From Coriobacteriales bacterium OH1046 (lineage in GTDB: Bacteria > Actinomycetota > Coriobacteriia > Coriobacteriales > Atopobiaceae), in assembly GCA_004010535.1 (NCBI GenBank), contig RQYE01000001.1:186001-250000 (forward strand): a DNA stretch of 64,000 nucleotides, read 5' to 3'. A model generated the notes under the pieces. That model searched no databases and was not told where the DNA came from. It was given only the letters and a program-made list of their open reading frames with translations. Below are positions 1 through 64,000 of the stretch, piece after piece (the first letter of the stretch is position 1; every line of letters starts with the position of its first letter). Both the position numbers and the translations under genes were made by a program.

Positions 1-170
1 TTGCGCAGCCCGATGACGTGTTTGAGCTCTGCCGAGAGCTTCTTCTTTGCCTGCGCGACAGCTGCGAGCCGCTCGGTCTGGGGCATCGCCCCGAGCTGCG
101 CATGCGCGCGCATGAGATCGAGATCGATCTTCTGGAGTTCGAGCAGGGCGGATGCTTCGTCGTTCATCAT
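1..170 (-). CDS. Zinc-ribbon coiled-coil protein (COG1579 family), 3' part outside window
   Basis: Only the first 56 codons lie in the window; the gene continues past position 1. The N-terminus (LLELQKIDLDLMRAHAQL, then alternating Ala/Lys/Glu residues) is a heptad-like helical segment. It resembles the start of COG1579 proteins, which have a long antiparallel coiled coil followed by a C-terminal four-cysteine zinc ribbon. The ribbon itself is not visible here. The ATG at 170 follows AAGGTGGGA, which contains the stop codon of the upstream desulfurase gene, so the two are closely coupled. Function in the family is poorly defined (putative nucleic-acid binding). Family assignment from this short piece is tentative. 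Confidence 0.6.
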   Translation of the reverse strand, partial: MMNDEASALLELQKIDLDLMRAHAQLGAMPQTERLAAVAQAKKKLSAELKHVIGLR

Positions 171-177
171 TCCCACC

Positions 178-1338
178 TTATCTGCGGAGGCTTCCGACAC
201 ATCCGATGAGGGCGTCGGCGAACGCCGAAAGCTCGCTATCGGAGACGCGCTCATCGAACGAGATGCGCAACGCGCCGAGGGAACGCTCGCGTGGGACTCC
301 CATGGCGGAGAGGACATGGCTGGAATCGCGCGAACCCGCTGAGCAGGCGGAGCCCGATGAGATGGCGAAACCTGCCGCGTCGAGCCGTAAGAGCACCGCC
401 CCCGCCTCGATGCCGCTCACGGCGATATGGACGGTTCCCGGGAGCCTGCCTCCATCGTATGCCGCGTCGACCGTAGGGCATATCCCCAGATCCGCCAAGA
501 CGAGCTTCTCGACGAGCATGCTCGAACGGACCCGAAGAGCGTCGGCATGAACCCTATGGGCGCATGCTGACGCCTGCGCGGCTGCGGCGAAGGCAAGGGC
601 TCCCGAGACATTCTGGGTACCCGGCCTGAGTCCCCGCTCCTGTCCTCCGCCATGGAGGAGCGGCTGCAGGCGGATCCCGGTTTTGAGGTAGAGCGCCCCG
701 ATACCCACCGGTCCGCCGACCTTGTGGGCGCTGATGCTCAGGGCATCGACGGGACCCGCAGAGAGCGGGATGCGCGTGAACGCCTGGACGGCATCGGTAT
801 GGAAGAGGGCCCCATGCGCATGGGCGGCGGCGGCGAGCTCGGCTATGGGTTGGACCATGCCCGTCTCGTTGTTCGCGGTCATGATCGAGACAAGCGCGCA
901 GCGCTCATCGAGCGTGGATTCAAGCGCTGCAGGCTCGATGATCCCCCTGCACGAGGACGCCGCGATACGGACCTCGAATCCGCGTCGCCTGAGCTCGGGA
1001 GCGCATGCGAGGACCGCCTCGTGCTCGATAGCCGATATGACGACGGCATCACGTGCGCCGCGCTGCATCCGCACGGCTTCTGAAAGGCCGATGACGGCGA
1101 GGTTGTCGGCCTCGGTGCCCCCCGAGGTGAAGATGAGCTCGGAAGGGCGGGCGGAGCCGCCCAAGAGCTGGGAGATCTCCTTGCGGGCCCCTTCGAGCGC
1201 GCGTGCAGCCTCCCTGCCCGGAGTATGGAGGGAATTGGGGTTGGCACCCGCATACGAGGCGCACGCATACACAGCGAGCGCCTCTGCGGCCTCAGGTCTG
1301 AGCGGGGAGGATGCCGCATGATCAAGGTAGATGGCCAA
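178..1338 (-). CDS. Cysteine desulfurase (NifS/IscS family, class V aminotransferase)
   Basis: This PLP enzyme of 386 aa removes sulfur from L-cysteine as a protein persulfide for Fe-S clusters or tRNA thiolation. Visible signatures are the TSGGTEADN PLP-phosphate loop (about 71-79), His106 stacking on PLP, Lys206 in SISAHKVGGP as the Schiff-base lysine, and catalytic Cys332 in SSGSACSAG. The last motif and the long mobile loop place it with the IscS/NifS group rather than SufS. The start is a TTG at 1338, ten bases after GAGGGG and directly after the rpe stop; no better ATG exists. No iscU or mnmA is adjacent, so the sulfur acceptor cannot be told from context. Confidence 0.9.
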   Translation of the reverse strand: MAIYLDHAASSPLRPEAAEALAVYACASYAGANPNSLHTPGREAARALEGARKEISQLLGGSARPSELIFTSGGTEADNLAVIGLSEAVRMQRGARDAVVISAIEHEAVLACAPELRRRGFEVRIAASSCRGIIEPAALESTLDERCALVSIMTANNETGMVQPIAELAAAAHAHGALFHTDAVQAFTRIPLSAGPVDALSISAHKVGGPVGIGALYLKTGIRLQPLLHGGGQERGLRPGTQNVSGALAFAAAAQASACAHRVHADALRVRSSMLVEKLVLADLGICPTVDAAYDGGRLPGTVHIAVSGIEAGAVLLRLDAAGFAISSGSACSAGSRDSSHVLSAMGVPRERSLGALRISFDERVSDSELSAFADALIGCVGSLRR

Positions 1339-1342
1339 CGGT

Positions 1343-2005
1343 TCAGATCCCCTCGGCCAAACGCCTGAGCTCGGCCATGCGCGCGCCCCTGTCTACCGCA
1401 TCGAAGATCGCGCTGCCGGCGACGAAGGTATCGGCCCCCGCCTCGGATACGCGGGCGATGGTATCGGGGGCGATGCCGCCATCGACCTCGATCATGGGGG
1501 ATCGGCCCAAGGCGAGGCATGCTCCGCTGATCGTCTTGATCTTGGGCAACGTGGCTTCGATGAGCTTCTGGCCCCCGAAACCCGGATAGACCGTCATCAC
1601 GAGGACGAGGTCGACCTTCTCGAGGTATGGGAGGACGGCTTCTGCGGGTGTGTCGGGGCTGAGGGAGATTCCTGCGGAGACGCCCTGGGCGCGTATGCGC
1701 TCGATGAGCTCGTCGGGGTTCTCGGCTGCCTCCACATGGAAGGTCACGATATCGGCTCCCGCCCCTATGTAGGAATCGAAGACCCCTTCGGGGTTCGTGA
1801 CCATGAGATGGACATCGAGGGGGAGGTGCGTATGCGCCCTGACCTGCTTCAGAATGCCGGGACCGAAGGAGAGATTGGGTACGAAATGCCCGTCCATGAC
1901 ATCGTAGTGGAGCAAATCGGCCTCTCCGATGTCTTCGAGCTCGGCACCGAGGCGCATGAAGTCTGCCGACAGGATGGAGGGGACGATATTCACCTGGTTC
2001 GTCAT
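1343..2005 (-). CDS. rpe: Ribulose-phosphate 3-epimerase
   Basis: This 220-aa TIM-barrel enzyme interconverts ribulose 5-phosphate and xylulose 5-phosphate in the pentose phosphate pathway. The N-terminal VPSILSADF, the metal-site segment HYDVMDGHFVPN, DVHLMV, and the C-terminal EVDGGIAPDT plus GSAIF phosphate-binding loop are all present in normal order and spacing. Length is typical. The ATG at 2005 overlaps the gpsA stop codon by four bases (ATGA) and has GAGGT seven bases upstream, so translation is probably coupled to gpsA. Confidence 0.95.
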   Translation of the reverse strand: MTNQVNIVPSILSADFMRLGAELEDIGEADLLHYDVMDGHFVPNLSFGPGILKQVRAHTHLPLDVHLMVTNPEGVFDSYIGAGADIVTFHVEAAENPDELIERIRAQGVSAGISLSPDTPAEAVLPYLEKVDLVLVMTVYPGFGGQKLIEATLPKIKTISGACLALGRSPMIEVDGGIAPDTIARVSEAGADTFVAGSAIFDAVDRGARMAELRRLAEGI

Positions 2006-3039
2006 GGCGCTACCTCGTTTCTCAGCGAATAGCCGTAGAACTCCTCGTTCGGGACGCGTCCTAGAAGCGATTCGATCGCATCATCGATAGAAAGGCCCTG
2101 ATAGAGCACTGCATAGACGACACGCGAGATAGGCACTTCGATATGATGCTCATCAGCGAGCTCGCATACGCTCACGCAGGCACGGGCACCCTCGACCACC
2201 ATGCGCGTCCGCCCCTGATACGCTTCCAGGCTCTCCCCCGCCACCAGCGCCTCGCCGAAGGCCCTGTTGCGGGAATGGCGTGAGGAGCACGTCACGACCA
2301 GATCTCCCATGCCGGCGAGGCCCATGGCCGTGAGCGGGTTCCCGCCGAGGATCGAGACCATGCGGCCGATCTCGGCGAGCCCGCGTGTCATGAGTGCGGC
2401 GAGGGTGTTATCGCCGGCCCCTTTTCCCGCAGCGATGCCGCATGCGATGGCGATGACATTCTTCACGGCGCTGCAGACCTCCACGCCCACGACGTCGTCG
2501 GAGGTGTAGGCGCGGAACACGCTCGAGGCGAGGAGGTTCTGGAAGAAAAGGGCGATCTCGGCGTTGCCGGAGGCGATGACGGCGGCTGATACCGCTCCTG
2601 CGGCGATCTCCTCGGCATGGTTGGGACCGGCGAGCACGGCGATGCGCGCGGGAGCGCCGAGTTGATCGGCGACAACCTCGTGCATGAGTTTATGCGATCC
2701 CGTCTCGATGCCCTTGGTGAGGACGAGCACGGGAGCCGTCGGTGGGACGAAGGGGGCGAGCCGGCGGATCGTCGTCCGGAGATAGGCCGAGGGCGAGGCG
2801 AGGATGAGGGCATCGGATCCGCAGGCAGCCTCCTCCATGGACGTCGTGGCGACCACATTGAGCGCGAGCAGGCAATCCTTGAGATAGACGGGGTTTTTAT
2901 GCGCTTCGTTGATCGACGCGGCGATATGCTCGTCACGTGACCACAGGCAGACGGTATCCGCATGGGGTGCCACGAGAGCGGTGATACCCGTGCCCCACGA
3001 TCCCGACCCTATGATTGAGATGCGGCGCATGCGCCTCAC
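2002..3039 (-). CDS. gpsA: Glycerol-3-phosphate dehydrogenase [NAD(P)+]
   Basis: GpsA reduces dihydroxyacetone phosphate to sn-glycerol 3-phosphate, the backbone for phospholipids. The N-terminal Rossmann motif IGSGSWGTGI, the LTKGIE and AGPNHAEE segments, the catalytic lysine region EVCSAVKNVIAIACG and the substrate loop SRHSRNRAFG are all visible. As drawn it starts at a GTG (3039) that overlaps the plsY stop as GTGA. An ATG three codons in (3030) is an alternative with AGGAAG eleven bases upstream. It lies directly after plsY, which consumes its product, so the pair forms a phosphatidic-acid synthesis unit. Confidence 0.95.
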   Translation of the reverse strand: MRRMRRISIIGSGSWGTGITALVAPHADTVCLWSRDEHIAASINEAHKNPVYLKDCLLALNVVATTSMEEAACGSDALILASPSAYLRTTIRRLAPFVPPTAPVLVLTKGIETGSHKLMHEVVADQLGAPARIAVLAGPNHAEEIAAGAVSAAVIASGNAEIALFFQNLLASSVFRAYTSDDVVGVEVCSAVKNVIAIACGIAAGKGAGDNTLAALMTRGLAEIGRMVSILGGNPLTAMGLAGMGDLVVTCSSRHSRNRAFGEALVAGESLEAYQGRTRMVVEGARACVSVCELADEHHIEVPISRVVYAVLYQGLSIDDAIESLLGRVPNEEFYGYSLRNEVAP

Positions 3040-3713
3040 ATCTTCCTATCGGGCGCATGGAATGCGAAGCGCTTCTCTTCGTGATCGAGAAGCTTTTTGA
3101 TGTTGGAGCGATGCGCCCAGATGACGAGGGCGGCGACGAGCGTAAGCGGGATCATCGAAACGGGGGCGGACCCGAAGGCGAGCGCCAAAGGCGGCAATGA
3201 CAGGGCGGCGGAGCACGAGGCGAGCGAGACGTAGCGCGTGGGGACGGCCACGAGGATGAAGACGACGAGCAGGCCGAGGGCGATGCGCCAGTCGAGCGAG
3301 AGGGCGGCTCCGAAGCCCACGGCGATGCCCTTGCCGCCTTTGAGACCGAGATACGGCGAGAAGATATGGCCGCAAATGCAGGCGACGTAGACGATGGCGA
3401 TGGCGACGCCCGCCGTCTGGTCGAGATCGAATACCTTGAATTCACGCTCCGCCATCCATGGGATGAGATGGCGTGCAAGCTCCAGGGAGACGAATCCCTT
3501 GCCCGCATCGAGGATGAGGGTGAGGGCCGATGCGGCGGCACCGACCGAGCGCGCGACATTGGTCGTGCCGATGTTGCCCGAGCCCACCTTGCGCACATCG
3601 ACGCCCCTCAGGCGGGCGATGAGCAGCCCGAAGGGGATGCCGCAGAGAAGATAGGACAGACCGCAGCACAAGACGGTGGGCAGGATGGCCGCATGCAAAA
3701 GGTCCACGGGCAT
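3036..3713 (-). CDS. plsY: Acyl-phosphate:glycerol-3-phosphate acyltransferase PlsY
   Basis: PlsY (225 aa) is an integral membrane enzyme that transfers an acyl group from acyl phosphate to glycerol 3-phosphate. Conserved motifs are GSGNIGTTNVAR (about 46-57), GHIFSPYLGLKGGKGIA (glycine-rich acyl-phosphate loop) and a third loop before the final membrane span. About five to seven hydrophobic segments are visible. The ATG at 3713 overlaps the last base of the der stop (TGATG), and gpsA follows with a four-base overlap. The order der-plsY-gpsA is common in Gram-positive bacteria. Confidence 0.95.
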   Translation of the reverse strand: MPVDLLHAAILPTVLCCGLSYLLCGIPFGLLIARLRGVDVRKVGSGNIGTTNVARSVGAAASALTLILDAGKGFVSLELARHLIPWMAEREFKVFDLDQTAGVAIAIVYVACICGHIFSPYLGLKGGKGIAVGFGAALSLDWRIALGLLVVFILVAVPTRYVSLASCSAALSLPPLALAFGSAPVSMIPLTLVAALVIWAHRSNIKKLLDHEEKRFAFHAPDRKM

Positions 3714-5032
3714 CACGCCCCCTTGCTTCTGAAGCGCAAGCGGATGGGCGTGCCGACGAGGTCGAAGCGCTCGCGGATGCGGTTCTCGAGATAGCGTTCG
3801 AAATTGCCATCGACGAGATCGGGATGGTTGCAGAAGAAGGTGAGCACGGGGGGCTCGGAACCTGTCTGGGTGGCATACATAAGCTTGAGACGGCGCCCCT
3901 TGTCGCCCACCGTATGGCCGCCCTCGCGCAGAGCAGCAAGGAAATCGTTGAGATCCGAGGTCTTGATCGAGCTGCTGCGGGCCATTGCGGCAGAGAGGCA
4001 GGCGTCGAAGACCTTCCCCACCGAGCGTCCGGTGAGCGCCGAGATGTTCAACGTGGGAGCCCATGGGGCGAACGCCATGCGCTGGGACAGGCTTTGGAAC
4101 AGCTCGGCCTGCTTCTGGGCATCATCGACGAGATCCCACTTGTTGAGGAGTATGATCAGGGCGCAGCCCCGATCGACGGCGAGATTCGCAAGCTTCTGGT
4201 CCTGCTCGGTAACGCCGATAGAGGAATCGACCACGAGCAGGCACACGTCCGCCCTGTCCATGGCCATGAGGCCGCGGACGTAGCTGTAGTATTCGACATC
4301 CTCATGGACCTGCGCCTTCTTGCGGATGCCGGCGGTATCGACCAACCTGATGAGAGTACCCTCATGGTCGATCAGGGAGTCGATGGCATCGCGCGTGGTG
4401 CCCGCGATGTCGGAGACGATGGAGCGCTTCGCCCCCACAAGCCTGTTGGCGAGCGAGGATTTGCCCACATTGGGCCTGCCGATGATGGCGATGGAGAGAT
4501 CCTCCCCCGCCTCGTCCTCATCCGGCGGATCGGGAAGGGCTGCCACGATGGCGTCGAGCAAATCTCCCGTGCCATGGCCATGGAGCGAGGAGAGCGGCAG
4601 GGGCTCGCCGATGCCGAGCGCGTAGAACCCCCAGAGCTTCTCGTCCTCGTTGGAAGGGTCATCGCATTTGTTGACGACGAGGAAGACGGGCTTCGCGGCC
4701 TTGCGGCAGATGCGCGCCACCTCCTCGTCCTCATCGGTGACGCCGACCGTGCCGTCGACCACGAAGACGATGGCATCGGCCTCATCGCAGGCGGCAAGCG
4801 CCTGCTCGCGGATATGGGGTGCGAAGCCGTCGGTCGATCTGGCCGACTCGATGCCGCCGGTATCGACGAGCACGAAGGGGCGCCCGTTCCAATCGGCGGT
4901 ATGGTACGAGCGATCCCGGGTGACGCCGCGGGACTCGTGGACGATAGCCTCCCTTGCCTCGGCTAAACGATTCACCAGCGTGGACTTACCCACGTTAGGT
5001 CGCCCGACGATAGCTACGATGGGTTTGGGCAT
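3713..5032 (-). CDS. der: Ribosome biogenesis GTPase Der (EngA)
   Basis: Der is a tandem GTPase needed for 50S subunit maturation. Two complete G domains are visible: GRPNVGKST with DTGGIE and NKCD, then GRPNVGKSS with DTAGIRKK and NKWD, followed by the C-terminal KH-like domain ending in IRLRFRSKGA. I chose the ATG at 5032 (MPKPIVAIVGRPN) because AGGAGA lies five bases upstream. An in-frame ATG five codons earlier (5047) has no comparable ribosome site. Length (439 aa) is normal. Confidence 0.95.
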   Translation of the reverse strand: MPKPIVAIVGRPNVGKSTLVNRLAEAREAIVHESRGVTRDRSYHTADWNGRPFVLVDTGGIESARSTDGFAPHIREQALAACDEADAIVFVVDGTVGVTDEDEEVARICRKAAKPVFLVVNKCDDPSNEDEKLWGFYALGIGEPLPLSSLHGHGTGDLLDAIVAALPDPPDEDEAGEDLSIAIIGRPNVGKSSLANRLVGAKRSIVSDIAGTTRDAIDSLIDHEGTLIRLVDTAGIRKKAQVHEDVEYYSYVRGLMAMDRADVCLLVVDSSIGVTEQDQKLANLAVDRGCALIILLNKWDLVDDAQKQAELFQSLSQRMAFAPWAPTLNISALTGRSVGKVFDACLSAAMARSSSIKTSDLNDFLAALREGGHTVGDKGRRLKLMYATQTGSEPPVLTFFCNHPDLVDGNFERYLENRIRERFDLVGTPIRLRFRSKGA

Positions 5033-5086
5033 GGTTCTCCTCGGCATTATACGGTTGGCGTCTCCATGATAGCAGAAGGCCGGGTC

Positions 5087-6469
5087 TCAGCGATCTCCCG
5101 TCCACCGAAGGAGGGCGTCGAGCATGCGATGCGGCGTGGTGCGGACAAGGAGCGCCTCGCCCCCGCGTGCCGAGATCTCGCCGGCGATGCACGTAAACGA
5201 GCCGCCATCCAAGGTGAGCATATCCGAATTGAACATCACCTCGGGGACGACCACGACAGTCGATGCGAGATCGCGTGGAAGCTGGCCGAGCAGATCGCAT
5301 GCCACGATAAGGCCGGTGACATTGACATCCCCGCCGAAATAATCGTTTCTGACGGCTTGGACATAGACGTGCCCGGAGGGAAAGATCGCGGCAAAGCACC
5401 GCATGGCCGCACGCGCCGCCTCGCCGCAGATAAGCAAGAGCTTCTTGTCGGCCACATCCAGATATGCAGCGATGCGGGCGAGGTCCCCCATCCGCTCCGA
5501 GCTGCATTCCGCGACCTCGTCGAGAAAGCTCCTGAGCATCCCGATGCCATCGTAGAACTGCGGATAGCCATCGTAGAACGCGGCGGGAGGGACCTCGACG
5601 CCCGCAGCAAGATAGAACTCGTCCGAGAGCTGGAAACGCGTCGTGCCGTGTGCGCTTCGCGAGCGCTCCTGGTAGGGGCGCAGCTGCTCGACGACCTTGA
5701 GCGCCGCAACGCGATCGGATGCATAGGAGCTCGTGAAGCGCTTCTGGTATTTCGTGTAGCCCACGGGGACGAGCGCCGCCGAGGTGATCGCAGGATGAGA
5801 CTCGATGTAGTCGAGCGTGCGGGTAAGCTCGTCGCCGTCATTCAGGCCGGGGCAGAGGACGATTTGGGCATGGATCTCGACGCCTGCGGCCATGAGCTGC
5901 TCGAGGACCTCGATGCCTCGTGCGGCATGCGTGCCTATGAGGCGACGGCGCACGTCGGGCGAGATGGCATGGAGCGAGACGTTCATAGGTTCGAGGCGGC
6001 AGTTGATGATGCGCTCGACATCCTCATCCGAGAGGTTGGTGAGGGTGACGAAGTTTCCCTGCAAAAACGAGAGGCGGTAATCGTCGTCACGCAGGGTGAG
6101 CGATGCGCGGGCATCGGGTGGGAGCATGCCCATGAAGCAGAAGGCGCAGGCATTCACGCAGGTGCGAACGCCATCGAAGAGGACGTCCGTGAATTCGATG
6201 CCCCAATCCTGGCCACACTCGCGGAACAGCTCGGCCTCGTAGAGGAGCCCGTCGCGAGGATCGAGTACCTTGAGTACGCACGAGGGGCCGTCGGTCTCCC
6301 AACGCCAGGCGATGAGATCGGGGAGCTCTTCCCCATTCACGCTGACGATACGCATGCCGGGCTCGAGCCCCGCATAGTCCGCCGGGCTCCCCTCCTCGAC
6401 CGAAGCGATCCACGCCCCGATCTCGGGAGCGCCGGTCGGTGCATAATCCGCCCGCTCGCTCACCGGCAT
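5087..6469 (-). CDS. Radical-SAM protein with PDZ and DUF512 domains
   Basis: This 460-aa protein belongs to the DUF512/COG1625 family of uncharacterised Fe-S oxidoreductases that usually sit beside der in Gram-positive genomes, as here. A PDZ-like domain occupies about residues 18-75. The radical-SAM cysteines are Cys104, Cys108 and Cys111 in CVNACAFCFMGMLP, matching the CxxxCxxC pattern. The C-terminal half (from about residue 280) is the DUF512 region. The substrate is unknown in the family. The start at 6469 overlaps the end of ispH by ten bases and has GGAGGG just upstream. The adjacency to ispH and der does not reveal the reaction. Confidence 0.88.
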   Translation of the reverse strand: MPVSERADYAPTGAPEIGAWIASVEEGSPADYAGLEPGMRIVSVNGEELPDLIAWRWETDGPSCVLKVLDPRDGLLYEAELFRECGQDWGIEFTDVLFDGVRTCVNACAFCFMGMLPPDARASLTLRDDDYRLSFLQGNFVTLTNLSDEDVERIINCRLEPMNVSLHAISPDVRRRLIGTHAARGIEVLEQLMAAGVEIHAQIVLCPGLNDGDELTRTLDYIESHPAITSAALVPVGYTKYQKRFTSSYASDRVAALKVVEQLRPYQERSRSAHGTTRFQLSDEFYLAAGVEVPPAAFYDGYPQFYDGIGMLRSFLDEVAECSSERMGDLARIAAYLDVADKKLLLICGEAARAAMRCFAAIFPSGHVYVQAVRNDYFGGDVNVTGLIVACDLLGQLPRDLASTVVVVPEVMFNSDMLTLDGGSFTCIAGEISARGGEALLVRTTPHRMLDALLRWTGDR

Positions 6470-7311
6470 TCCCTCCGGGTCAGCGCCTCGAGCGTCGAGA
6501 CAACCGAGGCTATCTGCGAGGACGGCGTCGAGGCTCCTGCGGTGATGCCGATCGATTCAACGCCCTCGAACCATGATCTTTGGAGTTCCTCGGGTTGCTC
6601 GATATGGAAGGTCCTCCCGCAGATCGACCTGCAGATCTCCGCGAGGCGCGTGGTGTTGGCGGAATTGCGCCCGCCGATGACGACCATGGCGCCCACCTCG
6701 GATGCCAACTGCGCCGCAGCTTCCTGGCGCGACGAGGTCGCCTCGCAGATCGTGTTGACGAGCTTGACCTCGCGCGCCCCATCATCGATAGCCTTGAGGA
6801 CGGATTCGAGCGTGGCAAGGGACTGGGTGGTCTGGACCACGATGCCGACGCGCGGGCCGAGGTCGAGCGCCCGAGCTTCCTCGGCAGAGCAGACGGCCAG
6901 CGCCCCCGGCGCGTGCGCGAGCGTGGCCTCGACCTCGGGATGGCCGGATTCGCCCACGACGAGGACCTGATAGCCCTCTTCCATGAGCTTCTCGACGGCA
7001 ACGTGGACCTTCTTCACGAACGGGCAGGTTGCGTCGATGACGTGGGCGCAGATAGCGCGGGCCCGCTCCTCCTCCTGGGGTGTCACGCCATGCGTGCGCA
7101 GGATGATGGTCGCACCGGCAGCCTCATCGACCGCGGAGGCCTCGTGGGCACCCATGGCATCGAGGCTCGAGACGACGCGCGGGTTGTGGATGAGGGGACC
7201 CAACGTGAAGACATCATCGCTGGTGCCGGAGACGGCAGTCCACGCGAGCTCGAGGGCCCGCTCGACGCCGTAGCAGGCTCCGGCCTTATCGGCAATCTTG
7301 ATCCGGGCCAT
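6460..7311 (-). CDS. ispH: 4-hydroxy-3-methylbut-2-enyl diphosphate reductase
   Basis: IspH is the last enzyme of the MEP pathway and reduces HMBPP to IPP and DMAPP with a [4Fe-4S] cluster. The three cluster cysteines are in GACYGVERA (Cys13), ATCPFVKKVH and NTICEATSSRQ. The His/Glu residues of the substrate pocket (HGVTP, GESGHPEV) are also present. Length of 283 aa is typical. Two upstream MEP genes, dxr and ispG, lie elsewhere in the window (26396-27541 and 23957-25024). The gene follows cmk-plsC by three bases, the same neighbourhood seen in many Firmicutes. Confidence 0.95.
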   Translation of the reverse strand: MARIKIADKAGACYGVERALELAWTAVSGTSDDVFTLGPLIHNPRVVSSLDAMGAHEASAVDEAAGATIILRTHGVTPQEEERARAICAHVIDATCPFVKKVHVAVEKLMEEGYQVLVVGESGHPEVEATLAHAPGALAVCSAEEARALDLGPRVGIVVQTTQSLATLESVLKAIDDGAREVKLVNTICEATSSRQEAAAQLASEVGAMVVIGGRNSANTTRLAEICRSICGRTFHIEQPEELQRSWFEGVESIGITAGASTPSSQIASVVSTLEALTRRECR

Positions 7312-7314
7312 GGC

Positions 7315-8862
7315 CTACATCTTCCCCGGGTGTTTGGCGCGCAGATGATCCCGCAGCTCGACGACCTTCTTCATTGCAAGCTCCTCCATGGCCTTGGCCT
7401 GCTGCTTCTTGCCTTTGACGTTGAGGGAATCGAAGCTGATCGCATCGCCGGCCTTGAGATACACCCGCTTGAAGAACTGGGGGATGGACGCGCCCTTGGG
7501 GCGCAGATCGCGTGCGCCCACGATGGCCACGGGGACGACGGATGCCTTGGCGAGCTGTGCCATCAAGGCGAAGCCGCCGTGTATCTTCGCGGGCTCATCA
7601 TCGGACTTGATGCGGGTGCCCTCGGGGAAGATGAGGATGTTCTCGCCCCGTTCGAGCGCGGCTTTGGTTCGTCGGACCGCCTTCATGTCCGCGGTACCGC
7701 GATTGACGGGGATACCGCCGACCCGTGAGAAGAACCAGGTGGTGAGCTTGTTCAGATTGAACTCGCTCTTGAAGACCGGACGCACGGAGACTCCGCGCAT
7801 CCAGCACGAGACGACGATCGGGATCGGATCGAGGAGCGAGCCGTGGTTCATGATGATCATGCGCCCCGCAGACTTGTCGGCAAGCTTTCCGGCATCCTCG
7901 ATCGACCAGGGCCAGAGCATCTTGGTCACACCGCCGACGATGATGACGACGAGGCCCAGGAACGCTTTCGCGGGAAGCGGGTAATCGCCCATGGAATGAT
8001 CGTAATAGTCATCGAAGCTGTTGTTCCCGAAGGCGCGCAGGCGTCCGGGGATGCCCCCATCCTTCTCCGCACGCGTACCTGATTTCGCGGGCTTCGTGCG
8101 CCCAGACGTCCCCGCAGGCCCCTTCATCCCAAAGACGTCATCCGAAGGCCCGGCCTTTGCATCGAGCGCTCTGAGTCCCTCATCGAGCGAGAGGATCCTC
8201 TCGACGACCTCGTCGATCGACAGGATCGAGGAATCGATGTGCACGGCATCGTCGGCCGGCTTGAGCGGTGCGACCTTGCGGGTCGAATCGTACGCGTCGC
8301 GACGCTTGATATCCGCGAGGATCTCGTCGATGGAGGCTTGGTCGGCCGTCGCGCCCGTATCCTTGGCCGCATCCCCGCCGGCGCGTTGGACCGCACGGCG
8401 GAGCGCCCGAGCCTGCGGATCTGCCGTAAGGAAGACCTTCACATCGGCGTTCGGGAACACAACGGTCCCGATATCGCGGCCCTCGGCGACGACGTTGCAG
8501 TTCCCGGCGATAGCGCGTTGCCGGGCGACCATGGCCTCGCGCACCCCGGCGATGGCGGAGACGGGCGATACGGCGATGTCGATCTCGGGGGTTCTGATCT
8601 GCACGGTGACATCCTGCCGGTTCGCGAAGACGCCCTGCCCCTCATCGCGCTGCTCGAAGCCGATCTCGGCGGCGCGGGCGATGGCGACGATGGCATCGGT
8701 GTTGGCGGGGTCGTAGACGTCCAAACCCGCTTGGACGGCCAAGAGCGCGCACGAGCGGTACATGGCGCCCGTATCGAGCAACGTGAGACCGCAGCGCCTC
8801 GCTATCGCTTTGGCGACGGTCGACTTGCCCGAACCTGCGGGACCATCGATGGCGACGATCAT
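7315..8862 (-). CDS. cmk: Fused cytidylate kinase / 1-acylglycerol-3-phosphate acyltransferase
   Basis: One uninterrupted 515-aa frame carries two enzymes. Residues 1-220 are CMP kinase, with P-loop GPAGSGKST at 7-15, LDTGAMYRS and EGRDIGTVVFPNA; this half phosphorylates CMP and dCMP. A linker of about 60 polar residues follows. Residues about 290-515 form a PlsC domain with a hydrophobic segment near 300-318, the catalytic HxxxxD motif at His340-Asp345 (NHGSLLDP) and FPEGTR at 412-417; this half makes phosphatidic acid from lysophosphatidic acid. Separate cmk and plsC genes often adjoin ispH in Gram-positives, so this looks like fusion of neighbours. Membrane association of both activities is inferred. 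Confidence 0.92.
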   Translation of the reverse strand: MIVAIDGPAGSGKSTVAKAIARRCGLTLLDTGAMYRSCALLAVQAGLDVYDPANTDAIVAIARAAEIGFEQRDEGQGVFANRQDVTVQIRTPEIDIAVSPVSAIAGVREAMVARQRAIAGNCNVVAEGRDIGTVVFPNADVKVFLTADPQARALRRAVQRAGGDAAKDTGATADQASIDEILADIKRRDAYDSTRKVAPLKPADDAVHIDSSILSIDEVVERILSLDEGLRALDAKAGPSDDVFGMKGPAGTSGRTKPAKSGTRAEKDGGIPGRLRAFGNNSFDDYYDHSMGDYPLPAKAFLGLVVIIVGGVTKMLWPWSIEDAGKLADKSAGRMIIMNHGSLLDPIPIVVSCWMRGVSVRPVFKSEFNLNKLTTWFFSRVGGIPVNRGTADMKAVRRTKAALERGENILIFPEGTRIKSDDEPAKIHGGFALMAQLAKASVVPVAIVGARDLRPKGASIPQFFKRVYLKAGDAISFDSLNVKGKKQQAKAMEELAMKKVVELRDHLRAKHPGKM

Positions 8863-8919
8863 ATGACGATCACTCCTTCCGGGGCGAGCCTTACCATGGC
8901 TGGAACGGGGCCGCGCCTG

Positions 8920-9717
8920 TCATCCGCCCCGTTCGAGACCGGCTGCGGAGAAGAGGGCGTCGATCTCGGCGTCCGTGCACAGACGCCAGGATCCCTCGGG
9001 GATCGAGCCGGCTTCGAGCGGCCCGAAGCGTGCGCGGTGAAGCGACTTGACCAGATGCCCCACGGCGAAAAACATGCGCTTGACCTGATGCTTCCTCCCC
9101 TCGTGGACGGTAAGCGAGACGACCTGCTCGCGCTCTCGCAGCCCATCGGGGCGCACGGGAACGAGGCGTCGGTCGCCCGCCTCGATCACCTCGACCCGTG
9201 CGGGCGCTGCAGTGCAGCCGTCCATCTCGACGCCGTGCTCGAGCGCGGAGATCTCGGTCTCGGAGAGCGAACCCGAGATGCAGGCGATGTAGGTCTTGTC
9301 GACGTTATGGGAGGGGTGGAGCAGGTTCTGGCCCACACGCCCATCTGTCGTGAAGAGCAGGCATCCCGTCGTATCCGCATCGAGGCGTCCCACCGGGTAG
9401 AGACCCGGATACTCATCGACCGGGACGAGGTCGGCGACGGTCGGCCTGCCATAGGGGTCGCTCATGGTGGTGAGATAGCCGGCCGGCTTGTTGAGGAGGA
9501 GGTAGCAATGGCGATCCGCCAAGGTGCAGACCTTTCCATCCACGCTCACCTCATCGCGAAGCGGGTCGATCTTGCTCCCGAGCTCGGTCACGACCGTGCC
9601 GTTGACGCGTACGCGCCCCTCGGTCATGAGGCGTTCGGAGCCGCGCCTGCTCGAGACGCCGGCACGTGCGAGGAAGCGCTGGAGGCGCATGGGATAGCTG
9701 TCGGACGGATTAGTCAT
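8920..9717 (-). CDS. rluB: 16S/23S rRNA pseudouridine synthase, RsuA/RluB family
   Basis: The 265-aa protein has an N-terminal S4 RNA-binding domain (RLQRFLARAGVSSRRGSERL) and a pseudouridine synthase domain with the catalytic aspartate in GRLDADTTGCLL. It modifies a uridine in rRNA; by context (next to scpAB) it is most likely RluB, acting on 23S rRNA, but RsuA/RluE/RluF cannot be excluded. I placed the start at ATG 9717, which overlaps the scpB stop by eight bases and has GAGG nine bases upstream. An internal ATG at 9690 lacks a ribosome site. Confidence 0.88.
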   Translation of the reverse strand: MTNPSDSYPMRLQRFLARAGVSSRRGSERLMTEGRVRVNGTVVTELGSKIDPLRDEVSVDGKVCTLADRHCYLLLNKPAGYLTTMSDPYGRPTVADLVPVDEYPGLYPVGRLDADTTGCLLFTTDGRVGQNLLHPSHNVDKTYIACISGSLSETEISALEHGVEMDGCTAAPARVEVIEAGDRRLVPVRPDGLREREQVVSLTVHEGRKHQVKRMFFAVGHLVKSLHRARFGPLEAGSIPEGSWRLCTDAEIDALFSAAGLERGG

Positions 9718-10429
9718 CGAAGGAGACCTCGACATCATCGAGGAGGTCCTCGAGATCGGCGTAATCATCACCGTCGTCGTCGAAGTCCTCGGCAAGCGCG
9801 CGCTCCTCATCGAGATCTTCGGCGGCATCCTCGAGCGTCGAGGCGAAGGACGTGCCCGAGAGGCGCTCGCGGATGAAGCGCCTGGACTCCTCATCGGGTG
9901 CGAAATCCTCGAGCTGGGGCAGCTCGCGGAGCGATTTCAAACCGAAATGCTCGAGGAACAGCTGCGTCGTTCCATATAGGATGGCCTGGCCGCGATCCGA
10001 TTCGCGGCCGACTTCGCGCACGAGCCCCTTCTCGCGCAGCGAGTTGACGACGCCGTCTGAATTGACGCCGCGGATGGCGCGGATGCCCTCGCGCGCGACC
10101 GGTTGGTGGTAGGCGATGACGGCAAGGGTCTCGAGCGCCGCCTGGGAGAGTTTGCGCGTATCCCAGGAGAGCACATAGTCCTCGACCTGCTCGTGGAAGG
10201 CGGGATGGGTGAAGAGGCGCCATCCCCCGGCGACCTCGCGGAGCTGGAAGCCGCGGTTGCAATCGAGGTATTCGGCGGCGAGTTCGGCGAGAGCTGCTGC
10301 CGTATCGCCGGGATCGGCGCCGAGCACGGCGGCGAGGTCGGTCGCGGCGACGGACTCGCTCGAGACCAGGAGCAGGGCCTCGAGGGCACCTTTGAGCGTA
10401 TCACCCGAAAGACCGTTCAGACGCTGCAT
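9710..10429 (-). CDS. scpB: Segregation and condensation protein B
   Basis: ScpB dimers bind ScpA to form the accessory complex of the SMC condensin. The 239-aa protein shows the two winged-helix domains typical of the family, including LSQAALETLAVIAYHQP and the GVNSDGVVNSLREKGLV stretch. It ends in a long acidic tail rich in Asp and Glu from about residue 205. The ATG at 10429 starts four bases after the scpA stop, with GGGGAG upstream. scpA lies immediately upstream in the same operon. Confidence 0.94.
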   Translation of the reverse strand: MQRLNGLSGDTLKGALEALLLVSSESVAATDLAAVLGADPGDTAAALAELAAEYLDCNRGFQLREVAGGWRLFTHPAFHEQVEDYVLSWDTRKLSQAALETLAVIAYHQPVAREGIRAIRGVNSDGVVNSLREKGLVREVGRESDRGQAILYGTTQLFLEHFGLKSLRELPQLEDFAPDEESRRFIRERLSGTSFASTLEDAAEDLDEERALAEDFDDDGDDYADLEDLLDDVEVSFDD

Positions 10430-10433
10430 GATC

Positions 10434-11255
10434 TCACTCCCCACTCGACTCGTAATCGAAATCGCCGTCCTCGATGCGGAATGCCTCAGCGCCTTCGACA
10501 TGCTCTATGTCGATCTCGCCGAACACCTCGGATTGGCGCACGTCGACCAAGCCGCGTTTGAAGAGCTCGAGCATGGCGAGGAAGGTGACGACGACCGCCT
10601 CGGGATCGCTGCGGCCATCGAGCAGCTCGGCGAAGCTCATGCGGCCTCGTTCGCGGAGCTGGCGATCGGCGGACACCACGGTGAGGGCGACGGGGATGCG
10701 GCGCGGGGCGATGTGCTCGGCCTCGAGGAGCAGGCTCTCGCGCCTGCTGTCGAGATCCGCGCAGATGACAGCCAGGCTCCTGAGCGAGATACCGGCGAGG
10801 AAGTCGGGCATGAGGCCGAGGAAGGCGGGATCCGGTCCGACGGAACGCGGCACCATGCGCGCCTCGGCCTCCATGCGCGCGGCCAGCGATGCGCTCACGT
10901 TCCTGAACTGCTTGTAGGCGATGAGCCGCGCGATGAGGACCTCGCGGGCCTCCTCGGGCGCGAGGTCGGCGAACCCATCCTCGTCCTCGGGATCGGCGGA
11001 TGAGGGATGGGGGTCCCGTTTTGGGAGGAGCGATGCCGCCTTGATATCGAGGAGGGTCGAGGCGACGAGCACGAAATCGCTTGCGACGTCGAGATCGATC
11101 TCCCTCATGCGCTCGACCTCTCCAAGGTACTGGTCGGCGACTTCCGCGATCGAGATCGAGCCGATGGCCACCTTCTGCCTCCCCACCAGATGGAGGAGCA
11201 GGTCGAAGGGACCCGAGAACGCTTGGGCGCTCACACGATACGACACGACTACCAC
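10434..11255 (-). CDS. scpA: Segregation and condensation protein A
   Basis: ScpA is the kleisin subunit that bridges the SMC heads. The N-terminal FSGPFDLLLHLVGRQKVAI segment and the following helix (ADQYLGEVERM) are diagnostic, and the C-terminus contains the winged-helix region (VVTFLAMLELFKRGLVDVRQ). The start is uncertain: a GTG at 11255 overlaps the upstream protease gene by seven bases, and a second in-frame GTG lies at 11246. Neither has a strong ribosome site. Length is 273 aa, normal for the family. Confidence 0.92.
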   Translation of the reverse strand: MVVVSYRVSAQAFSGPFDLLLHLVGRQKVAIGSISIAEVADQYLGEVERMREIDLDVASDFVLVASTLLDIKAASLLPKRDPHPSSADPEDEDGFADLAPEEAREVLIARLIAYKQFRNVSASLAARMEAEARMVPRSVGPDPAFLGLMPDFLAGISLRSLAVICADLDSRRESLLLEAEHIAPRRIPVALTVVSADRQLRERGRMSFAELLDGRSDPEAVVVTFLAMLELFKRGLVDVRQSEVFGEIDIEHVEGAEAFRIEDGDFDYESSGE

Positions 11256-12013
11256 CAGAAGGTCAGCAGGCTGTAGGCATTCTCGACGGTCAGCCGAAAA
11301 TACCAGCCCAGAGGATCGAGGTGCAAGACCGTCGGCACGACGTAGAGCGCCACCATCAGGATGGGCAGGGAGTATGCCTGGAGCAGGTTGTAGATGCGCC
11401 TGCCCTTACCCTTGAGGAACGGCGAGAAGAGCTTGGACCCATCAAGCGGCGGGATGGGTATGAGGTTGAAGAAGGCGAGGCCCAAATTGACGTAGAGATA
11501 GGTGTTCGTGACGATGACGATGGCGTAGAAGACCTCGTAGCCCATGGTCCCCTCGAGTGCGAACGGTTGGAGGAACGTGATCTCGATATAGAGCAGAAGC
11601 GTTCCGGCAAGCGCTTGGAGGATGTTGCTGACGGGCCCCGCGAGCGCGACGAGCGCCTCATCGCGGGCGGGGTTCCTGAGCCTGCGCGGATTGAAGGGCA
11701 CCGGCTTTGCCGCAGCGAAGACGGGCATGCCCGAGATGGCCATGAGCAGGGGCAGCACGAACGAGCCGAACGGATCGAGGTGCGCGAGCGGATTCAGGGT
11801 GAGGCGCCCGGCCTCTTTAGCAGTGGGATCCCCGCATCTGAGCGCCATCCAGCCATGTGCGAATTCGTGGATCGAGGCGGAGAGCGCGACGAGCACGACG
11901 CTGATCGCCATGAGAAGGTATCGTCCAGATGGACCCGTCAGTATGCCGGTCAATGCCACTCCCCTCTCGCGGCTCGAAAAGCGGCGAGGTCGGATGAACA
12001 ACCTCTCCATCAT
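11249..12013 (-). CDS. Site-2 protease family membrane metalloprotease (peptidase M50)
   Basis: The 254-aa protein has the zinc motif HEFAH (HExxH) in its first membrane segment and the second motif PPLDG near the C-terminus. Four to five further hydrophobic segments are visible and there is no PDZ domain, which places it in the small YwhC-like branch of site-2 proteases. Its substrate is unknown. Location upstream of scpAB is common in Gram-positive genomes. The start at 12013 is provisional: GTG and TTG codons about 18-20 codons in, preceded by AGAGGGG, could be used instead. Confidence 0.88.
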   Translation of the reverse strand: MMERLFIRPRRFSSRERGVALTGILTGPSGRYLLMAISVVLVALSASIHEFAHGWMALRCGDPTAKEAGRLTLNPLAHLDPFGSFVLPLLMAISGMPVFAAAKPVPFNPRRLRNPARDEALVALAGPVSNILQALAGTLLLYIEITFLQPFALEGTMGYEVFYAIVIVTNTYLYVNLGLAFFNLIPIPPLDGSKLFSPFLKGKGRRIYNLLQAYSLPILMVALYVVPTVLHLDPLGWYFRLTVENAYSLLTFWW

Positions 12014-12220
12014 AGCGCTGGCGTGTCGCTTTGCGTATCGGCTTATGCATAATTCCTCATACTCGGCAGAAGGGCTGTCGACGCCCGCCGGGGTGATGCG
12101 GCCTCGCGCTCATGCGGCGCATCCCGGTGTTCACCGATGGATGCTCGTGGTGCTTCCCCAGATGCGATACATATATCCCGACGGCCTTCTAAAAATGAAT
12201 TCCGGCAAAAGGAGGAGGGA
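12014..12220. other. Divergent intergenic region between protease gene and glgA
   Basis: This 207-base spacer must carry the promoters for the leftward protease-scpAB block and for the rightward glgA. I see an AT-rich stretch near 12168-12176 (TACATATAT) and a very strong ribosome site AAAAGGAGGAGG ending at 12218. No convincing -35/-10 pair with normal spacing was recognised on either strand. Confidence 0.4.
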
Positions 12221-13978
12221 ATGTCAGCGAAACAGGCCAAGAAGTCGACCGCCAGAGCAGCTGGGAAGACCGAGAAAAAGACCGCCGGCCAGAAGCCCGC
12301 AACCACGGCCGTATCCGTAACCGAGCTTACATCGAATGCCGCACCGGAGGCGGAGGCAGCCCGTAAGCCCGAAACCGCCCCCAAGACCGAATCGGCGGCC
12401 GTATCGAAACCCAGGGAAGCGCTCGAAGCCAAGACTGCGGCGCCATCGAAGGTGGGCCCGAAGCCCGGATCCAAGGCTGCACCCGCGCCTGATCCCACGC
12501 CCGCATCGGAACCCGAGCTCCCCCAACCCAGGCGCAGCATCGCCTTCATCGGTTCCGAATGCTATCCGTTCGTCAAGACCGGCGGCTTGGGCGATGTCAT
12601 GTACGCGCTGCCCAAGGCCCTCGCAGCGCTCAACTGCGACATCAAGGTCATCCTCCCCAAGTATGCCTGCATCGCGCAGGAATATAAGGACAAGATGGTC
12701 TACCGCGGCGCATTCGATATGGACCTCTGCTCCGACGGGCGCAGGTTCTACGTGGGCATCATGGAATACGTGTGGGATGGCGTAGTATACGACTTCATCG
12801 ACAACGAGGAGTTCTTCTCCAAGGGCAACCCCTACACCAACCTGATCGACGACATTCCCACGTTCTGCTTCTTCGGCAAGGCGGCGCTCGCGGCCTTGAA
12901 CTATATGGACTGGATCCCCGACATCATCCACTGCCACGATTGGCAGGCGGGCCTCGTTCCCATCTACCTGCGCACCATGTTCGCCGAGACGCCCCTCGCA
13001 CGCTCCAAGACCGTCATCACCATCCACAACCTGCGCTTCCAAGGCGTCTATAACATCCCCACCATCCGGTACTGGTCGAACCTTCCCCACGAGGTCTTCA
13101 ACATGGGGGCGCTGCAGCAGGCATGGACCGAGGCCAACATGCTCAAGGGCGGCCTCAGCTACGCCGACATGATCACCACGGTCAGCGGCACCTATGCTGC
13201 GGAGATCCAGACCGCCGAGTACGGCGAGGGCCTCGACGCGCACCTCAGGCACCACGCCCACAAGCTGCGCGGCATCGTCAACGGCATCGATTACGGCATG
13301 TGGGACCCCGCCACCGACCAGCTGCTCGAGGCCCCGTACGACAGCTCCAACGTCATCGAGCGGAAGCGGGCCAACAAGCTTGCCCTCCAAGGGGAGCTCG
13401 GCCTCGAGCAGGATGAGGGCAAGTTCGTCATCGGCCTCATCTCGCGCCTCACCAACCAGAAGGGGCTCGACCTGGTGAGCGCCATCGTGCCGGGCCTCAT
13501 CGACGGGAACACCCACATCGTGGTGCTGGGCACCGGCGATGCCGAGTACGAGAACTCCTTCCGCTCCTACGAGAACGGGTACCGGGGCCAGGTCTGCGCG
13601 AACATCATGTACGACGAGGAACGCGCCCACAGGATCTACGCTGGCAGCGACGCGCTGCTGGTGCCTTCCAAATTCGAGCCCTGCGGCCTCACGCAGCTCA
13701 TCGCCATGCGCTACGGCACCGTCCCCGTGGTACGCGAGACGGGCGGGCTCAAGGACACGGTCCAGCCCTACAACAGGTACGAGAACGACGGCAACGGCTT
13801 CACCTTCGACCGCTACGAGGCGGGTTTGCTCTACGACGCCATCAACAGGGCGAAGACGCTCTATTTCGAGGATCGCGATGATTGGGACCAGATGGTCCGG
13901 CGCGACATGGAGAAGGACGTCTCGTGGGCCAACTCCGCGCAGCAGTACCGCTGGCTCTATCTCGAGCTCACGCACTAG
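12221..13978 (+). CDS. glgA: Glycogen synthase (ADP-glucose type) with long low-complexity N-terminal tail
   Basis: GlgA adds glucose from ADP-glucose to the non-reducing ends of alpha-1,4-glucan. The GT5 catalytic core starts near residue 105 (RRSIAFIGSECYPFVKTGGLGD, interrupted here only for description), with the ADP-glucose motif KTGGL at 119-123. Other landmarks are HCHDWQAG, ITIHNLRFQG and the C-terminal KFEPCGLTQLIAMRYGTVPVVRETGGL. Residues 1-104 are an unusual tail of Lys, Ala, Pro, Thr and Ser with no homology I recognise; family members are usually about 480 aa and this one is 585. The ATG at 12221 follows a near-perfect ribosome site. No other glycogen gene is nearby. Confidence 0.93.
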   Translation: MSAKQAKKSTARAAGKTEKKTAGQKPATTAVSVTELTSNAAPEAEAARKPETAPKTESAAVSKPREALEAKTAAPSKVGPKPGSKAAPAPDPTPASEPELPQPRRSIAFIGSECYPFVKTGGLGDVMYALPKALAALNCDIKVILPKYACIAQEYKDKMVYRGAFDMDLCSDGRRFYVGIMEYVWDGVVYDFIDNEEFFSKGNPYTNLIDDIPTFCFFGKAALAALNYMDWIPDIIHCHDWQAGLVPIYLRTMFAETPLARSKTVITIHNLRFQGVYNIPTIRYWSNLPHEVFNMGALQQAWTEANMLKGGLSYADMITTVSGTYAAEIQTAEYGEGLDAHLRHHAHKLRGIVNGIDYGMWDPATDQLLEAPYDSSNVIERKRANKLALQGELGLEQDEGKFVIGLISRLTNQKGLDLVSAIVPGLIDGNTHIVVLGTGDAEYENSFRSYENGYRGQVCANIMYDEERAHRIYAGSDALLVPSKFEPCGLTQLIAMRYGTVPVVRETGGLKDTVQPYNRYENDGNGFTFDRYEAGLLYDAINRAKTLYFEDRDDWDQMVRRDMEKDVSWANSAQQYRWLYLELTH

Positions 13979-14095
13979 CGCCCCTCGCCGGGGATTTCCC
14001 CTGTCCGACCGAAGGGCGGGGTCCGGGCACCTGCGGCAGGCGGGGCTCATGCGCGCTGCGGCGATGCCCAGCGGATCGTTTTATCCGGCATCTCC

Positions 14096-16099
14096 CTAAG
14101 GGATGTTCTCGAGAGCTTCCGAAAGCTCGAGCCATTCCGCCTCGAGGAGCTCGATCTTCTTCGAAAGCGCGGTGTACTCGGCCATGCACGCATCGAAGCG
14201 CTTCGAATCGTTGTACAGCTCCTCGGCGGCCATGAGCTGCATGAGCTCGTCATAGCGCTTCTGAGCGGGTTCGAGGGCCGCTTCGACGGTCTTGAGGCGG
14301 TGGCGCGTCTGCTTGGAGGCGCGGGCATGCCGCTGCCGCTCCTCCGCCTCAAGGCGCCGCTGCTCGCGCGTCTTGATATTCCGGCCGCCCCCCGCCGACC
14401 GATTCGCGGAGCCGGCTGCCTCGGACCTGTTGCAGGAGGCGGCCCCCTCATCCCCCCGCACCGGCTCCGAGGGGGCTGGTCCCGCCTCGAGCTGCGCACG
14501 CTTGAAGCGGTAGTATTCGTAATCGCCATCGTAGAGGGTTACCGTGTGATCGCGCACGTCGATGATCTTGGTAGCGATGGAACGGATCAGGTGCTCGTCG
14601 TGGCTGATAAGCACGATCGTGCCGTCGAATTCCCCAAGGGCGCGCTCGAGGATATCGACCGAGTCGATATCAAGATGGTTCGTGGGCTCGTCGAGGAGCA
14701 GCAGCGGGTCGGGCGAGACCAGCATCTTGGCAAGGGCGAGGCGGGCTCGTTCGCCGCCGGAGAGCACGCCCACGTGCTTCTCGACCGCATCGCCGTGGAA
14801 GAGGAATGCTCCGAGGAGCCGCCGCTCTTCCGCGCCGGTCCATCCCGGCGCGACCGTATCGATCTCGCCGAGCACCGTGTTGGCGGCATCGAGGTTCTCG
14901 AGCTGGTGCTGGGCATAGTAGGCGCAGCTCACGTTCTGCCCGTATTCCACACGGCCGCTTGTGGGTTCGATCCGCTTGGCGATGAGCTTCATGAGCGTTG
15001 ATTTACCGGACCCGTTCGGACCGATCAGCGCCACGTGGTCACCACGGTAGAGGGTGAGGTCGACATCCTCGTACACGAGGTTGTCGCCATAGCTCTTCGA
15101 GACCTGCTCGAGGCTCACGACGCTGTCGCCGGTGCGCGGAGGCGCGGGGAAGGAGAAGCGCACGCGCTTGTTCTGCTCGGGCAGGATCACGAGCTCTCCC
15201 CTGATCTTCTCGACGCGCCTGATGCGTTCCTGGACCTGCTTGGCCTTGGTGGGCTTGTACCTGAAGCGGTCGATGAAGACCTCCATATGGGCGATATCGC
15301 GCTCTTGGGCAGCTCGCTTCGCCTTGAGCTGCTCGAGGTTGTCCTCACGTTGCCTGAGGTAGGAGGAATAGGTGCCGGTGTAGGTGACGAGCATCCTGTT
15401 CTCGAGCGATGCGACGTGGGTGACGCAGGCATCCATGAAGGCGCGGTCGTGGCTCACGATGAGGACGGATCCGTCGTAGGACGAGAGGAACTGCTCGAAC
15501 CAGAGGACGCTCTCGAAGTCGAGATGGTTCGTGGGCTCGTCGAGCAGAAGCAGGTCAGGATGGCGCAAGAGGAGCTTCGCGAGGGCGATGCGCATCTGCC
15601 AGCCTCCCGAGAACTCGGAGGCGGCTTTATCGAAATCGGAGACGGGGAAGCCGAGGCCGCCGAGGATGGCCCGCGCCCGCGCCTCGATCTCGTATCCGCC
15701 CAAGCGCTCGAAGCGCTCGCGGGCATGCCCGTAGCGCTCGAGGAGGGCATCGCGCTCGCGCTCGTCATCCTCGACGGAGATCTTGCGCTCGAGCTCGGTC
15801 AGAAGATATCCGGTCTGCTTGAGCTCGTAAGCCGAGTCGATAACCTCTTGAAGCGCTGTCGTATCGGCTGATATCCGGGTCTCCTGCTCGAGGTAGCCGA
15901 TCGTGGCATCGCGTGCGAAGCTCACGCTGCCCTCGTCGGCGCTCTCCTCGCCCATGAGGATCTTCAGGAGCGTGGTCTTGCCCGCGCCGTTGGGTCCGAC
16001 AAGCGCCCAGCGCTCTCCGGCGTTGAGTTGCAGGGTCGCGCCTGTATAGAGGGTCTGGGCACCGAACGACTTGGAAATCTTATCTGCGAGGGCGATCAA
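14096..16099 (-). CDS. ABC-F family ATP-binding protein
   Basis: This 667-aa soluble protein has two ABC ATPase domains and no membrane spans. Walker A motifs GPNGAGKTT and GPNGSGKST, signature motifs SGGWQ and SGGERAR, and Walker B regions [12 protein letters not shown] are present in both halves. They are joined by the ABC-F linker rich in Arg and Lys (about 250-320). A C-terminal coiled coil follows (about 560-667). ABC-F proteins act on the ribosome, as translation factors or antibiotic protection proteins. The family subtype is not clear. I selected the TTG at 16099 ([13 protein letters not shown]), eight bases after AAGGA, because the upstream frame has no conserved sequence. It converges with glgA. 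Confidence 0.9.
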
Positions 16100-16258
16100 G
16101 GAATGGGTCCTTAGAACGTGGTTTGGCGAAACGTATCCATTGTAGGGGGAGCGCATTCGATATGCTCGGCAAAATATCGCATCTGGCTGCCCGCGTGCAC
16201 TGGGGAATGAGGTATCGTGGTACCTGTTTATGGGGACACGCTGCAAAAGGAAACATCA

Positions 16259-18172
16259 GTGGCTTCTCAGAAGAACCGTATCGCGGGGCTCGACGGATTG
16301 AGGCTCTTCGCCATCCTCGCTGTCGTCGCCTTCCATGCCAACTCCTCGTGGCTTCCGGGAGGCTATTCCGGTGTGACGGTTTTCTTCGTCATCTCAGGCT
16401 ACCTTCTGACCTTGAGCATCGACCGTGCGCTCGCCGAGAAGGGCTCCTTCTCCTATTTCGAATACCTGAAGCGCAGGATCGTGCGCCTTCTGCCTCCCAT
16501 GCTCGCCGTCGTGGGTGTCATCGCCATCGTCTCGATCATCTTCGCGCGCCCGCTTCTGCCCAAGATGAAGGATGACGTGATCCCCGCCCTGCTCTTCGCG
16601 GAGAATTGGTACTACATCGTCCGCAACATCTCCTATTTCGCGGCCGCCGGCCTTCCCTCGCCGCTCACGCACTTCTGGTACCTTGCGATCATCATGCAGT
16701 TCTATATCGTCTGGCCGCCCGTCCTCATCATCCTCGACAAGCTTCACGTCAAGCGCAGGCACCGGGTGATCCTGTGCCTTGTGCTCGCAGCGGCGTCGCA
16801 GGTCGCGATGGCGATCCTCTACGATCCCCAGGCAGATACCAACCGCATCTACTACGGCCTCGATACGCGCGCGGGGGAGATGATCATGGGCGCGCTCGCC
16901 GCCGAGGCGGCACCCATCCTCTCGTATCGCAGGAAAGCTGAGGGCAGGAGGGCGCGCAGGGGCTCTTCTGAGCATGGCGGCGCTCCGCTGGTGTCCGATG
17001 CAGCCCTGACCATCTCCGCTTTCATCGCGCTTGCGATCATCGTCATCTTCTCCTTCAGGGTCAACGGCTACAGCCCCTTCCCCTACTACGGCGGGTTCCT
17101 CCTCCTCGCGGCCTGCTCTGCCGTGATCGTGCTCGCCATCATCCGCGAGACGTCCGTCTTCTCGATGCTCTTCTCGCTCGCGCCCCTCGCGGTTCTGGGC
17201 AAGCGCTCCTTCTCGCTCTATCTCTGGCACTATCCGCTCCTGCTCATCATGAACCCTGCGACGAGGACGAGTGCGGTCGAGCCTTGGGAGTATGCCCTGC
17301 AGCTCGCCGTCATCCTGGTCATCTCCGAGCTCTCCTACCGTATCTTCGAGGCCTCCCGCACGGTCATGCGCGCAGACGCCCGCAGGCGCGGGAACGCGGA
17401 GGCGACGGTCCTCGGCTACCCTGCGGTTTCCCGCGCCCTGAGCATCATCGGCATCGTGTGCGCCCTCGCGCTCTTCGCCGTCCCCATCAATGCGGAGCAG
17501 TCGGATGCCCCCGTCCCGGTTCCGGAGGCCGAGCCGGAGACCGGGAATGCCCAGACGGGGGATGATATGGCGGATGGGCTCTCCCCTGCCCGCGAGCGCA
17601 CCCTCTTTCCCATCGAGGGAACGATTTTCAAAGGGACGTCCTTCGAAGCGGCGATTTCGCGCATCAACGGATTCTCGAACTACGAGGTCGACGAGTCGGG
17701 TGCGACCAACGCCCCGGTTATCCTCGTCGGCGATTCCGTGCCGCTCGGGGCCGAGACGCAGTTCAACGAGATGTTCCCCTACGGCTACATGGATGCGCAG
17801 GTGAGCCGCCAGCTCTATACGGGACCCGAGATCCTCGAGAGCATATGGGCACAGGGCACCGATGGCGATATCATCGTCTGGTCGCTCGGCAACAACGGCG
17901 TCGCATACGAGGAGGACGTGCGCAAGCTCATCGAGATGTGCGGTCAACGCCGGGTCTACCTTGTGACCTGCCGTGTGCCGCTCGCCCTCCAGGATATGAA
18001 CAACGAGCTCTTCTACGAGATCGCCGCCCAATACGACAACTGCGAGGTCGTCGACTGGTACGGCACGAGCGCCGGCCACGACGAGTACTTCTGGGACGAC
18101 GGCACCCATCTGCGCCCGGAGGGAGCCGAAGCGTACGTCCTCATGCTCAGGGAGGCGATTGTAGGAAGATAG
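16259..18172 (+). CDS. OatA-like membrane acyltransferase (acyltransferase-3 plus SGNH domain)
   Basis: The 637-aa protein has an N-terminal acyltransferase-3 domain with about ten membrane segments (residues about 1-390; GLDGLRLFAILAVVAFH and FFVISGYLL are signature motifs). A short linker leads to an extracellular SGNH hydrolase-type domain with GDSVPLG (serine nucleophile), GNNG and DGTHLRPEG (Asp and His). This architecture is that of OatA, which O-acetylates N-acetylmuramic acid in peptidoglycan and gives lysozyme resistance; other surface polymers are possible targets. The GTG at 16259 has AAAAGGA seven bases upstream. Transcribed alone, before tRNA-Val. Confidence 0.87.
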   Translation: MASQKNRIAGLDGLRLFAILAVVAFHANSSWLPGGYSGVTVFFVISGYLLTLSIDRALAEKGSFSYFEYLKRRIVRLLPPMLAVVGVIAIVSIIFARPLLPKMKDDVIPALLFAENWYYIVRNISYFAAAGLPSPLTHFWYLAIIMQFYIVWPPVLIILDKLHVKRRHRVILCLVLAAASQVAMAILYDPQADTNRIYYGLDTRAGEMIMGALAAEAAPILSYRRKAEGRRARRGSSEHGGAPLVSDAALTISAFIALAIIVIFSFRVNGYSPFPYYGGFLLLAACSAVIVLAIIRETSVFSMLFSLAPLAVLGKRSFSLYLWHYPLLLIMNPATRTSAVEPWEYALQLAVILVISELSYRIFEASRTVMRADARRRGNAEATVLGYPAVSRALSIIGIVCALALFAVPINAEQSDAPVPVPEAEPETGNAQTGDDMADGLSPARERTLFPIEGTIFKGTSFEAAISRINGFSNYEVDESGATNAPVILVGDSVPLGAETQFNEMFPYGYMDAQVSRQLYTGPEILESIWAQGTDGDIIVWSLGNNGVAYEEDVRKLIEMCGQRRVYLVTCRVPLALQDMNNELFYEIAAQYDNCEVVDWYGTSAGHDEYFWDDGTHLRPEGAEAYVLMLREAIVGR

Positions 18173-18203
18173 GTTTCTCGTGCCATGACGTGCCGTCTTT
18201 TGG

Positions 18204-18209
18204 TAGAAT
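18204..18209 (+). promoter_or_regulatory. Possible -10 element for tRNA-Val
   Basis: TAGAAT lies twelve bases before the tRNA-Val 5' end, a normal position for a tRNA promoter. The -35 region is weak (GTGCCA about 18 bases upstream), so the assignment is tentative. Confidence 0.4.
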
Positions 18210-18221
18210 GACTCTCGCCAG

Positions 18222-18296
18222 GGGCGATTGGCTCAGGGGTAGAGCACATCCTTCACACGGATGGGGTCGCTGGTTCGAATCCAGCATCGCCCACCA
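18222..18296 (+). tRNA. tRNA-Val (anticodon CAC)
   Basis: The 75-base sequence folds into a full cloverleaf. The acceptor stem is GGGCGAT/ATCGCCC, the D stem GCTC/GAGC, the anticodon stem CATCC/GGATG with loop TTCACAC, and the T arm contains GGTTCGAATCC. The anticodon CAC reads GUG valine codons. The 3' CCA is encoded. A strong intrinsic terminator follows twelve bases later. Confidence 0.96.
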
Positions 18297-18307
18297 GGAG
18301 ATACGAG

Positions 18308-18338
18308 GCCGGAGACGCTGTTCTCCGGCTTTCTCTTT
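18308..18338 (+). terminator. Intrinsic terminator after tRNA-Val
   Basis: A perfect eight-base stem GCCGGAGA/TCTCCGGC with a six-base loop is followed by TTTCTCTTT. It should end the tRNA-Val transcript. Confidence 0.88.
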
Positions 18339-18339
18339 C

Positions 18340-18387
18340 CCCGGCAGGACCCCTGTTGACTGCACAGTCGATGGCAGCCTTGCTGGG
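18340..18387. repeat. Palindromic repeat copy A
   Basis: An imperfect palindrome of about 48 bases is centred on GACTGCACAGTC (18358-18369). The outer arms are CCCGGCAGG and CCTTGCTGGG. It is the most diverged of four copies seen in the window. Its core is exactly 95 bp from the core of copy B. Confidence 0.7.
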
Positions 18388-18435
18388 AAAACGCGCCGAT
18401 AAGGTCCTGCGTACGGGGCCCAGAAGAGCATTTGC

Positions 18436-18481
18436 CCAGCAGGACCCCTGGTGGCTGTACAGTCGCTGGAGGTCCTGCTGG
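18436..18481. repeat. Palindromic repeat copy B
   Basis: The 46-base element has perfect 11-base inverted arms, CCAGCAGGACC and GGTCCTGCTGG, around the core GGCTGTACAGTC (18453-18464). It could form a hairpin or cruciform over nearly its whole length. It belongs to the same family as copies A, C and D. Confidence 0.78.
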
Positions 18482-18560
18482 TGATAAAGACGCGGGAACC
18501 GCCTGTCACATGCTCGCGTTTCAGGGCATGGCACGAGAACGCCCCCGTCCACACGTTCCG

Positions 18561-18654
18561 GCCGCCAGAGGGCCTCTATCCACGAAAATCCTGTGGACAG
18601 AGGCGATGCCGTGCCATTATTCCGTGGATAGATGCCCTCCCGTACCACGGCGGC
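18561..18654. repeat. Nested inverted repeat with two competing partners for one arm
   Basis: The arm AGGGCCTCTATCCACG (18569-18584) matches the complement of CGTGGATAGATGCCCT (18623-18638) at 15 of 16 positions. Part of the same arm also matches GTGGACAGAGGC (18593-18604) at 11 of 12. The two pairings exclude each other. GCCGCC at 18561 and GGCGGC at 18649 add outer arms. Confidence 0.6.
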
Positions 18655-18742
18655 TGCAGACGAACCTTGCCGCGATAATCATGCGGATCATAGATATAGC
18701 GTCAGAGGCTTTCGATGCTCCGACAAGTTGGAATTCGCCTAC

Positions 18743-19285
18743 TCAGTTCTTTTTATTGAGCTTTAGCTGCACGCCTCTTCTATCGGCGATACTTTGAAAC
18801 ACCCTTGCCACATAAGAGCTTTTTTCCTTGCTAGGCACCGCAGATAACTCAGCATTTGACCCGATCTGATCTATTGCTTCTTGAAGTTCTGAGAGTTCTA
18901 AGAGATTGACCGTAACGCAAAAGAAAGTTTTTCTCCGACCATCATTGTAGTTGGAGAGTAGATAATCAAGGATTCGTACTTTCTCTTCCTGCTCGAGATT
19001 ATACTCGGCGATGCCCATCCTCTTCGCTTTTTCCAGATCGCGCAGTTGTCGTCTGTGCGTAATGAAAGAATCGAGATCATCGATGCTTTTATACTTCTTG
19101 CAGGGATAATCATCGCACAGGTAGCAGTATTCTATGCCTGCATGCCCCAAGCTGCACCGGGCAATGGCACACGATTGGTTGCCCTTACCACACCCGCCGC
19201 AATGTTTCCCCAAACGCATTGGACATAACCCGCAGTTCAATCCGCATAAAGATAGCAACTGATTGTCTCGTTCAAAGTTTTTCAT
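18743..19285 (-). CDS. DUF3795 cysteine-rich protein
   Basis: The protein of about 180 aa starts MKNFERDNQLL and carries a dense N-terminal cysteine cluster: CGLNCGLCPMR, CGGCGKGN, then C..C....C in the ARCSLGHAGIEYCYLCDDYPC region. This is the pattern of DUF3795 proteins, predicted to bind metal (probably zinc or Fe-S). No enzymatic role is established. The ATG at 19285 has only a weak AGG upstream; an earlier ATG at 19312 is possible. Codon use (many AAT, TTA, ATA) is clearly more AT-rich than the flanking genes, which suggests horizontal acquisition. Confidence 0.75.
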   Translation of the reverse strand: MKNFERDNQLLSLCGLNCGLCPMRLGKHCGGCGKGNQSCAIARCSLGHAGIEYCYLCDDYPCKKYKSIDDLDSFITHRRQLRDLEKAKRMGIAEYNLEQEEKVRILDYLLSNYNDGRRKTFFCVTVNLLELSELQEAIDQIGSNAELSAVPSKEKSSYVARVFQSIADRRGVQLKLNKKN

Positions 19286-19331
19286 ATAGACTGCCTGCGA
19301 ATTCCCATGCATCAGATGCCGATTCCCGGCA

Positions 19332-20171
19332 TCAAGCCTCTATTACCTCTCCGTCGGAGATCATGTCTTTGGCGGTGATATATGGGTTGTGATATCTCGT
19401 CCTCTTATCAGGCAGCCCGAGACGCCGGGTGATCATGTTATCAAGCTGCCGATACGCTTCCGGCGTTTTGAACATGATCGCCTTCGAGGGGCAATACACG
19501 ACGCAGGCATTGCACCCGACGCACCTATGATTCCATGTCGGATGTCGGTTGGAAAGGCTGATGTTCTTGCACGGGCAGATCCTACTGCATAGGCCGCAGC
19601 CGGTGCATCGGTCTGTGGTGTAGAAGCCTTTGTCATACTCATGCTGAATATTGAGGAAGGGCGCCATCATTCTGTCGAACAACTTTCTGGTCACGATAGA
19701 CATCGGCGGAAACTTGCTATGCTTTCGGGCGGCGATTTCCTTCCCAAGCGCTTTCGCGCGCCTTTCGGAATACGGAACCATGAAACGAGGTGCGGGGAAA
19801 GGCTCGTAGGCAACACATTGGCTTGCGACGCACCGTAGCGGCCTCCCGTAATGGAGACGCGTCCCCTTTTCCCTCAGGATCGCATCCATTGTCTCGAAGC
19901 ATCGGCCATGCACGGCGGCAAAGGTCGCCACCATGAATACATACGCCTTGCTGCTGACGGTCAGGCCCTCTGCAAAACACTTCATCGGTTCCGGAATATC
20001 CCATTCATAGACCGGGCAGATGAACCCGACCATATCGGCATCCGCCGCAAGATCGCTGCAAACGCCTTCCTTAACGGAGACGATCGTTGCGCCGTCGAGC
20101 TGGGAAGCGATGATCCTCGCAGCTCTCAGGCTGTTTCCGGTGCCGCTGAAGCAGAAGATCACCTTTCTCAT
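19332..20171 (-). CDS. EFR1-type flavodoxin/ferredoxin fusion protein
   Basis: The 279-aa protein begins with a flavodoxin-like domain (FSGTGNSLRAA at 8-18 is the phosphate-binding loop for FMN). It ends with a bacterial-type ferredoxin domain holding two [4Fe-4S] motifs, CTGCGLCSRICPC and CVGCNACVVYCPS. This arrangement matches the EFR1 family of putative electron carriers found in gut anaerobes; the redox partner is unknown. The ATG at 20171 follows GAGGCG and precedes the conserved MRKVIFCFSGTGNS. An upstream GTG at 20378 would add 69 residues without family similarity. It precedes the DUF3795 gene in the same direction. Confidence 0.85.
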   Translation of the reverse strand: MRKVIFCFSGTGNSLRAARIIASQLDGATIVSVKEGVCSDLAADADMVGFICPVYEWDIPEPMKCFAEGLTVSSKAYVFMVATFAAVHGRCFETMDAILREKGTRLHYGRPLRCVASQCVAYEPFPAPRFMVPYSERRAKALGKEIAARKHSKFPPMSIVTRKLFDRMMAPFLNIQHEYDKGFYTTDRCTGCGLCSRICPCKNISLSNRHPTWNHRCVGCNACVVYCPSKAIMFKTPEAYRQLDNMITRRLGLPDKRTRYHNPYITAKDMISDGEVIEA

Positions 20172-20374
20172 CTCATGCGCCTCATTCAAACTCCGATTCA
20201 TTGCCTCAGGATCATCCTGATTTCTACGGCTCCAAGAACTGGGCTGGTCTCGGGCGCCTGTTTGCCCGATGCCGTGCGTGCTCTCCGCGAATGATTCGGC
20301 CACAGGAGACATTATCGCAGATGTGCCAGAACCGGTGCAATCTCTTGGCATCAGGGACTTCAATGAGTAGGTGA

Positions 20375-20686
20375 TCACCTAGCCGTCACGCTTTTGAAGC
20401 ATGCTCGGGATATCCCATAGATCGTGCATACTGTGACAACGTACGCGGTATTATGCTCGTCATCCACCAAATAATAAACCCTACAACGCTTCACCGAGCA
20501 TCTGCGCACCTGCCTGTTTACCGCCTCGCTTGCATAGAGATCAACCCCGAGGAGTTTTGGGTTGTCCGTAATGATCTCCAGTTTCTGCTCGCACTCGTCA
20601 AGGAGCGCGCCTGCTGCGCTTGGGGCTTCAAGCGGTACGGCAATGCAGGCTTCCGTGCAGCCGACTCCAAACTCCGCAGCTTCCAA
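20375..20686 (-). pseudogene. ParE/RelE-like toxin, probably N-terminally truncated
   Basis: The frame matches the body of ParE/RelE toxins: LEAPSAAGALLDECEQKLEI, then NPKLLGVDLYASEAVNRQVRRC, then VKRCRVYYLVDDEHNTAYVVTVCTIYGISR. The first beta strand and about ten residues normally before the first helix are missing. The only possible start in frame is a TTG at 20686 with no ribosome site, and the tRNA gene begins 40 bases upstream. No antitoxin gene adjoins it on either side. I read it as a remnant; an active orphan toxin starting at TTG cannot be excluded. Confidence 0.55.
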
Positions 20687-20725
20687 GAGAAATGAGCATA
20701 GGTATATGTGAGGAGATGGGGAAAA

Positions 20726-20801
20726 TGGTGGGCCCAGTAGGATTCGAACCTACGACCAAAGGATTATGAGTCCTCTGCGCTGACCGCTGCGCCATGGGCC
20801 C
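20726..20801 (-). tRNA. tRNA with CAT anticodon (elongator Met or lysidine Ile2)
   Basis: A full 76-base cloverleaf is visible with acceptor stem GGGCCCA/TGGGCCC and anticodon loop CTCATAA (anticodon CAT). Encoded CCA is present. The C4-G69 and C5-G68 acceptor pairs and the TTGGTCG variable region resemble tRNA-Ile2, whose C34 is converted to lysidine by TilS, more than a typical elongator tRNA-Met. The identity is therefore open. Confidence 0.93.
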
Positions 20802-20846
20802 GTTCTACAAGAAAGGCGACGGAGGTTGTCCGCCGCCTCGAATCTC

Positions 20847-20922
20847 TGGTGGAGATAAGGGGGATCGAACCCCTGACCTCATGACTGCCAGTCATGCGCT
20901 CTCCCAGCTGAGCTATATCCCC
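20847..20922 (-). tRNA. tRNA-Ala (anticodon GGC)
   Basis: The 76-base sequence has acceptor stem GGGGATA/TATCTCC, D arm GCTCAGCTGGGAGAGC, anticodon stem CATGA/TCATG with loop CTGGCAG (anticodon GGC, alanine GCC codons), T arm GGTTCGATCC and an encoded CCA. It is transcribed ahead of the CAT tRNA gene 45 bases downstream, probably as one unit. Confidence 0.96.
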
Positions 20923-20940
20923 AAACGAACGCGCTCAATT

Positions 20941-20968
20941 ACTATACCAAAGTTCCGCAACTGGTCAA
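20941..20968 (-). promoter_or_regulatory. Promoter of the tRNA-Ala / tRNA-CAT unit
   Basis: On the minus strand TTGACC (20963-20968) and TATAGT (20941-20946) are separated by 16 bases. The -10 element lies 18 bases before the tRNA-Ala 5' end. Both hexamers match the sigma-70-type consensus well. Confidence 0.75.
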
Positions 20969-21039
20969 GAAGAAAGTTCGATTAAGGCTAAAATATGCAG
21001 GAGCACCCAAGCACCGCCCATCGCGCGAAAGGAATCCCT

Positions 21040-21411
21040 ATGAGCCCATCCGTCAAGAACTTCAAGAAGGCGAGCCTGCTGCTCATGATCCTCGGCCTCG
21101 TCCTGACCGTTGTGGGCATCATCCAATGCGTGCTGGGCTTCGACATCACCGATGCAGGCCTCGTCGTGGCGAGCGCTCTCAGCACCGCCATGGGCGCCAC
21201 GGGGGCGCGCAAGGCGAACGTCCCCTCCACGGTCAAGGGCTTCGCACCTCCTGCCCTTGTCCTCGGCATCCTCTGCCTCGCCGGTGCCGCGCTCTCGTAC
21301 GTCGCGCAGGCACCCTACCCCACGATCTCCTATCTCGCACTCCTCGGCGCCAACAACGGTGTGGCCGCGTTCTCTGCACGAACCGTCACGAGGGAATTGG
21401 AGCGTGTTTGA
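21040..21411 (+). CDS. Small integral membrane protein, unknown function
   Basis: The 123-aa product starts MSPSVKNFKKASLLLM and shows four hydrophobic segments (about 11-30, 36-52, 67-85 and 93-112), so it is a four-helix membrane protein. I recognise no family. The ATG at 21040 has AAAGGA seven bases upstream. It ends nine bases before the ZIP transporter start, so the two are probably co-transcribed. Base composition resembles the housekeeping genes, not the AT-rich islet beside it. Confidence 0.65.
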   Translation: MSPSVKNFKKASLLLMILGLVLTVVGIIQCVLGFDITDAGLVVASALSTAMGATGARKANVPSTVKGFAPPALVLGILCLAGAALSYVAQAPYPTISYLALLGANNGVAAFSARTVTRELERV

Positions 21412-21419
21412 CCTTGTCC

Positions 21420-22214
21420 ATGAACATCCTCATCCATCCGGAGATCCTGCAGGGAATCCTCATTCCCTTTGCGGGAACGGTGCTGGGTTCCGCCTGCGTG
21501 TTCTTCATGCGCGGCCAGCTCAGTTCCCGGCTCCTGCGGGCTTTGTCCGGGTTTGCGGCGGGCGTCATGGTCGCCGCATCCGTGTGGAGCCTGCTCATCC
21601 CCGCGCTCGAAGCGAGCGCCGATAAAGGCACCCTCGCGTTCGCCCCCGCCGCCATAGGCTTCTGGGCGGGGACCCTCTTCCTTCTTCTGCTCGACAACAT
21701 CATCCCCCACCTGCACGCCGCGACGAACGACGCCGAGGGACCCGAGAGCGGCTTTCAGAAAACCACGCTCATGATCCTCGCCGTGACGCTGCACAACATC
21801 CCCGAGGGGATGGCCGTGGGCGTTGTGCTGGCCGGATGGCTTTCCGGAGCGGGCGGGATCAGCGCGGCGGCAGGGCTCGCCCTCGCACTCGGCATCGCGA
21901 TCCAGAACTTCCCCGAAGGGGCGATCATCTCCATGCCCCTGTATGCGAACGGGGCAAGCAAAGCGAAGGCGTTCGCCAACGGAGCGCTCTCGGGCATCGT
22001 CGAGCCGATCGGGACGGTTATCACCATCCTCGTGGCCGCAGCGGTCGTCCCGGCCATGCCCTATCTCTTGAGCTTCGCGGCGGGAGCCATGATGTATGTC
22101 GTCGTCGAGGAGCTGGTGCCCGAGATGACGGTGGAGCACCATTCGAATACCGGCGCGCTCGCGTTCGCGTTCGGTTTCACGCTGATGATGACGCTCGATG
22201 TCATGCTCGGCTAA
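21420..22214 (+). CDS. ZIP family divalent metal transporter
   Basis: The 264-aa membrane protein has eight hydrophobic segments. The ZIP metal-binding helices read HNIPEGMAVG and IQNFPEGAIISMP, with the His, Asn and Glu ligands of the binuclear site in place. Together with DNIIPHLHA, this identifies a zinc/iron-regulated transporter-like protein of the bacterial ZupT/GufA type that imports Zn2+ or other divalent metals. The ATG at 21420 has a poor ribosome site. Its stop codon overlaps the stop of proS on the other strand by four bases. Confidence 0.9.
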   Translation: MNILIHPEILQGILIPFAGTVLGSACVFFMRGQLSSRLLRALSGFAAGVMVAASVWSLLIPALEASADKGTLAFAPAAIGFWAGTLFLLLLDNIIPHLHAATNDAEGPESGFQKTTLMILAVTLHNIPEGMAVGVVLAGWLSGAGGISAAAGLALALGIAIQNFPEGAIISMPLYANGASKAKAFANGALSGIVEPIGTVITILVAAAVVPAMPYLLSFAAGAMMYVVVEELVPEMTVEHHSNTGALAFAFGFTLMMTLDVMLG

Positions 22215-23923
22215 GCCCTGCTGGGGACGATCCTCTCGAGAAGGAAGGCCGCAAGCTCGGGGAAGGGCACGGCGAAGCGCTCGCCGCTCGCCCTGCACTT
22301 GACTTCCGCATCGCCGTTGGCGACGCTGCGCTTGCCGAGGATGACCTGGTAGGGGAAGCCGTAGAGATCGGCATCGGCGAATTTGACCCCCGCACGCTCA
22401 TCACGGTCGTCGACGATGAGCTCGAGCCCGGCCTGGGAGAGCTCGCCCGCAAGCTGCAGCGCGGCCGGCCATACGAGATCGTCGCCCACATTGAGGGGAA
22501 CGATCTCCACCTCGTACGGAGCAACCGAGACGGGCCAGACGATGCCCTGCCCGTCGTTGTGCTGCTCCACGACGGCGGCGAGCGTGCGCGAGACCCCGAT
22601 GCCGTAGCAGCCCATGTGGAAGGGCGTGTCCCGCCCGTTCTCGTCGGCGAAATAGGCGCCCATGGCCTCGGAGTACTTGGTGCCGAGCTGGAAGACCTGG
22701 CTGACCTCGATGCCGCGCGCCGCATGGAGCGGCTCTCCGCAGCGCGGGCAGCCGTCGCCTGCTTGGGCGCTGGCGAGGTCGAGCCATGCATCGACCGTGA
22801 AGTCGCGGCCCGCACGGGCGCCCCTGATGTGGTAGCCCACCCTATTCGCCCCGACAAGCCAGCTCCGCGCATCGCGGAGCGAGGAGTCGGCGACGATGCG
22901 GACGCGCGGATCTGCGCCGATGGGGCCCATATAGCCCTTCGCAAGGCCGTAGGCCTCGAGGGCCTCATCATCCATGAGGTCGTAGTGGCCGAAGGCGTGC
23001 TCGGCCTTCACCTCGTTGAGCTCGTGGTCGCCGGGAAGCAGGCAGAGCGTCGGCGTGCCGTCCTCGGCGATGATGGCGAAGCTCTTGCGACACGCCTGTT
23101 CCGCTATGCCGAGGAACGCGGCAAGTGAGGCGATGGTGCCCTCGCAGGGCGTCTCGATGGTCTCCGTCGCGCCGACGGCGTACTCCTCGAAGCCGATGCG
23201 GGCGCGGGCGGCCTCGATGTCGGCTGCGAAACCGCAATCGCACCAGACGAGCCCGGCCTCGCCCGCCTCGGCGAGCGCCATGAACTCCACGGAGGTGTCG
23301 CCCCCGATCTGACCGGAATCGGCGGCGACGGGGAGCGCCCTCAGGCCGCAGCGCTCGCAGATGCGCGCATAGGCGCCCTTCTGGTCCTCGTAGGACTTCT
23401 GCATGCCCTCGGCCGTGGCATCGAAGGAATAGGCGTCCTTCATGATGAATTCGCGCCCGCGCATGAGGCCGAAACGGGGCCTCATCTCGTCTCTGAACTT
23501 GTCTTGGATCTGGTAGAGCGTCACGGGGAGCTGCTTGTAGCTCCTGAGCTCGTTCTTGACGAGATCGGTGAAGGTCTCCTCGTGGGTGGGTCCGAGCGCG
23601 AAGGGGCGCTCGTGGCGATCGCTCAGGCGCATGAGCTCGGGGCCGTACTTCTCCCAACGCCCCGAATCGTGCCAGAGCTCTGCCGGCGTCATGATGGGGA
23701 CGAGCATCTCCTGGGCGCCGATGCCCGCCATCTCGTCGCGGATGATGGACTCGATCTTGAGGATGGAGCGCCATGCCAAGGGGAGGTAGCTGTAGAGGCC
23801 CGCTGCAACTTTCCGGATCATGCCGGCGCGGAGGAGCAGCCGGTGGCTCGCAAGCTCGGCCTCGGCGGGATCCTCCTTGAGGGTGGGGGCATAGGTCCTG
23901 CTCATCAATTCATAACGTGCCAC
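22211..23923 (-). CDS. proS: Prolyl-tRNA synthetase (bacterial type with editing domain)
   Basis: ProRS charges tRNA-Pro. The 570-aa chain has class II motif 1 around the N-terminal helix, motif 2 (FRDEMRPRFGLMRGREFIMKDAYSF) and motif 3 near GCYGIGVSRTLAAVVEQ. The YbaK-like insertion domain between motifs 2 and 3 (about 225-390) removes mischarged alanine. The anticodon-binding domain occupies the last 110 residues. The GTG at 23923 has AGAGGA eight bases upstream; an ATG six codons later is possible. It ends the rpsP-to-proS gene block and converges on the ZIP gene. Confidence 0.96.
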   Translation of the reverse strand: MARYELMSRTYAPTLKEDPAEAELASHRLLLRAGMIRKVAAGLYSYLPLAWRSILKIESIIRDEMAGIGAQEMLVPIMTPAELWHDSGRWEKYGPELMRLSDRHERPFALGPTHEETFTDLVKNELRSYKQLPVTLYQIQDKFRDEMRPRFGLMRGREFIMKDAYSFDATAEGMQKSYEDQKGAYARICERCGLRALPVAADSGQIGGDTSVEFMALAEAGEAGLVWCDCGFAADIEAARARIGFEEYAVGATETIETPCEGTIASLAAFLGIAEQACRKSFAIIAEDGTPTLCLLPGDHELNEVKAEHAFGHYDLMDDEALEAYGLAKGYMGPIGADPRVRIVADSSLRDARSWLVGANRVGYHIRGARAGRDFTVDAWLDLASAQAGDGCPRCGEPLHAARGIEVSQVFQLGTKYSEAMGAYFADENGRDTPFHMGCYGIGVSRTLAAVVEQHNDGQGIVWPVSVAPYEVEIVPLNVGDDLVWPAALQLAGELSQAGLELIVDDRDERAGVKFADADLYGFPYQVILGKRSVANGDAEVKCRASGERFAVPFPELAAFLLERIVPSRA

Positions 23924-23956
23924 GGGTGGTTCCTCTCGTTCGCGTACTGGAAAGGC

Positions 23957-25024
23957 TTAGCGGAAACGCACTTCGATCTCGGAGATGAGCTCGTCGACCA
24001 TGCGGCTCTCCTCCACGGTGCGGATGATCTCGCCGTGCGCGAAGAGCACGGCCTCCCCCCTGCCCGACGCGAGGCCGATATCGGCTGTACGGGCTTCTCC
24101 GGGCCCGTTCACTATGCAGCCCATGACCGCGACGGATATGGGCGCAGGCAGGCTCTCAAGGCGTCTGGAGACCTCTTCGGCGATGGGGATGAGGTCGACA
24201 TGGCAGCGGCCGCAGGTGGGACAGCTCACGAGCTCGGGGCTGCGGCGACGCATGCCGAGCGCCGAGAGCAGATCCCACGCCACCTTGACCTCCTCGATGG
24301 GATCTGCGGTGAGCGAGAGCCTCATGGTGTTGCCGATCCCCTCCTCGAGCAGGATGCCCACGCCGCAGGCATTCTTGACCGTTCCCTGGCGCAGCGTTCC
24401 CGCCTCGGTGACCCCCACGTGGAGGGGGATCTCGGGAAGAAGCGCGGCGAGGGCGCGATAGGTGGCGAGCGTGGTGGGGACGTCGTGTGCCTTTGCCGAG
24501 AGCACGATGTCGTGGAATCCGCGCTCCTGGAAATGGGCGGCGAAGGATGCGCACGAGCGCACGAGCTTCTCCGAGAGCTCGAGATCGCGCAGCTGGTCGA
24601 CGGCTTTGTCGAGCGAGCCGGCGTTGACGCCGATGCGTATGGGGATCTCGGCCGCTTTCGCGGCATCGATGACCGCATCGACCCGATCGGATGAGCCGAT
24701 GTTGCCCGGATTGATGCGGAGCGCAGCGGCACCGCGACGCGCAGCCTCTATCGCGAGCTTGTAATCGAAATGGATATCGGCGACGACCGGCAGCGGGGAG
24801 GCGGAGCAGATAGCCTCGAAGCCGTCGAGGGCGCGGGCCGATGGGACGGCGCAGCGGATGATCTCGCACCCCGCATCGGCAAGCTCGTGTATCTGGGCGA
24901 GGGTGGCTGAGGCATCCTCGGTCCTCGTCGTCGTCATGGACTGCACGCTCACGGGAGCATCGCCGCCGATGGCGACGGAGCCGCAGAGCACCTGCCTGGT
25001 TTTCGAGCGCTTCGGGGCATCCAT
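23957..25024 (-). CDS. ispG: 4-hydroxy-3-methylbut-2-en-1-yl diphosphate synthase
   Basis: IspG converts MEcPP to HMBPP in the MEP pathway using a [4Fe-4S] cluster. The N-terminal TIM barrel (GDAPVSVQSMTTT, DIHFDYKLA, LRINPGNIG) and the C-terminal cluster domain (SCPTCGRC and MGCIVNGPGEARTADIG) are complete in 355 aa. The ATG at 25024 has AAGGA six bases upstream. It follows rseP and dxr in the same operon, so two MEP steps are linked here and ispH lies at 6460-7311. Confidence 0.96.
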   Translation of the reverse strand: MDAPKRSKTRQVLCGSVAIGGDAPVSVQSMTTTRTEDASATLAQIHELADAGCEIIRCAVPSARALDGFEAICSASPLPVVADIHFDYKLAIEAARRGAAALRINPGNIGSSDRVDAVIDAAKAAEIPIRIGVNAGSLDKAVDQLRDLELSEKLVRSCASFAAHFQERGFHDIVLSAKAHDVPTTLATYRALAALLPEIPLHVGVTEAGTLRQGTVKNACGVGILLEEGIGNTMRLSLTADPIEEVKVAWDLLSALGMRRRSPELVSCPTCGRCHVDLIPIAEEVSRRLESLPAPISVAVMGCIVNGPGEARTADIGLASGRGEAVLFAHGEIIRTVEESRMVDELISEIEVRFR

Positions 25025-25034
25025 GGCGGGTCCT

Positions 25035-26393
25035 TCACATGACGTAGCGGATGAGATCGTTGCGGAGCACGAAGACGAAGAGGGCGAGCAGAAGGGCCAG
25101 CCCGATGTAGGAGACGATGTTCTGCACCTTTATCGAAACGGGCCTGCCCATGGCAAGCTGGATGACCTCGAAGAGGATCTTCCCACCATCCAAGGGCGGG
25201 ATAGGCAGGAGGTTCATGAACCCGAGCGACATGGAGATCGCAGCCATCACCAAGAGCAGGTCGAACAAACCCGTCGAGGCTGCTTGGGAGGCTATGACCG
25301 ACATGCCCACGATGGACGAGGACTGCCCGATGGTCTCCAGGGTGTGTGCGGGATCGATGAGGCGCAGGGCGAATCGGGCGACCTGGCCGGCGTAGTGGAA
25401 TGCGGCCGAAAGCGCCTCTCCCACAGGGAGCCGGACCTTGGAGACGGTATTCGTTATGCCGATGAGATCGACGGCCTCGCCCTCGGGAATATCGACATGG
25501 AGGGTCAGGCCCGCGCCATCGCGCGAGACCTCGATGTCGAAGTCCTCCCCTGCCGCGAGCAGGACGTCGAGGGCGTCCGAGATGTCGTGCCAATCGGAGA
25601 TCCCGTACTCCCCCACCCTCACGAAGATATCGCCGGGCAGGACGCCGACCTGCTCGGCAAGGGAGCCGGCATGCACGCTGCCGATGACGGGCTCGGTCGA
25701 ACCCGTATCCACCCCTACGGCCGAGAGCGCGAAGACCACGACGAGGAGGGCGAAGAGGATGTTCACGAGCGGGCCGAAGACGAGCATGGCGAGGCGCTTG
25801 GGAAAGCGGATGCCCTGATAGACATGGCGCCGCTCGGATTCGAGGAACTCGTCCGCCGAGACGGGGAGCTCGTAGGCGTCGCCATCGGCATGGGCGGAGA
25901 TGGCGGCGCCATCATGGCCCGCATCGTACTCGCAGAGCAGCGCCGCATCGCGCGGGATGGTGTTGAAGGCGGGGTCGTCCTTATCCTCTCCCTCGACCAT
26001 GCGGATGGAGGCCCAGTCGGCGAGGGTCGTGAGGATCGCATGGGCCCGGTCGCCATCGACCGGGAAGGCCTGGCAGATATCGGCGACCCGCACGCTGCCG
26101 GTACGGTAGATATGCATGAGGACGTCGGCGAGGAGCTCGTCATCGCAGGACTCCATGCCGCAGATGCGGTTATAGCCGCCGAACAGGATCGGCGTGATGC
26201 CGAATTCGGTGCCGAACCGCCTGCTTTTCCGAGAGAGCTTGAAGCGCGACGGCATGCCGAGGAAGAATTCCGTGACGCGGACCGAGCAGAGGCGCGCTAC
26301 GAGGAAATGCCCTCCCTCATGGACAGCCACGAGCAGCGAGAGGACGAGCAGGCCCCAGAAGACCGCTGAAAGCGTGTTCCCAGCAAACTCCAT
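25035..26393 (-). CDS. rseP: RseP-type site-2 protease with a large cytoplasmic insertion
   Basis: This intramembrane zinc protease (452 aa) has HEGGH at 25-29 in the first membrane helix, a PDZ domain at about 230-310, and PPLDGGK in the C-terminal catalytic helix. RseP homologues cleave anti-sigma factors and leftover signal peptides. Between the GGY motif (72-74) and the membrane helix starting about 197 there are roughly 110 extra residues where about 30 are usual. Part of this insert (86-133) looks like a winged-helix fold. The ATG at 26393 has AAAGG five bases upstream and begins two bases after dxr ends. The neighbours dxr, ispG and proS are typical. Confidence 0.9.
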   Translation of the reverse strand: MEFAGNTLSAVFWGLLVLSLLVAVHEGGHFLVARLCSVRVTEFFLGMPSRFKLSRKSRRFGTEFGITPILFGGYNRICGMESCDDELLADVLMHIYRTGSVRVADICQAFPVDGDRAHAILTTLADWASIRMVEGEDKDDPAFNTIPRDAALLCEYDAGHDGAAISAHADGDAYELPVSADEFLESERRHVYQGIRFPKRLAMLVFGPLVNILFALLVVVFALSAVGVDTGSTEPVIGSVHAGSLAEQVGVLPGDIFVRVGEYGISDWHDISDALDVLLAAGEDFDIEVSRDGAGLTLHVDIPEGEAVDLIGITNTVSKVRLPVGEALSAAFHYAGQVARFALRLIDPAHTLETIGQSSSIVGMSVIASQAASTGLFDLLLVMAAISMSLGFMNLLPIPPLDGGKILFEVIQLAMGRPVSIKVQNIVSYIGLALLLALFVFVLRNDLIRYVM

Positions 26394-26395
26394 AG

Positions 26396-27541
26396 CTACC
26401 TTTCGAGCTGCCGCGCCGCGAGGCTGCGGGCTTCCGTGTCGACGGATGCGAGGTGTTCGAGGCTCTCGACGGGGAAAGCCTCCATGTGCTCGAGGACATG
26501 GGCGACGATGCGCTCGATATCCAGGAACGTGCAGCGCCCCGCCCTGAAGGCCTCGTTGGCGACCTCGTTGGCGGCGTTCAGGATGCAGGGGGCGGTGCCG
26601 CCCGTGCGACCGGCCTGCTGCGCGAGCGCGAGGCACCCGAACGCCTCGGCATCGACCCGTGCGAATGCGAGCGGAGCCTCCGCGTGCCAATCGAGATGCG
26701 CGCAGGAAGCCTCCCAACGGTCGGGATACGAGAGCGCATACTGGATGGGCATGCGCATATCCGCAGCGCAGAGGTTCGCCTTGACCGAGCCATCCGTGAA
26801 TTCGACCATAGAATGGATCTTGCTCTGGCGGTGGATGAGGACCTCGATGCTATAGATGGGCACATCGAAGAGATGGTGCGCCTCGATGACCTCGAGCCCC
26901 TTGTTCATGAGCGTGGCGGAATCGATGGTGATCTTGTCCCCCATGAGCCAGGTGGGGTGCGCGAGGGCATCGGCTGCCGTGATGCGGGCGAGCTCGGCGC
27001 GCGTCATGCCGAAGAACGGGCCGCCCGAGCAGGTGAGCCAGATCTTGAAGATGGCCTCGTGCGGCTCGCCGATAAGGCACTGGAAGATGGCGCTGTGCTC
27101 GGAATCGACCGGGATGAGCTGCCCGGGGGCGGCGAGGGGCATGAGCAGGTCGCCGCCGATGACGATGGACTCCTTGTTGGCGTAGGCGAGGCGCTTGCCG
27201 CAGGAGAGCGCGGCGTAGCCTGCAGAGATGCCCACAGCCCCCACGAGGGCGTTGACGACGCAATCGATCTCATCGAGCTCGCAGAGCTCGGAAAGGCGTC
27301 CTGTTCCGAAGAGGACTTTCGTATGAGCGGGGAATGCATCTGCGGAGACGCTTTTCTCGAGTTCGGGATCGCTTATGACGACGTAGGCGAGGTCGAACTC
27401 GTGGGCGCAGGCGATGGCGAATTCGAGGGAGCTCTTCACGGCGATCGCGACGAGCTTGACCTTATCGGCATGCTTCCTGCATACGTCGATCGCTTGCCTG
27501 CCGATGGAGCCGGATGCCCCCAAAAGCGCGATATTCTGCAT
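26396..27541 (-). CDS. dxr: 1-deoxy-D-xylulose 5-phosphate reductoisomerase
   Basis: Dxr makes 2-C-methyl-D-erythritol 4-phosphate, the committed step of the MEP pathway. It has the NADPH loop LLGASGSIGRQ, ANKESIVIGG, PVDSEHSAIFQ (catalytic metal site), TCSGGPF and the LMNKGLEVIEAH segment. The ATG at 27541 (MQNIALLGASG) overlaps the cdsA stop by one base (TGATG). Length of 381 aa is standard. Confidence 0.96.
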   Translation of the reverse strand: MQNIALLGASGSIGRQAIDVCRKHADKVKLVAIAVKSSLEFAIACAHEFDLAYVVISDPELEKSVSADAFPAHTKVLFGTGRLSELCELDEIDCVVNALVGAVGISAGYAALSCGKRLAYANKESIVIGGDLLMPLAAPGQLIPVDSEHSAIFQCLIGEPHEAIFKIWLTCSGGPFFGMTRAELARITAADALAHPTWLMGDKITIDSATLMNKGLEVIEAHHLFDVPIYSIEVLIHRQSKIHSMVEFTDGSVKANLCAADMRMPIQYALSYPDRWEASCAHLDWHAEAPLAFARVDAEAFGCLALAQQAGRTGGTAPCILNAANEVANEAFRAGRCTFLDIERIVAHVLEHMEAFPVESLEHLASVDTEARSLAARQLER

Positions 27542-28500
27542 CAGAAGATGATCCCTCCCATGACGAGGAGAATGTAGGCCGCCATGCATCCGAAGATCAT
27601 GGAATCCGATCTATCGAGGAGCCCGCCATGGCCGGGCATGATGGCACCCGAGTCCTTGACGCCGACGCCCCGTTTGATCCGCGATTCGAAAAGGTCGCCG
27701 ATGACGGACAGGAACCCCTCGACCACGCCGATGGCGATGGCAAGGGGAAGCGGCAGGCCCTTGAGGTGGAGGAGGCCGATTGCGACCCACACGGCAACCG
27801 AGCCCATCATGCCCGCCCAGAAGCCCTCCCAGCTCTTGTTGGGCGAGATGCGGGGGGCCATCTTATGGATCCCGATACGCGAGCCCACGAGATAGGCTAT
27901 GGCGTCGTTGGCCCAGATGGCCAGCACGACGCCGAGGGTGAGGAATGCGCCCTCGAGCCCCGGGTCGCTGTTCCTTATCAAGACGACGCAGGAGAAGGCG
28001 AGCGAGGTGTAGATGGGTCCGAAGACGGTCACGGCAACGTCGGCGATGTTGGCGCGCGGCGTGAGGACGTACCACACGCCGACGCAGATGAGCAGGAAGA
28101 AGGCCGTGAACACCATCGCGCGCAGGCCGAAGAAGCGCGCGACGAGGGGGAACGACGCTGCGGCTGTGAGCCCGAGCACCTCGTTGGGCATCCTACCGCC
28201 CCTGCGGCACATCCGGAAGAACTCCGAGCAGCAGAGCCATGCGTACAGCGAGACGATGATGGCGGTGGGCGTCCTGCCCGCGAAGAGGCACCCTGCGGTC
28301 AGCACGCCGTAGATGACGCCGTAGGCGGTGCGCGTGAGGAGTTTCTCGGTGAAACCGCGCGCGCGCTGGCCGCGGAGCTGGTTGGCCTCGAACGCGTCGG
28401 AGATGCGCGCGCGCCTGCGCTCCATGCGGTCGACGAGCTTGTCGATGCCGGTGCTCTGGCGTTCCACGCGCTTTCCCGTGCGATTCCCCTCATCCGACAC
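27541..28500 (-). CDS. cdsA: Phosphatidate cytidylyltransferase
   Basis: CdsA forms CDP-diacylglycerol from phosphatidic acid and CTP, the branch point to the phospholipid head groups. About eight membrane segments are visible, and the C-terminal signature reads SVIGDLFESRIKRGVGVKDSG ... PGHGGLLDRSDS. A charged N-terminal stretch of about 65 residues precedes the first helix. The start is uncertain: I use the GTG at 28500; another GTG at 28512 overlaps the uppS stop. The gene lies in the usual uppS-cdsA-dxr order. Confidence 0.92.
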   Translation of the reverse strand: MSDEGNRTGKRVERQSTGIDKLVDRMERRRARISDAFEANQLRGQRARGFTEKLLTRTAYGVIYGVLTAGCLFAGRTPTAIIVSLYAWLCCSEFFRMCRRGGRMPNEVLGLTAAASFPLVARFFGLRAMVFTAFFLLICVGVWYVLTPRANIADVAVTVFGPIYTSLAFSCVVLIRNSDPGLEGAFLTLGVVLAIWANDAIAYLVGSRIGIHKMAPRISPNKSWEGFWAGMMGSVAVWVAIGLLHLKGLPLPLAIAIGVVEGFLSVIGDLFESRIKRGVGVKDSGAIMPGHGGLLDRSDSMIFGCMAAYILLVMGGIIF

Positions 28501-28504
28501 GGTG

Positions 28505-29281
28505 CTATACACCGCCAAAACGCCGCGAGCGGCTCTGGAAGGCGCGGATGGCACGCAGCATGTCCCACCGCGTGAAATCGGGCCAGAGCGTATCGGTCGC
28601 ATGGAACTCGGTGTAGGCAAGCTGATAGAGGAGGTAGTTCGAGAGGCGGAGCTCGCCGGAGGTTCGGATGAGCAGGTCGGGATCGGGAAGCCCCGCAGTA
28701 TAGAGATGCGCGGAGAAGAGGTCCTGATCGATATCGTCGGGGTCGATCTCGCCGGATCGCACGAGACGGGCGAGCTCGTGCGCTGCATGGACGATCTCGG
28801 CGCGGGAGCCGTAGTTGACTGCAAGCGCGAAGGTCATCCCATCATGATCCGCCGTCTCGTCGAGGCCGCGCATGAAGACGCGGTACGTCTCGGAGGGGAG
28901 CGCCTTGAGATCACCGAGGAACAAGAGGCGCACATTCTCCTGATGGAACAGGGGGAGCTCGGCGACGAGCGTCTTCGCGAACAGGCTCATGAGCAGATCG
29001 ACCTCGAGCTTGGGACGCCTCCAATTCTCGGTTGAGAATGCATAGGCGGAGAGCACGTCGAATCCGAGCCGGACGCCCGCAGTGACGGCCTCGCGCAGCG
29101 CATCGACGCCCGCAACGTGGCCCCGCGCACGATCGAGGCCGCGCTTGGCAGCCCAGCGGCCGTTGCCGTCCATGATGATGGAGACATGCGCGGGAATGCG
29201 CGCCACGTCGATATCGCCGAGGGCGATATCGCCTGGGGCGGCCGCGTAGTATGCGGAGAGCTCCTGAAGGTCGGGACGCAT
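28505..29281 (-). CDS. uppS: Isoprenyl transferase (undecaprenyl diphosphate synthase)
   Basis: UppS condenses IPP units onto farnesyl diphosphate in cis to give the lipid carrier for cell-wall synthesis. Motifs are IMDGNGRWAAKRG with the catalytic aspartate (about 36-48), HVAGVDALR, AFSTENWRRP, and the C-terminal DLLIRTSGELRLSNYLLYQLAYTE region (given in part). The 258-aa length is normal. Its ATG directly abuts the frr stop codon (TAAATG), so translation is likely coupled. Confidence 0.95.
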   Translation of the reverse strand: MRPDLQELSAYYAAAPGDIALGDIDVARIPAHVSIIMDGNGRWAAKRGLDRARGHVAGVDALREAVTAGVRLGFDVLSAYAFSTENWRRPKLEVDLLMSLFAKTLVAELPLFHQENVRLLFLGDLKALPSETYRVFMRGLDETADHDGMTFALAVNYGSRAEIVHAAHELARLVRSGEIDPDDIDQDLFSAHLYTAGLPDPDLLIRTSGELRLSNYLLYQLAYTEFHATDTLWPDFTRWDMLRAIRAFQSRSRRFGGV

Positions 29282-29827
29282 TTAAATCTCCATGACTTCC
29301 GCTGTCTTGGCTTTCAGAAGGGCATCGATCTCCTCGATATGGAAGTCGGTGAGCTTCTGGATGGACTTCTTCTCGCGGGACTCATCGTCTTCGGTCAGCT
29401 CCTCGTCGCGCTCGATCTTGCCGTTGAAGTCGCGGCGGACATTGCGCACGGAGATACGGGCCTCCTCGGCGAGCGCATTGCATTCCTTGACGAGCTCGCG
29501 CCTGCGCTCCTCGGTGGGCTTGGGGAACGGGAGGCGGATGGTGATGCCGTCATTGGATGGGGTGATGCCGAGGTCGGAGTCCATGATGGCGCGCTCGATC
29601 GAGCGCAGGGAGGTCTTATCCCATGGCTCGACGAGCAGCATCGAGGCCTCCGGCACCTTCACGCCGGCAAGCTGCACGATGGGCGTGGGCTGGCCATAGT
29701 AATCGACCATGATGCTATCGAGGATATGCGGGTTGGCACGGCCCGTGCGGACGCGCGCGAAATTCGCCTTGAGCGCATCGATGCACTTGGACATGCGATC
29801 CTTGCATTTGCCGCTGTACTCGCTCAT
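29282..29827 (-). CDS. frr: Ribosome recycling factor
   Basis: RRF splits post-termination ribosomes together with EF-G. The 181-aa protein shows the family pattern: ALKANFARVRTGRANPHILD, YYGQPTPIVQLAGVKVPEA, and a C-terminal helix hairpin ending TDFHIEEIDALLKAKTAEVMEI. The ATG at 29827 follows GAGGAGAGATAGCA, a strong site. It lies two bases after pyrH in the conserved tsf-pyrH-frr order. Confidence 0.96.
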   Translation of the reverse strand: MSEYSGKCKDRMSKCIDALKANFARVRTGRANPHILDSIMVDYYGQPTPIVQLAGVKVPEASMLLVEPWDKTSLRSIERAIMDSDLGITPSNDGITIRLPFPKPTEERRRELVKECNALAEEARISVRNVRRDFNGKIERDEELTEDDESREKKSIQKLTDFHIEEIDALLKAKTAEVMEI

Positions 29828-29829
29828 TG

Positions 29830-30555
29830 CTATCTCTCCTCATCGACGACTGTTGTTCCGATGCGCTCGCCCCTGAGGGCGCGCCTGAAGGCGTCCTTTT
29901 CCTCGACGCTGAAAACGATCATCGGCATATGGTTATCATGGCAGAGCGCGGTCGCCGTGGCATCCATCACCTTGAGCTTTTTGGTGAGCACATCCATATA
30001 GGTGATGGTGTCGAACTTGACCGCGCCGGGATTCTCCACCGGGTCGGAATCGTAGATGCCGTCGACCTTCGTCGCCTTGAGCAGGACATCTGCGCCGATC
30101 TCGCAGGCGCGCAGGGCGGCTGCGGTATCGGTGGTGAAGTAGGGGTTGCCGGTGCCTGCCGCGAAGATGGTGACCCGCCCCTTCTCGAGGTGCCTGATCG
30201 CACGGCGCCTGATATAGGTCTCCGCGATCTGATGCATCTCGATGGCGGTCATGACACGGCTGACCATGCCCATCTTCTCGAAACAGTCCTGCAGGGAGAG
30301 GCAATTGATGACCGTTGCGAGCATGCCCATATAATCGCCTTGGGCACGATCCATGCCGGCGGCGGCTCCCTGCACCCCGCGGAAGATGTTGCCGCCGCCC
30401 ACGACCACGCCCACTTGGACGCCGTCATCGTAGACGGGTTTGATCTCATGGGCGATATGCTGCACGACGGCAGGATCGATGCCGTAGGGGCGCTCGCCCA
30501 TGAGCGCCTCGCCCGAGAGCTTCAGAAGCACGCGGGTGTATTTGTAATCGGGCAC
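29830..30555 (-). CDS. pyrH: Uridylate kinase
   Basis: PyrH phosphorylates UMP to UDP. The amino-acid-kinase fold is recognised by [38 protein letters not shown] and [15 protein letters not shown] place the start at the GTG at 30555 ([15 protein letters not shown]) because GAGGGAGG lies six bases upstream. A longer frame to 30627 has no support. Length is 241 aa. An intrinsic terminator after tsf separates it from the rpsB-tsf transcript, so it may have its own promoter in 30556-30629. Confidence 0.95.
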
Positions 30556-30629
30556 GCAGGCCTCCCTCTTGATCGGAGACGGGCTATCCTGTAAATAGTA
30601 CACTACACGGCTGCGCCCGTCCCGCACGG

Positions 30630-30670
30630 CGACGAAAGACCAAGCGCCCTGCAGGGCGCAGGGCGCTTGG
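30630..30670 (-). terminator. Intrinsic terminator between tsf and pyrH
   Basis: A perfect 13-base stem CCAAGCGCCCTGC/GCAGGGCGCTTGG with a five-base loop follows the tsf stop. The downstream tract TCTTTCGTC is only moderately T-rich, so termination may be partial and act as an attenuator toward pyrH-frr. Confidence 0.72.
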
Positions 30671-30696
30671 AAGCTACGGCATGGAGAGGCAGGGCG

Positions 30697-31563
30697 CTAC
30701 TCGCCGAAGTTGTAGCGCACGAAGGAGACGAGCTCGATCGTATCGCCGAGCTCCTTGGAGACCTTGGCGGCGAGCTGGGACACCGTGAGGGAGCTGTCCT
30801 TCACGAAGACCTGCTCGGAGAGGACGTTCTCCTTGTAGTACTTCTCGAGCTTGCCGAGGGCCATCTTCTCCTGGATCGCCTCGGGTTTGCCGGAATTGGC
30901 AGCCTGTGCACGGGCGATCTCGAGCTCGTGGGCGACGACATCGGCGGGGACATCCCCGCGTTTGGCGGCAACGGGGCTCATGGCGATGCACTGCATGGCG
31001 ACATCGCGGCCGAAGGATTTGAAGGCATCCGAGGAGACGGTGGCGGCGTTGCCGATCGCGAACTCGACGATATCGGCATGCTTGCCGTCGTGGTGGATGT
31101 AGCTCACGAGCGCACCGTCGGTCTCGATGCGGCAGAAGCGGTTGATCTTCTGGTTCTCGCCGAAGACGTGGATGTTCTCCTTGAGCTCCGCATCGACGGT
31201 GGTGCCGTTCATCGGGCAGGCGAGGAAGGCGTCGAGATCGGCGGGGGCGCATGCGACAACGACCTTGGCCAGCTCGAGGGCGAACGCCTTGAATTTGGCA
31301 TTGGTGCCGACGAAGTCGGTCTCGCAGGTGAGTTCGACGAGGGCGCCTGCCTTGCCGTCATCGGAGATGGAGGCGGCGATGGTGCCTTCGTTGGTATCGC
31401 GGCCGGCGCGTTTGACGGCCTTGGCGAGACCCATGGTGCGCAGGACGTCGACGGCCTTCTCGATATCGCCATCGGCCTCGACGAGCGCCTTCTTGCACTC
31501 CATCATGGGAGAATCGGTCATCTCGCGCAGCTGCTTGACCAGTGCTGCGGTAATCTGAGCCAT
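30697..31563 (-). CDS. tsf: Elongation factor Ts
   Basis: EF-Ts is the nucleotide exchange factor for EF-Tu. The 288-aa protein begins with the UBA-like helix motif ALVKQLREMTDSPMMECKKAL, continues with GLAKAVKRAGRDTNEG and CETDFVGTN, and ends with the coiled-coil and C-terminal module. The ATG at 31563 has AAGGAG eight bases upstream. It follows rpsB by 30 bases. Confidence 0.96.
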   Translation of the reverse strand: MAQITAALVKQLREMTDSPMMECKKALVEADGDIEKAVDVLRTMGLAKAVKRAGRDTNEGTIAASISDDGKAGALVELTCETDFVGTNAKFKAFALELAKVVVACAPADLDAFLACPMNGTTVDAELKENIHVFGENQKINRFCRIETDGALVSYIHHDGKHADIVEFAIGNAATVSSDAFKSFGRDVAMQCIAMSPVAAKRGDVPADVVAHELEIARAQAANSGKPEAIQEKMALGKLEKYYKENVLSEQVFVKDSSLTVSQLAAKVSKELGDTIELVSFVRYNFGE

Positions 31564-31593
31564 AGCTCATCACTCCTTACGGGTAACGTGGGC

Positions 31594-32394
31594 CTACTCG
31601 GAAACGGGAGCCTCGGCGGCGGGAGCGGGTGCCTCGGGGGCGGGTGCGGCTCCAGCAGATGCTGCGGCTTCAACGGGGGCACCGCCCATCTCCGCAGCGG
31701 AGATCTGGGCCTGGCCGCCTCCCGAGAGGACGGCATCGGCGGCGAGCTCGCACATGAGCGCGACTGAGCGGATGGCATCATCGTTGGCGGGGATGCCGTA
31801 TTCGACGACGTCGGGGTCGGAGTTGGTGTCGAGAAGGCCGATGACGGGGATGTGGAGGCGGTTGGCCTCCTTGATGGCGATCTCCTCGCGCTTGGTGTCG
31901 ACCACGAAGAGGGCCTGGGGAAGAGCGGTCATGGTGCGGACGCCCCCGAGGTTGCGTTGGAGTTTCTCAAGCTCCTTGGTGAGAAGCGCCTGCTCCTTCT
32001 TGGGCAACGTGGCCATGGTGCCGTCCTCGACCCACGCCTCGAGCTCCTCCATGCGATCGATGCGGGAGCGCATGGTGACGAAGTTGGTGAGCATGCCGCC
32101 GAGCCAGCGCTGGTTGATGTAGGGCTGGCCGGAGCGCTCCGCCTGGGCGGCGATGGGCTCCTGGGCCTGCTTCTTGGTTCCGACGAAGAGCACCTTGCCG
32201 CCGCGGGCGGAGAGATCCTTCAAGAAGGTGTAGGCGGCATCGGCGCCGAGCATGGTCTTCTTGAGGTCGAGGATGTAGATGCCGTTGCGCTCGCCGAAGA
32301 TGTAGGGCTTCATCTTCGGGTTCCAACGCCTCGTCTGGTGGCCGTAATGGCAACCGGCGTCGAGCAATGTCTGGATGGTGATCTGAGCAGCCAT
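31594..32394 (-). CDS. rpsB: 30S ribosomal protein S2 with Ala/Pro-rich tail
   Basis: The 266-aa protein has the S2 hallmarks LLDAGCHYGHQTRRWNPKM, YIFGERNGIYILDLKKT, WLGGMLTNF and IPVIGLLDTNSDPD. The last 35 residues are a low-complexity tail of Ala, Pro, Glu and Ser that standard S2 lacks. The ATG at 32394 has GAGGAGG seven bases upstream. It heads the rpsB-tsf transcript; the 215 bases before it separate it from xerC. Confidence 0.96.
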   Translation of the reverse strand: MAAQITIQTLLDAGCHYGHQTRRWNPKMKPYIFGERNGIYILDLKKTMLGADAAYTFLKDLSARGGKVLFVGTKKQAQEPIAAQAERSGQPYINQRWLGGMLTNFVTMRSRIDRMEELEAWVEDGTMATLPKKEQALLTKELEKLQRNLGGVRTMTALPQALFVVDTKREEIAIKEANRLHIPVIGLLDTNSDPDVVEYGIPANDDAIRSVALMCELAADAVLSGGGQAQISAAEMGGAPVEAAASAGAAPAPEAPAPAAEAPVSE

Positions 32395-32609
32395 ATGAAA
32401 CCTCCTCAGGTTGTCCCTCCGTACGATGTCGTCCCCGCACACCACCCATACGCTGGCTGACGTAGATGGGCACCCCGGTGCTCGGGTAGTCGCACGTGTG
32501 AAGTCTGCGCCGCCGCTGCGGCGAGCTGCGCCCGATGCGCAGCAATTAATCATCTTATCATGCCTCTGTCTGCTCCCAGACGTGAATTTGGATAAAACCG
32601 GCATCCTCG
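32395..32609 (-). other. rpsB leader region
   Basis: This 215-base spacer precedes rpsB. It must contain the rpsB promoter. An AT-rich stretch near 32540-32560 (minus strand ATGATAAGATGATTAATTG) could hold a -10 element, but no clear -35 is seen. A GC-rich hairpin-forming stretch lies near 32505-32530. The distance leaves a leader long enough for autoregulation by S2, which is known in other bacteria, but I recognise no conserved S2 leader fold. Confidence 0.4.
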
Positions 32610-33551
32610 CTATTCCGAGCGGGGATGCGCCTGCCGTGTCGCATCTTTGAGCCTATCGATGGAGACATGCGTGTAGATCTGGGTCGTCGAGAGGGACTCA
32701 TGGCCCAAGAGCTCCTGCACGGTCCTGAGATCCGCTCCCCCGCCGAGCAGCTCGGTTGCGAAGGTGTGGCGCATCGCATGGGGCGTGAGCGCCGCATCCT
32801 TCCCGGCAGCGCGGATGCGCCTCTCGAACACGGTGCGCAGCGCATCGGTCGACATGGGGTTCGATCTGGTCGAGAGGAAGAACGCCCGCGTGGGCTTCGT
32901 CGCGCTCGCAAGCTGCGGACGACCCTGTTGGAGATACGCCCTCACAGCGCCGAGGGCATGGGCGTATAGGGGGACGATCCGTTCCTTGCCCCCCTTGCCG
33001 AAGAGTTTGACCTGGGCCTCGGCGAAATCGACATCATCCACGGTGAGGCGGGCCATCTCTGCGATACGCGCACCCGAGGCGTAGAGGAGCTCGAGAAACG
33101 CGCGGTCGCGCAGGCCGACGCGATCGGATGCATCGATGGATGAGAGGATAGCGGATACGTCGGCATCGCTCATCGTTTTGGGGAGTGTCTTCGGGAGCTT
33201 GGGGCTTGCAATCGCAGCGGCGGAGTCCTGCTTGACGATATCCTCGTGGACAAGCCAGCGATACAGGGAGCGGATGGCCGAGAGATGCCTGTTGATGGTC
33301 GTCTCGGAGTAACGGGCGCGCGAAAGATCGGCAAGATATGAGCGTAGCTCCCGGTGCGAGATCGACGCCGGGTCGACGCCCTCGCGCTCTGCCCATGAGA
33401 TGAACGAGGCAAGATCGCCCGCATAGGCGCGGACCGTATGCGGAGAAAGGCCCCTCACATCCTCGAGATAGCCGATGAAGCGATCGGCCCATGAGCGGAA
33501 CAGGGCGGTCGCGCCGAGGCGCTCTTCGGTCGATGGCGGGATAGGGTTCAT
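32610..33551 (-). CDS. xerC: Tyrosine recombinase XerC/XerD-type
   Basis: The 313-aa protein resolves chromosome dimers at dif sites. It has a SAM-like N-terminal DNA-binding domain (FIGYLEDVRGLSPHTVRAYAGDL) and the catalytic set: Arg in SGARIAEM, Lys in GKGGKER, His-x-x-Arg in HAMRHTFATELL, His in LGHESLSTTQIYTH and the Tyr nucleophile in the same motif. Position between trmFO and rpsB is where Gram-positives carry xerC. The start overlaps the trmFO stop as ATGA. Confidence 0.92.
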   Translation of the reverse strand: MNPIPPSTEERLGATALFRSWADRFIGYLEDVRGLSPHTVRAYAGDLASFISWAEREGVDPASISHRELRSYLADLSRARYSETTINRHLSAIRSLYRWLVHEDIVKQDSAAAIASPKLPKTLPKTMSDADVSAILSSIDASDRVGLRDRAFLELLYASGARIAEMARLTVDDVDFAEAQVKLFGKGGKERIVPLYAHALGAVRAYLQQGRPQLASATKPTRAFFLSTRSNPMSTDALRTVFERRIRAAGKDAALTPHAMRHTFATELLGGGADLRTVQELLGHESLSTTQIYTHVSIDRLKDATRQAHPRSE

Positions 33552-34879
33552 CGCATGTCCTCGCAGAACAGGTCGGGCCGTGAAGCCGCGAAGCGCTCGG
33601 CGTCGGCCCTCCCGCGCGCGGCATGGGCGGCCCTTCGATCAGCCTTGGAGCGGATATGCTCGCCGAGCGGGGGGAAGATGCCGAAATTCACGTGCATGGG
33701 CTGGTAGTCCGTTGTCAAAGGATCGGTCGCATATGCGACGAGCGAGCCGAATGCCGTGGTGGGGGGCAGTTCGGGTCGCGGATACCCCTTGATGCGCGCA
33801 TACACGTTGAGCGCGGCGAAAAGACCCGAGGCGATGGCCTCCACATAGCCTTCCGTCCCCGTGATCTGGCCGGCCAAGAAGACGGCGGTCCCGGGAATGG
33901 CGAACGATGGATCGAGCACGTGGGGGCTGTCGACGAAGGAGTTGCGGTGCATGACGCCGTACCTGAAGAACTCGGCATGTTCGAGCCCGGGAATCATGCG
34001 GAACACCCGTGCCTGCTCGGAAAACGTCAGATTGGTTTGGAATCCGACCATGTTGTACGATGAGAGGCTCGCGTTCTCCGCCCTGAGCTGGACGACCGCG
34101 AAGGGTCGTCTGCCCGTATGGGGATCGATGAGGCCGACGGGTTTGAGCGCGCCGAACGCAAGCGACATGAGGCCGGTCCGGGCAACCTCCTCGACAGGCT
34201 GGCACGCTTGGAAGAGGTCCTTCGTCTCGAAGTCGCGCGCAAGCACGCGCTTCGCCGACACCAGCTCGGCGACGAGCGCCTCGTATCCGGTGCGCTCGAG
34301 TGGGCAGTTCAGATAATCGCCGAGCCCATCTGCCCTATAGCGCGATGCGAGGAACGCCCGGTCCATGTCGATGGTCTGGGCATCGACGATCGGGGCGGCA
34401 GCGTCGAAGAACGAGAGGCGTCCCGCGCCGATGCGGGCACCGAGGGCCGAGAAGAGCGTATCCGAGCAGAGCGGGCCTGCAGCGATGACGGCGGGACCCT
34501 CGGGCAGCTCGCCTACCTCTTGGCGATGGACCTTGATGAGAGGGTCCGTCTCGATCGCCCGCGTCACCTCCTCCGAGAAGCGCGCGCGGTCGACGGCGAG
34601 CGCTCCTCCTGCGGCGACACGCGTCCTATAGGCGATCTCGAGGAGCTTGGACCCGTAGAGCGCGAGCTCGGTTTTGAGAAGTCCCGCCGCCGAATCCTCC
34701 TTGGTCGATTTCAGGGAGTTCGAGCAGACCAGCTCGGCGAGGTCCGCAGTCTTGTGGGCAGGCGAGGCGCAGGTGGGGCGCTGCTCGTACAAATCGACGC
34801 CGATGCCGCGTCCGGCGAGCTGCAGCGAGCATTCCGAGCCGGCGAGGCCGCCCCCGATGACTTTGACGCGCATCCGCAT
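33548..34879 (-). CDS. trmFO: Methylenetetrahydrofolate-tRNA-(uracil-5-)-methyltransferase
   Basis: TrmFO uses FAD and methylene-tetrahydrofolate to form m5U54 in tRNA. The N-terminal FAD motif VIGGGLAGSECSLQLA, the ELVCSNSLKS segment with a conserved cysteine, and the C-terminal FLAGQITGTEGYVEA FAD-contact region are clear in about 443 aa. AGGAGG precedes two candidate ATGs; the second (34873) has better spacing. dprA lies just upstream; topA, often found between them, is absent. Confidence 0.94.
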   Translation of the reverse strand: MRMRVKVIGGGLAGSECSLQLAGRGIGVDLYEQRPTCASPAHKTADLAELVCSNSLKSTKEDSAAGLLKTELALYGSKLLEIAYRTRVAAGGALAVDRARFSEEVTRAIETDPLIKVHRQEVGELPEGPAVIAAGPLCSDTLFSALGARIGAGRLSFFDAAAPIVDAQTIDMDRAFLASRYRADGLGDYLNCPLERTGYEALVAELVSAKRVLARDFETKDLFQACQPVEEVARTGLMSLAFGALKPVGLIDPHTGRRPFAVVQLRAENASLSSYNMVGFQTNLTFSEQARVFRMIPGLEHAEFFRYGVMHRNSFVDSPHVLDPSFAIPGTAVFLAGQITGTEGYVEAIASGLFAALNVYARIKGYPRPELPPTTAFGSLVAYATDPLTTDYQPMHVNFGIFPPLGEHIRSKADRRAAHAARGRADAERFAASRPDLFCEDMR

Positions 34880-34887
34880 GCACCTCC

Positions 34888-35811
34888 TCAGGAATCACGG
34901 ATACCACCCCCTCTATTGTGCGACAAATAGGCGTCCTTGGAGGGCGCGTATCTCCCATCGGGAAGCTTGACGACCATTCCGAGCACCTCGTACTCGGATA
35001 GCGTCTTGATGAGGGTCAGGACATCCTTGTTGAGGCGCTCGGCCAATTCCTGCGGGCGCAGGGGCGAGGCGAGCAGCGCGGAGAGCACGTCTCCGCACGG
35101 CCTTCCCGTACGGTGCGCGACGCATCTCAACACGCCATAATCGCTGGAGATCACCTGCTCGAGATCGCGCTCGTCGCAGATGATGTCCGCGCCGCTGCGG
35201 ATAAGGCTGTTCGATCCGCTCGAAGCGGGCGAGAATATCGACCCGGGAACCGCATAGAGCCTGCGGCAGAGCTCCGCTGCGGCCTCCGCAGTCGACATCG
35301 TTCCCGACCTCAGCCCCGCCTCCGCAACGAACAGGCTCCTGGATAGGGCCGCGATGATTCGGTTGCGCTTGGGGAACTGGTGGCGGCGCACGTCGGTCCC
35401 CCATCGTTCGAGCGATACGATCGCACCGCCCCGTTCGACCGCATCGAAGAAGATATCGGCCGAGTCGGGAGGATAGACGAGATCCGCCCCCACTCCCGAG
35501 ACGATGATCGTCCTGCCGCCGGCATCGAGCGCAGACCGCGAAGCCGCGTGATCGCATCCGCGCGCCCCGCCCGACACGACGGTGAGGGAGCACTCGGCGC
35601 TGATCCGTGCTGCCATCTCGCTCACGGCAAGCCCGTAGGGCGTTGCGCGGCGCGCACCTACGATGGAGATCGTCTCGGTTCCGAGGATATCCGGATCTCC
35701 GAGGACATAGAGCTCGGGTGCCCGCTCGAGATCCTTCAGCAGCTCCGGATAGCACGTGTCGGAGGGGCGGATAAGATACCTGTCCTTGTCCATGCGCTGC
35801 CGCCTAACCAT
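34888..35811 (-). CDS. dprA: DNA processing protein DprA
   Basis: DprA loads RecA on incoming single-stranded DNA during transformation. The 307-aa protein has the Rossmann-like core: SIVGARRATPYGLAVSEMAA, SGGARGCDHAA, GVGADLVYPP, PKRNRIIAALSRSLFVAEAG and VPGSIFSPASSGSNSLI. A C-terminal winged-helix domain (about 235-295) follows. The start may be ATG 35811 (overlapping the comM stop by eight bases) or ATG 35793. comM and dprA together are compatible with natural competence genes, though no uptake machinery lies in the window. Confidence 0.92.
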   Translation of the reverse strand: MVRRQRMDKDRYLIRPSDTCYPELLKDLERAPELYVLGDPDILGTETISIVGARRATPYGLAVSEMAARISAECSLTVVSGGARGCDHAASRSALDAGGRTIIVSGVGADLVYPPDSADIFFDAVERGGAIVSLERWGTDVRRHQFPKRNRIIAALSRSLFVAEAGLRSGTMSTAEAAAELCRRLYAVPGSIFSPASSGSNSLIRSGADIICDERDLEQVISSDYGVLRCVAHRTGRPCGDVLSALLASPLRPQELAERLNKDVLTLIKTLSEYEVLGMVVKLPDGRYAPSKDAYLSHNRGGGIRDS

Positions 35812-37303
35812 GTTCCCGGGACCTGAATGCGCAGGCCTCCAAGACATTCTCGGATGAGACCTCTTCATGCAGTTCGAGATCGGCGATGGAACGCGCGACG
35901 CGCGAGACGCGTGCGATGGCGCGGCCGCCGAGCGCGAGACGCTCGGATACCGTCTCGAAGGTCGACTGGGCCTCCAGAGAGAACGCATAGGTTCCCATAC
36001 CGCGTCCCCGCACGTCTTGCCCGCTCTTCTCGCGCCACGACTTGAATTCGAGCGCGGTATCCAAGAGCGCGCGCATGTCATGGGACGAGAGGCCGACGTC
36101 CCCCGCGATGATCTTTTGGGAATCGGGACGGGCGACATCGACCACGACATCGATCCTGTCCATCAGGGGCCCTCCGATCCTCGCCTGGTATGCTGCTATC
36201 CGCGCGGGCGAGCAGCTGCACTCGTGTCCCGGATCCCCGAGGTGGCCGCAGGGGCACGGATTCGAAGCTGCGATGAGCTGGAACTTGCAGGGGAAGCTGT
36301 AGACGCCGTCGACGCGCACGAGACGCACCTCATGGTCCTCGATCGGCTGCCTGAGCGACTGGAGGACGTTGGAAGCGAACTCGGGCATCTCATCGAGGAA
36401 CAGGACGCCCTGATGCGCGAGGGATATCTCCCCCGGCATGACGGGACGCCCTCCCCCGATCAGGCCGCCGAGCGATACCGAGTGATGCGGCGCGCGGAAG
36501 GGGCGGATTCCCGAGACGATGCCCCGCGTGTCCTGGCCTGCCACGGAATGGATGAGGAGCGCCTCGTTGATCTCCCGGTCATCCATGCGCGGGAGTATCG
36601 AGGGCAGGCGCTTCGCGAGCATGGTCTTGCCGGCTCCTGGCGGACCCACCATCATGAGTCCATGGCCCCCGACCGCAGCGATAAGGAATGCGCGCTTGGC
36701 AACGTCCTGGTCGATGACATCGGCGAAATCGAGCGCATCGCACGGCGCATCCGATGGCTCGTCCCGCCGCAGCTCCCGTAGGGGGGCGAAAGGACGGCAC
36801 GCATCGACGCCCGCCTTCATGGCGGAGATGTTCGGGCACACCAGGCCGTCCTCGATGGGGAGGAGTCCCCGTTCTCCCCCGAAGACGAGCGAGAGCCCGA
36901 GCTCGTGGGCAAGACGCGCGTAGGCGACGGTTCCCCTGGTGGTCGCGATGTCCCCGTTCAACGCGAGCTCGCCGACGAACAGGCTCCGATCGAGCCCCTC
37001 CTTGGGTATCTGGCCCGTGCTCGCAAGTATTGCCAACGCGATGGGAAGATCGTATGCGGTGCCCGTCTTCCTGATCTCCGCAGGAGAGAGATTGATCGTG
37101 ATGTGGACGCGGGGCAAGGTGAACCCGCACGATTTCAAGGCGGCGCGCACGCGCAGCCTCGATTCGAGCACCGCCGGATCCGGACATCCCACGATGGTGA
37201 TCGCGGGAATGCCGGCCGTTATGCCGACCTCGACGGTGATGGGAAGGGCCGTGGCACCGCGCAGCTGGGCGGTCTGTATGGAGCAGGTATCGGCAGGCAT
37301 CAT
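35804..37303 (-). CDS. comM: ComM/YifB family Mg-chelatase-like AAA+ ATPase
   Basis: ComM-type helicases promote branch migration during integration of transforming DNA. The 499-aa protein has an N-terminal Lon-like domain (VEVGITAGIPAITIVG), Walker A GPPGAGKTMLAKRLPSIL, Walker B GVLFLDEMPEF, the zinc-like CPCGHLGDPGHECSC segment and the C-terminal Mg-chelatase domain. The ATG at 37303 overlaps yraN by four bases (ATGA), and dprA follows. Confidence 0.94.
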   Translation of the reverse strand: MMPADTCSIQTAQLRGATALPITVEVGITAGIPAITIVGCPDPAVLESRLRVRAALKSCGFTLPRVHITINLSPAEIRKTGTAYDLPIALAILASTGQIPKEGLDRSLFVGELALNGDIATTRGTVAYARLAHELGLSLVFGGERGLLPIEDGLVCPNISAMKAGVDACRPFAPLRELRRDEPSDAPCDALDFADVIDQDVAKRAFLIAAVGGHGLMMVGPPGAGKTMLAKRLPSILPRMDDREINEALLIHSVAGQDTRGIVSGIRPFRAPHHSVSLGGLIGGGRPVMPGEISLAHQGVLFLDEMPEFASNVLQSLRQPIEDHEVRLVRVDGVYSFPCKFQLIAASNPCPCGHLGDPGHECSCSPARIAAYQARIGGPLMDRIDVVVDVARPDSQKIIAGDVGLSSHDMRALLDTALEFKSWREKSGQDVRGRGMGTYAFSLEAQSTFETVSERLALGGRAIARVSRVARSIADLELHEEVSSENVLEACAFRSREHG

Positions 37304-37743
37304 TCATCCCACCAATATCCGCCTGAGAGATGGGCGATGTGTGCGATCCGATTGCTCAGGAAGGTGATCCCGACCACGTCGAAGCGGATGGATCCGACCT
37401 CCCCATGCGTCGTCTTGAAGAACTCGGCCATCTTCGCGTAGCGGGTGAACTTGTCTTTGCCGACCGCCGCCTCAGGGGCTTCGTCGTACGGGAAGCCGAG
37501 GAGCCGCCTGCTCTTCACCTCGACGAAGATGAGGCCGTCCTCGTTTCTGGCTATGATATCGGCCTCCCCGAAGGGCGTCTCCCAATTACGGTCCACCAGC
37601 TCGTAACCGCGGTCTTCGAGAAAGCTCGCCGCGAGCGCCTCCCCCATCGCGCCCACTTCCCTGGCGGCCAGGCCCTCGATGCCCTCGAATGCGGGACGCG
37701 TGACGTCGACGATGGTTTCGGTCATGTTCTCGAATTCTGCCAT
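37300..37743 (-). CDS. yraN: YraN family nuclease-like protein (UPF0102)
   Basis: The 147-aa protein has the restriction-endonuclease-like core ERN-type pattern of the family: GEALAASFLEDRGYELVDRNW, GEADIIARNEDGLIFVEVKSR. The acidic residues and the VEVK lysine fit a PD-(D/E)xK fold. The cellular role is not established, although its fixed place between rnhB and comM suggests DNA processing. The ATG at 37743 has AGGAGG five bases upstream. Confidence 0.92.
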   Translation of the reverse strand: MAEFENMTETIVDVTRPAFEGIEGLAAREVGAMGEALAASFLEDRGYELVDRNWETPFGEADIIARNEDGLIFVEVKSRRLLGFPYDEAPEAAVGKDKFTRYAKMAEFFKTTHGEVGSIRFDVVGITFLSNRIAHIAHLSGGYWWDE

Positions 37744-37925
37744 TGGTCCTCCTCCGCATGGATGATGGTCGGAGCATCAGTGTGGCAGCTCATCCTAACC
37801 GGACCCGTGCCCGGACTGTTCGCGTGGCTGTCATCCGGTTTTCACGCGGGAGACGGAGGCGGCCCATGCACGGGTCGGGACGGATGGCCGATTGTCGGAG
37901 CAGGGAGACGTGCTGAGACGGCGTT
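37744..37925. other. Spacer between yraN and rnhB
   Basis: The 182 bases hold no gene. A nine-base inverted repeat GACCCGTGC/GCACGGGTC is present with about 57 bases between its arms. I see no clear promoter or terminator. Confidence 0.35.
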
Positions 37926-38699
37926 CTAGAAAAGACGGGGCCCCTCGATGAAATTTCCACAGAACGTGGCGCGATGGACGGGAGTCAGGCCCTTTCTCCT
38001 GATGGCGTCTATGTGCTCGCGCGAGGCGTAGCCCTTGGACTTCGCAAAGGCGTATCCAGGGTAGACGGCGTCGAGCTCGTCCATCAGGGCATCGCGCGCG
38101 ACCTTTGCGACGATCGAGGCGGCAGCGATGGCCGCGACCTTGGAATCGCCTTTGACGATGCAGGTCTCCCTCGGATGGACATGCACGGGGTTCCCATCTA
38201 TGAGCACGTGATCGGGCTCTACGCCGGTCCGGCCGATGGCGTCCGCCATCGCCTCCCTCAACGCGCGGGACATCCCGATCCTGTCGATAACCTCCGGCGG
38301 GATATGGCAGATCCCCAGCGCCGACGCATGGCCTTCTATGCGGGCGGCGATCTCGCCGCGCCGTTTCGGCGTGAGCCGCTTGGAATCGTCGATGCCGAGG
38401 ATGTGCGGCTCGGACGGGAGCGCGACGGCGCAGACGGTGAGCGGACCCGCGACCGCGCCGCGCCCCACCTCGTCGACGCCGAGCACGATGCCCGTCCCGC
38501 CCCTCTCGCGCTGGAAATCGTATAGGCGTGCGACGCGCAGCTCCTCCGCACGCAGGGACGCGCGGGCTTCGAGAGCGCGCTCCAAGGCATGCGCGACCTG
38601 CTTGCGGGGATCATCCCGATACCGCTCGAGAAGGGCATCGAGCTCCTCTGCCGAGGCCGATGCGATGCGGGAGGCTATGTCGCGTGCGGAGGATGCCAT
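37926..38699 (-). CDS. rnhB: Ribonuclease HII
   Basis: RNase HII cleaves RNA in RNA-DNA hybrids and removes misincorporated ribonucleotides. The catalytic motif GVDEVGRGAVAGPL supplies Asp and Glu, with later acidic residues in DDSKRL, LIDGNP and the KVARDALMDELD segment. An N-terminal helical extension of about 70 residues (as in Bacillus RnhB) brings the total to 257 aa. The ATG at 38699 has AGGA six bases upstream. The ribosome site and start sit at the edge of palindromic repeat C. Confidence 0.94.
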   Translation of the reverse strand: MASSARDIASRIASASAEELDALLERYRDDPRKQVAHALERALEARASLRAEELRVARLYDFQRERGGTGIVLGVDEVGRGAVAGPLTVCAVALPSEPHILGIDDSKRLTPKRRGEIAARIEGHASALGICHIPPEVIDRIGMSRALREAMADAIGRTGVEPDHVLIDGNPVHVHPRETCIVKGDSKVAAIAAASIVAKVARDALMDELDAVYPGYAFAKSKGYASREHIDAIRRKGLTPVHRATFCGNFIEGPRLF

Positions 38700-38706
38700 G
38701 CTCCCA

Positions 38707-38754
38707 TCCTAGCAAGGTCTCCGATGACTGTACAGTCGCCAAGGTCCCGTCTGG
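38707..38754. repeat. Palindromic repeat copy C
   Basis: Its core is the perfect 12-base palindrome GACTGTACAGTC (38726-38737), flanked by AGCAAGG-type and AAGGTCC-type arms. It lies immediately upstream of the rnhB ribosome site. Confidence 0.75.
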
Positions 38755-38803
38755 ACACATGCTCTCCGAGGCCCGCACGCAGGCCCTTCTTCGACATGCT
38801 CCC

Positions 38804-38848
38804 CCAGCAAAACCCTTGATGACTGTACAGTCGCGAAGGGCTTCGCTG
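38804..38848. repeat. Palindromic repeat copy D
   Basis: The same perfect core GACTGTACAGTC (38821-38832) is flanked by inverted arms CAGC..CCCTT and AAGGG..GCTG. Copy C lies 95 bp away, core to core. On the minus strand copies C and D share an extended direct match that includes GGGAGCATG. Confidence 0.77.
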
Positions 38849-38865
38849 CAACGAGAGGCTGCCCC

Positions 38866-38898
38866 GAAGGGGGCGTTTCGCAAGGAAGCGCCCCCTTC
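38866..38898. other. GC-rich hairpin
   Basis: A perfect ten-base stem GAAGGGGGCG/CGCCCCCTTC encloses a 13-base loop. There is no T-tract on either side, so it is not a standard terminator; it may stabilise a 3' end. Confidence 0.5.
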
Positions 38899-38919
38899 CT
38901 CTTCCTCGGGCTTTAGTCC

Positions 38920-38962
38920 GTAGAACCCAAAATCGGTGCGACCGAAGCGGCCGCACCGATTT
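38920..38962 (-). terminator. Intrinsic terminator of rplS
   Basis: On the minus strand the stem AAATCGGTGCG/CGCACCGATTT (11 base pairs, further pairing in the loop) is followed by TTGGGTTCT. It lies about 100 bases beyond the rplS stop and should separate rplS from rnhB. Confidence 0.82.
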
Positions 38963-38999
38963 CATATGCAATCCTTTTCAGCTGGCAAACCTACCTCGA

Positions 39000-39023
39000 G
39001 CCGCCCTCCTTGCAGAGGGCGGC
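39000..39023 (-). terminator. Hairpin directly after rplS
   Basis: A perfect nine-base stem GCCGCCCTC/GAGGGCGGC with a six-base loop starts 40 bases beyond the rplS stop. No T-tract follows, so it probably acts as a 3'-end stabiliser or pause site ahead of the main terminator. Confidence 0.5.
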
Positions 39024-39063
39024 AGGGAGGGCGATCCCTGCACGGTATGTACCGAGACGCCTG

Positions 39064-39408
39064 CTAGCTGCGCTTCTCGCGGATGCGGGCGGCCTTGCCG
39101 ATACGATTGCGCAGGTAATAGAGCTTGGCACGATGGATATCGCCATGGCGGACGACCTCGAGCTTGGCGATCTTGGGGCTATGCAGGGGGAAGGTGCGCT
39201 CGACGCCCACGCCGAAGCTGATCTTGCGGACGGTGAAGGTCTCGCGGGAGCTGCCGCCGCTCATGCGGATGACATCGCCTTGGAAGACCTGCTCGCGCTG
39301 GCGGTCGCCCTCCTTGATCTTGTAGTGAACCTTGACGTTGTCGCCGACCTTGACCTCGGGGATATCATCCCTGATCTGCTGGCGCTCGATAGCACGGATG
39401 TAGTCCAT
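39064..39408 (-). CDS. rplS: 50S ribosomal protein L19
   Basis: L19 sits at the 30S-50S interface. The 114-aa sequence matches the family throughout: [52 protein letters not shown] and [16 protein letters not shown]. In most genomes rplS directly follows trmD; here it stands apart, with its own promoter and terminator. Confidence 0.97.
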
Positions 39409-39482
39409 CTTCTCTGTTCCTCGTCTCTAGAGGTGCCGTTGCGGGATGCACGATCGGCACATAGCCTTGCACACGGATTAGC

Positions 39483-39511
39483 ATTATACGCATAGCGACA
39501 TGGTAAGACAA
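39483..39511 (-). promoter_or_regulatory. Promoter of rplS
   Basis: On the minus strand TTGTCT (39506-39511) and a perfect TATAAT (39483-39488) are 17 bases apart. The transcript would have a leader of about 70 bases before the rplS ATG. Confidence 0.82.
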
Positions 39512-39526
39512 GGATGAGTTCGCCCC

Positions 39527-40492
39527 TCAGAGGCAGAAACCCACGACTACGCCCGCCTGGGTATCCGCAAGATTCGCGGTGCTCGCATACCCCGAGGGAC
39601 TCACCTGGTAGAAGGTGTCGTCGGTGGTGGCGAGGTATTCGAACGCGTAGGGAGTCCGGTACCACCAGGCGACGGGAGCCCCCCGGTAGAACATGATGAG
39701 ATAGCTCGCATCATCGCTGCCCTGATCGACTCCCGCCTGGACGAACGCCTCGTATTGGGTGCCCTCGGCGTTCAAGAGATCGTCGGCGCCATCGGAGAGG
39801 TAGCCGAACTCGTCCTCGAGCCAGCTGATCTGGCCGCACACCTCCCTGCATGAGAGGAGCCACAGGGTGTCGCTGGTTTCGGTGACGGATGCAACGGCAT
39901 CGCTCTTGCCCGTGTTGTTGGTGAGCTTTGCAACAGGCACGATCCTGCCTGCGAGGCCATCGGGGAATCGCGCGAGGCCCTCTGAGGCGAGCCATGCCCT
40001 GAGCTCGGATCCCTCCCAGCCGCCTTGGCTGCTCGCGCTCCCATTGACGCCGCGCACCTCGATCGGGCTCGTCATGAACGTGAGACCCGCCTTCTTCCCT
40101 CCATCCGATACGGTGTCGTGGAGGATGCCGATGAGGCGCACGTCGACGGTCAGGCCGTTCTCGAGCTCAAGCGCATGCGTCTGCGCGGTGAGACGCCCTT
40201 CCCCATCGATCAAGCCCCACCGGGCCGCGATCGCACGGCCCGCATCATCATCGGGAGCCGCTTCGATCAGATCGGCGATGGCGGCGAGCTCCTCCCACGA
40301 GTATTCGGAGAAGGATCTCGCCTCCAGGGAGCCGTCGTCCTCATCGGCCCCGGTTTCCCCATCGCTTTCGTGCTCCGGCACACCGGAGCCCATATCCAAG
40401 GCATAGCGGATGGCGAGGATCCCGATACCGACGAGCGCAACGCTCACGATGAGCCCGATGAGTGTCCTCACGATGCTTGCAGCTCGGTCCAT
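39527..40492 (-). CDS. Membrane-anchored DUF6273 domain protein
   Basis: The 321-aa protein has an uncleaved signal anchor or membrane helix at about 8-28, then an acidic Asp/Glu-rich linker, and a long extracytoplasmic region. That region contains the DUF6273 pattern: GGWEGSELRAWLASEG, then VAKLTNNTGKSD, then SDTLWLLSCREVCG. Such domains occur in surface and secreted proteins of gut Gram-positives; no function is established. It follows dgt by four bases and is upstream of the rplS promoter. The start ATG at 40492 has a weak ribosome site. Confidence 0.72.
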   Translation of the reverse strand: MDRAASIVRTLIGLIVSVALVGIGILAIRYALDMGSGVPEHESDGETGADEDDGSLEARSFSEYSWEELAAIADLIEAAPDDDAGRAIAARWGLIDGEGRLTAQTHALELENGLTVDVRLIGILHDTVSDGGKKAGLTFMTSPIEVRGVNGSASSQGGWEGSELRAWLASEGLARFPDGLAGRIVPVAKLTNNTGKSDAVASVTETSDTLWLLSCREVCGQISWLEDEFGYLSDGADDLLNAEGTQYEAFVQAGVDQGSDDASYLIMFYRGAPVAWWYRTPYAFEYLATTDDTFYQVSPSGYASTANLADTQAGVVVGFCL

Positions 40493-40496
40493 AGGC

Positions 40497-41540
40497 TTAT
40501 CGCTTCCATGATCGGGGGATTCTGAGCTCGTCGAACAGGCGCACCGCGTATCTATCGGTCATGCCCGAGACGAAGTCGGCAACTTGGATATCAGGATGAT
40601 CCGCATCGTGGGTCGTGTATTCGCGCGGGACCTCGTCCTGATGGTCGATGAAGTAATCGAAAAGCTCCGAGATCAGGGCCCGCGCCTTGGGCTCCTCGTA
40701 TTTTGCATCCCCATGGGTGTAGAGGTTCTCGAAGAGGAAGCGGCGCGTGCCGAGCATGGCCTCGTGCACGCGGACGCTCATGGCGATCTCGCCCATGCCC
40801 GCACTCTGGGCGATGACGTCGTGGACCATCGTCTCGATGCGTTCGGAGGAGGTGGTCCCGAGCACCTCGGTGAAAGCGGGCGGGAGCATATCCTCGGAAA
40901 GCAGCTGGGCGCGCTCGGCATCATCGATATCGTGCACGACGTAGGCGATACGGTCGGAAAGCGCTACGACGCGGCCCTCGGCGGTATCGGCGTCCCTATC
41001 CCCGGTATGGCATCGGATGCCGTCGACGACCTCGCGGCTCAGGTTGAGCCCGGCACCCTCCCGCTCAAGGAGCTCGACGATGCGGACGCTCTGGAGGTTA
41101 TGCCTGAAAAGATCGGAGGGCGGATCGATGCCGAACTCGCGTGCGCGCCAAGCAGCCATGGACTCCGAGAGCGCCTTCTCTCCGCAATGCCCGAACGGGG
41201 TGTGGCCGAGATCGTGGCCGAGGGCGATCGCCTCGGTGAGGTCCTCGTTCAAGGCGAGGGAACGGGCGATGGAGCGGGCGATCTGGGAGACCTCGAGCGT
41301 ATGCATGAGGCGCGTGCGGTAATGGTCCCCCTCCGGCGCGAGGAAGACCTGCGTCTTATGGGCAAGACGCCTGAAGCTCTTGCAATGCAGGATCCTGTCG
41401 CGGTCGCACTGGAACGCCGTGCGGTAGGGATCGGGAACCTCCTCACGGGCGCGGCCGAGGGAATCGGCGGAGCAGCATGCCCCGGATGAGAGCCGCCTGC
41501 GCTCGCGCGCCTCTAACTCCGATCTGCGAATCTCGTGCAT
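40497..41540 (-). CDS. dgt: Deoxyguanosinetriphosphate triphosphohydrolase-like HD protein
   Basis: The 347-aa enzyme belongs to the HD-domain dNTPases that hydrolyse dNTPs to deoxynucleosides and triphosphate, controlling pool size. Metal ligands are visible in RLMHTLEVSQIARSIA and IALGHDLGHTPFGHCGE (HD pair), with the preceding YRTAFQCDRDRILHCKSFRRLAHKTQV (shown in part) typical of the type 2 subgroup. The ATG at 41540 has GGAG five bases upstream. A 79-base gap with a hairpin separates it from ppdK. Confidence 0.9.
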   Translation of the reverse strand: MHEIRRSELEARERRRLSSGACCSADSLGRAREEVPDPYRTAFQCDRDRILHCKSFRRLAHKTQVFLAPEGDHYRTRLMHTLEVSQIARSIARSLALNEDLTEAIALGHDLGHTPFGHCGEKALSESMAAWRAREFGIDPPSDLFRHNLQSVRIVELLEREGAGLNLSREVVDGIRCHTGDRDADTAEGRVVALSDRIAYVVHDIDDAERAQLLSEDMLPPAFTEVLGTTSSERIETMVHDVIAQSAGMGEIAMSVRVHEAMLGTRRFLFENLYTHGDAKYEEPKARALISELFDYFIDHQDEVPREYTTHDADHPDIQVADFVSGMTDRYAVRLFDELRIPRSWKR

Positions 41541-41560
41541 CGTCGCTCCATCTACGGCAA

Positions 41561-41589
41561 GGGGAGGGAAGCCCGTCGCTCCCCTCCCC
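41561..41589. other. Hairpin between ppdK and dgt
   Basis: An eight-base stem GGGGAGGG/CCCTCCCC with a 13-base loop lies between ppdK and dgt. Without a T-tract it is at best a weak terminator or RNA-stability element. Confidence 0.45.
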
Positions 41590-41619
41590 TGCGGCGGCTT
41601 CATACACGGGCGAAGAAGC

Positions 41620-44379
41620 CTAGATCTTGGCGGGACCCCCGTTGGCCTTGATCTTGGCCTGGGCAGCCGCGAGGCGGGCGATGGGCACGCGGAACGGCGA
41701 GCAGGACACATAGGTGAGACCGAAGTTGTAATACGTGTCGATGGACTCGGGATCGCCGCCGGTCTCGCCGCAGACACCGACGGTAAGCTCGGGCTTGGTG
41801 GAACGGCCGCCGTCGACGGACATCTTGACGAACTTGGCGACGCCGGGATCGATCGTCGCGAACGGATTGGTCTTGACGATCTTCGTATCGAGATAGAGGG
41901 GCATGAACGAGGCCTCGACATCGTCGCGGGAGAAACCGAGGACGGTCTGGGTGAGGTCGTTGGTGCCGAAGGAGAAGAAGTCCGCATACTGGGCGATCTC
42001 GTCGGAGACGACACAGGCGCGCGGGAGCTCGATCATGGTGCCGATCTCGATGTCGAGGTCGACGCCATACTCCTTGGAAACCTCGGCGATGTCAGCCTCG
42101 CAGAGCCCGCGCAGGTGGCTGAGCTCCTCGACGAAGGCGACGAGCGGGATCATGATCTCGGGCTTGGCATCGACGCCCTCCTTGATGAGCTCGGCGGCCG
42201 CAGAGGCGATGGCCTTGAACTGCATGTGGTTGAGCTCGGGATAGATCATGCCGAGGCGGCAGCCGCGGGTACCGAGCATGGGGTTGGCCTCCTGGAAGGA
42301 GTCGAGGCGCTTGAGGAACGCGCGCTTGCCGGTGCAATCCTTGCCGACCGCCTCCTCCTTGGCGATCTCGACCTCGAGCTCGCGCGGGGAATCGAGGAAC
42401 TCGTGCAGCGGGGGGTCGAGCAGGCGGACGATGACGGGCAGTCCCGCCATGACCTTGAACATCTGGAGGTAATCGCCCTTCTGGGCGGCGCCCAGCTTGG
42501 CAAGGGCCTCGGCCTTGGTCGCCTCGTCCTTGGCGAGGATGAAGGACTGGATGAGATCCTTGCGCTCGCCGAGGAACATGTGCTCGGTACGGCAGAGGCC
42601 GATACCCTCGGCACCGTTCTCGAGCGAGAGGGAGGCGTCCTCGGGGTTATCGGCGTTGGCGCGGACGCCCATGACGCGGCCGCGCTCGGGGTTGAGGCGG
42701 ATCTCGTCGGCCCACTCGAGGATGGTTTGGAGGTCGCCGCCGAGCTCGGGGCGGACGAGCTTGGCCTCGCCCATATACACGTTGCCCGTGGTGCCGTCGA
42801 TGGAGATGATATCGCCCTCATGGAGGATCGTATCGGTGCCGGCGACGGCGCAGACCTTGTTGGGGGCATCGATCTGGAGCGCCTCGACGCCGCAGACGCA
42901 GGGGGCGCCCATGCCGCGGGCGATGACGGCCGCATGGGAGGTCTTTCCGCCATGGGAGGTCAGGATACCCTCGGCTGCGACCATGCCGTGCAGGTCGTCG
43001 GGCGTGGTCTCCCAGCGCACGAGGATGCAGGGCTTGCCCGCCTTGGCGAACGCCTCGGCATCGGCGGAGGAGAAGACGACGGCACCCACGGCAGCGCCGG
43101 GGGACGCGTTGAGGCCTTGGGCGAGCACGGCACGGCCCTTGATGTCGACGGCGTCGAACTGCGGGTGGAGGAGCTGGTCGAGCTGCTCGGGGGCCACGCG
43201 CATGACCGCCTCCTCCTTGGTGATGCGCCCCTCCTCGTACATCTGGATGGCAACCTTGAGCGCGGACAGGGCGGTACGCTTCCCCACGCGGGTCTGGAGC
43301 ATGTAGAGCTTGCCCTGCTCGATGGTGAACTCGACGTCCATCATATCGGCATAATGGTCTTCGAGGATCTCGAAGACGCGGAAGAGCTCGGTGCCGGCGG
43401 CCTCGAGGCCGGGAACCTTGGGCAGGTCGGCGATGGGCTCGGTGTTGCGGATACCCGCGACGACATCCTCGCCCTGGGCGTTCACCAGGAAGTCGCCGTA
43501 GCGCTCGTTGGCGCCATCGGCCGGATTGCGGGTGAAGGCGACGCCGGTCGCAGAGGTGTCGCCCTTGTTGCCGAAGGCCATGACCTGGACGTTGACGGCG
43601 GTGCCGAGGGAGTCGTCGATCTTGTTCTGCTTGCGGTACAGGATGGCGCGATCGGTGTTCCAGGAGCCGAAGACGGCCTGCTCGGCAAGACGGAGCTGGA
43701 GCAGGGGGTCGTGCGGGAAGGTGACCTTGCCATCGATGACGACCTCGGGGTACTTCGCGACATCGACATTCTCGGCGAAGATCTGCTTGAAGGTCGCGAC
43801 GACGTCCTTGAGGTCATCGGCATCGAGGTCGGTGTCGAGCTTGACGCCTTTCTCGGCCTTCTTGGCCGAGAGGGCATCCTCGAAGAGCTGCCCGGAAACA
43901 CCCATCACGACATCGGAGAACATCTGCACGAAGCGGCGGTAGGAGTCGTACGCGAAGCGGGGGTTGCCCGTCTGCTTGATGAGGCCCTGGACGGAATCGT
44001 CGTTGAGGCCGAGGTTGAGGACGGTGTCCATCATGCCGGGCATCGAGAACGGGGCGCCGGAGCGGACGGAGACGAGCAGCGGGTCCTCGGAGTCGCCGAG
44101 CTTCTTGCCCATGCGCTTCTCGAGATCCTTGCGGTACTCGTCGATCTCGTCGAGGACGCCCTCGGGCCAGACGTTGCCGGCGCTGGAGTAGGCGACGCAG
44201 GTCTGGCAGGTGATGGTGAAGCCGGAGGGGACGGGAAGGCCGATGTTGGCCATCTCGGCGAGGTTGGCGCCCTTGCCGCCCGTGATCCATTTGGCCTCCC
44301 CGACGGATGCGCCGGCAACCTCGGTGACGTTGTTGCCGTTCTCGTCGAAGCCGAACCGATAGACGTGTTTTTCTGCCAT
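41620..44379 (-). CDS. ppdK: Pyruvate, phosphate dikinase
   Basis: PPDK interconverts pyruvate, ATP and phosphate with PEP, AMP and pyrophosphate. The 919-aa protein shows the ATP-grasp domain (GGKGANLAEM, SVRSGAPFSMPGMMDTVLNLG), the swivelling phosphohistidine domain with catalytic His in GGKTSHAAVIARGMG, and the C-terminal TIM barrel with VCGETGGDP. The threonine two residues before the catalytic histidine is the site regulated by PDRP. The ATG at 44379 has GGGAG five bases upstream. A short PDRP homologue lies just upstream (44542-44925), supporting co-regulation. Confidence 0.96.
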   Translation of the reverse strand: MAEKHVYRFGFDENGNNVTEVAGASVGEAKWITGGKGANLAEMANIGLPVPSGFTITCQTCVAYSSAGNVWPEGVLDEIDEYRKDLEKRMGKKLGDSEDPLLVSVRSGAPFSMPGMMDTVLNLGLNDDSVQGLIKQTGNPRFAYDSYRRFVQMFSDVVMGVSGQLFEDALSAKKAEKGVKLDTDLDADDLKDVVATFKQIFAENVDVAKYPEVVIDGKVTFPHDPLLQLRLAEQAVFGSWNTDRAILYRKQNKIDDSLGTAVNVQVMAFGNKGDTSATGVAFTRNPADGANERYGDFLVNAQGEDVVAGIRNTEPIADLPKVPGLEAAGTELFRVFEILEDHYADMMDVEFTIEQGKLYMLQTRVGKRTALSALKVAIQMYEEGRITKEEAVMRVAPEQLDQLLHPQFDAVDIKGRAVLAQGLNASPGAAVGAVVFSSADAEAFAKAGKPCILVRWETTPDDLHGMVAAEGILTSHGGKTSHAAVIARGMGAPCVCGVEALQIDAPNKVCAVAGTDTILHEGDIISIDGTTGNVYMGEAKLVRPELGGDLQTILEWADEIRLNPERGRVMGVRANADNPEDASLSLENGAEGIGLCRTEHMFLGERKDLIQSFILAKDEATKAEALAKLGAAQKGDYLQMFKVMAGLPVIVRLLDPPLHEFLDSPRELEVEIAKEEAVGKDCTGKRAFLKRLDSFQEANPMLGTRGCRLGMIYPELNHMQFKAIASAAAELIKEGVDAKPEIMIPLVAFVEELSHLRGLCEADIAEVSKEYGVDLDIEIGTMIELPRACVVSDEIAQYADFFSFGTNDLTQTVLGFSRDDVEASFMPLYLDTKIVKTNPFATIDPGVAKFVKMSVDGGRSTKPELTVGVCGETGGDPESIDTYYNFGLTYVSCSPFRVPIARLAAAQAKIKANGGPAKI

Positions 44380-44541
44380 GGTTTCTCCCTTTTCTAACAT
44401 CAAACACGGTCGAACAGGTACATGAAAGACGGCGGGAAACGGGAATCGTTCCCACCCCTAGGTATTCTAAAGCATGGAGGCCTCGTGAGGGCCCTCAATT
44501 AGCTTGTCTCCGGCATAAAGGGAACCGAATACAGCAAAAGC

Positions 44542-44925
44542 TTACTTCTCGCGGTACACGGCTCCGATAGCGTGGGAAGGGGACTCGCCCGTGAGCGTTG
44601 AGATGACCGTCACGGCGGGGCCGAGCAGGTCGATGGAGGGGATCCCCCTGCGATCGAGCTCGCGGCGGATCTCACGGCGCAGCGTCCCGTCTGCGAACGT
44701 GTGGAAGACGGCGCACGGCCGTGCGGAATCGTAGTTCTCATCGAAGTACTCGGTGACCGCATCGAGATCGTGGATATTGGAAACGCGCACGATCTCGACC
44801 GAATCCTCGCTGAACTGCGCCGCAGCGGCATGCACGACGGTCTTGGCCGTCTCGCCGCGCGAGTCGGAGAGGATGTAGAGGATGGGGGTATCCATGGCGA
44901 AGATATCGTCGAGTTTGTCTGCCAT
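44542..44925 (-). CDS. Truncated PPDK regulatory protein homologue (N-terminal half only)
   Basis: The 127-aa product matches the first half of PPDK regulatory/PEP synthase regulatory proteins (DUF299): ILYILSDSRGETAKTVVHAA, CAVFHTFADGTLRREI, IDLLGPAVTVISTLTGESPSHAIGAVYREK. Family members are about 270 aa and have a P-loop and SRTSKTP segment in the second half, which carry the kinase/phosphorylase activity. Here the frame stops first, and the 138 bases before ppdK contain no remainder. The ATG at 44925 follows AAAAGGG. It is either a decayed gene or a stand-alone regulatory domain; its place beside ppdK favours a role with it. Confidence 0.78.
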   Translation of the reverse strand: MADKLDDIFAMDTPILYILSDSRGETAKTVVHAAAAQFSEDSVEIVRVSNIHDLDAVTEYFDENYDSARPCAVFHTFADGTLRREIRRELDRRGIPSIDLLGPAVTVISTLTGESPSHAIGAVYREK

Positions 44926-44963
44926 CGTGTGCCCTTTTCTGATCGACGGACTATGAGACCATA

Positions 44964-47057
44964 CTACTTCTTTGACAGGCATCCGATGTCGGCGACATCG
45001 GCGAAGATGCCGGAAAACCTGTTGAGGAGCTTCAGGCGGTTCTCCTGTAACCTAGTGTCCCCGTCCATGACAAGTACTTCCATAAAGAAACGGTCAATGG
45101 GCTCCCTTAGTTCGGCAAGTGCGGAGAAGACGCCCGGGAAGTCCTTCGAGACGAGGGAATCGGAAACCGCCCGCTCGCCCTTCTCGATCGCATCGAGCAG
45201 GGCCCGCTCGGGTTCGGTGAGGAGCGCGGGGTCGCAATCGATGCCGAGACGGGTTTCCCCGAGGTGCGCCGCCCGCGTATAGGCAACCGAAAGATCCTCG
45301 AAGAGCTCGGGGCTGTTGCTGCGCGCATCCGAGAGGGCGCGGGCGCGGGCGAAGAACTCGGCGGGATCGATGATCGAGATGGCCGAGATGGCCTCGATGA
45401 TATCGCTTGCGATCCCCTCGTCTTTCGCCATCGCCGAGAGCCGGCCCCTGAAGAAGGCGCGGATCTTCTCCGCGACCTGATCGACGCGAAACGCGAGGCC
45501 CTGATCCGCATAGGATTCGAGCGCGGTGGAGATGAGCGCCTCGAGCGAGACGGAGGGCAGGGACTTGAGCAGGGAGATGACGCCGATGGTTGCGCGGCGG
45601 ACCGCATACGGGTCCGAGGATCCGGTGGGAGCCTCGCCTGCGGCGAAGATGCCGCAGATGGTATCGAGCTTGTCGGCGATGGCGGCCGCCTTGCCTACGA
45701 GGCCGGAGGGGAGCTCGTCGCCGGCGAACCGCGGACGGTAATGCTCGCGGATCGCGCATGAGACGGCCTCGGGCTCTCCCATGGCGGCTGCGTAATAGCC
45801 GCCCATGACGCCCTGCTGGTTGGTGAACTCGACGACCGCCTGGCTCACCAGGTCGCCCTTCGCAAGATGGGCGGCGCGCACGGCTTCGCGCCGGGTAGCG
45901 GCATCGGCTCCGGAAAGCTCCGCAACGGAGCCGGCGAGCACCTCCATGCGGGCGACCTTGCCCCGCATGCTGCCGAGCCTCTCCTGGAAGGTGACGGCCG
46001 CAAGGCGCTCGACATACTCGTCGAGCGGGACCTTGAGATCCTCGTCGTAGAAGAACTTGGCGTCGTAGAGGCGCGCGCGGACGACGCGCTCGTTGCCGTC
46101 GATGACGGTGGCGCCCACCTCGGGAGCGGCATTCGAGATGACGACGAATTCGCGGGTGAGGCTGCCGTCTGCGGCATACACGGGGAAGTAACGCTGGTTC
46201 GAGAGCATCGACTCGCAGATGATCTCGTGCGGAACGGCGAGGAATTCCTCATCGAAGCTGCCGACGAGCACCGTCGGCCACTCGCAGAGGTTCACGACCT
46301 CGTCGAAGATACGCTTCGGGGTATCGACATGCGCACCGCCGCGTGCCTGTTCGACAGACGCGATCCCCGCACGGATGACCTCAGCGCGCCGTCGCTCGCC
46401 GAGCACGAAGGCCTCCTCGAGCACCCGCTCGTATGCGGAGGGGGAAGGCACGGGGTGCTCGCCCGGGGCGAGGACGCGGTGGCCGCGGGTGGTCGCTCCG
46501 CTTTCGACGCCGGCATAGGAGACGGGAACGACCCTGCCGCCGAGCAGCGCGCAGATCCAGCGGATCGGACGTACGAACGTCGCATGCTCGTTCCCCCACC
46601 GCTGGCTGCGGTAGTTGGGCCACTCGAGCGAGGAGATCGTGCGCTCGCAGAGCGCCGAGAGCAACGGTAGCGCAGGGGCCGGGGGAACGATCTTCTCGGC
46701 GAAGACGTACGCGCGGCCATCGGTATCGGTACGGCATACGAGCTGGGCAACCTCGATACCGCATTTGCGGGCGAAGCCGAGCGCGGCCTTGGAGGGAGCG
46801 CCCTGCGCGTCGAAGGCGATCTCTGCTGCAGGCCCGCGTTTGATGGCGCGGACCTCCTCGGTCGCCGCCGCGCACCCGTCGACGAGGACGGCGAGGCGCC
46901 TCGGCGTGGAAAGGGTCCTGATCGCGCCATGCGCAAGGCCGGCCTCTGCGAGGCCGCGCTCGAACAAGGCCTCGAGCTGCTTCTGAGCGTTCATGAGCGG
47001 AGCGGAGGGCATCTCCTCGGCACCGATCTCGAGGAGGAAGTCGAGGATTTCCGCCAT
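44964..47057 (-). CDS. glyS: Glycyl-tRNA synthetase beta subunit
   Basis: GlyS forms the alpha2-beta2 glycyl-tRNA synthetase with GlyQ and carries the tRNA-binding domains. The 697-aa chain begins FLLEIGAEEMPSAPL, contains FPKSM-like region YRSQRWGNEHATFVRPIRW, an HD-type domain (about 320-450; KLDTICGIFAAGEAPTGSSDPYAVRRAT follows) and a C-terminal anticodon-binding region. Its ATG directly abuts the glyQ stop, so the subunits are translated together. Confidence 0.96.
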   Translation of the reverse strand: MAEILDFLLEIGAEEMPSAPLMNAQKQLEALFERGLAEAGLAHGAIRTLSTPRRLAVLVDGCAAATEEVRAIKRGPAAEIAFDAQGAPSKAALGFARKCGIEVAQLVCRTDTDGRAYVFAEKIVPPAPALPLLSALCERTISSLEWPNYRSQRWGNEHATFVRPIRWICALLGGRVVPVSYAGVESGATTRGHRVLAPGEHPVPSPSAYERVLEEAFVLGERRRAEVIRAGIASVEQARGGAHVDTPKRIFDEVVNLCEWPTVLVGSFDEEFLAVPHEIICESMLSNQRYFPVYAADGSLTREFVVISNAAPEVGATVIDGNERVVRARLYDAKFFYDEDLKVPLDEYVERLAAVTFQERLGSMRGKVARMEVLAGSVAELSGADAATRREAVRAAHLAKGDLVSQAVVEFTNQQGVMGGYYAAAMGEPEAVSCAIREHYRPRFAGDELPSGLVGKAAAIADKLDTICGIFAAGEAPTGSSDPYAVRRATIGVISLLKSLPSVSLEALISTALESYADQGLAFRVDQVAEKIRAFFRGRLSAMAKDEGIASDIIEAISAISIIDPAEFFARARALSDARSNSPELFEDLSVAYTRAAHLGETRLGIDCDPALLTEPERALLDAIEKGERAVSDSLVSKDFPGVFSALAELREPIDRFFMEVLVMDGDTRLQENRLKLLNRFSGIFADVADIGCLSKK

Positions 47058-47963
47058 CTAGGCCACCTCCCCTTCCCGCACATCTCCACGTGCCGCGACC
47101 AGCTCCAGATAGGCCTCGCAGCAGGCTTTGGCGATCGTGCGGACGCGCAGGATGTAATTGGCGCGCTCGGTAGCCGAGATGGCGCCGCGCGCATCGAGCA
47201 GGTTGAACGCATGGCTGCACTTCATGACGCAATCGTATGCGGGAAGCGGCAGGCGCGCATCGAGGCAGGAGCGGACCTCCGCCTCGTAATCGTCGAATTT
47301 GCCGCGCAGCATCTCCACGTTGGCGACCTCGAAGTTGTATGCGGAGAATTCGCGCTCGTTCTCGAGGAAAACGTCCCCATAGGTCATGGGCGTGCCATCG
47401 GGCAGATAGGACCATATGAGGTCGTAGACCGAATCGACGCCTTGGATATACATGGCGATGCGCTCGAGGCCGTAGGTGATCTCGACGGGGACGGGATCGA
47501 CCTCGATACCGCCCACCTGCTGGAAGTAGGTGTACTGGGTCACCTCCATGCCATCGAGCCACACTTCCCAGCCCAAGCCCCAGGCACCGAGCGTGGGGCT
47601 CTCCCAGTCGTCCTCGACGAAACGCACGTCGTGCTCGGCGGGATCGAGGCCGATGGCGGAGAGCGAGCCGAGGTAGAGATCCTGGGAATCTTCCGGGCAG
47701 GGCTTCAGGATGACCTGGAACTGGTAGTAATGCTGCATGCGGTTGGGGTTCTCGCCGTAACGGCCGTCGGCCGGGCGGCGGCACGGCTGCGGATAGCAGG
47801 TGCGCCACGCTGCAGGGCCGAGGCTGCGCAGGGCCGTGGCCGTATGGAAGGTGCCGGCGCCGACTTCGGAATCATACGGCTGCATCACCGTGCATCCTTG
47901 GGATGCCCAGTACTTCTCCAAAGCGAGGATCATGTCCTGGAATGTCAGAGCGTCAGCATTCAT
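47058..47963 (-). CDS. glyQ: Glycyl-tRNA synthetase alpha subunit
   Basis: GlyQ is the catalytic class II subunit of GlyRS. Motifs include [29 protein letters not shown] (start of the active site), [24 protein letters not shown] and [18 protein letters not shown]. Length of 301 aa is normal. It lies 29 bases downstream of lepB and directly before glyS, which marks an operon. Confidence 0.97.
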
Positions 47964-47992
47964 GGATACCCTTTCGTTGCCCCTGCGACGGG

Positions 47993-48589
47993 CTATATCG
48001 TAGCAATATCTTCGGGCGGCCAGAAGATGACGACCGCATGCGAGGTCACATCCTCGACCCTGATGGGTCCGATGGCGCGGGAATCACGGGAGTTGGTCCT
48101 GTTGTCCCCCATCACCCAGAGGTAGCCTTCGGGGACCGTATAGGGGTAGGCGATGGGCAGGTCGCCGCCTTGGAGCGGAAGGGTGGGCTGGCCGCCCACA
48201 TAGGGCTCGTCAAGCGCGACCCCGTCGACGTAGACGGCGCCATCGCGCAGATCGACGGTCTGGCCTCCGACCGCGATGACGCGCTTGATGAGCGTATCGG
48301 TATGCCCATCCTGCTCCCGCAGGAAGGTGACGATCTCGCCGGGTTGCGGGTCGCGGAAGCGGTAGCTGACCTTCTCCCCGATGACGCGATCGCCGACCTG
48401 TATGGTCTGCTCCATGGATCCCGTGGGGATCTTGTAGGGCTCTATGACGAAGGTCCGCACGAGAACGGCGAGGACGAGCGCGAGCAGCAGCGTGGGGAGA
48501 AGGCCCGCATCGCGTCCCTCGGGGGCCGCTGCGGCGGATCCGGCCGCGTCAAAGCCCTTCCCATCCTTAAGGTGCGCAGGTCTGGCCAC
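47993..48589 (-). CDS. lepB: Signal peptidase I
   Basis: This membrane serine protease removes signal peptides of secreted proteins. The 198-aa protein has one N-terminal membrane helix (about 29-49), the catalytic Ser in [14 protein letters not shown], the catalytic Lys in [10 protein letters not shown], and the [11 protein letters not shown] motif near the C-terminus. The GTG at 48589 lies within the end of trmD (23-base overlap) and has GGAGG five bases upstream. Confidence 0.94.
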
Positions 48590-49286
48590 GTCCGCCTCCC
48601 TTCAGGAACGCCTCGTACAGGTCGGGGCGGAATCGCCTCGTGCGCTCGAGCGCCGATGCGCGACGCCATGCATCGACGGCCCCATGATCCCCCGAGAGCA
48701 GGACCTCGGGGACCCTCATGCCCCTGAATTCGGCGGGTCGCGTGTACTGCTCGTACTCGAGGAGGCCCGACGAGAAGGACTCGTCCCGCGCGCTCATCTC
48801 ATCGCCCAGAGCGCCGGGGATGAGGCGGACGAGGGCATCGATCACGCACAACGCGCAGAGCTCGCCGCCCGTGAGCACGAAATCGCCGAGGGAGATGATC
48901 TCATCGGCGAGCGTGTAGACGCGCTCGTCCATGCCCTCGTAACGTCCGCAGACGAGCAGTATGCGCTCCTCATCGCGCAGGCGCTCGGCATCGGCTTGGG
49001 TGAACGGGATCCCTATCGGCGAGAAGAATACGACGTGGACGGGCGGCTCGCAACGGCTTCGGATATCCTCGACGGCCTCGAAGATGGGCTCGGGCTTCAT
49101 GAGCATGCCCTGGCCGCCGCCGAACGGGGCGTCATCCACCGTGCCATGCCTGTCGTGGGTCCAATCGCGCAGATCGTGCGCCTGGAATTCGAACAGGCCC
49201 TTGGCGCGGGCGCGTCCCATGATGGAGGAGGACAGGTAGGGCTCGAAGAACTCCGGGAAGACCGAGAGCGTCTCGATTCGTCGCAT
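48567..49286 (-). CDS. trmD: tRNA (guanine-N1-)-methyltransferase
   Basis: TrmD methylates G37 of tRNAs with a G36-G37 anticodon loop, preventing frameshifts. The SPOUT fold is marked by SVFPEFFEPYLSSSIMGRA, DDAPFGGGQGM, LLVCGRYEGMDERV and ISLGDFVLTGGELCALCVIDA. The 239-aa length is standard. It lies six bases after rimM in the conserved rpsP-khpA-rimM-trmD order. Confidence 0.96.
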   Translation of the reverse strand: MRRIETLSVFPEFFEPYLSSSIMGRARAKGLFEFQAHDLRDWTHDRHGTVDDAPFGGGQGMLMKPEPIFEAVEDIRSRCEPPVHVVFFSPIGIPFTQADAERLRDEERILLVCGRYEGMDERVYTLADEIISLGDFVLTGGELCALCVIDALVRLIPGALGDEMSARDESFSSGLLEYEQYTRPAEFRGMRVPEVLLSGDHGAVDAWRRASALERTRRFRPDLYEAFLKGGGRGQTCAP

Positions 49287-49292
49287 GAGGAT

Positions 49293-49817
49293 TCACTCCC
49301 CTTCCGTGAGTATGGAGCCTTCGGGAAGATCGAGGATGATGCTGCCATCGTTGGAACGCCCTTTGAAGAACTCGCCGCGCACGGGGATGAGCCGTTTGCA
49401 ATCGGCAGCGGCGAGCACGAAGACATCCTGCCCACGGCCTATGAGGATCTCCTCGATGACGCCGAGGTATCCCAGCGCGAGATCTTCCACGCGCGCACCG
49501 ACCAACGCATCCCTGCCGATGGCCTCGATCCCATGGGGGAGCTCGCCTGCGCGCGCGAGTATGGTCCTGCCGACGAGCTCCTTCGCAGCGGAAAGCGTAT
49601 CGACGCCCTCGAATGAGATCAGCTGGGAGATGCCGTCCGATGCGCCCGTGCGGGAGACCGTAAGGAAACGGGGTGCCTTAAGCGCAGGGGGGACGAGGGC
49701 GACCTCCATGCCCTCGGCCAGAAGAGGAGGAAGGCCGTGGACGGAGCCGACCACGACCTCCCCCGATGTTGCGCGTGCTTTGACGACGTGCGCGATCGTC
49801 TTCCAGCGGGTCCGCAC
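49293..49817 (-). CDS. rimM: 16S rRNA maturation protein RimM
   Basis: RimM assists assembly of the 30S head domain. The 174-aa protein has the N-terminal beta-barrel (IAHVVKARATSGEVVVGSVHGL; standard members have GxxG) and the C-terminal PRC-barrel domain (GRDALVGARVEDLALGYLGVIEEIL; then LIPVRGEFF). I use the GTG at 49817, eight bases downstream of the khpA stop, because the longer frame reads into khpA. The ribosome site is weak, so coupling to khpA is likely. Confidence 0.9.
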   Translation of the reverse strand: MRTRWKTIAHVVKARATSGEVVVGSVHGLPPLLAEGMEVALVPPALKAPRFLTVSRTGASDGISQLISFEGVDTLSAAKELVGRTILARAGELPHGIEAIGRDALVGARVEDLALGYLGVIEEILIGRGQDVFVLAAADCKRLIPVRGEFFKGRSNDGSIILDLPEGSILTEGE

Positions 49818-49824
49818 GGCAGGC

Positions 49825-50121
49825 CTAGCCCAGAACCTCGACTTCGACGGCGGTGCCCACGCGCTGCCCCAGGGCGCGGGCCAAGGTGCGGATAGCCTTG
49901 ATGGTGCGGCCGTGGCGACCGATGATCCTGCCCGCATCCTGCTCTGCGCAGCTCACTTCGATCAGGGTATCCGATGCGCTGTCGGTGACATCGAGCGCAA
50001 CCGCATCCTCATCGTCGACCAAGCCGCAGACGATGTATTCCACAAGGTCGGCGACCTTGTCCGAAGGCATCGAGGATGCAGCCTGATCGGTCCCGATGGT
50101 CTCAGCTGTGTCCATACGCAT
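49825..50121 (-). CDS. khpA: KH-domain RNA-binding protein KhpA
   Basis: The protein of 96-98 aa has one KH domain with the GxxG loop in AGRIIGRHGRTIKAIRTLARAL, preceded by LVEYIVCGLVDDEDAVAL. KhpA acts with KhpB (Jag) on RNAs controlling cell division and wall growth in Gram-positives. Two ATGs are possible, 50121 and 50115; AGG precedes the second at a good distance. It lies six bases after rpsP, the usual place. Confidence 0.92.
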   Translation of the reverse strand: MRMDTAETIGTDQAASSMPSDKVADLVEYIVCGLVDDEDAVALDVTDSASDTLIEVSCAEQDAGRIIGRHGRTIKAIRTLARALGQRVGTAVEVEVLG

Positions 50122-50126
50122 CCTGC

Positions 50127-50438
50127 TTACTCGGCAGCTTCTCGTGCAGCGGCGAGGGCCTTCTTGGAGGGCTTCACCTTCTTGTCCTTGGCGGGGACAC
50201 CCTCGCGGGCGAGCTTGATGAGGGCCGCGACGCTCTCGGTGGGCTGAGCGCCCTTGGCGATCCATGCGTCGATATTCTCGAGATCGAGGTCGATGATCTT
50301 CGGGGAGGCGATGGGATTGTACTTGCCCACCTCTTCGATGTAGCGGCCGTCGCGGGGCATGCGGGAATCTGCGACGACGACACGATAGTATGGACGCTTC
50401 TTCGCGCCATGACGGGCCAAACGGATCTTGACAGCCAA
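50127..50438 (-). CDS. rpsP: 30S ribosomal protein S16
   Basis: S16 (103 aa) begins [22 protein letters not shown] and continues [14 protein letters not shown], typical for the family. The last 20 residues ([18 protein letters not shown]) form a charged Ala-rich extension. Translation must start at a TTG (50438), with GAGGAG six bases upstream; no ATG or GTG fits. It heads the rpsP-khpA-rimM-trmD-lepB transcript and is divergent from dinB. Confidence 0.95.
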
Positions 50439-50512
50439 CGAAAACTCCTCTGGACAGGCGGTGCATCGGATACTGGCGGGAAGCGCACCGCAAACCAACT
50501 TGCAATTCATAT

Positions 50513-50540
50513 ATTCTACGACATACCGGCATTGTCGCAA
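50513..50540 (-). promoter_or_regulatory. Promoter of the rpsP operon
   Basis: On the minus strand TTGCGA (50535-50540) and TAGAAT (50513-50518) are 16 bases apart. The start of transcription would fall about 70 bases before the rpsP TTG codon. Confidence 0.65.
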
Positions 50541-50557
50541 GCTCGTGATTCTCTTTT

Positions 50558-50586
50558 TTGATTATTCGGTGTGCTGCGTGTATAAT
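50558..50586 (+). promoter_or_regulatory. Promoter of dinB
   Basis: TTGATT (50558-50563) and a perfect TATAAT (50581-50586) are separated by 17 bases. Transcription would be expected to start at about 50592-50594, that is, on the dinB start codon itself, giving a leaderless mRNA. Confidence 0.8.
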
Positions 50587-50598
50587 GAACACATGTTC
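50587..50598 (+). promoter_or_regulatory. LexA-type SOS box on the dinB start codon
   Basis: GAACACATGTTC is a perfect 12-base palindrome with the Gram-positive LexA/DinR pattern GAAC-N4-GTTC. It begins directly after the -10 element and includes the dinB ATG (50593-50595). Bound LexA would block transcription start, so dinB should be induced by DNA damage. Confidence 0.82.
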
Positions 50599-51843
50599 GA
50601 TGGCATATCACAGGAGACGCCGCTGCATTGGGTCGGCAAAGCGATCGGCCTGCTCGATCTCGATGCGTTCTTCGCCTCGATCGAACAGCTCGACCATCCC
50701 GCATGGCGTGGCCTCCCCGTCATCGTAGGCGGTTCCCCCTCCAAGCGCGGCGTCGTATCCACGGCATCCTATGAGGCGCGCCGCTATGGCGTGCATTCCG
50801 CCATGGCCTCCGCCACGGCAGAGCGTCTCTGCCCCGACGCCATCTGGACGAGCGGCAACTTCAGACGATATCGCGAGATGAGCGCCAAGGTCATGGCCAT
50901 CCTCATCGACGAGACGCCGCTCGTCGAGCAGGTCTCCATCGACGAGGCCTTCTTCGACATCACGCCCGGAAGGTATTCCCGCGAGGAACCCTACGAGATC
51001 TGCACCCGCATCCAAGCACGCGTATCAGAGCTCGGCATAAGCTGCTCGGTCGGGGTCGGCACGACGAAGAGCATCGCCAAGATCGCCTCGGAGCGCGACA
51101 AGCCCCGCGGGCTCACCATCGTATTCCCCGGCTCGGAGCAGGGTTTTCTGGCACCGCTTCCCATCCGCTCCCTAAGCGGCATCGGACCCAGAGCGGAGAA
51201 GGCCCTCTCCGCTCTGGGCATCAAGACCTTGGGCCAACTCGCCCGCGCAAGCGATGCCGATCTCATGCGGGTGTTCGGCAGCTCGGCGAAGGCCATGAGG
51301 ATGCGCTCCCTCGGCATGGATGAGAGCGCCGTCGCCTCGGTATTCGCAGACGATGCCCCCAAATCGGTCTCATGCGAGAGGACCTTCGAGGCCGATCTCT
51401 ACGATGCGGGCGAGATCGAGGCGGCCATCATGCATGTTGCCGCCCTGACAGGCAGACGCCTGAGGAAGAAGGGGCTCAAGGGAAGCACGGTCACGCTCAA
51501 GATCAAGCACTCCCCCACCAGCCTGCATACGGCCCAGATGCACCTTCCGACCCCAAGCGATGACGAGCATCTCTTCGGGACCTACGCCAAGGATCTTCTC
51601 CCGCGCGTCTGGGAGGAAGGACAGCCCGTCAGGCTCATCGGTGTGGGCATCTCGCACCTCGCGGGCCAAGGGTCTGCACCATGCCTCTTCGATGGACGCA
51701 ACGCGCGGCTCGGCAAGCTCTCGAAAGCGACCGACCTCGTCAAGGAGCGTTTCGGGGACGACGCCATACGCTATGGGCGCGACCTGCGATTTGCCGAACG
51801 CGTCTCGAATACCGCCCCTTTGGGGAAGGCGGATTCCCCCTAA
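50593..51843 (+). CDS. dinB: DNA polymerase IV (Y-family translesion polymerase)
   Basis: DinB copies past damaged bases. The 416-aa protein shows IGLLDLDAFFASIEQ (first metal aspartates), YEARRYGVHSAMASATAERLCP, VEQVSIDEAFFDIT (catalytic Asp-Glu), GVGTTKSIAKIASERDKPRG and the helix-hairpin-helix IRSLSGIGPRAEKAL, followed by the little-finger domain. No beta-clamp motif was looked for in detail. The ATG at 50593 has no ribosome site; it coincides with the predicted transcription start and the SOS box. The stop overlaps that of rsfS on the other strand by four bases. Confidence 0.94.
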   Translation: MFDGISQETPLHWVGKAIGLLDLDAFFASIEQLDHPAWRGLPVIVGGSPSKRGVVSTASYEARRYGVHSAMASATAERLCPDAIWTSGNFRRYREMSAKVMAILIDETPLVEQVSIDEAFFDITPGRYSREEPYEICTRIQARVSELGISCSVGVGTTKSIAKIASERDKPRGLTIVFPGSEQGFLAPLPIRSLSGIGPRAEKALSALGIKTLGQLARASDADLMRVFGSSAKAMRMRSLGMDESAVASVFADDAPKSVSCERTFEADLYDAGEIEAAIMHVAALTGRRLRKKGLKGSTVTLKIKHSPTSLHTAQMHLPTPSDDEHLFGTYAKDLLPRVWEEGQPVRLIGVGISHLAGQGSAPCLFDGRNARLGKLSKATDLVKERFGDDAIRYGRDLRFAERVSNTAPLGKADSP

Positions 51844-52214
51844 GCTCCGGCAGGCCGCTCATTGAATGCGAGCGCGATGCGCGGAGCCTCGCCCCACAGG
51901 TTCCCGAGGCGGTAGAAGTCGCGCGCTTCGGGAAGGAACACGTGGACGACGACGGATCCGTAATCCATGAGCACCCACGAGAGGCCTGCCCTGCCCTCGA
52001 TCGAGATCGGCTTCACCGAGCAGTTCTTGGAGACCTTCTCCTCGATCTCGTCGACTAGGGAATCGGCTTGGCGCGCATTGGAAGCCGAGCAGATCAGGAA
52101 GTAGTCGCACACGTCGCTCAGCTTACTCAGATCCAGCACCTCGATATCGACGGCCTTCTTGGCATCGGCGGCGAATGCTGCGGCTTTCGCAAGTTCGAGC
52201 GGGGTGCAAACCAT
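51840..52214 (-). CDS. rsfS: Ribosomal silencing factor RsfS
   Basis: RsfS (124 aa) binds L14 and blocks subunit joining during starvation. The family pattern is clear: KKAVDIEVLDLSKLSDVCDYFLICSASNARQ (shown from the conserved beta strand), then GRAGLSWVLMDYGSVVVHVFLPEARDFYRLGNLW. The ATG at 52214 follows AAAGGA at six bases. It is the last gene of the obgE-proB-proA-nadD-yqeK-rsfS run. Confidence 0.94.
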   Translation of the reverse strand: MVCTPLELAKAAAFAADAKKAVDIEVLDLSKLSDVCDYFLICSASNARQADSLVDEIEEKVSKNCSVKPISIEGRAGLSWVLMDYGSVVVHVFLPEARDFYRLGNLWGEAPRIALAFNERPAGA

Positions 52215-52224
52215 GGAGTTCCTT

Positions 52225-52833
52225 TCAGCGGGTTCTCTGCAGGACATAGTGATTATACGTCTCGACGGTTCCGGGCCACAGGAAACGCTTGGTCTCGAGC
52301 ACGTAGGAGATGCTGCCTGCGAACGTCTCGAGGAAGAGCTCCTCGAGGCCGACCGCCCCGACCAGGGCTCGCTGCCGCTCAACGCGCGGCGTCGAGGAGC
52401 GGCCGGGCTCGATGCCGTCGGCGATGTAGATGACCATGTCGAGGGCAGACATCGCGGGAGATGCCACGGTATGATGCTCGATCGCCTCGAAAACCGCCGC
52501 ATCGAGTTCCGGATAGACGCCCCTGAGCTCGCGCGCCGCGATGGGACCATGGAGGATGGGAAGCACGAGCGAGAGATCGCAGCCGAAGTCGAGGCCGAAT
52601 GCGTGCGCCTTCTCGAGCTGCTCCCTGCCGGAATACGCCTTGGCGTAGTCATGGAGCAGGCCGGCAACGCGTGCATCGAACTGATCGACGCCATACGTCC
52701 GCGCGAGCTCGACTGCGGTCTCGGCGACACGCCGGGAATGCTCGAGGCGATGCGGCCTCTTCCCGAGCTGGCCTGCGATATCGGCTTCGATGCGTCCGAG
52801 CAGCTCGCCCCTATCGTACGGGGCCCTACCCAT
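52225..52833 (-). CDS. yqeK: YqeK-type HD hydrolase (bis(5'-nucleosyl)-tetraphosphatase)
   Basis: The 202-aa HD-domain protein has the metal motif LEHSRRVAETAVELA, then VAGLLHDYAKAYS (HD pair) and LHGPIAAREL, EAIEHHTVASPAMSALDMVIYIAD. This is the YqeK family, which hydrolyses Ap4A symmetrically in Gram-positives. The ATG at 52833 overlaps the nadD stop by eight bases and has GGTGGAG upstream. The nadD-yqeK-rsfS order is highly conserved. Confidence 0.92.
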   Translation of the reverse strand: MGRAPYDRGELLGRIEADIAGQLGKRPHRLEHSRRVAETAVELARTYGVDQFDARVAGLLHDYAKAYSGREQLEKAHAFGLDFGCDLSLVLPILHGPIAARELRGVYPELDAAVFEAIEHHTVASPAMSALDMVIYIADGIEPGRSSTPRVERQRALVGAVGLEELFLETFAGSISYVLETKRFLWPGTVETYNHYVLQRTR

Positions 52834-53545
52834 CTTGGCTCCACCTCTCGGTGCGGGGGGACTGGAAGGCGTCGCCCACATCGTAGAGACCGTGCTTGCG
52901 GATATAGCCTATCACGGAATCGGGGGTGAGGTAGCGCAGGCTCTGGCCGAGTTCGGCACGCATGCGGAGATCCGTCGAGGAGATGGCGAGCGCGGGGATC
53001 TCGAGGTAGGTCACGTCGAAATCGAATTCGGAATCCTCGATGACGCGTCGGGCATGCGAGAGATCGTAACCGGGGCGGGTCGCAGCGACGAGGCGGGCGA
53101 GGCGGGCGATATCGCCGGCATCGCGCCATGTCACGATATCGGCGATGGCGTCTGCGCCCGTGATGAAGAAGAAGGAGACGTTATCCGGGTAGAGGCCATG
53201 AAGCAAGCGCAGCGTATCGGCCGTGTAGGTCACGCCATCGCGATCGATCTCGAAGCGCGAGGCGATGAAATGGGGGTTGTCGGAAGTCGCGAGCAGTGTC
53301 ATGGCGTAGCGATCCTCGCCTGAGGTGACCTTCTTATCCTGCTTGAAGGCGGGGTTGCCGGCAGGCATGAAGGCGACGAGGTCGAGGCCGAGCTCATCGA
53401 ACGCCTGCTCTGCCGCGACGAGGTGGCCGTTGTGGATGGGGTCGAAGGTGCCGCCCATGATCCCGAGACGGTAGGTGCGGGCGGGATCCCTCCCCAGATG
53501 CGGGAGGTCGAACATCTCGAAGGCTGTATCGGTTCCGGTATCCAT
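52826..53545 (-). CDS. nadD: Nicotinate-nucleotide adenylyltransferase
   Basis: NadD adenylates nicotinate mononucleotide in NAD synthesis. Nucleotidyltransferase motifs are GIMGGTFDPIHNGHLVAAEQ and ISSTDLRMRAELGQSLRYLTPD near the C-terminus. Total length is 239 aa including a 25-residue N-terminal lead. The ATG at 53545 overlaps the proA stop by one base (TGATG). Confidence 0.95.
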   Translation of the reverse strand: MDTGTDTAFEMFDLPHLGRDPARTYRLGIMGGTFDPIHNGHLVAAEQAFDELGLDLVAFMPAGNPAFKQDKKVTSGEDRYAMTLLATSDNPHFIASRFEIDRDGVTYTADTLRLLHGLYPDNVSFFFITGADAIADIVTWRDAGDIARLARLVAATRPGYDLSHARRVIEDSEFDFDVTYLEIPALAISSTDLRMRAELGQSLRYLTPDSVIGYIRKHGLYDVGDAFQSPRTERWSQDG

Positions 53546-54801
53546 CAGCGGACCTGCCCCTCTCCGCGGAGGATGTACTTCGTGGTGGTCAGCGCAGCGG
53601 CGCCCATGGGGCCGCGCGCATGCAGCTTCTGCGTCGAGATGCCGATCTCGCCTCCGAGGCCGAACACGCCGCCATCGGTGAACCGTGTGGAGGCGTTCAC
53701 GTAAACGGCGGCGGCATCGACGCCCGCGACGAAGGCTTCCGCCACAGCGTAATCCTCGGTGATGACGGCCTCGGAGTGGCCGGTCCCGTAGCGGTTGATA
53801 TGCTCCACCGCCTCGCCGACGCCCGAGACGCAGCAGACGCTCATCTTGAGCGCGAGGTACTCGGTAGCGTAGTCCTCCTCGGTCGCCGCCTCCATCGGCA
53901 CGCCGAGCCCGCACGCGATAGCGCGGACCCGCTCGTCCCCGCAGAGCTCCACGCCGGCCGCATGGAGGGCAGGGAGCACGTCGCAAAGAAGCTGCTCGGC
54001 TGCGGAGGCATCGACGAGCAGGGACTCGATCGAGTTGCACGTGCCGGGGCGCGAGGTCTTGGCATTGATGACGATGGGGACGATCTTGGCCGGATCTGCC
54101 GCGGCATCGAGGTACACATGGCAGTTGCCCGTGCCGGTCTCGATGGTGGGGACGGTGGCGCTATCCACGCATGCCCTGATGAGCGAGGCGCCGCCGCGCG
54201 GGATGAGCACATCGACGTATCCATGGGTGCGCATAAGCTCCTCGGTCTCGGCATGGTCGGTGGAATCGACGTAGCAGAGGGCGTCGGAGGGGAGCCCCGC
54301 CTCCTCGAGCGCAGCGCAGCAGGAGCTGGCCAGCGCCACGCAGGATTCGCGGGCCGCAGAGCCGCCCTTGAGCACGCAGGCATTGCCCGAGCGGAGGCAG
54401 AGCGCGAAGGAGTCCACCGTCACGTTGGGACGCGCCTCGTAGATCATGGCGACGACGCCCATGGGAACGGTCACCTGCTCCATGCGGAGCCCCGACTCGA
54501 GCGTATGGCCCGAGACGATGCGGTGGAGCGGATCGGCCTGGCCGGCGATCTCCCTGAGCGACGAGGCCATATCTTCGATCCGCCCATCGTCCAGCGCGAG
54601 GCGATCGAGGAGCGCTGCGCTCATGCCACCTTGGCGGGCGCGTTCCATATCGCGCGCATTCGCCGCGAGGATGGCCTCGGAATCTGCGAGGATGCGGTCC
54701 GCTGCGGCAAGAAGCGCCCTCCTGCGCAGCGCGTCGCTCGCCCGAGCGACGCGCACGCTCGCCTTCTTCGCCGCCTGCGCCGCCATGAGTGCCAGTGCCA
54801 T
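53545..54801 (-). CDS. proA: Gamma-glutamyl phosphate reductase
   Basis: ProA reduces gamma-glutamyl phosphate to glutamate semialdehyde in proline synthesis. Aldehyde-dehydrogenase-like features include YEARPNVTVDSFALCLRSGN, LKGGSAARES, IPRGGASLIR, the catalytic cysteine region NAKTSRPGTCNSIESLLV and NASTRFTDGGVFGLGGEIGIST. The ATG at 54801 has GGGGG five bases upstream. It follows proB by 13 bases; together they carry out the first two proline steps. Confidence 0.96.
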   Translation of the reverse strand: MALALMAAQAAKKASVRVARASDALRRRALLAAADRILADSEAILAANARDMERARQGGMSAALLDRLALDDGRIEDMASSLREIAGQADPLHRIVSGHTLESGLRMEQVTVPMGVVAMIYEARPNVTVDSFALCLRSGNACVLKGGSAARESCVALASSCCAALEEAGLPSDALCYVDSTDHAETEELMRTHGYVDVLIPRGGASLIRACVDSATVPTIETGTGNCHVYLDAAADPAKIVPIVINAKTSRPGTCNSIESLLVDASAAEQLLCDVLPALHAAGVELCGDERVRAIACGLGVPMEAATEEDYATEYLALKMSVCCVSGVGEAVEHINRYGTGHSEAVITEDYAVAEAFVAGVDAAAVYVNASTRFTDGGVFGLGGEIGISTQKLHARGPMGAAALTTTKYILRGEGQVR

Positions 54802-54814
54802 TGCTACCCCCTTG

Positions 54815-55927
54815 CTAGAAGATGAACAGGTCATCGCGGTGTATTGCCGGCAGAGCACCCGCTTCGCCCGCAAAGCGGGCGATGACATCGAGCTTGAGGC
54901 CTTTGAAGCGCCCCAAGTCCGAGGCGTCGTATGCGATCGTTCCACGGCCGATGAGGAGGCCGTCGGACGAGTCGACATCGACCACATCGCCCGCCCTGAA
55001 CGATCCCGCGCAGGCCGTCACACCCACGGGCAGGATCGAGGCGCCTTGGGAGAGGACGGCCTGCATCGCCCCCGCATCGAGGGTGATCGTGCCCTGCGGG
55101 ATCTCGGCGAGGCCGATCCAGAGCTTGCGCGGATTCTCGTGGGCGATCGAACCGTTCTGCTTGAAGAGGGTGCCGCGCGCCGTCCCGTCGACGCAGGCGA
55201 TGAGGCAGTTCGGCATGCGGCCATGGCAGATGAAGGTGGGGATGCCCGCAGCCATCATCATGCGCGCAGCGGAGACCTTGGAGAACATCCCGCCCGTGCC
55301 GTACGGGGAGGAGGGAGAGCCGGCGATGCGGAAGAGCTCCTTGTCGATATGGTCGACGCGGGATATGAGGCGCGCAGTGGCATCGCGGGAGGGATCCGAG
55401 GTATAGAGGCCTGCGACATCCGAGAGGATCACGTAGAGGTCGGCGCTCACAAGCGCGGAGACGATCGCCCCGAGCATGTCGTTGTCGCCGAAGGTGAACT
55501 CGGCGACCGAGACCGTATCGTTCTCGTTGACGATGGGGACGACGCCGAGCTCGAGCAGGCGCTCCACCGTGTTGCGCGCATTGAGATAGCCCGCACGATC
55601 GATCACGTCACGGCGCGTGAGCAGCATCTGCCCGCACGAGAGGCCATGACCCGCAAGCGCCTTCTCGTAGGATTCGATGAGCTTGGCTTGCCCGGCGGCA
55701 GCGCATGCCTGGAGCGTGGGGATGTCGGTCGGAGGGGAGGCGAAACCGAGCACCTCGCGTCCCGCCGCCGCAGCGCCCGATGAGACGACGATGATGCGCG
55801 TGCCACGTGCGCGGAGCTCCGCTATCTGGGTGCAGAGCGCATCGATGAACCCGCAGTCGAGTCCTCCCCCGCCATCGACGAGCGTCGAGGATCCTATCTT
55901 GACCACGATGAGATCGGGCGACGTCAT
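54815..55927 (-). CDS. proB: Glutamate 5-kinase
   Basis: ProB phosphorylates glutamate and is the feedback-controlled first enzyme of proline synthesis. The amino-acid-kinase domain has VVKIGSSTLV, VSSGAAAAGREVLGF, NENDTVSVAEFTFGDND and GTGGMFSKVSAARM. A C-terminal PUA domain (about 275-365) is present, as in Escherichia coli ProB. Length is 370 aa. It lies four bases after obgE. Confidence 0.96.
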   Translation of the reverse strand: MTSPDLIVVKIGSSTLVDGGGGLDCGFIDALCTQIAELRARGTRIIVVSSGAAAAGREVLGFASPPTDIPTLQACAAAGQAKLIESYEKALAGHGLSCGQMLLTRRDVIDRAGYLNARNTVERLLELGVVPIVNENDTVSVAEFTFGDNDMLGAIVSALVSADLYVILSDVAGLYTSDPSRDATARLISRVDHIDKELFRIAGSPSSPYGTGGMFSKVSAARMMMAAGIPTFICHGRMPNCLIACVDGTARGTLFKQNGSIAHENPRKLWIGLAEIPQGTITLDAGAMQAVLSQGASILPVGVTACAGSFRAGDVVDVDSSDGLLIGRGTIAYDASDLGRFKGLKLDVIARFAGEAGALPAIHRDDLFIF

Positions 55928-55931
55928 ATCC

Positions 55932-57392
<1,461 letters not shown>

Positions 57393-57641
57393 CTACACAG
57401 CGCGGACGTGCACGCGGTGCTTCGCGCCCCTCGTGAACTCGACGACGCCGGCCTCCAGCGCGAAGAGGGTGTCGTCCTTGCCGACGCCCACGTTATCGCC
57501 GGGGGCGATGCGGGTGCCGCGCTGGCGGACGAGGATCTCGCCGGCCTTCACGAGCTGCCCGCCATAGCGCTTGGTGCCGAGACGCTGAGCCTGCGAATCG
57601 CGTCCGTTCCGTGACGAGCCGAGACCTTTTTTATGTGCCAT
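57393..57641 (-). CDS. rpmA: 50S ribosomal protein L27
   Basis: L27 (82 aa) reaches the peptidyl-transferase centre with its N-terminus. The sequence begins [20 protein letters not shown] and contains [22 protein letters not shown]. There is no N-terminal cleavage extension such as the one processed by Prp in many Firmicutes. It follows rplU by 32 bases. Confidence 0.97.
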
Positions 57642-57673
57642 GTTTCTCTACCTGCCTTTACCGTTCGTCTGTC

Positions 57674-58036
57674 TTACTCGGCCGCTTCAGCAGCATCCTC
57701 GGAGCTGGCAGCCTTGGCTGCGGCGCGCGAGGTGGGAAGGGCGGTGATGAGGAGCTTGGTGAGGTTCTGGCGATGGCCGTTGAGACGATGGTAGCGCTTG
57801 CGCTTCTTCATCTTGAACACGAGCACCTTCTCGTCCTTGTATTGCTCGAGCACCTCGGCGGTGACCTTCTTGGAACCAAGGGCACCGGGATCGGAGATGG
57901 TGTTCTTGCCATCGTTCAGGAACAGGACATCGAGATCCACGTTATCACCAGGCTGCGCATCGAGCTTCTCGACCGAGACGATGTCGCCCTTGGCAACCTT
58001 ATACTGCTTGCCGCCAGTTGCTACGATTGCGTACAT
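57674..58036 (-). CDS. rplU: 50S ribosomal protein L21
   Basis: L21 (120 aa) reads MYAIVATGGKQYKVAKGDIV at the start and KKRKRYHRLNGHRQNLTKLLI near the end. A 20-residue Ala/Ser/Glu tail (AAAKAASSEDAAEAAE) extends beyond the normal C-terminus. It is expressed from a clear promoter that overlaps the end of the upstream gene. Confidence 0.97.
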   Translation of the reverse strand: MYAIVATGGKQYKVAKGDIVSVEKLDAQPGDNVDLDVLFLNDGKNTISDPGALGSKKVTAEVLEQYKDEKVLVFKMKKRKRYHRLNGHRQNLTKLLITALPTSRAAAKAASSEDAAEAAE

Positions 58037-58075
58037 GACATGCCTTTCATTGCTGGTTTATGTGCAACAGACGAT

Positions 58076-58104
58076 ATAATATCAGCGATTGTGCAGCTAG
58101 TCAA
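58076..58104 (-). promoter_or_regulatory. Promoter of rplU-rpmA
   Basis: On the minus strand TTGACT (58099-58104) and TATTAT (58076-58081) are 17 bases apart. The -35 element overlaps the stop codon of the DUF2344 gene. The leader would be about 33 bases long. Confidence 0.85.
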
Positions 58105-58816
58105 CGAATTGCGTCGATGAAAGTTGGAACGGATCCACGAGCGTGCCGTCATCGAGATGGTGTTGGGCGGTGCGCTCGCAGCGCAGGTAGCGGGGAAGCG
58201 CATCGGCATGCCCGATGCAGGCGAAGGCGGCGCGGATGAAGGCCTCGGGCCGCAGCGCGCCGTTCGGCCCGAGGAGCGTCTCGAGGCCGAGCATGAGGCT
58301 TTCATCCTCGCGCGCCGTCCCGTGCGCGACGTATCCTGCGCGGACGTCGACCATCTTCTCCTTCTCCCCGCGCATAGAGGTGAACGACCCCTGCTCGCAG
58401 AGCGCGGCGATGGCTTCATCGACCACGTTGCCGTCGAGTCCGGGCCCGAGATCGAGAAGCCAGGATGACCGGTCGAGCCACGCCTCGAGGGCGGGCAGCG
58501 AGCCTTCCACATAGCGCGCCTCGAAGGGGCGCAATGCGGCCGGCGCGGTGCGGGAGAGCCGCTCGAGAGCAACGCCCGCATCGAGACGATCGGAGAGGAA
58601 AAGGTCGAAATACTCCGCTTTGGAGGAAACGCCCACGGGAAGGGCGGAGGTGAATTGGATGCGCATGCGCCGTGCGAAACCCTGGGACACCGCGAAGGGG
58701 AGCCCCGCGCGCCTGATCGAGCGCCCGATGGTGGAGGACAGCTCGAGGTGGCTGAGGAACGCCAAGCGCGAGCTCTTCGGATAGGCGAAGCGGAGGCGGT
58801 AGAGATCGGACTTCAC
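58097..58816 (-). CDS. TIGR03936/DUF2344 family protein
   Basis: The 239-aa protein matches the DUF2344 family: YRLRFAYPKSSRLAFLSHLELSS, then GFARRMRIQFTSALPVGVSSKAEYFDL (in part). These proteins are encoded next to, or fused with, a B12-binding-type radical-SAM protein, as here, and usually lie upstream of rplU-rpmA. The role is unknown; RNA or ribosome modification is often proposed from context. The GTG at 58816 overlaps the radical-SAM stop as GTGA. Confidence 0.85.
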   Translation of the reverse strand: MKSDLYRLRFAYPKSSRLAFLSHLELSSTIGRSIRRAGLPFAVSQGFARRMRIQFTSALPVGVSSKAEYFDLFLSDRLDAGVALERLSRTAPAALRPFEARYVEGSLPALEAWLDRSSWLLDLGPGLDGNVVDEAIAALCEQGSFTSMRGEKEKMVDVRAGYVAHGTAREDESLMLGLETLLGPNGALRPEAFIRAAFACIGHADALPRYLRCERTAQHHLDDGTLVDPFQLSSTQFVD

Positions 58817-60693
58817 GATCTCACCCCTTGGATGACGTTCGCAACGCCCAAGATAGGACAGACCCCGCACCCCTCGCATGACGCCATGGTGCAGTCCCCG
58901 GTCGTGATCCCCGCGCATGCGCGACGCCATTCACGCTGGAGGAAGCCCTTGGATACCGCAGGCGAGGTATGCTCCCACGGCAGGCGTGCATCGAGATCGA
59001 AGCGCTCGGTGGCGATGTCCTCCAGATCGAGGCCGACGGCACGGGCCGCCTCGACCCAGGTCCCATAGGAGAACTGCGATGTCCAGGCATCGAAACGGCA
59101 CCCCCGCCTCCATGCTTCGCGGATGAGCCCGAAACCAGCGCGGCCCATCTTCGAAAGCGCCGCCTCTACAAGCGAGGAATGCGCATCGTGGCAGGATATG
59201 CGGATAGCGCGATCGCGCGGCGCGCATGCGAGCAGGAGCTGCTGGCGGCGCCTCACCTCATCGGGGGGAAGCTGCCCGCACCACTGGAACGCGGTATAGG
59301 CCTTCGGGACGAGCACGGCGACGGATACCGAGATGGAGACGCCGCTCCTGCGCCCCCTCCCCACCACCTCGCGCCCGATCTCGAGCATGCGGTTGGCGGT
59401 CTCGGCAATGGCGATGATATCCTCGTCGGTCTCGGTGGGAAGCCCCATCATGTAGTAGAGCTTGATCTTGCGCCAGCCGTTCTGGAATGCAGTGCTGGCC
59501 GCATGCTCGATATCCTCCTCGGTCACGTTCTTGTTGATGACATCGCGCAGGCGCTGGGTGCCGGCCTCGGGAGCGAACGTGAGCGAGCTCCTGCGTCCTG
59601 CCGAGGCTGCAGCGGCCATATCGACGCCGAACGAATCGAGGCGCTGGGATGGCAATGAGACGCGGATGCCCGCATCGTCGACCAGCTTCGAGAGCTCGCG
59701 CAGCATCTCCGTGCACTGCGAGTGATCGGTCGTGGAGAGCGACGAGAGCGAGACCTCGTCGTAACCGCAGGCGGCAAGGGCCCGTGAGGCAGCCTCGACG
59801 ATCTGTCCGAGGGGCCGTTCGCGGACCGGACGGTATGTCATGCCCGCTTGGCAGAACCGGCACCCGCGGGTGCATCCGCGCAGGACCTCGATGGAAAGGC
59901 GGTCGTGCACCGTCTCGAGGTAGGGAACGATCGTGGCGGCGACGGGCTCGGTGGCGGAAAGATCCGCCTCGCAGCGCTTGTAGACCACCTCGGGAGCAGT
60001 TCCCGGCTCGCCCGGAACCGCATAACCCCACCGGGTGGAGCCCGCGTCGACGACCTCCTTGTACAGCGAGGGCACGTACACGCCCGGGATGGCCGCGAGC
60101 GCGCGCAGGATCTCGGCGCGGGAGGTACCGGAGGCGCGCAGGTCGCGGATACGCATGCAGGCATCCTTGATGCTCGTCTCGCCATCGCCGAGCAGGACCG
60201 CATCGAACGCGGCGGCCATGGGCTCGGCATTCCAAGCGGAAGGACCTCCTGCGATGACGATGGGATCGCCCTCCGCCCGCTCCCTCCCCAGCTGGGGAAT
60301 GCCCGCGAGATCGAGCACCTCGAGGACGTTCGTCATGATGAGCTCGTGGGCGAGCGTGAACCCCACGACATCGAAGGATGCCAAGGGGGCTGCGGATTCG
60401 AGCGAGAGCAGCGGGATGCCGCGCTCGCGCAGCAGCGCGATCATATCGATCCAAGGCAGGTAGGCGCGCTCGCACGAGATGCCCTCGAGGCGGTTGATCT
60501 CGTTGTAGAGGATGGCGATACCCAAGTTGGCTTGACCGATCTCATAGACATCGGCATAGACCATGCACACGTGGAACGGTCCGGCCTGCTCCTCGCAGAC
60601 GCCCCACTCGTGGTCGATATAGCGCGAGGGCTTCTCCACGAGCGGGAGCAGGGGTTCGATGAGGTGGAAGCAATCTTTCCGCTCGGCACGCAT
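58813..60693 (-). CDS. TIGR03960-type radical-SAM protein
   Basis: The 626-aa protein has an N-terminal B12-binding-like Rossmann region (about 40-200, HVCMVYADVYEIGQANLG, VIAGGPSAWNAEPMA) and a radical-SAM domain with Cys274, Cys278 and Cys281 in RGCTRGCRFCQAG. It lacks the fused DUF2344 part, which is encoded by the next gene. No substrate is known. The fixed association with rplU and rpmA points to a role in translation or RNA metabolism. Confidence 0.86.
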   Translation of the reverse strand: MRAERKDCFHLIEPLLPLVEKPSRYIDHEWGVCEEQAGPFHVCMVYADVYEIGQANLGIAILYNEINRLEGISCERAYLPWIDMIALLRERGIPLLSLESAAPLASFDVVGFTLAHELIMTNVLEVLDLAGIPQLGRERAEGDPIVIAGGPSAWNAEPMAAAFDAVLLGDGETSIKDACMRIRDLRASGTSRAEILRALAAIPGVYVPSLYKEVVDAGSTRWGYAVPGEPGTAPEVVYKRCEADLSATEPVAATIVPYLETVHDRLSIEVLRGCTRGCRFCQAGMTYRPVRERPLGQIVEAASRALAACGYDEVSLSSLSTTDHSQCTEMLRELSKLVDDAGIRVSLPSQRLDSFGVDMAAAASAGRRSSLTFAPEAGTQRLRDVINKNVTEEDIEHAASTAFQNGWRKIKLYYMMGLPTETDEDIIAIAETANRMLEIGREVVGRGRRSGVSISVSVAVLVPKAYTAFQWCGQLPPDEVRRRQQLLLACAPRDRAIRISCHDAHSSLVEAALSKMGRAGFGLIREAWRRGCRFDAWTSQFSYGTWVEAARAVGLDLEDIATERFDLDARLPWEHTSPAVSKGFLQREWRRACAGITTGDCTMASCEGCGVCPILGVANVIQGVRS

Positions 60694-60696
60694 GGC

Positions 60697-61602
60697 TCAT
60701 CCCCTACGCTTGGGAACGCCTGCCGGCGAGCCGCTGTTCCGCGGAAGTGCGGCGAGGACCGTCTCGCCCGCATGCTTGGGGCGGGCCTCGGCTTCGAAGC
60801 GCGCCTTGACGGCGTTGCCCGTAGCGACCGTCCCGGCGTAACCGAGGCCGGCGCGCAGCGCCCAGCCCACCCCGGGGATGAGGCCCACGAGGGCACGCGC
60901 GAGGGCGCGGTAGGCGAATCCAGCCCCTATGACGCCCGCGACCTCGGGAATGCGCGAGAGCGTGAGGCCCTTTCCGTATGCAGCGGCTATATCGAGCGCG
61001 AGCTTAGCCTGGTTGGCGGTCATGATGGGCAGGTCGGAGCCGGGGATCAGATTGATGGCGCCCACCGTGGCGTTCTGGACCGCGCAGGCGGTGATGAGGG
61101 CATTGATCTCGGCGGGGCGCACGAAGGGGAAGTTCGCGGCGAATGCGCGGCCCTTCCCGCTCGCAGCGATGATCCACGAGGCGAGCTTATCGAGCAGGGT
61201 CTCGCCATCGGCCGCCGCGATGACCTCGGGCTCGTAATCCTGATATCCGAGATGGGAGAAATCGTAACCGCATACCGATGAGCTGACGAGGATGGCGCAC
61301 GGGATCCCACGTCCCGCAAGCTGCTCGACCGCGCGCATGAGATCGTCGGTATCGGCGCCGGGTACGATGACGGCGATATCGTAGGGGGCGTCGGGCACCG
61401 TGGGGTCGGCGAGCGGGCGCACGCTCACGAGACCGCCGGCCCGCTCGGCAAGGAATGCGCCGCGCAACGTATCGATATGGGAGCGATCGGCATCATCGCC
61501 CAAGAGGATGAGGACAAAGACCGTCTCATCCACGCTCCTGCCTGCATCCCTGCCGGCCTTGAGCACATCGAAGATGCTGGTGTAGGGGATCTTGGGTGCC
61601 AT
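60697..61602 (-). CDS. DUF697-containing protein
   Basis: The 301-aa product has two parts. Residues 1-130 form a predicted alpha/beta domain (VFVLILLGDDADRSH, YDIAVIVPGAD, IPCAILVSSS) without nucleotide-binding motifs I can recognise. Residues about 165-280 match the DUF697 domain (FPFVRPAEINALITACAVQNA, INLIPGSDLPIMTANQAKLALDIAAAYGK), found in GTPase-linked membrane proteins such as YcjF. Two moderately hydrophobic helices lie in that part. The ATG at 61602 has AGGG seven bases upstream. It sits between rodA and the radical-SAM gene. Confidence 0.72.
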   Translation of the reverse strand: MAPKIPYTSIFDVLKAGRDAGRSVDETVFVLILLGDDADRSHIDTLRGAFLAERAGGLVSVRPLADPTVPDAPYDIAVIVPGADTDDLMRAVEQLAGRGIPCAILVSSSVCGYDFSHLGYQDYEPEVIAAADGETLLDKLASWIIAASGKGRAFAANFPFVRPAEINALITACAVQNATVGAINLIPGSDLPIMTANQAKLALDIAAAYGKGLTLSRIPEVAGVIGAGFAYRALARALVGLIPGVGWALRAGLGYAGTVATGNAVKARFEAEARPKHAGETVLAALPRNSGSPAGVPKRRG

Positions 61603-61630
61603 TTCGCATCCCTCTCGGACGTCTGCCGTG

Positions 61631-62812
61631 CTAGCCGGACTTCTGGCGATGCCGCCATATGGATTGGACCATACCGACGGCCATGATCTGCGAGACCATC
61701 GATGAGGAGCCGAAGCTGATGAAAGGCAGCGGGATGCCCGTGATCGGCATGATGCCGATGCACATCCCCACGTTCTCGAGAACCTGGAACGACCACATAG
61801 CTGCACACCCCACCAGCACGAGCTTCGAGAACGGCGCCTCGATGCGCAGGGCGAGCAGGATCGTCGAGATGATCATCCACGCGAAGAGACCGAGCAGGAT
61901 GATGGACCCGAGGAAACCGAACTCCTCGGCAAGCAGGGCGAAGACGAAATCCGTGTGCGACTCGGGCAGGAAACCTCCCGCAGCCTGCGTGGCATTGCCG
62001 AGCCCCTTCCCGAAGAGCCCGCCCGATCCCACGGCGATCTTGGCCTGCTGGAGGTTGTACCCGTTGCCGGAGGGGTCGACCGATGGATCGATGAAGACGA
62101 TCAAACGATTGAGCTGGTAGGTCTTGAGGATGTGCGGGATCCCCTCGATGCTGGACTCGATGATGACGAGAGCGGCGCCGACCACGATGATGCCTATGGT
62201 CACCATGACCCACGGCGGCTTGGGGCCCGCGCAGATGATGATGATGGCGCCGGTCACGAGGATGATGAGCCCCGTGCCGAGGTCGGGCTGCAGGAGGATG
62301 AGGCCGAAGGGGATGCAGAGCACGGCGCAGAGGCGCACGTAGTCCTTGAGGTTCTCGATCCTGCCATTGTACTGGGCGCAGAGCGCGGCCATGAGGACGA
62401 TGGTCACGAGCTTGGCCGGCTCGGAGGGTTGGACCGTCATGTGGATGAAGGGGATCCTCACCCAGCCGGTCAGGCCCCTGGTAGACCACGAGAGGCCGGG
62501 GATGCGCGGCGAGATGAGCAGGAGGGCGTCGATGACGAGCAGGGCCGTCGACATATTCGCAAGGGCACGGCAATCGAAACGCCAGATGAGCGCTGCGGCG
62601 ACGAGGCCGAGCGCGATGCCGAGGATATGGCGCGAGAAGACCGCATCGGGATTGGTGAGCGATGCGGACCAGATGACGACCGCACCGTAGAGGATCAGGA
62701 GCAGTGCGGGCACCAGCTGCGGCAGGAAGACCGCCGAGAGGATGCTCTGCCCCCTCCTCAGGCGATCTCCCACAACAGGGATTCGGGCGCTATGTCTCAC
62801 GCTGCCGTCCAT
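61631..62812 (-). CDS. rodA: Peptidoglycan glycosyltransferase RodA
   Basis: RodA is the SEDS glycan polymerase of the elongation complex and works with PBP2. The 393-aa protein has ten membrane segments, FIHMTVQPSEPAKLVTI, LLQPDLGTGLIIL, SGGLFGKGLGNATQAAGGFLPESHTDFVF (part of the catalytic loop) and ITGIPLPFISFGSSSMVSQ. The ATG at 62812 starts 13 bases after the mrdA stop. It forms the expected mrdA-rodA pair. Confidence 0.95.
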   Translation of the reverse strand: MDGSVRHSARIPVVGDRLRRGQSILSAVFLPQLVPALLLILYGAVVIWSASLTNPDAVFSRHILGIALGLVAAALIWRFDCRALANMSTALLVIDALLLISPRIPGLSWSTRGLTGWVRIPFIHMTVQPSEPAKLVTIVLMAALCAQYNGRIENLKDYVRLCAVLCIPFGLILLQPDLGTGLIILVTGAIIIICAGPKPPWVMVTIGIIVVGAALVIIESSIEGIPHILKTYQLNRLIVFIDPSVDPSGNGYNLQQAKIAVGSGGLFGKGLGNATQAAGGFLPESHTDFVFALLAEEFGFLGSIILLGLFAWMIISTILLALRIEAPFSKLVLVGCAAMWSFQVLENVGMCIGIMPITGIPLPFISFGSSSMVSQIMAVGMVQSIWRHRQKSG

Positions 62813-62825
62813 ATTCCAATCTATC

Positions 62826-64000
62826 CTACCAAAGGTACGATCCGTCGCTTGCGTCCGCACCGGGAACGTTGTAGGTGAACAGGGTGTCGGGTTGGTCGTA
62901 GATCGCGCCCATGATGTCGCGCACGACGTACATGCCCGACTGAGCGCCCTCGAGGACCTCGTCGATGCTCGCCCCGACCACGTAGCGCGGCTTATCGGCG
63001 GGTGCGATGCCGACGAACCAGCCGATGGGGTACTCGCCCGCCATCTGACCGGTTCCGGTCTTGCCCATGACCTTCACGTCGAGGGAGTTCCAGTGGACGG
63101 TCTGCGACCACGACTCCTCGTAGACGACGCCTTCGAGGCCCTTGGTGACGATATCGAGGTTTTCCTCGGGCTCGGGGCACTCGTGGATCATCTCGGGTTT
63201 GTAATCGATGACGCTCCCCTCGCCCGTTGCAGCGCGGACGCTCTTCAGCACATGGGGCTTCATGATATGCCCGTTGTTGGCGATGCCGCAATACGCGCAT
63301 ACCATCTGCAACGTGGTGACGAGCATATCGCCCTGCCCGATGGCGATATTGCAGCAATCCCCACCCTGCCAGCGACGCGAATCGTCGGGGGCATCGCTGA
63401 AGTAGTTCCACTTCCACTCGGCGTCGGGGACGCGGCCCAACTCCTCGCTGGGCAGGTCGATACCGGTATAGGAACCCAAGCCGAACTTCCGGTAGGTCTT
63501 CTGGAGGCCCTCGGGATCGGATGAATAGTAGAATCCCTTGCCGATCTCGTAGAAGACGACGTCGCAGGACATCGTGATGCCATGCTGCAGGTCGATCGTC
63601 CCGTGACCGGTCTTGAGGTAGCAGTACATGCCGTACTCCTCGCCGAAGCCCGTCCACCATCCGGTGCAATTCCAGGTCTTCTCCCCGTCGGCGAGGCCGT
63701 ATTCGAGGGCTGCGAGCGAGGAGAGGGTCTTGATCGTCGATCCGGCGGGATATTGGCCGGAGATGGCGCGGTTGAACAGCGGATAGTTGTTCTTCTCATC
63801 GGTGAGGGTATCCCAATCCGAATTCGAGATGCCCCCGACGAACATGCTCGGCGCATACGTCGGGAAGCTTGCCATGCAGATGACCTCGCCCGATGCGCAA
63901 TCGATAGCGACGGCGCAGCCCGAGCTCGCGGGGAAGCCCTGCTCCGAACGGATGTAATTGGTGACGTTGACGAGCGAGCGCTCGGCCGCCTCCTGGATCT
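62826..64000 (-). CDS. mrdA: Penicillin-binding protein 2 (transpeptidase), 5' part outside window
   Basis: About 390 C-terminal residues are present; the gene starts beyond position 64000. The transpeptidase domain shows the catalytic motif PAGSTIKTLSSL (Ser-x-x-Lys), TMSCDVVFYEIG (SxD as in PBP2 proteins) and GKTGTGQMAGEYPIGWFVG (KTG). AIDCASGEVICMASFPTYAP marks the start of the penicillin-binding fold. It cross-links the glycan made by RodA, encoded immediately downstream. Confidence 0.94.
   Translation of the reverse strand, partial: IQEAAERSLVNVTNYIRSEQGFPASSGCAVAIDCASGEVICMASFPTYAPSMFVGGISNSDWDTLTDEKNNYPLFNRAISGQYPAGSTIKTLSSLAALEYGLADGEKTWNCTGWWTGFGEEYGMYCYLKTGHGTIDLQHGITMSCDVVFYEIGKGFYYSSDPEGLQKTYRKFGLGSYTGIDLPSEELGRVPDAEWKWNYFSDAPDDSRRWQGGDCCNIAIGQGDMLVTTLQMVCAYCGIANNGHIMKPHVLKSVRAATGEGSVIDYKPEMIHECPEPEENLDIVTKGLEGVVYEESWSQTVHWNSLDVKVMGKTGTGQMAGEYPIGWFVGIAPADKPRYVVGASIDEVLEGAQSGMYVVRDIMGAIYDQPDTLFTYNVPGADASDGSYLW

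What the first reader, a model, noticed from the sequence alone, without database searches (positions are those of the whole stretch)
18340..18481. Paired palindromic repeat element with cores exactly 95 bp apart
Copies A and B are long imperfect palindromes centred on variants of GACTGTACAGTC. Their cores start at 18358 and 18453, 95 bp apart. A second pair 20 kb away (C and D, cores at 38726 and 38821) has exactly the same 95-bp spacing. The linkers are equal in length (83 bases between cores) but only weakly alike. This suggests one composite element, like the REP/BIME repeats of enterobacteria, that has spread and is held together by structure or by spacing of about nine helical turns. I recognise no described family. 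It could be a non-autonomous mobile element, a binding site array or an RNA 3'-end structure.
Basis: partly seen in the sequence, partly recalled or inferred. Interest (0 to 1): 0.68.

Follow-up and report, generated by a model that had tools for sequence, protein, structure and literature searches.

The report
Mobile double-palindrome repeat, 95-bp spacing
Two closely related bacteria carry dozens of copies of a small non-coding DNA element made of two palindromes held almost always exactly 95 bp apart; it appears to have jumped between genes recently, and no known enzyme or described family accounts for it.

Summary
About 70 copies of a ~60-bp palindrome (P1, core GACTGTACAGTC) were found in 34 intergenic places of this genome, mostly as doublets. 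In this genome and one sister species, 55 of 59 close neighbours lie 94-96 bp apart (47 at exactly 95), although linkers are only 55% alike. The ~155-bp element is confined to these two species: a third congener (97% complete), the rest of 140 family genomes and a paired-pattern scan of ~85,000 species lack it. Orthologous sites without it exist. The youngest-looking copies have perfect ~37-bp terminal inverted repeats that differ from copy to copy; one folded as single-stranded DNA forms one long hairpin. Arms show neither covariation nor G-U bias, so it is not an RNA structure. Best reading: a non-autonomous, hairpin-forming mobile doublet that works like a REPIN but is not shown to be one. 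The only Y1 transposase found (RAYT-like) is flanked by a different repeat, and P1 lacks the REP head. The strict spacing suggests a protein gripping two sites on one DNA face (inferred). New variant of a known kind; driver unknown.

The parts
18333..18489 (.). Whole element AB: doublet of P1 palindromes with linker, directly after the tRNA-Val gene
18333..18394 (.). P1 copy A, core 18358-18369 GACTGCACAGTC
   Evidence: profile E 3.8e-16
18370..18452 (+). 83-base directional linker, forward orientation by EM on 27 linkers
   Evidence: score 62 forward, 29 reverse
18428..18489 (.). P1 copy B, core 18453-18464 GGCTGTACAGTC; its orthologue in the sister genome is a perfect palindrome
38701..38857 (.). 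Whole element CD: doublet between rnhB-like and rplS-like genes; one P1 in the sister species, none in the third congener
38701..38762 (.). P1 copy C, core 38726-38737 GACTGTACAGTC
   Evidence: E 2.5e-11
38738..38820 (-). 83-base directional linker, reverse orientation
   Evidence: score 7 forward, 29 reverse
38796..38857 (.). P1 copy D, core 38821-38832 GACTGTACAGTC
   Evidence: E 4e-12

Best explanation
A non-autonomous mobile repeat. The unit is a ~155-bp doublet: P1 - directional linker - P1, each end being the palindrome CGTTTCCCCAGCA..GACTGTACAGTC..TGCTGGGGAAACG. A new copy carries perfect ~37-bp terminal inverted repeats (outer arm plus core), so a single strand folds into one long hairpin, as in REPINs. 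An unidentified protein supplied in trans would bind the nearly invariant core (YGACTGTACAGTCR); two cores nine helical turns apart would be gripped on one DNA face, which explains why length is kept while linker sequence drifts. After insertion the arms decay; now and then one arm is re-copied from an inverted partner (quasi-palindrome template switching), and whole 95-bp units are gained or lost between cores. SHOWN: copy number, spacing, element ends, restriction to two species, sites without the element in relatives, unit gain or loss, matched ends in some copies, re-copied arms. INFERRED: that presence/absence is insertion rather than loss, the trans-acting protein, synapsis, the hairpin intermediate.
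For: 63 core matches against 3 in the control; 55 of 59 spacings at 94-96 bp with linkers 55% identical and about 27 of 83 positions off consensus, while orthologous flanks have about one indel per 7 substitutions. Present only in G000 and G078. CD site empty in G079; C14:113884 missing in G078 and G079; G078 C15:10839 missing in G000 and G079. Exact terminal inverted repeats ending 31-32 nt from the centre in C2:192971, C14:105565 and G078 C15:10839, one mismatch in C14:191455; only 0.12% of between-element pairings reach 0.9. Long hairpin for C2:192971, -69.1 kcal/mol, z -14. Unit number differs between orthologues.
Against: No mobilising enzyme identified; the one Y1 transposase found has its own repeat. 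No target-site duplication seen. In the two species-specific cases extra DNA beyond the element ends differs too, so insertion is not base-precise. Perfect ends could also come from template switching after insertion. The window's own copies fold only weakly (z -2.9 and -1.9). Indel comparison is rough (flanks include coding parts; offsetting indels would be missed).
Confidence: 0.6

Rival explanations
1. A host-owned phased pair of binding sites (chromosome organisation or looping by a dimeric protein) kept because it is useful, mobility secondary.
For: Core far more conserved than arms, Y/R rule beside it; spacing close to nine helical turns with length constraint.
Against: Absent from a congener and from the rest of the family, so no conserved role; copies differ in place and unit number between sisters.
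Confidence: 0.15
2. A transcriptional operator array or RNA 3'-end hairpin acting on neighbouring genes.
For: Strong inverted repeats; some copies lie 20-40 bp from gene ends. A look-alike box AAACTGTRCAGTTT occurs in clusters beside genes in Rhodobacteraceae, as operators do.
Against: G:T equals A:C; no covariation; all gene orientations occur; no Rfam or terminator match.
Confidence: 0.06
3. A MITE mobilised by a conventional DDE transposase of a lost or unseen IS with the same ends.
For: Small size, terminal inverted repeats, intergenic places.
Against: No target duplication seen at the four youngest copies; no gene found between neighbouring P1 copies looks like a transposase by eye, and the one between two groups has no Pfam match; ends differ between copies, unlike a single transposase's ends.
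Confidence: 0.17

Closest known systems
REPIN (REP doublets forming hairpins; PMC3116915)
   Same: Two inverted palindromic ends at a preferred distance (71 or 110 bp there), variable spacer, intergenic, folds into a hairpin as ssDNA, doublets outnumber singles.
   Different: Each end is a full ~60-bp palindrome, not a short REP; no GT(A/G)G head; no RAYT flanked by it; distance 95 bp kept despite strong linker drift; found in an actinobacterial lineage.
BIME (bacterial interspersed mosaic element; PMC2817692)
   Same: Regularly spaced palindromes in intergenic arrays; unit number varies.
   Different: Here one palindrome type at one spacing with a directional linker, not alternating orientations of REP types; copy number tens, not hundreds.
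YPAL/RU-2 and ERIC/RU-1 (PMC2229807)
   Same: 127-168 bp non-coding intergenic elements with inverted repeats; YPAL is not A+T rich and lacks TA ends; empty sites known.
   Different: YPAL makes target duplications of 3-26 bp, none seen here; no two-core spacing rule described; sequences not compared here.
RAYT/REP system of the same genomes (GTGACAAATGACCTGTCCCC repeat)
   Same: Present in the same two species, palindromic, intergenic, sometimes beside P1.
   Different: Different sequence; it flanks the transposase gene, P1 does not.

Membership tests
REPIN / REP-RAYT | Inverted palindromic ends as a doublet at a preferred spacing | tested here: met
   24 doublets of 34 groups; 47 of 59 spacings exactly 95 bp
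REPIN / REP-RAYT | Doublet folds into a hairpin as ssDNA | tested here: met
   Strong in a young copy (z -14), weak in the window's copies
REPIN / REP-RAYT | Cognate RAYT gene flanked by the same repeat | tested here: not met
   Only Y1_Tnp gene found in G000 and its G078 orthologue are flanked by GTGACAAGGGGACAGG-type repeats; no P1 within 1 kb of the gene, nearest P1 about 4 kb away
REPIN / REP-RAYT | GT(A/G)G head next to the hairpin | tested here: not met
   No such head in the P1 consensus
BIME | Regularly spaced REPs in alternating orientation | tested here: inconclusive
   Regular spacing met; P1 is symmetric so orientation cannot be read from it; linkers occur in both orientations
MITE (DDE-transposase type) | Terminal inverted repeats | tested here: met
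   Exact in three copies, one mismatch in a fourth; decayed elsewhere
MITE (DDE-transposase type) | Target-site duplication | tested here: inconclusive
   None seen by inspection at the youngest copies, but no base-precise empty site was available
MITE (DDE-transposase type) | Parent IS with the same ends | not tested
Structured RNA | Covariation of pairs, G-U bias on one strand | tested here: not met
Known Rfam family | Match at gathering score | tested here: not met
   Only tRNAs in the window

The most novel reading that the evidence does not exclude
A mobile element whose ends are re-made at each move: one end serves as template for the other through a terminal hairpin or panhandle (rolling-hairpin-like), so each new copy has perfectly matched but individually distinct ends, and its enzyme measures nine helical turns between two palindromic cores.
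Probability: 0.17. Interest if true: 0.75.

Novelty: new variant of a known kind. Interest (0 to 1): 0.5.

Why it matters
Short palindromic repeats are common in bacteria, but how they move is known for few. This family looks young, sits in two sister species and is absent from a third, so arrival, decay, arm re-copying and unit loss can be read directly. The 95-bp rule with drifting linkers predicts a protein that grips two phased sites, and ends that match within a copy but differ between copies are a clue to the replication mechanism. The same genomes carry an independent RAYT-like/REP system for comparison.

Tried and rejected
RNA structure: rejected on equal G:T and A:C counts and no covariation. 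Linker as a second palindrome: apparent at first, but linkers are directional. RAYT as an obvious driver: its flanks carry another repeat. Known RNA family: none. Phage carriage: no paired match in viral contigs. Wider spread: the paired pattern in ~85,000 species gave the sister MAG plus five single Rhodobacteraceae contigs; those do not match the P1 profile (E 0.35 or worse) and carry AAACTGTRCAGTTT boxes instead, so they are set aside. A gene between P1 copies as a transposase: the 357-aa gene on C1 has no Pfam match, others look like housekeeping genes by eye. More empty sites in G078: synteny ended first. The core as a published motif: only irrelevant papers.

Full report
OBSERVATION. In the whole genome (G000, 2.38 Mb in 19 contigs; window = C1:186001-250000) the 12-mer with up to one mismatch occurs 63 times against 3 for the control. 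A profile of the 60-bp palindrome finds 71 copies in 34 groups in the stretches held (24 doublets, 5 triplets, one run of four, 4 singles) and 44 in 22 groups in the sister genome G078. Spacings below 400 bp: 47 at 95, 6 at 96, 2 at 94, one each at 84, 205, 270 and 289. G000 has 33 exact cores in all, and the profile finds 33 P1 copies with an exact core.

ANATOMY. P1 reads roughly GTTTnCCCAGCAnnnYYYYnRYGACTGTACAGTCRYnRRRRnnnTGCTGGGnAAAC. On outer sides conservation ends about 30 nt from the palindrome centre, so a doublet is ~155 bp: about 18333-18489 and 38701-38857. The linker is directional, with consensus features AAACGTGCCGAGA.GG and GCATTT, in both orientations. Oriented linkers are 55% identical to each other (26% shuffled), and on average 27 of 83 positions differ from consensus (733 in 27 linkers), yet length hardly changes: counting 94, 96 and 84 as changed, 9 of 56 neighbour pairs. 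Orthologous flanks have 437 substitutions to 59 gap events, about 7 to 1. The comparison is rough (flanks include coding parts; offsetting indels are missed), but the linkers keep their length roughly twenty times better.

NOT RNA. Arm mismatches are G:T 138 and A:C 157, 132 and 127 after orienting by linker. Own arms are no more complementary than permuted partners once four near-perfect copies are removed (0.583 both, p = 0.50; with them p = 0.01). So P1 is two inverted half-sites rather than a conserved stem. The position beside the core is mostly Y on one side and R on the other in all pair combinations, as for protein contact. Elements lie between genes in convergent, tandem and divergent contexts (ORFs called by a simple script). 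No Rfam match in the window but tRNAs.

DISTRIBUTION. Of 140 genomes of the family, G000 has 33 exact cores and G078 has 26; two others have a single one, no more than the control; G079, same genus and 97% complete, has none. An independent pattern on the arms gives 25, 16 and 0. The paired pattern in ~85,000 species gave only that MAG and five Rhodobacteraceae contigs with a different box; records near the window's own genome may be left out of that scan. Viral contigs: none.

DYNAMICS. Many places are orthologous in G000 and G078, but unit number differs: 2 against 3 at C1:50168, 1 against 2 at C14:22188, 2 against 1 at the window's CD. G079 has a clean site without CD (CCATCCTAGCA^AAAGACCGCCCC). 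C14:113884 is missing from G078 and G079 and G078 C15:10839 from G000 and G079; in both, DNA beyond the element ends differs too. On contig C1 a 357-aa gene without Pfam match lies between a P1 doublet and triplet in G000; in G078 there are just two P1s and in G079 neither. Two kinds of arm matching occur. (i) Within one P1: C18:24509 is a near-perfect palindrome in G000, its orthologue has the same right arm but another left arm, so one arm was re-copied; window copy B is imperfect here and perfect in G078. (ii) Between the outer arms of a doublet: exact for 31-32 nt from the centre, then random, in C2:192971, C14:105565 and G078 C15:10839, one mismatch in C14:191455. Among G000 arm pairs alike at 17 or more of 18 positions, inverted matches within one element are four outer-outer, four within one P1 and no inner-inner. 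The matched arms differ from copy to copy. As ssDNA, C2:192971 forms one long hairpin (-69.1 kcal/mol, z -14).

MECHANISM. The simplest account is a hairpin-forming non-autonomous mobile doublet. The species-specific presence, sharp ends, matched ends in some copies and length constraint are shown; an enzyme in trans, dimer binding at each core, synapsis on one DNA face (95 bp is about nine turns) and a hairpin intermediate are inferred. Template switching in quasi-palindromes (established process; papers listed, not read in full) explains matching within P1 and could explain outer matching as well; the lack of inner-inner matches (4 to 0) only weakly favours an origin at transposition.

COMPARISON. 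REPINs (PMC3116915) are inverted REP doublets at 71 or 110 bp with a less conserved spacer, forming hairpins, linked to RAYTs. P1 works like that, but two defining features fail: the only Y1_Tnp gene found in G000 (95% identical orthologue in G078) is flanked by a different repeat, and P1 has no GT(A/G)G head (PMC2817692). BIMEs and YPAL/ERIC (PMC2229807) are looser parallels. Hence: new variant of a known kind, driver unknown.

LIMITS. Copy counts are from stretches held. Gene names such as rnhB, rplS, ftsH are by eye.

Noticed in passing
window 18512-18663: A second dispersed repeat sits just right of element AB: 74-81% identity over up to ~150 bp to several places in G078, with motifs like ATCCACGAAAATCCTGTGGACAG. 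A related stretch occupies the G078 site where G000 has a P1 doublet at C14:105565.
   Followed up: no
L052:1090-1860 (G000 C12) and L149:2548-3315 (G078 C112): A RAYT-like Y1 transposase, 95% identical between the two species, flanked by its own repeat GTGACAAATGACCTGTCCCCTTGTCAC; a RAYT/REP system outside the gammaproteobacteria.
   Followed up: partly
G000 C2:79580, C2:123318, C14:105565, C14:191550: The RAYT repeat lies within about 100 bp of four of ~34 P1 groups, two of them copies with matched ends, though it is absent from the whole 64-kb window; it may mark shared landing spots.
   Followed up: partly
L036, L037, L041, L042, L050: Rhodobacteraceae contigs with clustered AAACTGTRCAGTTT boxes, which look like operators of a regulator; unrelated to P1 by profile.
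   Followed up: partly
L031:3097-4170: A 357-aa gene without Pfam match, present in G000 between two P1 groups and missing from the same place in G078 and G079.
   Followed up: partly
G000 C12:57506, C12:171847, C14:22188 left flanks: P1 elements with the variant end CATTCCCGCAGCA lie next to another palindrome of the type GTTTCGCGAAACGTGC.
   Followed up: no
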